A DNA stretch of 37,838 nt from an uncultured Sphingomonas sp. Its GTDB lineage: Bacteria; Pseudomonadota; Alphaproteobacteria; Sphingomonadales; Sphingomonadaceae. The DNA lies in NCBI RefSeq assembly GCF_902806285.1, contig NZ_CADCWA010000190.1:1-37838 (forward strand), in the 5' to 3' direction. The translations under genes were made by a program, and so were the position numbers. Positions 1-37,838 of the stretch are shown here, in pieces. Under the pieces are notes generated by a model. That model ran no database searches, was not told the DNA's origin, and worked only from the letters and a program-made list of their open reading frames with translations. Every line of letters begins with the position of its first letter. Position 1 is the stretch's first letter.

Positions 1-493
1 CCAGTATCCCGTCGAGATCCCAGGCGTGTCCTCCATGCAGTTCATCCGCGAGAGCCTCAACGCCCAGCGCCGCGCCCGCGGCGAAGCGGAGCTGTCCGGC
101 GCCGAGTTCATCCGCCTGGCCCGCGCCGAAGCGGCCGAACTCGGCATGGACGTCGAGATGCTCAAGCGGCCAGTCAACGTCGGCTTTTCCGGCGGCGAAA
201 AGAAGCGGGCCGAGATGGTCCAGATGGGCATCATGCGCCCGCGCTTCGCCGTGCTGGACGAGACCGACAGCGGCCTCGACATCGACGCGCTGCGGATCGT
301 CGGCGCGGGCATCAACCGGATCATGCGCGGGCCCGACCGTGGGGCGCTGCTGATCACCCACTACCAGCGGCTGCTGGAGGTCGTGCGGCCCGACAAGGTG
401 CATGTGCTCGCGGAAGGGCGGATCGTGCGGAGCGGCGGGCCGGAGCTGGCGGTCGAGCTCGAGCGCGAGGGTTATGCGGAGGTGGCGGCGTGA
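1..493 (+). CDS. sufC: Fe-S cluster assembly ATPase SufC (5' truncated by window edge)
   Basis: This is the C-terminal part of SufC, the cytosolic ABC-type ATPase that works with SufB and SufD to build Fe-S clusters on the scaffold. The frame is open from base 2, so the true start lies upstream. Visible motifs are the ABC signature FSGGEKKR, a Walker B with D-loop (FAVLDETDSGLD) and the switch histidine in LLITHYQRLL. The Walker A lysine is in the missing N-terminal part. FSGGEKKRAE and DETDSGLD are characteristic of SufC rather than of transporter ATPases. The stop codon overlaps the GTG start of sufD, so the two are probably translationally coupled. sufB is expected just upstream. Confidence 0.95.
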   Translation, partial: QYPVEIPGVSSMQFIRESLNAQRRARGEAELSGAEFIRLARAEAAELGMDVEMLKRPVNVGFSGGEKKRAEMVQMGIMRPRFAVLDETDSGLDIDALRIVGAGINRIMRGPDRGALLITHYQRLLEVVRPDKVHVLAEGRIVRSGGPELAVELEREGYAEVAA

Positions 494-1344
494 GTGTTGC
501 TACCCAGCTTCTCCCCCTTGGGGGAGATGTCGAGCGCAGCTCGACAGAGGGGTCGGTGTCACACCCCTCCGGCGCTGCGCGCCTCTCCCCCAAGGGGGAG
601 AAGCTGTTTCCGTCGCGCAAGCATGAGGCTTGGCGCTACGCCGACCTCGACGCGCTCAAGAGCGTCTGGGACGAGCTGCCTGCGGCCGAGACGATCACGC
701 TGGCCGACGGCGAGGTCCTGCAGCAGGTCTGGATCGCCGACGGCTCCCCAGTCGCAGTCCGCACGGTGCAGGTCGAGCTCGCCGCCGGAGCCTCGCTCGA
801 CATCTTCGCCCTCAACACTGCCCCGCAGTACGGCCGGGTCGAGCTGGACGTTGCCATGCACGAAGGGGCGCACTTCGCGCTGCATGCGGCCAACATCGGC
901 GGCGGCAAGGCGACGCAGGAGATCGTCACGGCCGTCCGTCACCTGGAGCCGAACGGCACCTCGCGCCAGACGGTGCGCAGCGTGCTCGCGGGCACCGCCA
1001 CCGGCTCCTACCTCGGCAAGGTCGCGGTTGCCCGCCACGCGCAGAAGACGGACGGCGAGCAGTCGGTCAAGGCCATGCTCCTCGACCGCGGCGCGACCGC
1101 CAACTGCAAGCCGGAGCTGGAGATCTACGCCGACGACGTGAAGTGCGCCCACGGCGCCAGCGTCGGCGAGCTCGACCCCAACCAGCTGTTCTACGCGCTG
1201 AGCCGCGGGCTGGACCCGGCGAGTGCCAAGGCGCTGCTGCTGGAAGGCTTCGTGCTGCAGCTGTGGGACGAAGTGGCGGACGAGCGGCAGCGGGAAGCGC
1301 TGGTCGAGGCCAGCCGCGCGGCGCTGCGGAAGGTGGTGGCATGA
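490..1344 (+). CDS. sufD: Fe-S cluster assembly protein SufD with repeat-derived N-terminal insertion
   Basis: SufD is the scaffold partner of SufB and SufC in Fe-S cluster assembly. The protein is 284 aa from a GTG start that overlaps the sufC stop. The C-terminal family signature is visible: a conserved Cys and His in DDVKCAHGASVGELD, followed by LFYALSRGLDPASAKALLLEGF. The N-terminal family motif EAWRYADLDAL begins only at about residue 44. Residues 6-39 come entirely from a 102-bp palindromic element (505-606). Without it the protein would be 250 aa and read MSVATFPSRKHEAWRYAD. No other ATG lies near the conserved start region; an in-frame GTG inside the element (about 556) is an alternative start. 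Confidence 0.93.
   Translation: MSVATQLLPLGGDVERSSTEGSVSHPSGAARLSPKGEKLFPSRKHEAWRYADLDALKSVWDELPAAETITLADGEVLQQVWIADGSPVAVRTVQVELAAGASLDIFALNTAPQYGRVELDVAMHEGAHFALHAANIGGGKATQEIVTAVRHLEPNGTSRQTVRSVLAGTATGSYLGKVAVARHAQKTDGEQSVKAMLLDRGATANCKPELEIYADDVKCAHGASVGELDPNQLFYALSRGLDPASAKALLLEGFVLQLWDEVADERQREALVEASRAALRKVVA
505..606. repeat. 102-bp cloverleaf-like palindromic element inserted in sufD
   Basis: Two perfect 22-bp inverted arms (505-526 and 585-606) enclose three smaller hairpins. These are GTCGAGC/GCTCGAC (529-535/539-545), GAGGGGT/ACCCCTC (547-553/563-569) and GGCGC/GCGCC (571-575/579-583). Each outer arm is itself nearly palindromic (CTCCCCC-TT-GGGGGAG). The total length of 102 nt is a multiple of three, and the element reads through without a stop in the sufD frame. 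It resembles interspersed palindromic repeats common in sphingomonad and other alphaproteobacterial genomes. No second copy is seen in this window. Confidence 0.88.
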
Positions 1345-2531
1345 ACGTGCAGGCCCCCATCCGCGCGGACCTGAACGTCCGCGATCAGTTCCCCGCGATC
1401 GCGGGCTGGCACTATCTCGACAGCGCCGTCTCCGCGCAGAAGCCGCGGGCGGTGATCGACGCCATCGCGCAGGCCTATGCGCAGGATTACGCCTCCGTGC
1501 ACCGCGGCGTGTACCAGCGCTCGGCCGACATGACGCTGGCCTATGAGGCGGCGCGGGCGCGGGCGGCGAGGCTGATCGGCGGTGCGGCGGACGAGCTGGT
1601 CTTCACCCGCGGCGCGACCGAGGCGATCAACCTCGTCGCACAGGTGCTGCCCAAGGAAGGCCGCACCCGCGTGCTGCTGTCCGCGCTGGAGCACCACAGC
1701 AACATCGTGCCTTGGCAGCTGGCGGGGTACGAAATCGACGTGGTTCCGCTGACCAGCGACGGGCGCATCGACCTCGATGCGGCCGAGCGGATGGTCACCG
1801 ACCAGCACCGCGTGGTTGCCTTCGCGCATGTGTCCAACGTTCTCGGCTCTATCCTCGACGCGGAGCGCGCGGCGGAGATCGCGCAGAGCAAAGGCGCGCT
1901 GCTGCTGCTCGATGGCTGCCAGTCGGCGCCGCGCTTGCCCGTTGACGTGCGCGCGATCGGCGCCGACTTCTACGCCTACTCGGGTCACAAGCTGTACGGT
2001 CCGACCGGGATCGGCGTGCTGTGGGGCCGCAAGGCGCTGCTCGAGTCCATGCCGCCATGGCAGGGCGGCGGAGCGATGATCGACCAGGTGAGCTTCACGC
2101 GCACCACCTTCATGCCTCCGCCCCAGCGGTTCGAGGCGGGCACCCCGCACATCGTTGGTGGGATCGGGCTGGCCGCGGCGATCGACTGGGTCGAGGAGAT
2201 CGGGGTCGAGCGGCTTCACCGGCACGAGGCGGCACTGGTGACGGAATGCCGTGAGCGGCTGCGGGAACTCGGCTTCGTTCGCCTGTTCGGGCCGGACGAG
2301 AGTGCCGGCATTGTCAGCTTCGCGGTCGAGGGGGTGCATCCGCACGACGTCGGCACCATCTTGGACGACGCTGGAGTGGCGATCCGGGCGGGGCATCATT
2401 GCGCGCAGCCGCTAATGGAGCTGCTTGGGCAGCCCGCGACCTGCCGGGCGAGCTTCGCGGCGCACTCGGACAGCTCTGACATCGATGCGCTGGTGGACGG
2501 CCTCAAGCGCGTGAAACGGATCTTCGGATGA
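1341..2531 (+). CDS. sufS: Cysteine desulfurase SufS
   Basis: SufS is a PLP-dependent cysteine desulfurase (class V aminotransferase fold) that mobilises sulfur from cysteine for the SUF machinery. The protein is 396 aa. The PLP lysine is Lys217 in SGHKLYGPTG, and the catalytic cysteine is Cys354 in RAGHHCAQPLM, the group II SufS context. Other family motifs are LEHHSNIVPWQ and FEAGTPHIVGGIGL. The ATG overlaps the sufD stop as ATGA. The reading frame stays open far upstream (from about 630) through sufD, but that extension is the wrong frame of sufD and not part of the protein. No SufE or SufU sulfur-transfer partner is seen in this window. Confidence 0.96.
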   Translation: MNVQAPIRADLNVRDQFPAIAGWHYLDSAVSAQKPRAVIDAIAQAYAQDYASVHRGVYQRSADMTLAYEAARARAARLIGGAADELVFTRGATEAINLVAQVLPKEGRTRVLLSALEHHSNIVPWQLAGYEIDVVPLTSDGRIDLDAAERMVTDQHRVVAFAHVSNVLGSILDAERAAEIAQSKGALLLLDGCQSAPRLPVDVRAIGADFYAYSGHKLYGPTGIGVLWGRKALLESMPPWQGGGAMIDQVSFTRTTFMPPPQRFEAGTPHIVGGIGLAAAIDWVEEIGVERLHRHEAALVTECRERLRELGFVRLFGPDESAGIVSFAVEGVHPHDVGTILDDAGVAIRAGHHCAQPLMELLGQPATCRASFAAHSDSSDIDALVDGLKRVKRIFG

Positions 2532-3001
2532 TGGGTGAGGAACGCAGGATCGAGATCGAAGAAGTGTCGGAGGTCCCCCCGCCGCCGCGCGCCCGCGTGG
2601 AGGTGGAAACTCCCACCGAGACCTTCGAGCGCAAGCGCGACTATCTCGCGGGCTTCCTGGCCGAGAAGCCAGCGGAAGCGCCTGCGCATGGGCCGGGCGG
2701 CGACCTGCAGGCGGCGATCGTCGAGACGCTGAAGACCATCTACGATCCCGAGATCCCGGTCGACATCTACGAGCTCGGCCTGATCTACGACGTGGCGGTC
2801 AGCGAGGACGGCGACGCGCTGGTCACCATGACGCTGACCACGCCGCACTGCCCGGTGGCGGAGTCGATGCCGGGCGAAGTCGAGCTGCGCGTGCTGTCGG
2901 TGCCGGGCGTGCGCGATGCCGAGGTCAAGCTCGTTTGGGACCCGCCATGGGACCCGTCCAAGATGAGCGACGAGGCGCGGCTCGAATTGGGGATGCTGTG
3001 A
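2528..3001 (+). CDS. sufT: MIP18/DUF59-family SUF assembly protein (SufT-like)
   Basis: A 157-aa protein of the MIP18 (DUF59) family, which acts in Fe-S protein maturation and is often encoded in suf operons. The family core starts at about residue 63 and carries TIYDPEIPVDIYELGLIYDV. A conserved cysteine lies in TLTTPHCPVAESMP. The first 60 residues are charged and low in complexity (EVPPPPRARVEVE), probably a flexible tail. The start overlaps the sufS stop. There are two adjacent ATG codons (2528 and 2531); the first is used here because it gives the usual ATGA overlap. The stop overlaps the ATG of sufA. Its exact biochemical role in the pathway is inferred from the family. Confidence 0.9.
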   Translation: MMGEERRIEIEEVSEVPPPPRARVEVETPTETFERKRDYLAGFLAEKPAEAPAHGPGGDLQAAIVETLKTIYDPEIPVDIYELGLIYDVAVSEDGDALVTMTLTTPHCPVAESMPGEVELRVLSVPGVRDAEVKLVWDPPWDPSKMSDEARLELGML

Positions 3002-3357
3002 TGGCCGATGTGAAGACCCGCGTGCGCCCCGCCGCCATCACCCTCACGCCCGCGGCCGAGCAGCGCGTCGCCGACCTCATGTCGCGCGCTCCCGAAGGCG
3101 CGGTCGGGGTCAAGCTGTCCACCCCGCGCCGCGGGTGCTCAGGCCTTGCCTACTCGGTCGACTATGTCACCGCCGAGGACAGGTTCGACGAAAAGATCGA
3201 GACGCCCGGCGGCATCTTCTACGTCGACGGCGGCTCGATCCTCTACCTGATCGGCTCGGTCATGGACTGGCGCGAGGACGACTTCACCGCGGGGTTCGTG
3301 TTCGAGAACCCGAACGCGAAGGGCGCCTGCGGCTGCGGCGAGAGCTTCACGGTCTAG
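3001..3357 (+). CDS. sufA: A-type Fe-S carrier SufA/IscA/ErpA family
   Basis: A 118-aa A-type carrier that receives Fe-S clusters from the scaffold and passes them to apo-proteins. The three cluster-binding cysteines of the family are present: one in RRGCSGLAYSVDYV and two in GACGCGESF near the C-terminus. The segment FYVDGGSILYLIGSVMDW matches the conserved family core. The ATG at 3001 overlaps the stop of the preceding sufT-like gene. An in-frame upstream ATG at 2935 lies inside sufT and is not a credible start. This is the last gene of the suf cluster; a 37-base gap follows. Confidence 0.94.
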   Translation: MADVKTRVRPAAITLTPAAEQRVADLMSRAPEGAVGVKLSTPRRGCSGLAYSVDYVTAEDRFDEKIETPGGIFYVDGGSILYLIGSVMDWREDDFTAGFVFENPNAKGACGCGESFTV

Positions 3358-3394
3358 CCTCCCCTGTGCTATGTGGCCGGCGAGGAGGCGTCCC

Positions 3395-3676
3395 ATGCGA
3401 GCCGTGCTGCTTCCCTTTGTTGCCCTCGCCGTCGGCGCTCCGGCCGCGCCGATCGTGGCGCCTGCGCCGGTCACCACCATGCCGATGGTGAATCCGCTGT
3501 CCCAGCCGAAAAGTTGCCCGGAGACGCCCATGTCGCTCGCCCGCAAGCAGGCGGAACGGCCGCAGGCGACTCCGCTCGACCAGTTGCCGCAAGCCATGAT
3601 GTTCGGCGCGGTCGATCGTCGGGTCGACGGCTGCCCTGCTCCCCTGATCCTCAGCGCTGAGCCGCTGGGCCGCTGA
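3395..3676 (+). CDS. Small predicted secreted protein of unknown function
   Basis: I do not recognise this 93-aa protein. It begins with a likely Sec signal peptide ([19 protein letters not shown]) and then has a short proline-rich region. Two cysteines (KSCPETP and DGCPAPL), about 40 residues apart, could form a disulfide in the periplasm. The start at 3395 is chosen over the in-frame ATG at 3371 because GAGGAGG lies 6 bases upstream and the signal peptide then begins at the N-terminus. It sits between sufA and thrS, with about 50 bases before thrS. Nothing in the sequence indicates a function. Confidence 0.7.
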
Positions 3677-3725
3677 GCCCCTGGGGGGTGCACATCGCCC
3701 CACGCAGTCGCTACATGGGCGGCCT

Positions 3726-5747
3726 ATGTCCAAGATGTTCAAGATTTCGCTCCCGGACGGGTCGGTCCGGGAGGTGCCCGAAGGTTCGACGCCCGCCGAC
3801 GTCGCGGCGGCGATCGGGCCGGGCCTTGCCAAGGCGGCGCTGGCGGCGCGGGTCAACGGCGAGGTGCGAGACATTACCCGCCCGTTCGAGGAAGACGCCG
3901 AGCTCGCGCTGATCACCGCGCGGGACGAGAAGGACGCGCTGGAGCTGGTACGCCACGACTTCGCGCATGTGCTCGCCGAAGCGGTGCAGAATCTTTACCC
4001 CGGAACGCAGATCACCTTCGGACCGGCGACGGACGACGGCTTCTACTACGACTTCGCGCCCGCGCCGGGCCGCGGTCCCTTCACCGAGGAAGACCTGCCC
4101 GCAATCGAGGAGGAGATGCGCCGCGTCATCGCGCGCGATGAGCTGCTGATCCGTGAGGTCTGGCAGCGCGAGGACGTGCGCGACTTCTTCCGGCGCACGG
4201 GCGAGACGTTCAAGGCCGAGTGGGTGATGGAGCTGCCCGAAGGCAAGCCGATCACCATGTACCGGTCGGGCCAAGGCGACGGCAAGTGGCTGGACCTGTG
4301 CCGCGGGCCGCACCTCGCCTCCACCGGCAAGCTCGATCCGCAGGCATTCAAGCTGACGCGCGTGTCGGGGGCCTATTGGCGCGGCGATCCGGCCAACCCA
4401 ATGCTGAGCCGCATCTACGGCACCGCGTGGCTCAACAAGAAGCAGCTTGCCGAGCACCTCGTCCGGCTGGAGGAAGCGACCAAGCGCGACCATCGCAAGA
4501 TCGGGCGCGAGATGGACCTGTTCCACCTGCAGGAGGAGGCGCACGGGTCCGTTTTCTGGCACGCGCACGGCTTTGTTATCTGGCGTCAGCTTGAAGCTTA
4601 TATGCGGCGGCGGATCGACGAGGCCGGCTACGAGGAGATCAAGACCCCGCAGCTGATGGACGCTCGACAATGGGAGCGCTCGGGTCATTGGGGCAAGTAC
4701 CGCGAGAACATGTTCGTGGTACCCGACGAGGTTCCGGGCACCGACGAAGCGGCGCCGGTGCTATCGGGCGGGGCAGACCTCATGGCTTTGAAGCCGATGA
4801 ATTGCCCAGGGCACGTGCTCGTCTTCAAGCAGGGGATCACCAGCTACAAGGAGCTGCCGATCCGCTTGTACGAGAACGGCAGCTGCCATCGCAACGAGCC
4901 GCATGGTGCGCTGCATGGGCTGATGCGCGTGCGCCAGTTCACTCAGGACGACGCACATATCTTCTGCCGCGAAGATCAGATCGTGGAGGAAGCGCGCGCC
5001 TTCTGCGCGCTTGCGGACCGCATCTACAAGGATTTCGGGTTCACCTACTCGATCAAGCTGGCACTGCGCCCCGACAACCGCTTCGGCAGCGAGACAGACT
5101 GGGACAAGGCGGAGGCCGAGCTGCGCGATGCCGTGGTTGCGGCGGGCATGGCGACCCCCGAGTTCGGCTGGGAGGAACTGCCTGGAGAAGGCGCCTTCTA
5201 TGCCCCCAAGCTGGAGTGGCACCTGACGGACGCGATCGGTCGGACCTGGCAGGTCGGCACCATCCAGTCCGACCGAGTGCTGCCCGAGCGGCTGGACGCG
5301 GTCTACGTAGGCGAGGACGGGCAGAGGCACCGGCCGGTCATGCTGCACCGGGCGATCTTCGGCTCCTACGAGCGGTTCATCGGCATCCTGATCGAACATT
5401 ATGCCGGCAGGTTCCCGCTGTGGCTGGCGCCGGTGCAGGCGATTGTGGCGACGATCGTGTCCGAGGCGGACAGCTACGCCGGGGAGGTCGCGGCCAAGCT
5501 GCGGGCGGCGGGGCTGCGAGTGGACACCGATCTTCGTAACGAGAAGATTAACTACAAGGTGCGCGAGCATAGCCTGGCCAAGGTCCCGCTGCTGCTGGTG
5601 GTCGGCAAGCGTGAGGCGGAGGAAGGCACGATCGCGGTCCGCCGCCTCGGCAGCGACGAGCGTCAGCAGATGATGCGACTGGACGAGGCCATCGCCGCCT
5701 TCGCGGCCGAAGCGGTGCCGCCCGACCTTGCCCCCAAGCAGGGCTGA
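3726..5747 (+). CDS. thrS: Threonyl-tRNA synthetase
   Basis: A full-length class II aminoacyl-tRNA synthetase (673 aa) that charges tRNA-Thr. The order is an N-terminal TGS domain (about 1-65), the editing domain ([10 protein letters not shown] and DLCRGPHL), the catalytic core and an anticodon-binding domain (from about residue 565). Core motifs are [11 protein letters not shown] with the zinc cysteine, motif 2 ([19 protein letters not shown]) and motif 3 ([19 protein letters not shown]). A second ATG at 3735 is possible. There is no recognisable T-box leader. A small gene overlaps or abuts its 3' end and infC follows, the common thrS-infC arrangement. Confidence 0.97.
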
Positions 5748-6039
5748 GTTGGAGCGGCGCTGGCTGCACCTCACGCGGGTTGAGTTGCCGGGGCACGCGG
5801 ACGAGCGCGGCTGGCCGCTGCGCTTCGACCATTGCTTCCAGCGCGTCCTGCTCGACGCGGCCTGCGGTTGTTGCTGGTACGAGCGGATCGAGCGACGGCC
5901 CGCCTACCGCCATGCGCCCGACGCGCTGCTGGCGAGAGCGGTGGAACTCGGCGGGGAGCTGCTCGCGGGACGGGCGGACCTGTCCGCGCTTAACCGCCAG
6001 TCGCTGGCGTGGCGCGGCCGGCTGCGATCCGCCGACTGA
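5728..6039 (+). CDS. Small conserved-looking protein between thrS and infC
   Basis: A 103-aa protein with no assigned function that I can support. Its core is [20 protein letters not shown], then [20 protein letters not shown] and [13 protein letters not shown]. It resembles short uncharacterised alphaproteobacterial proteins that I recall with a similar FDHCF...RPAYRH...SLAWRG pattern. It is cysteine-rich in the middle (CGCCW), with no signal peptide or membrane segment. No ATG is available. TTG at 5728 overlaps thrS by 20 bases, and TTG at 5749 directly follows the thrS stop and would give a 96-aa product. Either fits coupling to thrS. Confidence 0.68.
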
Positions 6040-6132
6040 CGCCATGCCGCCACAACCTGCGGCGAATCCGCCGAAGGGCCTTCCAATCGCGCTCTCCAGG
6101 CCTTAGCTCGCGACGCTAGAACCAATTGCATC

Positions 6133-6148
6133 AGGAGACTCCGCTATA
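6133..6148 (+). promoter_or_regulatory. Shine-Dalgarno and AUA start of infC
   Basis: AGGAG at 6133-6137 lies 8 bases before an ATA codon at 6146-6148. The infC frame opens after a TAG at 6104-6106 and contains no ATG, GTG, TTG or CTG before the internal GTG at 6236. The conserved N-terminal sequence of IF3 begins upstream of that GTG. The ATA is therefore the best start. Rare start codons are the established basis of IF3 autoregulation in enterobacteria (AUU in E. coli infC). Confidence 0.75.
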
Positions 6149-6691
6149 CCACCGCCCTATCCGCGCCGTCCGCAGGCGCCGCCGCAGTTCACCGGCCCTC
6201 GCTACAACGAGTTCATCCAATCGCAGAAGGTTCGGGTGATCGACGAGAACGGCGAGAATCTGGGCGTGATGTATACGCGCGAAGCTTATGAGCAGGCGGT
6301 GGGCGTCGGGCTCGACCTGGTCGAAATCAGCCCCAACGCCGACCCGCCCGTTGCCAAGTTCCTCGACATCGGCCGCTTCAAATATGAAGCGCAGAAAAAG
6401 GCCAACGAGCAGCGCAAGAAGCAGAAGACGCAGGAGATCAAGGAGATCAAGATGCGTCCCAACATCGACGACCACGACTACGACACGAAGATGAAGAAGG
6501 TCGTCGAGTTCCTGGAGGAAGGCGACAAGGTCAAGGTGACCATGCGCTTCCGCGGCCGCGAGATGGCGCACGGCCAACTCGGCATGGCGGTACTCCAGCG
6601 GGTGGCGGAGGAGACGGGCGGGATCGCCAAGGTCGAGGCGCACCCGCGGATGGAAGGCCGGCAAATGCTGATGGTTCTCTCGCCGAAGTAA
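6146..6691 (+). CDS. infC: Translation initiation factor IF-3 with AUA start
   Basis: IF3 binds the 30S subunit and enforces correct start-codon choice. From the ATA at 6146 the protein is 181 aa, the normal length. The N-domain contains GPRYNEFIQSQKVRVIDENG and the LDLVEISPNADPPVAKFLD stretch. A lysine-rich linker (KYEAQKKANEQRKKQKTQE) follows, then the C-domain with IKMRPNIDDHDYDTKMKKV and MRFRGREMAHGQLGM. Starting at GTG 6236 would delete the conserved GPRYNEFI region. The AUA start preceded by AGGAG suggests that IF3 represses its own translation. rpmI and rplT, frequent downstream partners, are not found after it here. Confidence 0.92.
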   Translation: MPPPYPRRPQAPPQFTGPRYNEFIQSQKVRVIDENGENLGVMYTREAYEQAVGVGLDLVEISPNADPPVAKFLDIGRFKYEAQKKANEQRKKQKTQEIKEIKMRPNIDDHDYDTKMKKVVEFLEEGDKVKVTMRFRGREMAHGQLGMAVLQRVAEETGGIAKVEAHPRMEGRQMLMVLSPK

Positions 6692-6713
6692 CGGCAAGCC
6701 GAACCCAGCCCGC

Positions 6714-6933
6714 ATGGCGCGCGGGCCCGGCTGTCCCAAGTGCGGGTCCAGCATGGCGGCAGGCTTCGTCGGCCCGGGGTCACGGCACGAAGGTCGTTGC
6801 CAAGTGGATCGTCGGCGCCCCCGTCAGGGACATCTGGACCGGATCGGAGCTGCGTGGCCGTGATCAGCATGAGATCGCCATCCACCGTTGTGGACGCTGC
6901 GGTTGCCTTGAGAGTTACGCCGAGCCGACTTGA
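6714..6933 (+). pseudogene. Frameshifted small zinc-ribbon protein gene
   Basis: No intact ORF exists here, but two frames together give a coherent protein of about 72 aa. Frame A from ATG 6714 encodes GCPKCGSSMAAGFV. Frame B, one base on, encodes GHGTKVVAKWIVGAPVRDIW, then TGSELRGRDQHEIAIHRCGR and CGCLESYAEPT, ending at TGA 6931-6933. The two CxxC knuckles (CPKC and CGRC) make a typical zinc ribbon, and the layout matches small uncharacterised zinc-ribbon proteins. The shift falls between about 6765 and 6780, near a GGCCCGGGG run. A one-base insertion, a sequencing error or true gene decay are all possible. Confidence 0.65.
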
Positions 6934-6937
6934 GCGT

Positions 6938-6969
6938 GCTGCATTGCAGCGCATTTTTGCTGCATCGCA
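6938..6969. promoter_or_regulatory. TGC-rich dyad upstream of the TonB receptor, possible operator
   Basis: A perfect 13-base dyad GCTGCATTGCAGC (6938-6950) is followed by a half-matching copy, TTGCTGCATCGCA (about 6957-6969), after a short T-run. It lies about 120-150 bases before the receptor ATG, where an operator could sit. The CTGC-N3-GCAG form resembles the site described for PhaR, the polyhydroxyalkanoate regulator of Paracoccus. The match to that regulator is inference only. No convincing -35/-10 pair is assigned. Confidence 0.4.
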
Positions 6970-7088
6970 CTATGTTGCTCCTTTGTAACAGCGCGTGCGG
7001 ATTACTCCCCGTTAACCAGGCCCTTCGCTTCCCAAGCAACCCGACGCTGCATTAGCGTCCGCGCATCGATTTCTCGGAGGCATTTTCC

Positions 7089-10184
<3,096 letters not shown>

Positions 10185-10204
10185 TCGGGCTGTAGACAGG
10201 GGCA

Positions 10205-10230
10205 GGGCCTCGCGGGCGACCGCGGGGCCC
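10205..10230. terminator. GC-rich hairpin between convergent genes
   Basis: An 11-bp stem with one G-T pair (10205-10215 with 10220-10230) and a GCGA tetraloop lies between the stop of the TonB receptor and the stop of glnD. It is symmetrical enough to serve both strands. The T-run is weak (TTCCCTC), so termination is inferred from position and stem strength. Confidence 0.6.
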
Positions 10231-10244
10231 TTCCCTCGTGGGGC

Positions 10245-12962
10245 TCAGGCGGCGCGGGCGTCCGGGCTGGCCGCCGCGGCGTGCAGCAGGGCCGCGCGCA
10301 ACGGCTCGATCTCGCCGATCCCGAGCTTCTTTCCGTCGGAGCGGGTCAGGTAGAAGACGTCGACCGCCCGCTCTCCATAGGTCGCAATGTGAGCGGAGTG
10401 GACGACGTGCCCGAGGCGGAAGATCGCGCCGGCGAGCGCCGCCAGCAGTCCGGGCCGGTCGGAAGCGTTCACTTCCGCCACCGTGGTCCGCCGCGACGCG
10501 CGCTCGGCGATGACCACCGAGGGCGCAACCGCGAACGGCTGGCTACCAGGCGGCAACGGCACCGCGGCGGGCTGTTCCGTCGCCAGCGCGGCCGCGGTCG
10601 CGCGGATTAGGCGGGCGCGCAGCCGCTTGTCGGAGTAGGGCCGGCCCCGCCCGTCCTGGACCAGCAGATTGTCCAGCGCCATGCCGTCCCGCGTCGTGTG
10701 GATGCGCGCGCCCACGATATTGGCCCCGGCCGCGGCCAGCGCCGCGCAGATGCGGTAGAACAAGCCGGGCCGGTCGGGCGCGAACACGCTCAGCCGGGTC
10801 GCGCCCTCCTCCTCCCCGGCCAGGCTGACGCTGGGCTGCAGCTCGCCGATGCGGGCCTCGGCCGCGGCGATCTGGCGCGCGTTGGCGAGAATCCATTCGG
10901 GCGGCTCGGCCACCCAGTAGCTGTCGGGCAGGCGGCGGGTATGGGCCCGCGCGGCGCTCGCCTTCCAGCCAAGCGCTTGGGTCAGCGCCTGCTGGCGGGC
11001 GGCGACCTCCTCAGCCCGCCCGCTCCCCTTGTGCCCGCGCCGCAGCCGTTCCTCCGCCAGCTCGTACAGGGTCCGCAGCAGCTGGCGCTTCCAGTCGGTC
11101 CAGGTGCCGGGACCCACCGCGCGGATGTCCACCACCGTCAGGATCAGCAGCACGCGCAGCCGCTCCGGGCTCTGCACGACGCCCACGAAGTCCTCAATCG
11201 TCTTGGGGTCGGCGAGGTCGCGCTTGAAGGCCGTCGCGGACAGCAGCAGGTGGTGGCGGACCAGCCAGGCCACGGTCTCCGTCTCGGCCGGATCGAGCCC
11301 TAGGCGCGGGCACAGCTGCAGCGCGATCTCGGCGCCGAGCAGCGAATGGTCGCCGCCGCGGCCCTTGGCGATATCGTGCAGCAGCACGGCAACGTAGAGG
11401 CTGCGACGCGAGTCGATTTGCTTGAACAGGGGGGTAGCGAGCGGGTGGTCCTCCGCCAGTTCGCCCCGCTCGATCGCGGCGAGCAGGCCGACCGCACGAA
11501 TGGTATGCTCGTCCACCGTATAATGGTGGTACATGTCGAACTGCATCTGCGCGACGATTCGGCCGAAGTCGGGCACGAAACGGCCGAACACCCCGGTCTC
11601 GTTCATCCACCGCAGCACCACCTCCGGCCGCTCGCGGTTGGTCAGCACCTCCAGGAACAGCGCATTGGCGGTGGGATCGTCGCGGACCGAGTCGACCAGC
11701 CGGGCGTCCCTGGCGGCGGCGCGCATGGCATAGGGATGGACATCGAGGCCTCCGCGGGCGGCCAGGGCGAACAGCTGGAGCAGGCGCACCGGATCCTGGG
11801 CGAGGAAGCCGTCGGACGGGATGCTCAGCCGCCCGCGGTCGAGCACGAAGCCATGCAGCCGCCGCGGCCGGCGCCGAAAGGTCGGCAGCGCGAACCGCCG
11901 TCCCTTCGCGCCCTGCTGCTCGTCCAGCTGGGCCAGGAACAGGCCGGTCAGGTCGCCGACCGTCTTCGCCTGCAGATAGTAGAAGTGCATAAAGCGTTCG
12001 ACGGCCGACTTGCCCGGCCGGTCGGTGTAGCGCATCGCCTCGGCGATCAGCCGCTGATGGTCGAAGGTCAGCCGCTCCTCCGCCCGCCCGGCGATCCGGT
12101 GGAGGTGGCAGCGCACCGACCAGAAGAAGCGCTCGGCCCGGTCGAAGCGGGAGAACTCCGCCCGGGTCAGCAGGCCGGTGCCGACCAGCTCGGCCGGGGT
12201 TTCGACTCCGTGGACGTATTTGCCGATCCAGTAGAGGGTATGGAGATCACGCAACGCTCCCTTGCCGTTCTTGACGTTGGGTTCGACCAGGTAGCGGCTG
12301 TCGCCCATCTTGCGATGGCGTTCGTCGCGTTCGGCAAGCTTCGCGGCCGTGAACTCCGCGGCCGTGCCCGCCACCACCTCGCTGCGGAAGCGCTCAAACG
12401 CTTCTTCGAACAACGGCCGGTCGCCGCCGACGAAGCGGGACTCCAGCATGGCGGTGCGCACCGTCATGTCGCTTCTCGCCAGGCTGAGCAGTTCGGGCAC
12501 GGTGCGGACCGCCTGTCCGACCTTCAGCTTGAGGTCCCACAGCAGGTAGAGCGTGGCTTCGATCACCTGCTCGCACCAGGGCGCGCGGGGCTGGGGCGTC
12601 AGGAACATGAGGTCGATGTCGCTGAACGGCGCCATCTCGCCGCGCCCGTAGCCGCCGAGCGCGACCAGGCTCACCCGCTCGGCGGTGGAAGGATTGGCGA
12701 CCGGGTAGAGCCGGGTGGCGGCATAGCCGAAAGCCAGTTCGACGATCTGGTCGGTGAGCGAGGCGGTGGCGGCGGCATGGACCCGTCCGCGCGAGGGTTC
12801 GGCTTCGATTCGGCGGGCAATCTCGGCGCGGCCTGTTCGCAAATCTTCGGCCAGTGCGGCGCAAGCGGCTGCCCGGTCCGCGCCCGCGAGCCGTTCGGCC
12901 ATCTGCTGCCGATCAATGAGCGCCGCGCGACGCTCAACCAGGTTGAAGCGTGTGGCGGCCAT
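10245..12962 (-). CDS. glnD: Bifunctional PII uridylyltransferase/uridylyl-removing enzyme GlnD
   Basis: GlnD senses glutamine and adds or removes UMP on PII proteins, controlling nitrogen assimilation. The protein is 905 aa from the ATG at 12962. The nucleotidyltransferase motif GGYGRGEMAPFSDIDLMFL is at about 102-121. The HD domain for UMP removal includes DEHTIRAVGL and LLHDIAKGRGGDHS (about 480-540). Two ACT domains follow at the C-terminus (about 720 on: FAPDRPGLFYRICAALAAAG and ASDRPGLLAALAGAIF). The frame remains open upstream into mutS, but the start overlapping the mutS stop (ATGA) gives the family N-terminus [12 protein letters not shown]. It is probably co-transcribed with mutS. 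Confidence 0.95.
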   Translation of the reverse strand: MAATRFNLVERRAALIDRQQMAERLAGADRAAACAALAEDLRTGRAEIARRIEAEPSRGRVHAAATASLTDQIVELAFGYAATRLYPVANPSTAERVSLVALGGYGRGEMAPFSDIDLMFLTPQPRAPWCEQVIEATLYLLWDLKLKVGQAVRTVPELLSLARSDMTVRTAMLESRFVGGDRPLFEEAFERFRSEVVAGTAAEFTAAKLAERDERHRKMGDSRYLVEPNVKNGKGALRDLHTLYWIGKYVHGVETPAELVGTGLLTRAEFSRFDRAERFFWSVRCHLHRIAGRAEERLTFDHQRLIAEAMRYTDRPGKSAVERFMHFYYLQAKTVGDLTGLFLAQLDEQQGAKGRRFALPTFRRRPRRLHGFVLDRGRLSIPSDGFLAQDPVRLLQLFALAARGGLDVHPYAMRAAARDARLVDSVRDDPTANALFLEVLTNRERPEVVLRWMNETGVFGRFVPDFGRIVAQMQFDMYHHYTVDEHTIRAVGLLAAIERGELAEDHPLATPLFKQIDSRRSLYVAVLLHDIAKGRGGDHSLLGAEIALQLCPRLGLDPAETETVAWLVRHHLLLSATAFKRDLADPKTIEDFVGVVQSPERLRVLLILTVVDIRAVGPGTWTDWKRQLLRTLYELAEERLRRGHKGSGRAEEVAARQQALTQALGWKASAARAHTRRLPDSYWVAEPPEWILANARQIAAAEARIGELQPSVSLAGEEEGATRLSVFAPDRPGLFYRICAALAAAGANIVGARIHTTRDGMALDNLLVQDGRGRPYSDKRLRARLIRATAAALATEQPAAVPLPPGSQPFAVAPSVVIAERASRRTTVAEVNASDRPGLLAALAGAIFRLGHVVHSAHIATYGERAVDVFYLTRSDGKKLGIGEIEPLRAALLHAAAASPDARAA

Positions 12963-15583
12963 CAGCCGCGCTCTGCCGCCAGCCGCTTGAGCCGGTACAA
13001 GGCGTCGAGCGCCTCGCGCGGGGTCAGGCTGTCGGGATCGAGGTCCGTCACGGCTTGAAGCAGGGGATCGGCAGGCGGTTCGGCCTGGGCGGCGGCGGCG
13101 AACAGCGGCAGGTCGTCGAGCCCGGCCGCGATCCCGCCGGTAGCGTCGCGGCCGGCCTCCAGCTTGGCCAGCACCGCCTTGGCGCGCGTCACCACGGCCG
13201 GCGGCAGGCCGGCGAGGCGCGCGACCGCGATGCCGTAGCTGCGGTCCGCCGGCCCGTCCGCCAGCTCGTGCAGCAAGACCAGATCGCCCTTCCACTCGCG
13301 CGCCCGCACATGGTGCAGGGACAGCGCGTCGAGCCGTCCAGCGAGGCGGGTCAGCTCGTGATAATGGGTGGCGAACAGGGTGCGGCAGCCAACCGCACCG
13401 TGCATCGCCTCGACCACCGCCCAAGCGATCGCCAGCCCGTCGTAGGTCGAGGTGCCGCGCCCGATCTCGTCCAGGATGACCAGGCTGTTCCTGGTCGCCT
13501 GCGCCAGAATGGCCGCGGTCTCGACCATCTCGACCATGAAGGTGGAGCGGCCGCGCGCCAAGTTATCGGATGCGCCGACCCGGCTGAACAAGCGGTCGAC
13601 TATGCCGAGCCGCGCCTGGCTCGCGGGCACGAAGCTGCCGGACTGGGCGAGCAGGGCGATCAGCGCCGTCTGGCGCAGGAAGGTCGACTTGCCGCCCATG
13701 TTGGGACCGGTGATCAGCCACAGCCGGTCGTGCGGCCCCAGGCTGCAATCGTTGGCGATGAAGCGCTCGCCCGAGCCCTTGAGCGCGCTTTCCACCACCG
13801 GGTGACGGCCGCCCTCGATCTCCAGGCAGGGCGTATCGGCGAAGGCGGGACGGCACCAGCCGCCCTCCCCGGCCCGTTCGGCATGACTCGCGGCGACGTC
13901 GATCCGCGCGATGGCGTCCGCGGTGTCGGCGATGGCCCCGGCAGCCCGGACAGCGAGCGCCGTCAGCTCCTCCAGATGCGCCTGCTCGGCGCCGAGCGCG
14001 TGCGCGCCCGCCTCGATGACCTTGCTCGCCTCCTGGTGCAGCGCGGGGGAGTTGAAGCGCACGACGCCGGCGAGGGTCTGGCGATGGGTGAAGCCGCTGT
14101 CGGGCGCGAGCAGCCGGTCCGCATGCCTCGCCGAGACCTCGACATGATAGCCGAGCACCGCATTGTGCCGGATTTTGAGCGAGCCGATGCCGGTCGCGTC
14201 GCGGTAGCGCCCTTCCAGTTCGGCGATCGCCCGGCGGCCGTCCGACGAAGCCGCGTGCAAGGCGTCGAGCTCGGGGTCGTAGCCTTCGGCGATGTAGCCG
14301 CCCTTGGCGGGATCGAGCGGGGGCGAAGCGACCAGGGCGGCGCCCAATCGCGCGACCAGCTCGTCATGCCCGCCCAAGCGCGGCAGCAGCTGCACGAGCA
14401 GCGCGGGCTGGTCGGGCTCGGCCGCCAGCGCAGCTCGCAAGTCCGCCGCGCTCGCCAAGCCGTCGCGCAGCAAGGCGAGGTCGCGCGGCCCTCCGCGGCC
14501 GGCCACCAGCCGTCCCAGCGCCCGGCCGATGTCGGGCATCGCCCGCAATGCGTCGCGGACGCGGCCGCGCAGCAAGGCGGCCTCGTGCAGCCATTGCACC
14601 AGCGTCAGCCGCCCGTCGATCGTGCGGCGGTCGAGTAGCGGCGCGGACAGGTCGGCGCCGAGCAGCCGCCGTCCGGCGGCAGTGACGCAGCGGTCGATCT
14701 CGCCCAGCAGCGATCCCGCCACGCTGCCCTCCGCCGTCCGGCAGATCTCCAGGCTGGCGCGGGTGGCGACGTCGATCGCCATATGCTCCAGCCGGGCGAT
14801 CCGCCGCGGCGCGGCGAGGAAAGCGGTCGCCTCCTTCTGCGTGGCATCGAGGTAGGCCAGCAACCCGCCCGCGGCCGCCAGCTCCGCCCGGCTGAGTTCG
14901 CCGAAACCGTCGAGGCTGGCCACGGCGAAGCGCCGGATCAGTGCGCGCTCGCCGTTCGCGCTGTCGAACCCGCCCTTGCCCGGCGTGCACTTGATGCCGG
15001 GGAGCTTGGCCTCAGCGATGGTCTCGGCGGGCGACAGGCGGGCGAGTTCGGCCTGGAGGTCGCCTGGACCGCAGGCGATCAGCTCGAACCGGCCCGTGGA
15101 GATGTCGGCGGCGGCGATGCCCCACTCGCCTGCTCCGGACCCCGATCCGGGGTCCCCGGCCCTGGCCACGGCCGCCAGCCAGTTGGCCGCGCCGCTCTCG
15201 AGCAGCGTGTCCTCCGTCAGCGTTCCAGGCGTGACCAGCCGGATGATCGCCCGGTCAACCAGCGCCTTGGACCCGCGAGCCTTGCGCGCCTCCGCCGGGC
15301 TCTCCGTCTGCTCGGCGATGGCGACCCGGTGGCCGGCACGGATCAGGCGGGCGAGATAGGATTCGGCCGAATGCACCGGCACGCCGCACATCGGCACCGG
15401 CTCGCCCGCGTCCGCGCCGCGCTTGGTGAGCGCAATGTCGAGGCACCCGGCTGCCGCCTTGGCGTCATCGAAGAACAGCTCGAAGAAGTCGCCCATCCGA
15501 TAGAACAGCAGCGCGTCACCCGCCTCGGCCTTGAGGCGGTGGTATTGCTGCATCATCGGGGTGGCGTCGTCCGCGCGGGCCAT
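12962..15583 (-). CDS. mutS: DNA mismatch repair protein MutS
   Basis: MutS recognises mismatches and starts repair. At 873 aa it is full length. The mismatch-reading Phe-x-Glu motif is at 33-35 in [10 protein letters not shown]. Walker A is GPNMGGKST at about 626-634. Walker B ([22 protein letters not shown]) begins at about residue 700. The C-terminal helix-turn-helix region ends in [17 protein letters not shown] Gly/Ser-rich insertion ([10 protein letters not shown], about residues 142-151) is encoded by a palindromic sequence and sits in the connector region. The stop overlaps the glnD start. Confidence 0.96.
15135..15159. repeat. Short GC palindrome embedded in mutS
   Basis: GGACCCC (15137-15143) and GGGGTCC (15149-15155) form a perfect 7-bp inverted repeat around GATCC, with further CCGG at both edges. 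It resembles the cores of intergenic palindromic repeats frequent in sphingomonads and caulobacters, of the form GGACCCC...GGGGTCC. On the mutS strand it encodes the flexible segment DPGSGSG. Confidence 0.6.
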
Positions 15584-15663
15584 GGGGTTGAGTTAGCCCG
15601 CTTGCACTGCCCCGGACAGCCCTTTCGCTCGTCCTCGGCGGAGCGCGTCGGCAAAGGAACGCT

Positions 15664-17754
15664 TCAGAGCCGCTCCGCGCTCGATACCTGGTCCGCCGCC
15701 CTAAGCGCCGCCAGGATCGCGTGGAGGTGCGCCAGGTCGTGCACTTCCACGTCCACATGGAAGGTGTGGAACGAGCCGTCACGGTGCATCAGCGCCAAGT
15801 TGACGATGTTGGCGCCCTTGCCGCCAAGCACGCCGGCCATCACGCCAAGCGCGCCCGCGACGTCGCGCAGAATGATGCACAGCCGCGCGGTCGCACCGTC
15901 CGAGCCGTCGCCCCAGGCGAGATCCATCCAGTCGGCGTCCACATCGGTAGCGAGCCGGTCGCAGCCGATGGCGTGCACCTCGATCTCCTCATCCTCGCGG
16001 CGGAGGCCGACGATGCGGTCGCCGGGAATCGGATGGCAGCAGGGCGCGAGGTGATAGGCGACGCCCGCGGTCAGCCCCTTGATGGAGATCGCCCGCTTCT
16101 GCGCGACCGGACGCGGAGCGACGTCGCCACCGGTCGAGCCGGGCATCAGCGCTTCCATCAGCGCTTCGTCGCCGATCCGCTTGCGCGCGATGGCGATCAT
16201 CAGCGCGTCCTCGTCCTCCAGCTTCAGCTTCTTGAGCGTGCGCGGCAGCGCTTCGGCGGGCAGCGGGACCGGCAGTCGGGCGACGATCTCATCGAAGATC
16301 TTGCGGCCAAGCTCGACCGTCTCGTCCCGCTCCTTGTGACGGGCGAAGCGGCGCACCGCCGAGCGCGCCTTGCCGGTCGCGACGAAGCGCAGCCAGGACG
16401 GCTGGGGATGCTGCGCGTCGCTGGTCAGGATGTCGACCTGGTCGCCGTTCTCCAGCAGCGTGCGCAGCGGCACCACCCGGCCGTTGACCTTGGCGCCGAC
16501 GGTCTGGTCGCCGAGCCGCGTGTGCACCGCATAGGCGAAGTCGACCGGAGTCGCGCCCTTGGGCAGCTGGATGAGCTCGCCCTTGGGCGTGAAGGCGAAG
16601 ATCCGGTCCTGGTACATCGCCATGCGGGTATGCTCGAGCAGCTCTTCCGGGCTGTCGGCATGGTCGAGGATCTCGACCAGGTCGTCGATCCACGGCACCC
16701 GCACGTCGGCGCTGGGCTTGCCTTCCTTGTAGGCCCAGTGCGCAGCCAGCCCCTGCTCGGCCTGTTCGTGCATCGTGCGGGTACGGATCTGAATCTCGAT
16801 CCGCATCTTGGTGTCGTGGATGACCGAGGTGTGCAGCGACCGGTAGCCGTTGCGCTTGGGGGTGGAGATGAAGTCCTTGAAGCGGCCGGGTACCATCGGC
16901 CAGCGGCGATGGATCAGCCCCAGCGCGCGGTAGCATTGGTCCACGTCGTCGACGATCACGCGAAAGGCCATGACGTCCGATAGCTGCTCGAAGCTGATGT
17001 GCCGCTCGGCCATCTTCTTCCAGATGCTGTAGGGATGCTTCTCGCGGCCGGTGACCTCCGCTTCCAGCCCGTTGTCGGCGAGGTGCAGCCGGAGCCCCAG
17101 GCCGATGCGGCTGACGATGTCGCCGCCTTCGGCATGCAGCTGCGCCAGGCGGCGGGTGATGGATGCGTAGGCGTCGGGCTCGAGTTCGGTGAACGCGAGC
17201 GTCTGCATCTCGTTCATGATCTCGTACATGCCGATCCGCTCGGCCAGCGGCGCGTAGATGTCCATCGTCTCGCGCGCGATGCGTCGGCGCTTTTCTCCAC
17301 TCTCGATGTGGTGAAGCGTGCGCATGTTGTGCAGCCGGTCCGCAAGCTTGACCAGCAGCACGCGGATGTCGTCGGACAGCGCCAGCAGGAACTTGCGGAG
17401 GTTCTCGGCCGCCCGCTCGCTTTCCGATTGCGCCTCGATCTTGCTGAGCTTGGTGACCCCGTCGACCAGCCGCGCCACGTTCGGCCCGAACAGCCGCTCG
17501 ATCTCGTCGGGGGTGGCGACCGTATCCTCGATGGTGTCGTGGAGAATGCCGGTGACAATGGTTTCGTCGTCGAGCTTGAGGTCGGTGAGGATGCCCGCGA
17601 CCTCGATCGGATGGCTGAAATAGGGATCGCCGCTGGCCCGGGTCTGCGCGCCATGCGCCTTCATCGAGAACACATAGGCGCGGTTGATCAGGCCTTCGTC
17701 CGCGTCGGGATCGTAGGAGCGGACCCGCTCGACCAGTTCATATTGGCGTAGCAC
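15664..17754 (-). CDS. rel: Bifunctional (p)ppGpp synthetase/hydrolase (RSH family)
   Basis: This enzyme makes and degrades the stringent-response alarmone (p)ppGpp. From GTG 17754 the protein is 696 aa and starts VLRQYELVERVRSYDPDADE, close to the usual family start. The HD hydrolase motifs are intact (YFSHPIEVAG and GILHDTIEDT), as is the synthetase core (FKDFISTPKRNGYRSLHT and EIQIRT). RFKD is the charge motif of bifunctional enzymes. A TGS domain (IFAFTPKGELIQLPKGATPV) and a C-terminal ACT domain follow. An in-frame ATG at 17817 would add 21 residues, with no better ribosome site. It is divergent from the HxlR-type regulator. Confidence 0.94.
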   Translation of the reverse strand: MLRQYELVERVRSYDPDADEGLINRAYVFSMKAHGAQTRASGDPYFSHPIEVAGILTDLKLDDETIVTGILHDTIEDTVATPDEIERLFGPNVARLVDGVTKLSKIEAQSESERAAENLRKFLLALSDDIRVLLVKLADRLHNMRTLHHIESGEKRRRIARETMDIYAPLAERIGMYEIMNEMQTLAFTELEPDAYASITRRLAQLHAEGGDIVSRIGLGLRLHLADNGLEAEVTGREKHPYSIWKKMAERHISFEQLSDVMAFRVIVDDVDQCYRALGLIHRRWPMVPGRFKDFISTPKRNGYRSLHTSVIHDTKMRIEIQIRTRTMHEQAEQGLAAHWAYKEGKPSADVRVPWIDDLVEILDHADSPEELLEHTRMAMYQDRIFAFTPKGELIQLPKGATPVDFAYAVHTRLGDQTVGAKVNGRVVPLRTLLENGDQVDILTSDAQHPQPSWLRFVATGKARSAVRRFARHKERDETVELGRKIFDEIVARLPVPLPAEALPRTLKKLKLEDEDALMIAIARKRIGDEALMEALMPGSTGGDVAPRPVAQKRAISIKGLTAGVAYHLAPCCHPIPGDRIVGLRREDEEIEVHAIGCDRLATDVDADWMDLAWGDGSDGATARLCIILRDVAGALGVMAGVLGGKGANIVNLALMHRDGSFHTFHVDVEVHDLAHLHAILAALRAADQVSSAERL

Positions 17755-17904
17755 CTGATCTATGTGGGCCGGCAATCGGCTCTGTTGCAAGTGCGAACGT
17801 GCAGCACCGTGCGACAAAAGGCTTTCGATTCAGCGAGCTTTAGCTATTCAGCTGCTAGAAGATGTGCTTGTATTGCTTGGCCGACTGGAAAAAGGGGCTG
17901 CGGC

Positions 17905-18417
17905 TTGACCCGTGACATCAGCCATATCGATGCGTTCAAGGCGGCGGCCATGCGTTGCCCCTTGCCGAGCGCGATCGATCTGATCGGCGAGAAATGGGCC
18001 TTCCTGATCGTCCGCGGGGCGCTGAACGGGCTGCAGCATTTCGAAGAGTTCCAGGCCTGCCTCGGCATCGCCCGCAACATCCTGTCGGACCGGCTGGCCA
18101 AGATGGTCACGGGCGGCATCCTACAGCGCGCGGCCGACCCGTGCGACCGGCGCAAGGTGATCTACTCGTTGACTGCAAAGGGCGAGGCCCTGCTGCCCGT
18201 GGTGCTGGCGCTGCGCCAATGGGGCATGGACTGGGGGCACGGCACCAACGACCGGATCGTAGCGGACGCCCGCGACGGCAAGCCGATCGGCCGCATCGCC
18301 ATTCATGCGCATGACGGGCGTGAGCTTGCGCTGCACGAATTGACGTGGGTCGAGAGCGACGGCCGCGAGTACCGGCGCCCGGAGCCGCTAAGGATCGTCA
18401 AGAACGCCGCCGCCTAG
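17905..18417 (+). CDS. HxlR-type winged-helix transcriptional regulator
   Basis: A 170-aa MarR/HxlR-type DNA-binding protein. The typical pattern CPLPSAIDLIGEKWAFLIVR (Cys18), FEEFQACLGIARNILSDRLA, the wing residues DRRKVIYSLTAKGEAL and LRQWGMDW are present. The extra C-terminal part (GRIAIHAHDGRELALHEL) is seen in a subset of the family. The start is TTG 17905, preceded by an AAAGGGG stretch; ATG 17950 would remove part of the domain. The frame stays open back to 17764, overlapping the rel promoter side. The conserved cysteine near the N-terminus is used for redox or electrophile sensing in some relatives. The target is unknown. Confidence 0.82.
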   Translation: MTRDISHIDAFKAAAMRCPLPSAIDLIGEKWAFLIVRGALNGLQHFEEFQACLGIARNILSDRLAKMVTGGILQRAADPCDRRKVIYSLTAKGEALLPVVLALRQWGMDWGHGTNDRIVADARDGKPIGRIAIHAHDGRELALHELTWVESDGREYRRPEPLRIVKNAAA

Positions 18418-18434
18418 TCGGCGCGCGAACGCAC

Positions 18435-18776
18435 TTACTCGTAGTCGCCGCCGCTGGGGTTCGGCCGCGGCGGCGCAGCCGCGGTCAGGCGCAGCGCCTC
18501 CGCCGACTCGCTGAGGCTCGCCAGCTCGTCCGTTGCATCCTCTTCGTCGATCTGGACGCGCTGCAGACCGCTGACCACCGCTTCCTCCAGATCGCGCGGA
18601 CGAACGGTTTCTTCCGCGATCTCACGCAGGGCGACGACCGGGTTCTTGTCGCGGTCGCGGTCGATGGTGAGATCGGCTCCGCCCGAGATCTGCCGCGCCC
18701 GCTGCGCGGCGAGCAGCACGAGGTCGAAGCGGTTGGGGATCTTGTCGACGCAATCTTCGACGGTGACGCGCGCCAT
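18435..18776 (-). CDS. rpoZ: DNA-directed RNA polymerase omega subunit
   Basis: A 113-aa omega subunit that helps assemble RNA polymerase and contributes to the ppGpp site. The N-terminal family signature is clear: [47 protein letters not shown]. The C-terminal tail (about 85-113) is variable and Pro/Ala-rich, as in other alphaproteobacteria. Its placement close to a (p)ppGpp synthetase matches a frequent bacterial neighbourhood, although here a regulator gene on the other strand separates them. It ends 17 bases from that regulator's stop, in convergent orientation. Confidence 0.95.
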
Positions 18777-18911
18777 GGACTGGCCTGCCTTCTGTCTGGA
18801 ACAGGATGGAAACGGGAGCGGGCGAGTTAGGGCGACGCGCCCGGACTGTCAAGGAAAGCGGCAACCTTCCCAGCCTGCGACAGGTGCCGATGGGCGCTTG
18901 CCACATGGGCC

Positions 18912-20111
18912 ATGTCGCTCCAAGCCGAACGCATGGCCGACGCCGTGCCGTCCACTCCTGCCCTCCAGGCTTCGCGGATCAAGGCGGCGATCGCCGGCAC
19001 GCGACTGGAGGTACTCGACACTGGCGCGGACCGGCTGCGGACCCTGCTCGCCCTGATCGGCGGGGCGCAGCATAGCATCCGCCTGCTGTTCTACATGTTC
19101 TCCGGCGATGAGGCGGGGGCGGCGGTGCGCGACGCGCTGACAGAGGCGGCGGCGCGTGGCGTTGCGGTGAAACTGGTGGTGGACGGGTTCGGGTCGAACG
19201 TCACCCCCGCTTTCTTCGAAGGCCTGCGTGACCATGGCGGGGAAGCCTGCCTGTTCCACCCGCGGTATGGACGGCGCTATCTCCTGCGCAACCACCAGAA
19301 ACTGGTGGTGGTCGACGACGCCCGGGCGATCATCGGCGGCGCCAACATCAACAAGGAATATCTCAGCGACGGCCGGCCGGAAGACTGGCGCGACCTGTGG
19401 CTGCTGGTGGAAGGACCCGCGGTTCCGCCTGCCGGGCGCTATTTCGACGCGGTGCACCGGTGGACCGCGACGGACGGCGCCAAGATGCGCGCCCTGCGCC
19501 GGATCATCCGCCGCCACAGCCAGCACCAGGGCCCGCTGCAGTGGCGCTACTCGGGCCCGATGAGCCGAAGCAACCTGTGGACCCGGCCGATCATGGGGGA
19601 GATCGCCAGCGGGCGCAGCCTTCACCTCATCTCCGCCTACTTCTCGCCCCCGTTCGCGATGCTGCGCCGGATCGCGCGGCTGGGCCGGCGCGGCAGCGTA
19701 CGGATCATCACCGCCGCCAAGTCGGACAACAACGCCACCATCGCGGCGGCGCGGCACACCTATGCCCGGCTGCTGCGCGCAGGGGTCGAGATGTACGAGT
19801 ACCAGCCGGCCAAGCTCCACACCAAGCTCGTGATGGTCGACGATATCGTCTACATCGGCTCGTCCAACTTCGATTTCCGCAGCCTGTACATGAACCTCGA
19901 GGTGATGCTGCGGATCGAGGATCGGGGCTTCGCCGCGCAGATGCGCCGATATTTCGATGGGGAGCTCGAGCAAAGCCAGCCGATCACGCCCGAGTTCCAC
20001 CGTCGGCGCGCGACCTGGCTCCGGCGGATGAAGTGGACGGTAAGCCATTGGCTGGTGACCGCTGTGGACTACACCGTTACCCGGCGGCTGAACTTCGGCG
20101 CGGAACGCTAG
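18912..20111 (+). CDS. Phospholipase D family protein, cardiolipin-synthase-like
   Basis: A 399-aa protein with two complete HKD motifs: His128-x-Lys130-x4-Asp135 in NHQKLVVVDDARAIIGGANI, and His303-x-Lys305-x4-Asp310 in KLHTKLVMVDDIVYIGSSNF. Two HKD halves form one active site in this superfamily. The layout resembles ClsB-type cardiolipin synthases without the N-terminal membrane helices of ClsA; cardiolipin synthesis is therefore likely but not proven. An ATG at 18933 is an alternative start, as no strong ribosome site supports 18912. It converges on a PmtA-like methyltransferase, another possible lipid-modifying enzyme. Confidence 0.88.
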   Translation: MSLQAERMADAVPSTPALQASRIKAAIAGTRLEVLDTGADRLRTLLALIGGAQHSIRLLFYMFSGDEAGAAVRDALTEAAARGVAVKLVVDGFGSNVTPAFFEGLRDHGGEACLFHPRYGRRYLLRNHQKLVVVDDARAIIGGANINKEYLSDGRPEDWRDLWLLVEGPAVPPAGRYFDAVHRWTATDGAKMRALRRIIRRHSQHQGPLQWRYSGPMSRSNLWTRPIMGEIASGRSLHLISAYFSPPFAMLRRIARLGRRGSVRIITAAKSDNNATIAAARHTYARLLRAGVEMYEYQPAKLHTKLVMVDDIVYIGSSNFDFRSLYMNLEVMLRIEDRGFAAQMRRYFDGELEQSQPITPEFHRRRATWLRRMKWTVSHWLVTAVDYTVTRRLNFGAER

Positions 20112-20119
20112 GCGTTTGC

Positions 20120-20190
20120 GCTCCTCCGAAGGCGGGAGCCCAGTGCTTCTTCAGGCAAGGGAGAAACTCGGCTCCTGCCCTCGCAGGAGC
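20120..20190. repeat. Pair of inverted REP-like palindromes between convergent genes
   Basis: Two related short palindromes lie in opposite orientation. The first (20120-20139, GCTCC...GGAGC) is degenerate. The second (20171-20190) has a perfect 8-bp stem, GCTCCTGC-CCTC-GCAGGAGC. The two halves are approximate reverse complements, so the pair can also fold as a longer stem. The sequence resembles an interspersed repeat common in sphingomonads (GCTCCTGCGAAGGCAGGAGC type). It lies between the stops of the phospholipase D gene and the methyltransferase gene and may also end transcription. Confidence 0.7.
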
Positions 20191-20200
20191 ACCGCGGGGC

Positions 20201-20839
20201 CTAGTCCCTTGGCTCGCGGTACGCCCAGAACAGCGTCGCGGGGGGAACGTTGACCCATTCGAAGCCGCGTTCGATCCGCTCGAACACCGGGGCGATGAAA
20301 TCGAGGACCTTGGGGCTGAACTGATAGACCAGAAACGCCCCCCCTGCGCGGATCACCCGCGAGGTGGCGGTTCCAATGGCCTCGCCGACACCCGGCGGCA
20401 GGGTCGAGAAGGGGAGGCCCGACAGCACATAATCCGCGTAGGCGAAGCCGCGGTCGGCAAGGATCTTCTCCACGTCCGCCGCCGACCCGGTCACGGCCAG
20501 CAGCCGGTCGTCGTCGATCGAGTTCCGCAGGAATTCGGTGAAGCCCGGATTGGTATCGATGGTGACGAGGGTCGCGTCGGGGCCGAGCCGCTCCAGGATG
20601 GGACGGGTGAAGGTGCCCACGCCCGGGCCATATTCCACGAACAGTCTGGTATTGTCCCAGTCCACCGGCGCCAGCATGCGGTCGATCAGCTTGCGGCTGG
20701 ACGGGATCACGGAGCCGACCATCACCGGATGCTTCAGGAACTCGCGCAGGAACTGGAGGCGCGGGTTGGTCGCCCCGGCCAAGTTGCGGCGGGCAAGGCG
20801 GCGAGGCCCCTTCAGCGTACGGGCGGACGAGACGGACAT
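20201..20839 (-). CDS. Class I SAM-dependent methyltransferase, PmtA/KsgA-like
   Basis: A 212-aa methyltransferase. The SAM-binding motif I is VEYGPGVGTFTRPILERLG, and motif IV is YVLSGLPFSTLPPGVGEAI. The upstream segment QFLREFLKHPVMVGSVIPSS matches proteins annotated as phospholipid N-methyltransferases (Rhodobacter PmtA type). Phosphatidylethanolamine methylation is plausible but unproven; related methyltransferases also act on other substrates. ATG 20839 is chosen because GGAG lies 5 bases upstream. An in-frame ATG at 20887 would add 16 residues without family support. It is divergent from the MFS gene. Confidence 0.82.
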   Translation of the reverse strand: MSVSSARTLKGPRRLARRNLAGATNPRLQFLREFLKHPVMVGSVIPSSRKLIDRMLAPVDWDNTRLFVEYGPGVGTFTRPILERLGPDATLVTIDTNPGFTEFLRNSIDDDRLLAVTGSAADVEKILADRGFAYADYVLSGLPFSTLPPGVGEAIGTATSRVIRAGGAFLVYQFSPKVLDFIAPVFERIERGFEWVNVPPATLFWAYREPRD

Positions 20840-22239
20840 GCGGGCTCCGGTCGAAGGGGAAAGCGGGTCGTCAAGCAAATGCCGCACCAGTTGGCAAGTT
20901 CCGTCCGATGTCGGTTGCGTGCCCGCCGCAGCCGTCTAAGGCCGCCGCATGGCTGGGGGTCGCAAGCGTCATCGGGTCGGCGGCTCGGCAATCACCACGC
21001 CGCACTTCCTGCTGTTGTTCGCAGCCATGCTGGTCGCGGCGGCAGGCAACACCGCGCTGCAATCGGTCATGCCGGCCATCGGCCGCGCGATCGGCATCGC
21101 GGATTTCTGGGTGGCCATCGCCTACACCTGGTCGGCGGTGCTGTGGGTGGTGCTGGCGCCCTATTGGGCGGAGAAGAGCGACCACCACGGGCGCAAGGCG
21201 CTGACCCTGCTTGGCGTGGGCGGGTTCATCGTCTCCATGGCGCTGTGCGGCATCGCCCTGGTCGCCGGGCTGAACGGCTGGATCGGCGGAGCGGCGACCT
21301 TTGTGCTGTTCGGGGTGTTCCGGGCGATCTACGGCTCGCTCGGCTGCGCTACGCCAAGCGCGACCCAGGCCTATCTCGCCAGCAAGACCCGCAAGTCGGC
21401 GCGAACCGCCGCGCTGTCCGCCCTGTCCTCCTCCTTCGGCCTCGGCACCATCGTCGGACCGGCGCTCGCCCCCTTGTTCGTGCTGCCGTTCATCGGCCTG
21501 CCCGGCCCGCTGTTCGCCTTTGCGCTGATCGCGGCGGGCGTGTTCGTCGCCATCCTGCTGTGGCTGCCCAACGATGCGGCGGGCCCGCGGGAAGGCCGCG
21601 GCGCCGCGATGAGCTATCCCAGCCAGGCGTCCATGATCACCGGGGCCAGCGTGCGCGCGGCCACCGCCGACGAGCGTCTGCCGCGGCTCAGCTGGCGCGA
21701 CGGGCGGATCCGCCGCTGGGTTCTGGCGGGCGTCGCGGCGGGCCATGCCCAGGCGGCGGCGCTGACCTGCATCGGCTTCTTCGTCATCGACCAGCTGAAG
21801 CTTCCGCCGAACGGCGCGGAGGAACCGATCGCGATCGTGATGATGGCCGGCGCGGCCGCGACCCTGGCCGCGCAATGGGGACTGATCCCGCGGCTCGGCA
21901 TGAGCCCGCGCAGCCTGATCCTGTGGGGCAGCGCCATCGCCTGCGCCGGGCTGGTCACCACGGTGTTCGCGAACGACCTGTATGGGCTGGTCCTGGGGTT
22001 CGGCATCACCTCGGTCGGCTTCGGCTTCACCCGTCCGGGCTTCACCGCAGGCGCGAGCCTGGCGGTGCCGCTGGCCGAGCAGGGCGCGGTGGCGGGGGTG
22101 ATCACCTCGGCCAACGGCATCAGCTTCGTGGCGGCGCCCGCGGTCGGCATGGCGTTGTATGAACTCGACCAGCACCTGCCCTTCGCCGCCGCCGCGCTGC
22201 TGTTGCTCCTGTTGCTGCCGTGGGCGGCGCTGCGGCTCG

Positions 22240-24546
<2,307 letters not shown>

Positions 24547-24647
24547 GAACTCCCTTTCGCGTGGGCCTAACCCGGCGGCGGCGCGCGGGTTTCCATGTGG
24601 GACGGGCGCGGCTCAAGAAAAGGGATCGCACGTTCTGCGCTAAAGGC

Positions 24648-24662
24648 GACAAGCGGCTTGTC
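24648..24662. promoter_or_regulatory. Small dyad upstream of pyrD
   Basis: GACAAG-CGG-CTTGTC forms a perfect 6-bp inverted repeat 32 bases before the pyrD ATG, within the divergent CDC48/pyrD intergenic region. It could be an operator or a leader hairpin. No regulator can be assigned, and a chance dyad of this size is not improbable. Confidence 0.25.
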
Positions 24663-24694
24663 CCGACTTGGGATTTCCGCAACCACGCCGCCCG

Positions 24695-25729
24695 ATGCGC
24701 CTCTATGAAACTTTGCGGCCGCTCATCTTCCGGCTGGACCCGGAGCGGGCGCATGGACTGACCATCGCGGCGCTCAAGGCGGCGCCGAGGCGGCCTCCCC
24801 CGTCCTTTGCGCCCGAACTGGCCAGCACGCTCGCGGGCCTGCGCTTCCCTTCGCCGGTCGGCTTGGCGGCGGGGTTCGACAAGCATGGTGAGGTGGCGGG
24901 CGCGATGCTGGCCTTGGGCTTCGGCTTCGTTGAGGTCGGCACGGTCACTCCGCTTGCCCAGTCCGGCAATCCCGGTCCGCGGCTGTTCCGGCTCCGCGAG
25001 GACGCCGCGGTGATCAACCGCTTCGGCTTCAACAGCCATGGCCAGGCGGAAGTGCTCAAACGCCTGAGCAGGCGGGATCGCCGCCACGGCCTCGTCGGGG
25101 TCAACATCGGCGCCAACAAGGACAGCGGAGACCGCATCGCCGACTATGCGGAGGGCGTTCGGCGGATGGCTCCGGCCGCGGATTATCTCACGATCAACAT
25201 CAGCTCGCCCAACACGCCGGGGCTGCGGCAGCTGCAGGACGAGGGCGCGTTGCGCGAACTGCTGGCAGCCGTGGGCGATGCCCGCAGCGCTGATGGCCCA
25301 CCCGTTTTCCTCAAGGTCGCGCCGGATTTAGCCGAGCACGAGCCGGGACAGATCGTCCGCGCCGCGCTGGACTACCAGATCGACGCGCTGATCGTCAGCA
25401 ACACAACTGTGTCGCGACCGCCGCTCCGATCGCAACACGCCGGCGAGAGCGGCGGCCTGTCGGGCGCTCCGCTCAGGCCGCTGGCGCTGGACGCCCTGCG
25501 CCGCTTCCGCTCGGCTTCCAGAGGCCAGCTCCCACTGATCGGAGCGGGCGGCATCGGCTCGGCCGACGACGCATGGGAGCGCATCCGCGCCGGGGCGAGC
25601 CTGGTGCAGCTCTACAGCGCGATGATCTACCAGGGACCGGCCATCGCCCGCCGCATCGCACACGGCCTCGCCGAGCGGCTCCGCCAAGCGGGGTACCGCA
25701 GCATTGCCGAGGCGGTGGGGACCGAGTAG
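24695..25729 (+). CDS. pyrD: Dihydroorotate dehydrogenase (quinone), class 2
   Basis: This membrane-associated flavoenzyme oxidises dihydroorotate to orotate in pyrimidine synthesis and reduces quinone. The protein is 344 aa. The class 2 N-terminal helical segment is present (MRLYETLRPLIFRLDPERAH). FMN and substrate motifs are AAGFDKHGEVAGAM, EVGTVTPLAQSGNPGPRLFR and NRFGFNSHG. The class 2 catalytic serine lies in TINISSPNTPGLRQLQ (Ser170/171). The C-terminal FMN phosphate site is GAGGIGSADDAWERIRAGAS. An upstream in-frame ATG (24668) is not supported by the family N-terminus. Confidence 0.95.
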   Translation: MRLYETLRPLIFRLDPERAHGLTIAALKAAPRRPPPSFAPELASTLAGLRFPSPVGLAAGFDKHGEVAGAMLALGFGFVEVGTVTPLAQSGNPGPRLFRLREDAAVINRFGFNSHGQAEVLKRLSRRDRRHGLVGVNIGANKDSGDRIADYAEGVRRMAPAADYLTINISSPNTPGLRQLQDEGALRELLAAVGDARSADGPPVFLKVAPDLAEHEPGQIVRAALDYQIDALIVSNTTVSRPPLRSQHAGESGGLSGAPLRPLALDALRRFRSASRGQLPLIGAGGIGSADDAWERIRAGASLVQLYSAMIYQGPAIARRIAHGLAERLRQAGYRSIAEAVGTE

Positions 25730-25740
25730 CGCTGTCGGTC

Positions 25741-27456
25741 ATGCGTCTTCGCGTCCCGGCCCTGCTCGCCGCCTGCCTGCTTCTCGCCGGCTGCGTCACG
25801 GTGCCAATCGCCCAGCCGGCAGCGTCGCCGGGCCCCTCGGCCAGGCTCGGGACAGGTGTCGTCAGCGCGGCCGACCCGCGCGCGGCAGACGCCGGGGCGG
25901 AGATGCTGCGCCGAGGCGGAAGCGCGGCGGACGCGGCCTTGGCCACCCTGCTGGCGCTGACCGTGGTCGAGCCGCAGTCAAGTGGCATCGGCGGCGGCGG
26001 CTTCCTGGTCTACGAAGACGGGGACGGCACGCCGCAGACCTACGACGGGCGCGAGGAAGCGCCCGCGGCCGCGAATGAACTGTGGTTCTGGGAGAACGGC
26101 CGGCCGCTGCCGATCGGGCAGGCGATCCCCGGCGGCAGGAGCGTCGGCGTCCCCGGCAACGTCCGGCTGATGGCGGCGGCGCATCGCGATCAAGGCCGGC
26201 TCAAATGGGCGGAGCTGTTCGGCCCGGCGATCCGCCTGGCGCGCGAGGGCTTCGCGATCACCCCGCGGCTCCGGCGCGCACTGGACCGCTCACGCGAGAC
26301 CGGAGCCCTCAGCGCTGCCGGCCGCACCTTGTTCTACGCACCCACCGGGGAGCCGCTGCCGGTCGGCACCGTGGTCCGCAATCCGGCACTGGCCTCTTTT
26401 CTCGAGCAGCTGGCGGCGCGCGGTCCCGAGGCCTTCTACGTCGGCCCGAATGCGCAGGCGGTCGTCGCCATGGTGAACAACAGCCCGCGCAACCCCTCGC
26501 GCATGACGACCGGCGACCTCGCCAGCTACGACGCAAAGCCGCGTCCGCCCGTCTGCGGCCAGTACCGCGCCTACCGCATCTGCGGCATGGGCCCGCCCTC
26601 GTCCGGCGGCACCACGGTGTTCGCGATCCTGAAACAGCTCGAACGCTTCGACCTTGCCCGGCTCGGGCCGAATTCGCCGACCAGCTGGCACCTGCTGGCG
26701 GACTCCATGCGCCTCGCCTTCGCCGACCGCGACCGATATCTTGCCGATCCGGACTTCGTGCCGGTGCCCACGGCAGGGCTGATCGACCCCGGCTACCTGG
26801 CGCAGCGGTCCGCCCTGATCGCGCCCGACCGCGCGCTGGCGAGCGTCGCAGCGGGCACTCCCGCCGGAGCTCCGCGGGTCGCCGCCGGTCGCGAGCCGGC
26901 CGAGGCGGGCACCTCCCACTTCGTCGCGGTTGATCGGTGGGGCGAGGTCGCTTCCCTCACCTCCACTATCGAGAGCGTCTTCGGCTCCGGCCTCACCGTC
27001 AACGGCTACTACCTCAACAACGAGCTAACCGACTTCAGCATCGTCCCGAACGTCGACAATCAGTGGGTTGCCAATCGCGTACAGGGCGGCAAGCGGCCGC
27101 GCAGTTCCATGTCTCCCACCATCGTCTACGGCCCGGGTGGCCGGGTACGGCTGGCGGTCGGGGCGGCGGGCGGAGCGACGATCATCGCGCAGGTGGCCAA
27201 GGCGATCATCGGCGTCGTCGACTGGAACATGACGGCGCAGCAGGCCATCGCCGCGCCGACGCTATTCGCCCCCGGCGACACCGTGTACGTCGAGCGCGGT
27301 ACGGGCCTAGAGGCGATGATCCCGGCGCTCCAGGCCATGGGCCACAAGGTCGAAGCTCGCGAGCCGGGCTTCAAGGCGAACGCGATCGAGTGGCGCGACG
27401 GCCGCTGGCACGGCGGGGCCGACCCCCGCAGCGAAGGGGCGGCGGTCGTTCCGTGA
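25741..27456 (+). CDS. ggt: Gamma-glutamyltransferase, predicted lipoprotein
   Basis: A 571-aa autoprocessing enzyme that cleaves gamma-glutamyl bonds of glutathione and related compounds. The signal sequence has a lipobox (LLLAGC, Cys at about 19), so the protein is probably lipid-anchored in the periplasm. The processing and nucleophile threonine is Thr391 in EAGTSHFVAVDRWG. Other family motifs are SSGIGGGGFLVY and FGSGLTVNGYYLNNELTDFS. GGMGPPSSGG-like sequence is present as CGMGPPSSGGTTVF. It starts 11 bases after pyrD, and its TGA overlaps the GTG start of the acyl-CoA ligase gene. Confidence 0.94.
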   Translation: MRLRVPALLAACLLLAGCVTVPIAQPAASPGPSARLGTGVVSAADPRAADAGAEMLRRGGSAADAALATLLALTVVEPQSSGIGGGGFLVYEDGDGTPQTYDGREEAPAAANELWFWENGRPLPIGQAIPGGRSVGVPGNVRLMAAAHRDQGRLKWAELFGPAIRLAREGFAITPRLRRALDRSRETGALSAAGRTLFYAPTGEPLPVGTVVRNPALASFLEQLAARGPEAFYVGPNAQAVVAMVNNSPRNPSRMTTGDLASYDAKPRPPVCGQYRAYRICGMGPPSSGGTTVFAILKQLERFDLARLGPNSPTSWHLLADSMRLAFADRDRYLADPDFVPVPTAGLIDPGYLAQRSALIAPDRALASVAAGTPAGAPRVAAGREPAEAGTSHFVAVDRWGEVASLTSTIESVFGSGLTVNGYYLNNELTDFSIVPNVDNQWVANRVQGGKRPRSSMSPTIVYGPGGRVRLAVGAAGGATIIAQVAKAIIGVVDWNMTAQQAIAAPTLFAPGDTVYVERGTGLEAMIPALQAMGHKVEAREPGFKANAIEWRDGRWHGGADPRSEGAAVVP

Positions 27457-29222
27457 GCAAGCGCACCGCACTGGAGCACTTCCCCAACCTCGTCGCCATG
27501 TTCCTGGCGCGGGTCGCCGAGAAAGGGGACAAGCCGTTCCTGTGGGCCAAGCGCGGCGGCAAGTGGCAGGCCACCAGCTACAATGAGGCCGCCCGGCAAG
27601 TGGCGGCGCTGTCCGAAAGCCTGCTCCGCCTCGGCCTCGAGCCCGGCGACCGGGTCATGCTGGTCAGCGAGAACCGGCCCGAGTGGCTGATCGCCGACCT
27701 CGCGATCATGGCCGCAGGCTGCGTGACCGTCCCGACCTACACGACCAACACCACCCGCGACCACACCCATATCCTCGGCAACAGCAGCGCCAAGGTCGCG
27801 ATCGTTTCCAACCAGAAGCTGGCCAAGACGCTGGTGCCCGCCGTGCTGTTCTCGTCGGACTGCCATGACGTCATCGGCATCGAGGACTTCCGCACCGGCC
27901 AATCGATGGAAGGCGCGCGCTTTCACCATTGGGCCGAGCTGGTGCAGGACGGCCACGACCTCGAGCCTTTGCGCCAGCGCGTCGGCCGCCTCAACCGCGA
28001 GGACCTCGCCTGCCTTATCTATACCAGCGGCACCGGCGGCGCGCCGCGCGGGGTCCGGCAGCACCATGGCGCCATCCTCCACAACGTCGCGGCCTGCACC
28101 GACGTCATCGCCAACGATTTCACCTGGGACGAGGAGGTCTTCCTGTCCTTTCTCCCGGCCAGCCATGCCTATGAGCACAGTGGCGGGCAGTATTTCCCGG
28201 TCGGGCTCGGCGCGCAGATCTACTATGCGGAAAGCCTGGAGAAGCTGTCCGCCAACATTGAGGAGGTCCGCCCGACCCTGATGGTGGTGGTGCCGCGGCT
28301 GTTCGAGATGCTGCGCGCCCGCATCCTCAAGGCGATCGAGAAGTCGGGCGGGCTGTCGCAGCGGTTGCTGACCCGTGCGCTGGAGATCGGGCAGGAGCGC
28401 TACGAGCAGGGCTCGATCCCGCTCACCCACAAGCCGATGGACCTGCTGGTCGGCCTGACCGTGCGCAGGAAGGTGGCCAAGCGATTCGGCGGGCGGATCA
28501 AGGCGATGGTCTCGGGCGGAGCGCCGCTCAACCCCGAGGTCGGGCTGTTCTTCCACTCGCTTGGGCTGACGGTGTTGCAGGGGTATGGCCAGACCGAGGC
28601 AGCGCCGGTGGTCAGCTGCAACCGGCCCCGCAACGGCATCCGCATGGACACGGTCGGGCCGCCGCTGCTGAACACGGAGGTCAGGATCGCGGAAGACGGC
28701 GAGCTGCTGGTGCGCGGCGAGCTGGTGATGCACGGCTATTGGCGGGATCCCGAGGGAACCGCACGCGTGCTTCAGGACGGGTGGCTGCACACGGGCGACG
28801 TCGGCCACTTAGACGAGGCGGGCCGGATCGTGATCACCGACCGCAAGAAGGACCTGATCGTCAACGACAAGGGTGACAACGTCTCGCCGCAGCGGGTCGA
28901 GGGCATGCTGACGCTGCAGCCCGAGATCGCGCAGGCGATGGTCGTTGGCGACCGCCGCCCGCACCTGGTCGGGTTATTGGTGCCCGAGCCGGAACTGGTG
29001 AGCGAGTTGAACGATGACCCGGCGGCGATCCGCGCGGCGCTCGGCAAGGCCGTGGATCGCGTCAACGCCGAGCTCTCGGTGGTCGAGAAGGTCCGCCGCT
29101 TCGCCCTCGCTGACGAAGCTTTCTCGGTCGAAAACGAGATGCTGACCCCGTCGATGAAGATCCGCCGCCACGTCATCCGCGACCGCTACGGCGAACGGCT
29201 GGACGCGCTGTACGGCAGATAG
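27453..29222 (+). CDS. AMP-dependent long-chain acyl-CoA ligase
   Basis: A 589-aa ANL-family enzyme that activates fatty acids to acyl-CoA by way of acyl-adenylates. The P-loop motif is LIYTSGTGGAPRGV; arginine sits where lysine is more frequent, which the family pattern allows. Other motifs are QGYGQTEAAPVVSCNRP, and LHTGDVGHLDEAGRIVITDR with the adenylate-binding aspartate. A C-terminal domain with the hinge DRKKDLIVNDKGDNVSP follows, and the C-terminal lysine region MLTPSMKIRRHVI is present. The sequence is closest to FadD15-type long-chain ligases. The GTG start overlaps the ggt stop, so translation is probably coupled. Confidence 0.92.
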   Translation: MSKRTALEHFPNLVAMFLARVAEKGDKPFLWAKRGGKWQATSYNEAARQVAALSESLLRLGLEPGDRVMLVSENRPEWLIADLAIMAAGCVTVPTYTTNTTRDHTHILGNSSAKVAIVSNQKLAKTLVPAVLFSSDCHDVIGIEDFRTGQSMEGARFHHWAELVQDGHDLEPLRQRVGRLNREDLACLIYTSGTGGAPRGVRQHHGAILHNVAACTDVIANDFTWDEEVFLSFLPASHAYEHSGGQYFPVGLGAQIYYAESLEKLSANIEEVRPTLMVVVPRLFEMLRARILKAIEKSGGLSQRLLTRALEIGQERYEQGSIPLTHKPMDLLVGLTVRRKVAKRFGGRIKAMVSGGAPLNPEVGLFFHSLGLTVLQGYGQTEAAPVVSCNRPRNGIRMDTVGPPLLNTEVRIAEDGELLVRGELVMHGYWRDPEGTARVLQDGWLHTGDVGHLDEAGRIVITDRKKDLIVNDKGDNVSPQRVEGMLTLQPEIAQAMVVGDRRPHLVGLLVPEPELVSELNDDPAAIRAALGKAVDRVNAELSVVEKVRRFALADEAFSVENEMLTPSMKIRRHVIRDRYGERLDALYGR

Positions 29223-29224
29223 GC

Positions 29225-29644
29225 TCAGGAGCGGCGCGGCCCTTCAAAGGGGACAAAGTCGCCGAGCGAGCAGCTGCCCACGGTGAAGCCGCTGCCGGTG
29301 TCCACCACCGTCGCGATCTCGCCGCGGCACAGGCCCGTGCCGCCGAAGCTGCGGGTGACCAGCGCGGTGCCGGGCCGGCCCAGGCCGCTGCAGCCGCCTG
29401 CCGGGTCGTTGCGCCATATGCGGTTGGAGCCGTCGCGGAACAGGATGGTCTGGTCGTCGACGACGATCATGTCCTGCGAGCGGTAGGACGGCAGGCAGCT
29501 CCGCGGCGTTCCGGCGGCCTTGCCGACGAGATAGCGGTCGAGCGTCTGCTGCGCGCGCAGGGAGCGTTGCCCCTGCTGCGTATTGCTGACGGCGCAGCCG
29601 GTCAGTGTTGCGGTGACTATGGCGGCGGTGATGAGGGCGCGCAT
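29225..29644 (-). CDS. Small predicted lipoprotein, DUF6491-like
   Basis: A 139-aa protein with an N-terminal signal ending in a lipobox (TATLTGCAVS, Cys17), so it is probably anchored in a membrane. The mature part has a conserved-looking core: RSCLPSYRSQDMIVVDDQTI, then LFRDGSNRIWRNDPAGGC and GSCSLGDFVPFEG. Several cysteines may pair in the periplasm. The pattern resembles small uncharacterised sphingomonad lipoproteins (possibly DUF6491); I recall this rather than having tested it. The stop lies 2 bases from the acyl-CoA ligase stop (convergent). Confidence 0.83.
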   Translation of the reverse strand: MRALITAAIVTATLTGCAVSNTQQGQRSLRAQQTLDRYLVGKAAGTPRSCLPSYRSQDMIVVDDQTILFRDGSNRIWRNDPAGGCSGLGRPGTALVTRSFGGTGLCRGEIATVVDTGSGFTVGSCSLGDFVPFEGPRRS

Positions 29645-29707
29645 CTGAGTGTCTCCACGGCAGGACTTCAGGCCTGCAACGCACGGCGGAGCGTGCTTTC
29701 TCCCGGC

Positions 29708-30442
29708 TTAACGGAAGCTGTCTTTGCGGGCTCGCAGCGCGGCGAATTCATCCGGGTTCGCGGCGCGCAGGAAGGGATTGGTCGCCCGCTCCTCGGCGAT
29801 GCTGGTCGGCAGGGTGACGCGTCCGGCGGCGCGGGCAGCCTCCACCGCCCGCAGGCGCTCCGCAACCGCCGCGTTGGCCGGCTCGACGTGAGCGGCGAAG
29901 CGGACGTTGCTCAGCGTATATTCGTGCGCCGCGTAAGCCAGCGTTTCGCCCGGAAGCTCCCCCAGCCGCTGGAGCGAACGGAACATCTGCTCGGGCGTGC
30001 CTTCGAACAGGCGGCCGCAGCCGCAAGCGAACAGCGTGTCCCCGACCAGGGCGACCCCGATCTCCGGCAGGATGTAAGCGATGTGGCCAAGGGTGTGGCC
30101 CGGCACTTCCCACACCTCCGCGGTCCATCGGCCAACCGCCACGCGGTCGCCCTCGCCCAAGCCATGATCGAAGCCAACGAACTTGGCGCGCTCGGCCGCC
30201 GGAGCCCAGACTTCGGCGCCGCTGGCCGCCTTCACCTGCGCGACCCCAGCGGTGTGGTCCGGGTGCCAGTGGGTGACCAGCAGCTGGTCGGCGGTCCAGC
30301 CGCGCTCGGCCACTGCGCTCAGCGCCGCGGCCCCGTCGCCCGGGTCGACCACCGCCGTATGGCCGCTGTCCCAATCGTGGAGCAGCCAGATGTAATTGTC
30401 GCTGAGCGCCGGGACGGCGACAAACTCGGCCGCGCTCGCCAT
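29708..30442 (-). CDS. gloB: Hydroxyacylglutathione hydrolase (glyoxalase II)
   Basis: Glyoxalase II hydrolyses S-lactoylglutathione to lactate and glutathione, the second step of methylglyoxal detoxification. From ATG 30442 it is 244 aa. Metal-binding residues are in THWHPDHTAG (His58, His60, Asp62, His63), with His116 in VPGHTLGH and Asp135 in LVGDTLFACGCGRLF. The glutathione-binding C-terminal part ends in NPFLRAANPDEF. An ATG at 30448 would add two residues. The start overlaps the stop of gloA, which encodes the first step, so the two are expressed together. Confidence 0.94.
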   Translation of the reverse strand: MASAAEFVAVPALSDNYIWLLHDWDSGHTAVVDPGDGAAALSAVAERGWTADQLLVTHWHPDHTAGVAQVKAASGAEVWAPAAERAKFVGFDHGLGEGDRVAVGRWTAEVWEVPGHTLGHIAYILPEIGVALVGDTLFACGCGRLFEGTPEQMFRSLQRLGELPGETLAYAAHEYTLSNVRFAAHVEPANAAVAERLRAVEAARAAGRVTLPTSIAEERATNPFLRAANPDEFAALRARKDSFR

Positions 30443-30858
30443 CACCATTCGCCCGTGTTGGGCATGGAGGCCCAGGGGTCCGCCGGAGCCTTGGCGGCAC
30501 CGCGCTGCAGCAGCTCGATGGAGATGGCGTCGGGCGTGCGGACGAAGGCCATGCGGCCATCCCGGGGCGGGCGGTTGATGGTCACGCCCGCGTCCTGCAG
30601 CCGCTGACAGGTCGCGTAGATGTCGTCGACCTCGTAGGCGAGGTGGCCGAAGTTGCGCCCGCCGCCATATTCCTCCGGATCCCAATTGTGGGTGAGCTCG
30701 ACTTCGCCGCCTTCGTCACCGGGCACGCCCAGGAAGATCAGCGTGTAGCGGCCCGCCTCATTGTTCATGCGGCGGCGTTCTTCGAGGCCGAGCAGGCTGA
30801 AGAAGCGGACGGTGGCGTCGGGGTCGCTGACCCGGATCATGGTGTGGAGAAATCGCAT
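30442..30858 (-). CDS. gloA: Lactoylglutathione lyase (glyoxalase I)
   Basis: Glyoxalase I turns the methylglyoxal-glutathione hemithioacetal into S-lactoylglutathione. The protein is 138 aa. The metal ligands expected for the bacterial enzyme are His5 (FLHTMIRV), Glu54 (EVELTHNW), His72 (FGHLAYEV) and Glu115 (ISIELLQ). The short form without extra loops suggests nickel or cobalt use rather than zinc, as in E. coli GloA; this is inference. It overlaps gloB downstream and lies 6 bases after the TPR protein's stop. Confidence 0.93.
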   Translation of the reverse strand: MRFLHTMIRVSDPDATVRFFSLLGLEERRRMNNEAGRYTLIFLGVPGDEGGEVELTHNWDPEEYGGGRNFGHLAYEVDDIYATCQRLQDAGVTINRPPRDGRMAFVRTPDAISIELLQRGAAKAPADPWASMPNTGEW

Positions 30859-30864
30859 GGGCGC

Positions 30865-31512
30865 TCACTTGGGCGCGGCGGGCTTGTCCAGCAAGGCCAG
30901 TGCCGCGGCCGCCGCCTTGCCGGTCGGGCTGGTGGGCTCCGCGGCGGCCGCGCGCCGCCAATAGTCGCGCGCCTTGTCGATCTCGCCGGCGAAGTGGTGC
31001 ACGTGCCCAGCTTCGAACAGCACCAGCGCGTCGTTCGGCGCCAGGCTGAGCGCCCGCCCGATCGCTGTCTTGGCGGTGGCCGCGTCGCCTTCCCGGATCG
31101 CCAGCGCGGCGGAGAAGTACCACAGGAACGGGTCGGCGCCGATCGTCTGCGCGGCCTGCGTCACATGCCTGCGGGCGAGCTTGAGATCGTTCTGCGCCTC
31201 GGCTGCGCGCGCCCGGTCGAGCAGCGCCTCGCCCCGCCCTTCCGCCTGCAGCCCGGTCCCGGCCAGTGCCCGGTCCAGCGCCAACGCCGCCTTGCCCGGC
31301 TGCCCTGCGGCGATCCACATGTTGCCGGCCGCGGCGAGAGCCCGGTCGCGGGCGGGCCCCGACGCGGCAGCAGCGGCCGTCTCGAACTCGACCGCCGCGA
31401 CCGCGGGCTGGTTGGCCTTGGTGGCGGCCACCGCGCGGCACGCGGCACCGGCCGGACCGGCAGGACAAGCGGCCTGCGCTAGGGCCGCGCTGGCAAGAAG
31501 GGCGAGGATCAT
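30865..31512 (-). CDS. Secreted tetratricopeptide-repeat protein
   Basis: A 215-aa protein with a short hydrophobic N-terminus (MILALLASAALAQAACPAG), a likely signal peptide. Helical repeats with TPR spacing follow, for example AAAGNMWIAAGQPGKAALAL, FLWYFSAALAIREGDAATA and LVLFEAGHVHHFAGEIDKAR. TPR proteins are protein-binding scaffolds; no catalytic residues are visible. Its start at 31512 overlaps the stop of the alpha/beta hydrolase gene, and gloA follows within 6 bases. The same frame stays open upstream to 32328, but that stretch is the wrong frame of the hydrolase gene. Confidence 0.86.
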   Translation of the reverse strand: MILALLASAALAQAACPAGPAGAACRAVAATKANQPAVAAVEFETAAAAASGPARDRALAAAGNMWIAAGQPGKAALALDRALAGTGLQAEGRGEALLDRARAAEAQNDLKLARRHVTQAAQTIGADPFLWYFSAALAIREGDAATAKTAIGRALSLAPNDALVLFEAGHVHHFAGEIDKARDYWRRAAAAEPTSPTGKAAAAALALLDKPAAPK

Positions 31513-32252
31513 CCGGCAAGCTCCAGCAGGTCCGCCACGCTCCGTAGCATCGTGCGGATCTCCCGCGGCTCGGACAAGCGATGCCCGCCGCCCTTGACGA
31601 TCGTCAGCTGGACATCGGCTGAACGCAGCGCGTCCTTGAGCCGCACGGCGACCTCCAGCGGCACCGTGTCGTCGGCATCGCCGTGCACCAGCCGCACCTG
31701 GCAGGACAGCGCGATCGGGCCGCCGAGCAGCAGCACCTCCTGGCCGGACCGCCAGAAGGCCAGGGTGGTCAGCCCGGCGTTGCCCGCCGCGGGATCGCGC
31801 ACCAGCCGCCCGTCGCGCCGCATGGTCGCCCGCTCCTCCTCGCCGAAGCCCCAGTCGGTGAAGTCCGGCGCCGCCGCGATCCCGAGCAATCCGCGTATGC
31901 GGTCGGGCATCGCGAGCGCCAGCTGCAGCATCAGCCACCCGCCCATCGACGAACCGATCAGCACCAGGGGGCCGTTGGTCAGCTGCTCGATCGCGAACCG
32001 CGCCTCCTCCAGCCAGCGCCCGAGCGTGCCCTCCTCGAACTCGCCCGGCGAGGCGCCCGTGCCCGAGTAGTCGAACCGCAGCATGGCCAGTCCCCGCTCC
32101 GCCGCCCAGGCGTCCAGCGCTACCGCCTTGCCGCCGTCCATGTCCGACGCGTAGCCCGGCAGGAAGACCAGCGTCGCCGGCCCGCTGCCCTCGCGATAGC
32201 GGATGGCGATGCGGCGACCGCTCGGCAGGTCGAGCGTGCGGATGTCGGGCAA
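31509..32252 (-). CDS. Alpha/beta hydrolase
   Basis: A 247-aa serine hydrolase fold protein. The nucleophile elbow is IGSSMGGW (Ser102). The acid is in HGDADDTVPLE (Asp194), and the catalytic histidine is in KGGGHRLSEP (His224). The oxyanion region is FLPGYASDMDGGK. The strand pattern and sequence resemble sphingomonad hydrolases annotated as acyl-peptidase or palmitoyl-thioesterase-like, but the substrate is unknown. The start is TTG 32252, with AGGGA seven bases upstream; an in-frame TTG at 32315 would add 21 unusual residues. It heads a cluster with the TPR gene, gloA and gloB. Confidence 0.87.
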   Translation of the reverse strand: MPDIRTLDLPSGRRIAIRYREGSGPATLVFLPGYASDMDGGKAVALDAWAAERGLAMLRFDYSGTGASPGEFEEGTLGRWLEEARFAIEQLTNGPLVLIGSSMGGWLMLQLALAMPDRIRGLLGIAAAPDFTDWGFGEEERATMRRDGRLVRDPAAGNAGLTTLAFWRSGQEVLLLGGPIALSCQVRLVHGDADDTVPLEVAVRLKDALRSADVQLTIVKGGGHRLSEPREIRTMLRSVADLLELAG

Positions 32253-32326
32253 GGTGATTTCCCTTGTCGCACTGGCGGAGCCGCCCGCCCTGCCACTCGT
32301 TCTCCCCGCCAGCAAGAGGAGGTTCC

Positions 32327-33277
32327 ATGCGTTACCGGCGGCTAGGCAACAGCGACCTGCAAGTCTCGGAGATCAGCCTGGGGTCGTGGCTGACCTATGG
32401 CGTCGGGGTGGAAGCCGATCAGGCGCGCGCCTGCCTCGATGCGGCGTTCGACGAGGGTATCAACTTCATCGACACCGCCAACGTCTACGGCCGCGGCGCC
32501 GCGGAGACCTTTCTGGGCGAGGCGCTCGCGGGACGGCCGCGCGACAGCTACGTCCTTGCGACCAAGCTCTATTTCCCGATGAGCGACACCGACCGCGGCC
32601 TGTCGCGCGCGCAGGTCGAGAAGCAGCTGGAAGCGTCGCTGCGGCGCCTGCGGACGGACGTCATCGACCTTTACCAGTGCCACCGCTACGACCGGGAAAC
32701 GCCGCTGGAGGAAACAATGGAAGCGCTGACCCGCACGGTGGACAGCGGCAAGGTGCGCTACCTCGGCTTCTCCGAGTGGCCGGCGGACAGGATCCAGGCG
32801 GCGCTCGAACTGCCGAATGTCGCCCGCTTTGTTTCAAGCCAGCCGCAGTACAGCCTGCTCTGGCGCGAACCGGAGCGCGACGTCATCCCGCTGTGCGCGG
32901 CCAACGGCATCGGCCAGATCGTCTGGTCGCCGCTCGGGCAGGGGGTGCTCAGCGGCAAGTACCATCCCGACCGGCCGCTGCCGCCGGGCACCCGCGCGAC
33001 CAGCGAGGAGATGGGCGGGTTCATGGACCGCCTGCTCCAGCGCCCGGTGCTCGAAGCGGTGCAGCGGCTGAAGCCGCTTGCCGCCGAGGCTGGGCTTACC
33101 CTGCCGCAGTTGGCGCTCGCCTGGGTGCTGCGCGAGCCCAATGTTGCGAGTGCCATCATCGGCGCCTCGCGTCCGAGCCAAGTGGTCGAGAACTGCGGTG
33201 CTTCCGGAGTGGAGGTCGATCCCGAGCTGTTCGCCCGTGCGGAAGCGATCATTGAGGAGGCGCTGGAGCCTGCTTGA
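32327..33277 (+). CDS. Aldo/keto reductase
   Basis: A 316-aa NADPH-dependent oxidoreductase of the AKR superfamily (Kv-beta-like branch). The catalytic tetrad is visible: Asp49 (INFIDTANVYG), Tyr54, Lys80 (VLATKLYF) and His119 (LYQCHRYD). The C-terminal NADPH-binding part has IIGASRPSQVVEN. AGAGGAGG lies 6 bases before ATG 32327. It is divergent from the alpha/beta hydrolase-TPR-gloA-gloB cluster, with a 74-base shared gap. Some AKRs reduce methylglyoxal and other aldehydes, so a role beside the glyoxalases is possible but inferred. Confidence 0.93.
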   Translation: MRYRRLGNSDLQVSEISLGSWLTYGVGVEADQARACLDAAFDEGINFIDTANVYGRGAAETFLGEALAGRPRDSYVLATKLYFPMSDTDRGLSRAQVEKQLEASLRRLRTDVIDLYQCHRYDRETPLEETMEALTRTVDSGKVRYLGFSEWPADRIQAALELPNVARFVSSQPQYSLLWREPERDVIPLCAANGIGQIVWSPLGQGVLSGKYHPDRPLPPGTRATSEEMGGFMDRLLQRPVLEAVQRLKPLAAEAGLTLPQLALAWVLREPNVASAIIGASRPSQVVENCGASGVEVDPELFARAEAIIEEALEPA

Positions 33278-33292
33278 TCGCCTTGGCGATCA
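33275..33292. terminator. Palindrome joining two convergent stop codons
   Basis: TGATCGCCTTGGCGATCA is a near-perfect 18-base palindrome. Its two ends are the TGA stop of the aldo/keto reductase and, on the other strand, the TGA stop of the OmpA-family gene. It can form a 7-8 bp hairpin on either transcript. There is no T-run, so terminator function is inferred. Confidence 0.45.
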
Positions 33293-33988
33293 CGAGCCTT
33301 CGCGGGCCAGCAGGATGAACTTGGCGGTCCGGTTGCCCGGCTGACCGCCCCGGCCCCCTGCGGAACCCGCATCCAATGGGCCGCTGCGAGCTTCGATGTT
33401 GGACGTGTCGACACCCCGCTGCTTGAGCGCGGCGATGATCGCGATGGCCCGCTCCGCGCCAAGCCTCGTGTCGGCTGGATCGTCGCTCCGCCCGTCCGCG
33501 TAGCCTGCCACGGCGGCCCGGATGCCCGGACGCTGCCGCAGCACTTGGGCGAGTTCGGCGATGTCCCCCTGATCGGCATCCGAGAACAGGGCGTTGCCCG
33601 GGGCGAAGCCGACCTGGCGGAAGGCAAAGGATTGTTCGCGGCGCGCGTTGCTGATGAGATACTGGTTGACGTCATAGGCGAGCGTGCCCTGGCGGTAGGT
33701 GCCCGGCCCCTTGTCAGCGTCGGCCGCCGCTCCGCGTGCAGCCTGCTGCTGCATGGCCCGGTCGCGCGCAACGGCCTCGTTGATCCGATCCTCGTCGCGC
33801 CCGCATTGGGTCAGCATCAGGACCAGCGTCAGCAGCGCTAGGCCGAGCAGCACCCACGGCAGCCGATAGTTGCGGCGCGGGCGGGCGCCCTGCACTGCCG
33901 GGTTCTTGATCGCCGGAATGGGCGAGCGGTCGTCGCCCCGCGTCCTGTCGGCGGCGGCCTCGCGGTGCGGGTCTCTCTCGTTCGCCAC
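33290..33988 (-). CDS. OmpA-family protein with one N-terminal membrane helix
   Basis: A 232-aa protein with a charged N-terminal part, one membrane segment (about 43-60, LPWVLLGLALLTLVLML) and a C-terminal OmpA/MotB-type peptidoglycan-binding domain (about 130-232, including FSDADQGDIAELAQVL, VAGYADGRSDDPADTRLGAE and RAIAIIAALKQRGVDTSNIE). It is probably an inner-membrane protein reaching into the periplasm. The start GTG 33988 follows AGGGGA at 8 bases; TTG 33991 is also possible. A cysteine just after the helix is not a lipobox, because the hydrophobic stretch is internal. Confidence 0.84.
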   Translation of the reverse strand: MANERDPHREAAADRTRGDDRSPIPAIKNPAVQGARPRRNYRLPWVLLGLALLTLVLMLTQCGRDEDRINEAVARDRAMQQQAARGAAADADKGPGTYRQGTLAYDVNQYLISNARREQSFAFRQVGFAPGNALFSDADQGDIAELAQVLRQRPGIRAAVAGYADGRSDDPADTRLGAERAIAIIAALKQRGVDTSNIEARSGPLDAGSAGGRGGQPGNRTAKFILLAREGS

Positions 33989-34055
33989 CAATCTGTTCCC
34001 CTGTCGGCTGACGTTCCGTTCAACCGCGAGGAACTGCCCGCTGTTCCGGAGCGGA

Positions 34056-36389
34056 CTAGAACCCCAGGGTGAAGCGCACCGCGCCGCCGACGTCGACATC
34101 GGCCGCGGCGAAGTGGCCGGGCTGCCGCCGCGCGAACAGGTTGACGCCGAGCCAGCCGCTGCCTTCGAGGACGCTGGACGAGTAGCCAAGCTCCGCATCC
34201 ACTTCGCGGCCGCGTGGCGCCAGGGACATGCGCGACAGGCTCAGCGTCGGCGTTTCCGTCGCGTAGCTCCAGCCCGTCGGCAGGGTCAGCGCGAGGCCGC
34301 CGCGCTCGATCCGCAACGGCTGGGCCAGGCGGAAGCTCAAACGGTCGCCGCTGCCCAGCACGCCGTGCTTGGCGAGATCGAAGGCGTAGGCGCCGCTGCG
34401 GAAGTCGCCGCCGCTGAAGCGGGTCCAGCCACGCCGCGCCGAGAGGGAGGCCGAGACGCCGCCGCCGAACTCGCGCCGGGCTTCCAGGTCGAGGAAGCTG
34501 GTCGTAGCGCCGCCCCCGCCGAGCATGTCGGTCATGAAGCCGCCGAGCACCGTCCGCTTCTCGGCGAGCCGGCTCAGCCCGAGCGACAGGGCCGTGCCGC
34601 CCAGCGAACGGTCGATCGTCATCCCAGTTAGCGTGTAGGACGCGTCGAGCCCGCGGGTCTGCAGCGTTTCCCATGCCTTGCCGGTCTCGCCCGCGACCGT
34701 CACGCCGACCGCCCCAAGCTGATGCCGCACCGCCATGCTATTGCCGTGCCGTGCCACGAAGCCTGGGGCCCCGAGCGTGTCCGCAGCGACTAGGAAGCCG
34801 CCGCCGTTCACGCCCGCCAGCCGGCGGCTCATCGCCTTGGCGCCCTCCGCAAAGCCGAGCGCGACCGCCGTTCTGTTGCTGAGCCTGGCAACCATTGACC
34901 CCGCGACCAGCCGCGCCTGCCGCAGATCCTCCGGGCCGATCCCGGTGCGCTCGAGCGCGAAGCCCCGGCGGCGGTCCTTGCGCTCGTTCACCGTCATCGC
35001 GATGCTGACGGCTCCGGCACTGGCGCCCGCGACGCGGCTGTTGCCGGCGAGCGAGCGCCCGAGCGGCTGCGCCTGTTCCGCGGTGCGGAGTGAGCGGGCG
35101 AGGTCGACCGCGAAGGCGCGTGAATAGCCGTCGAGGATGACCGCACCCAGGCCCTGGCCAGTCGTTGGCGCGTCGCCCGCAGCGCCCGGGGTGGTCGAGG
35201 TGGTGCCCGTCACCGCCACCTGGCTGCCGGCCAGCGTAGTGGTGCCGATCGGCTGGAACGCCCGCGCAATATTGAGCCGGCCGCGGCCGAACACCGGATC
35301 GGTGCCGGGCGCGCCGAGATCGTCGGCGCTGGTAAACAGGATCTCCACCATCTGCTTGCCGGTGAGGTTGGGAAAAGCCTGCGCGAGCAACGCCACCGCC
35401 CCGGTGATGGCCGGGGCCGAGAAGCTGGTGCCGGACATGAAGAACCGGCCGCCGTCCTGGTCAACCGTCTTCACCCCCGCGCCAAGCGCCGACAGGTAGG
35501 AGTTCTGCGCGGTGCCGGCACGGTTGGAGAAGGGCGACAGCTGCTCCAGCGCGACGGTGGTCCTGCTGTCGCCGTCGAACGTGCCCACCGAGCCGGCCAC
35601 GATCACCCAGCCGGGAAAGTTGCCCGCGGGCACGGCCGCGAACGGGTCGGCGTTGGCGCTCTTGCTCGCGTCCTCGCCGTCGTTGCCGGCCGAGATGACC
35701 AGCACGGCGCCCTTGCCCACCGCATAGGACATGGCATTGAGCAGGATGCTGCCGGGCGAGCTGCCGCCGAGCGACAGGTTGATCACCTTGGCGCCGGCAT
35801 CGGCCGCCGCGCGGACTCCGGCAGCGATCGCCGGGTCGCCGAACTCGCAGCCATCTTCTTTGGCACAGCTGCCGGGGTCGTCGGCGCGGAAATTGAGAAT
35901 GGTCGAGTTGAAGGCGACGCCATGCATGAAGCTGCCGTCCCGCGCCGCGGCGGCTACGGCCGTAACCGCGGTGCCATGACCGTCCTCGTCGCTGATCCCG
36001 CGGCTCCCGGCGACGTCGCGGCTGGCGGGATCGATCCGGCCGGCGAAGTCCGCCAGGGCGGGGTTGATGCCGCTGTCCACCACCGCCAGCTTGACGCCCT
36101 GACCGGTAGCACCCTTGTCGTAAGCGGTGATGGCGCTGGCTGCGACCGCGGCGTTGCTGTTGGCATATTCGGCCGTGTTGTAGCCGCCAGGCGGGACCGG
36201 CGTGAGCTTCGCACCCGGAGTGGGGGTGGGAGTTGGCGTTGGAGTGGGTGTGGGCGCGGGCGCGGGCGCCGCGGGCGGAGGCGCAATCGGCTGCGGGCGA
36301 GCGCTGCTGCCACCCCCGCCGCCACCGCCGCAAGCGGCCAGCGCCAGAACCAGCAAGGAGGCCGAGCTTATCCGCCAACCGTTCCTCAT
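34056..36389 (-). CDS. Subtilisin-like serine protease, lipoprotein autotransporter (NalP-like architecture)
   Basis: A 777-aa surface or secreted protease. The signal peptide ends in a lipobox (LVLALAAC, Cys20), followed by poly-Gly and a Pro-Thr linker (residues 21-68). The S8 domain has the full triad: Asp105 (LAVVDSGIN), His138 (DEDGHGTAV) and Ser322 (MSGTSFSAPAITG). The oxyanion asparagine is in VISAGNDGED. The C-terminal 270 or so residues look like an outer-membrane beta-barrel ending in VRFTLGF, with the terminal Phe needed for barrel assembly. GGAGG precedes ATG 36389. The barrel assignment rests on strand pattern and terminus only. Confidence 0.9.
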   Translation of the reverse strand: MRNGWRISSASLLVLALAACGGGGGGGSSARPQPIAPPPAAPAPAPTPTPTPTPTPTPGAKLTPVPPGGYNTAEYANSNAAVAASAITAYDKGATGQGVKLAVVDSGINPALADFAGRIDPASRDVAGSRGISDEDGHGTAVTAVAAAARDGSFMHGVAFNSTILNFRADDPGSCAKEDGCEFGDPAIAAGVRAAADAGAKVINLSLGGSSPGSILLNAMSYAVGKGAVLVISAGNDGEDASKSANADPFAAVPAGNFPGWVIVAGSVGTFDGDSRTTVALEQLSPFSNRAGTAQNSYLSALGAGVKTVDQDGGRFFMSGTSFSAPAITGAVALLAQAFPNLTGKQMVEILFTSADDLGAPGTDPVFGRGRLNIARAFQPIGTTTLAGSQVAVTGTTSTTPGAAGDAPTTGQGLGAVILDGYSRAFAVDLARSLRTAEQAQPLGRSLAGNSRVAGASAGAVSIAMTVNERKDRRRGFALERTGIGPEDLRQARLVAGSMVARLSNRTAVALGFAEGAKAMSRRLAGVNGGGFLVAADTLGAPGFVARHGNSMAVRHQLGAVGVTVAGETGKAWETLQTRGLDASYTLTGMTIDRSLGGTALSLGLSRLAEKRTVLGGFMTDMLGGGGATTSFLDLEARREFGGGVSASLSARRGWTRFSGGDFRSGAYAFDLAKHGVLGSGDRLSFRLAQPLRIERGGLALTLPTGWSYATETPTLSLSRMSLAPRGREVDAELGYSSSVLEGSGWLGVNLFARRQPGHFAAADVDVGGAVRFTLGF
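36217..36270. repeat. Tandem Pro-Thr coding repeat in the protease gene
   Basis: Imperfect 6-base units (GGAGTG/GGCGTT/GGTGTG on the + strand) encode alternating Pro-Thr and Pro-Ala residues (residues about 41-58) between the lipid anchor and the protease domain. The units keep the frame when units are gained or lost, so length may vary between strains. Variation is not shown here. Confidence 0.55.
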
Positions 36390-36491
36390 CCGATCCTCCA
36401 AGCCATTGAAACGCAAGCGGAATAAGCACAGGCAGGATGAACCAATGCTTTCATCTGGTTCGCTCCACCCGAAGCCGCTAGGTGCCGGCTG

Positions 36492-37163
36492 ATGGATCCC
36501 CGCTTCGCCCATGTCCACGACTGGATCTTCGATCTCGACAATTGCCTGTACCCCGCCTCCACCGGGCTGTTCTCGCTGATCGACGAGCGTATGGGCGCCT
36601 ACATCCAGCGGCTCCTCCGCTGCGATCCGCAGGAGGCACGGCGGGTGCAGAAGGCGCACTTCCATGCCCACGGCACCACGCTGGCCGGCTTGATGGCGGA
36701 GCATGGCGTCGACCCGCACGAGTTCCTCGACGACGTTCACGACATCCCGCTCGACCGGGTCGCCGCGGACGAGCGCCTCGCGCGCGGGCTCGGCCGGCTG
36801 CCCGGGCGCAAGTTCGTCTTCACCAACGGGGATGCGCCCTATGCCCGGCGGGTGCTGGAGCGGATCGGGGTCGGCGACCACTTCCACCAGCTGCACGACA
36901 TCCATGCGAGCGAGCTTAGGCCCAAGCCCGACCCGCACGGCTACCGCCTGCTGTGCCAGCAGTTCGGGATCGATCCGGCGCGCGCGCTGATGGTCGAGGA
37001 CATGGCGCAGAACCTGCGCCCGGCCAAGGCGCTGGGCATGACCACCGTGTGGGTGGACAACGGCTCCGAGCGCGGCAATCACGACGCCGACCCGGCGCAC
37101 ATCGACCTCCGCATCACGGACGTGGGCGAGTGGCTGCACCAGATCCTGGGAGATGACGATTGA
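36492..37163 (+). CDS. HAD-family pyrimidine 5'-nucleotidase
   Basis: A 223-aa haloacid-dehalogenase-type phosphatase. Motif I is [10 protein letters not shown] (nucleophile Asp14, acid Asp16), motif [12 protein letters not shown], motif III lysine in [10 protein letters not shown], and motif [14 protein letters not shown]. The DLDNCLYP signature is typical of the SDT1/PynA-like pyrimidine 5'-nucleotidase branch. The substrate is inferred. ATG 36492 is divergent from the protease gene, with a roughly 100-base shared gap. The stop TGA overlaps the TTG start of dapD, which is a frequent neighbour. Confidence 0.91.
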
Positions 37164-37838
37164 GCGACCTGCAACCGGTGATCGAGGCGGCCTGGGACCG
37201 GCGCGACGAAGTGGGCGCCGATACAAAGGGCGAGGTTCGGGTTGCGGTTGATCGCGCGCTGGCGCTGCTCGACTCGGGCGAGGCGCGGATCGCGGACAAG
37301 GTCGGTGGGGAGTGGCAGGTCTACCAGTGGCTCAAGAAGGCGGTGCTGCTGAGCTTCCGCCTGCAGCCGATGGAGCTGATCGCCGGCGGGCCGGGAGCCG
37401 CGCACTGGTGGGACAAGGTGCCGAGCAAGTTCGCCGGCTGGAGCCAGGCGGAGTTCAAGGCCGCCGCCTTCCGCGCGGTGCCGGGCGCGATCGTCCGCCG
37501 CGGCGCCTTCATCGCGCCGGGTGCCGTGCTGATGCCGAGCTTCGTCAACATCGGCGCGCGGCTCGGCGAGGGGACCATGGTCGACACCTGGGCGACCGTC
37601 GGCAGCTGCGCCCAGATCGGCCGCAACGTCCACATCTCGGGCGGGGCGGGGATCGGCGGGGTGCTGGAGCCGCTCCAGGCCGGGCCGGTGATCATCGAGG
37701 ACGATTGCTTCATCGGCGCCCGCTCGGAAGTGGCGGAGGGCGTAATCGTCGAGCGCGGCGCGGTGCTGTCGATGGGCGTGTTCCTGGGCGCCTCGACCAA
37801 GATCTTCGACCGCGCTTCGGGCGAAGTGCACTACGGCC
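37160..37838 (+). CDS. dapD: Tetrahydrodipicolinate N-succinyltransferase (3' truncated by window edge)
   Basis: DapD transfers succinyl from succinyl-CoA to tetrahydrodipicolinate in lysine and meso-diaminopimelate synthesis. The frame reads [20 protein letters not shown] from TTG 37160, which overlaps the TGA of the nucleotidase. The N-domain includes [15 protein letters not shown]. The left-handed beta-helix hexapeptide repeats include [20 protein letters not shown] and [20 protein letters not shown]. The gene runs off the window after [17 protein letters not shown]. No in-frame ATG lies near the family N-terminus, so TTG is the best start. Confidence 0.94.

Follow-up and report, generated by a model that had tools for sequence, protein, structure and literature searches.

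The question raised by this locus is at which codon translation of infC, the gene for translation initiation factor IF-3 (IF3), begins, and why a codon rarely used for initiation should have been kept there. The window, i.e., the whole stretch of 37,838 nucleotides that was analysed, comes from an incomplete draft genome (86.91%). Direct reading of the infC frame in the window showed that ATG, GTG, TTG and CTG were absent from the upstream stop codon (Table 1) until the internal GTG at position 6236, and an ORF lister using ATG, GTG and TTG as starts opened the gene at this GTG, giving a product of 151 aa. The GTG is located 30 codons past the ATA at position 6146 and encodes residue 31 of the 181-aa product read from the ATA. 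The longer product matched TIGR00168 with 225 bits (cut-off 60) and the IF3_N profile over positions 2–70 of 70, and the product read from 6236 matched them with 210.3 bits and over positions 13–70, respectively. Within the 181 residues, IF3_N corresponded to residues 21–89 and IF3_C, matched except for its first profile position, to residues 97–181; the TIGR00168 score above the cut-off together with both Pfam domains identified the product as IF-3. The best solved relative in the PDB (8jsg chain A) was aligned from query residue 19, before the residue encoded by the GTG. The window therefore possesses an AUH codon (third base A, C or U) at Shine-Dalgarno (SD) distance and no NTG codon before the IF3 core. 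The preliminary description of this DNA had called attention to the missing start codons, to a conserved IF3 N-terminus ahead of GTG 6236 and to an AGGAG well spaced for ATA 6146. All three were borne out, by the direct reading, by the additional profile positions covered from 6146, and by the 8 nt lying between AGGAG and ATA; the mechanical lister also behaved as had been predicted for automated annotation, with a start at 6236 and the loss of about 30 residues.

Table 1. Coordinates of infC, its start region and the neighbouring genes in the window.
Feature	Position	Strand	Basis or remark
thrS, threonine--tRNA ligase, upstream of infC	3726..5747	+	TIGR00418, 622.5 bits
-35-like element TTCCAA, putative (genus consensus TTTTCA)	6081..6086	+	two-part genus motif
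-10-like element TAGCTC, putative	6104..6109	+	17 nt past the -35-like element; two-part genus motif
Upstream stop TAG, bounding the infC frame	6104..6106	+	direct reading
SD core AGGAG	6133..6137	+	8 nt before ATA; direct reading and family matches
infC, translation initiation factor IF-3	6146..6691	+	181 aa; start ATA, stop TAA; TIGR00168, IF3_N and IF3_C matches
ATA start codon	6146..6148	+	AUH at the aligned family codon; onset of codon periodicity
Internal GTG, start of the mechanical ORF caller	6236..6238	+	rejected as main infC start
TonB-dependent receptor, next large gene downstream of infC	7089-10184		ORF list and profile match

The relatives were drawn from a genus set (infC match in 59/61 genomes; 57 loci from 56 genomes used), a family set (match in 149/149 genomes; 146 further loci) and a named-genome set (the best 80 of 578 confirmed). 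Pooling gave 283 loci, of which 269 were distinct over 190 nt, the 14 others being identical to another and left out. Setting aside locus L394, where the infC frame is broken and TCC stands at the aligned codon, left 268 readable distinct 5' ends. Also left out were G026 (gene across two contigs, its 5' part outside the collected sequences), G028 and G051 (3' fragments), G286, and the genomes G031, G036, G252 and G253 without an infC match. Two oddities were observed in this material. In L394 (genome G067, assembly 86% complete) infC appeared as two matches in different frames, perhaps because of a sequencing error, and the draft genome G047 carried two infC copies (L031 and L225), one of them at a contig end, possibly the sign of a mixed assembly.

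The aligned start codon was ATA in 230, ATC in 36, ATT in 2 and NTG in none of the 268 readable sequences, a set of non-independent rows in which near relatives were kept. Counting L394 as the exception, AUH was found in 268/269 distinct sequences, and in the genus ATA was present at all 57 loci. The check on infC starts in relatives suggested in the preliminary description thus turned out in favour of the ATA, the aligned codon being AUH in 268/268 readable sequences and never ATG. The excess of ATA does not reflect isoleucine codon usage, since the available stretches of the same genes showed ATA at just 22 of 2156 internal Ile codons (ATC 1919, ATT 215). An SD match preceded the AUH in 267/268 family sequences, and in 252 the match ended 8 nt ahead of the start. 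The entropies of the three codon positions across the family were 1.87/1.83/1.82 for codons -8 to -6, showing no periodicity before the SD, and 0.73/0.89/1.60 for codons +1 to +4, so that periodicity begins at the AUH start. In-frame ATG, GTG or TTG codons were present soon after the AUH in 223/268 sequences and before it in 84/268, and were missing all the way from the upstream stop to codon 4 of the PRYN anchor in 37/268. The use of AUH would be forced in a minority only, because an in-frame NTG lies nearby in most family sequences. Taken together, these comparisons strongly support AUA as the start codon of infC.

A reason for keeping such a codon is offered by the properties of IF3. Codons ending in G (AUG, GUG, UUG) escape IF3 discrimination and AUU, AUC and AUA do not, according to the part of a review available to us (PMC4611024). 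In E. coli, IF3 autoregulates its own translation through an ATT start, as stated in the accessible portion of PMC5472188, and in a reconstituted system the share of full-length product made from AUU with the CAU anticodon drops at higher IF3 (accessible part of PMC10158994); AUA against the natural CAU anticodon was not found in the accessible part of this same IF3 codon survey. We consider it quite probable that infC is translated from AUA 6146 and that the AUH start lets IF3 limit its own synthesis. At this locus the proposal is built on sequence, namely the position of the start, the family-wide AUH and the avoidance of AUG, and repression and feedback by IF3 are likely by analogy with E. 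coli and with general IF3 biochemistry. In this model, the initiator tRNA would insert fMet at AUA 6146 despite a third-base mismatch, and the strong, well-placed SD would aid initiation. IF3 would oppose initiation at codons without a final G; when plentiful, it would reduce translation of its own mRNA, and when scarce it would permit more. An IF3-sensitive codon that is kept, insensitive codons that are absent and a strong SD are what feedback predicts. Of the autoregulation that the preliminary description saw behind the AUA, the sequence prediction (AUH kept, NTG avoided) therefore stood, and the regulation itself is carried over from E. coli. The pattern suggests an E. coli-type IF3 start-codon switch written with another letter, kept family-wide and in most of the relatives sampled.

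It is also conceivable, and in our view rather unlikely, that the AUA start is genuine and just sets a constant low rate of translation, without IF3 feedback. Every sequence result reported here would fit low expression equally well. In S. aureus, AUA and AUU reporters of three other genes gave approximately 10% of the AUG level in poor medium, and a ccpN AUA reporter reached up to 30% in rich medium, as given in the available text of PMC13009471. GUG or UUG should however both lower expression and escape IF3, and they were found in 0/268 sequences, an absence that weighs less than that of ATG because these codons are two base changes away from ATA. The autocontrol in E. coli also speaks against a constant rate, as changing the infC AUU to AUG reportedly abolishes it (the title of Butler et al. 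1987). The primary papers on this autocontrol are said to be those of Butler et al. 1986 and 1987 and Sacerdot et al. 1996.

The reading with feedback gains from the way in which the start codon has changed. A tree built from 267 infC genes gave 24 changes of the start codon in one parsimonious reconstruction: A to C 19 times, A to T once, C to A three times and C to T once, G being involved in none. A change from ATA to ATG at the start is silent in the protein, since fMet is incorporated from either codon. For comparison, 24 four-fold sites in these genes showed 60 changes from A, 27 of which ended in G. At this four-fold rate, the chance of finding no A to G among the 20 changes from A is about 6e-6 (0.55^20), and 5.9e-7 when taken over all 24 start-codon changes, both figures being approximate as they depend on one reconstruction, a single-gene tree, a skewed base composition and kin sequences. 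The related genes thus retained AUH and avoided an AUG that would be silent and a single base change away, and a silent AUG at the infC start seems to be selected against. Such avoidance may serve as a simple evolutionary sign of control via the start codon.

That infC starts instead at GTG 6236, with the upstream part untranslated, or that this GTG yields a second, short form, appears very improbable. Besides being the choice of the ORF lister, the GTG was invariant in the genus (57/57 loci), the sole invariant codon among the 25 four-fold codons examined, and in the window it is preceded at 5 nt by the short SD-like AAGG (6227–6230), which is outside the six SD cores tested. In the family, the aligned codon was GTG in just 193 of the 268 sequences (GTC 60, GTT 8, GTA 7), and none of the six cores was present before this position in any of them (0/268). 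The 13 codons ahead of GTG 6236, mostly inside the IF3_N match, showed protein-like entropies of 0.53/0.43/1.29 in the family. With varying Val codons and no SD core, the GTG was rejected as the main start, with the reservation of its invariance in the genus. A start further upstream, e.g., at ATT 6125, the single other AUH codon ahead of ATA 6146 in the window frame, or at ACG 6113, is still less probable, as both codons are in frame past the stop but lie 5' of the SD, and the family alignment and the codon periodicity open at 6146.

The invariant GTG is part of a CGG GTG pair (6233–6238) that was synonymously constant in the genus. At its site before the GTG, CGG was present in 82%, although it accounts for just 11% of arginine codons over the infC stretch. 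The pair and the codon that follows it read GGGTGATC.

A promoter-like motif was observed in the infC leader. Its two parts, CTTTTCA ... YTANNTC, always spanned 30 nt and were present in 53/56 genus leaders (6080–6109 in the window), compared to 5/211 leaders elsewhere in the family. It ended mostly 34–36 nt before the ATA (36 nt in the window). The shuffle control (0.2 expected vs. 53) is too favourable, as the pattern was first noticed by eye and then tuned on the same leaders; the constant span of 30 nt, when 27 to 32 nt were permitted, is the stronger point. The motif is a putative promoter, which would give an infC leader of approximately 30 nt. A generic scan of positions 5700–7150 found no sigma-70 promoter. 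The consensus fold around the start, computed from 59 aligned sequences between -40 and +150, was weak (about -10 kcal/mol) and left the AUH unpaired, and the single-sequence fold of the window itself paired the AUA. No known RNA element was found in the window at the Rfam gathering score.

The genes surrounding infC are only in part those of E. coli. The infC-rpmI-rplT operon of E. coli was not seen, rplT being on a separate contig (C39) and a TonB-dependent receptor gene lying downstream. L20 control as in E. coli is not indicated, because rplT is elsewhere and no Rfam match reached the gathering score. Upstream, a small ORF (5749–6039) separates thrS from infC; region 5740–6036 gave no Pfam or NCBIfam match, and tblastn detected a relative of the ORF in just 1 of 110 family loci (L062).

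Beyond the family, infC starts were assigned by hand from the SD spacing of in-frame AUH and NTG codons, without a family alignment. Among other Alphaproteobacteria (match in 65/67 genomes, two of them belonging to the family of the window, hence 63 loci), the hand-assigned start was ATA at 44 loci, ATC at 8, ATT at 3 and unclear or non-AUH at 8. The preliminary description had correctly recognized the AUA start; the codon is not special to this lineage, ATA being the commonest start in the alphaproteobacterial sample (44/63). ATA is not a class-wide rule either, since nine further alphaproteobacterial loci, found in the phylum sample (60/60 genomes matched), all had ATT. In that sample, AUH was assigned by hand at 50/52 further loci, the others being L179, from a 2.4 Mb genome, without an AUH start, and L260, which was ambiguous. 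In these hand assignments L252 and L261, with an ATG also close by, were counted as AUH, as were L272 and L273, which had no SD match.

The eight exceptions among the alphaproteobacterial loci, which lacked a clear AUH start, were of several kinds. L250 and L257 had a plain ATG start, L248 most likely ATG, and TTG was the sole option in L235; L242, L246, L247 and L256 were unclear. All eight came from genomes of ≤1.7 Mb (8/22 vs. 0/41, Fisher p 8e-5), a comparison that involves rough draft sizes, AT-rich leaders that are harder to read and related rows. It is possible, as a tentative idea, that the infC start codon is a conserved regulatory letter whose third base (A, C or U), for the most part fixed by lineage, tunes the IF3 set-point, and that Alphaproteobacteria lose this letter only where the feedback has been loosened by genome reduction. 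Species without an AUH infC start could be natural tests of what its loss costs.

A practical consequence concerns annotation: gene callers limited to ATG, GTG and TTG will truncate IF3, with a loss of 30 residues in the present case. A search of the open-licence literature gave, among the matches listed, no paper on the infC start of sphingomonads. In E. coli K-12, the infC sequence read here has GGAGG, 8 nt and an ATT start. As in the window, an AUH start stands behind a strong SD with thrS upstream. The differences are AUU instead of AUA, an infC-rpmI-rplT operon instead of an infC without rplT beside it, and a feedback that is demonstrated in E. coli and here proposed from sequence. The AUU start is shared by E. 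coli and B. subtilis in the part of PMC1805508 available to us. Streptomyces likewise has non-canonical starts as IF3 targets, according to the accessible text of PMC5472188. Its codons are different, ATC in infC, where mis-annotation was also noted, and GTC in sigR, a second target gene that is repressed by IF3. Xanthomonas euvesicatoria resembles the window in being a GC-rich proteobacterium with an infC lacking a common start codon and a database start that is too short; in the available part of PMC5559785, its start is ATT and was found by proteogenomics with measured peptides. The same codon as in the window is used by S. aureus, where an AUA start of infC was mapped by retapamulin ribosome profiling and autoregulation was considered likely by the authors (available text of PMC13009471). 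S. aureus belongs to another phylum, and its start was mapped experimentally, whereas the start in the window was located by conservation. AUU, AUC and AUA starts of infC are thus already in print, and the sphingomonad AUA is an added case.
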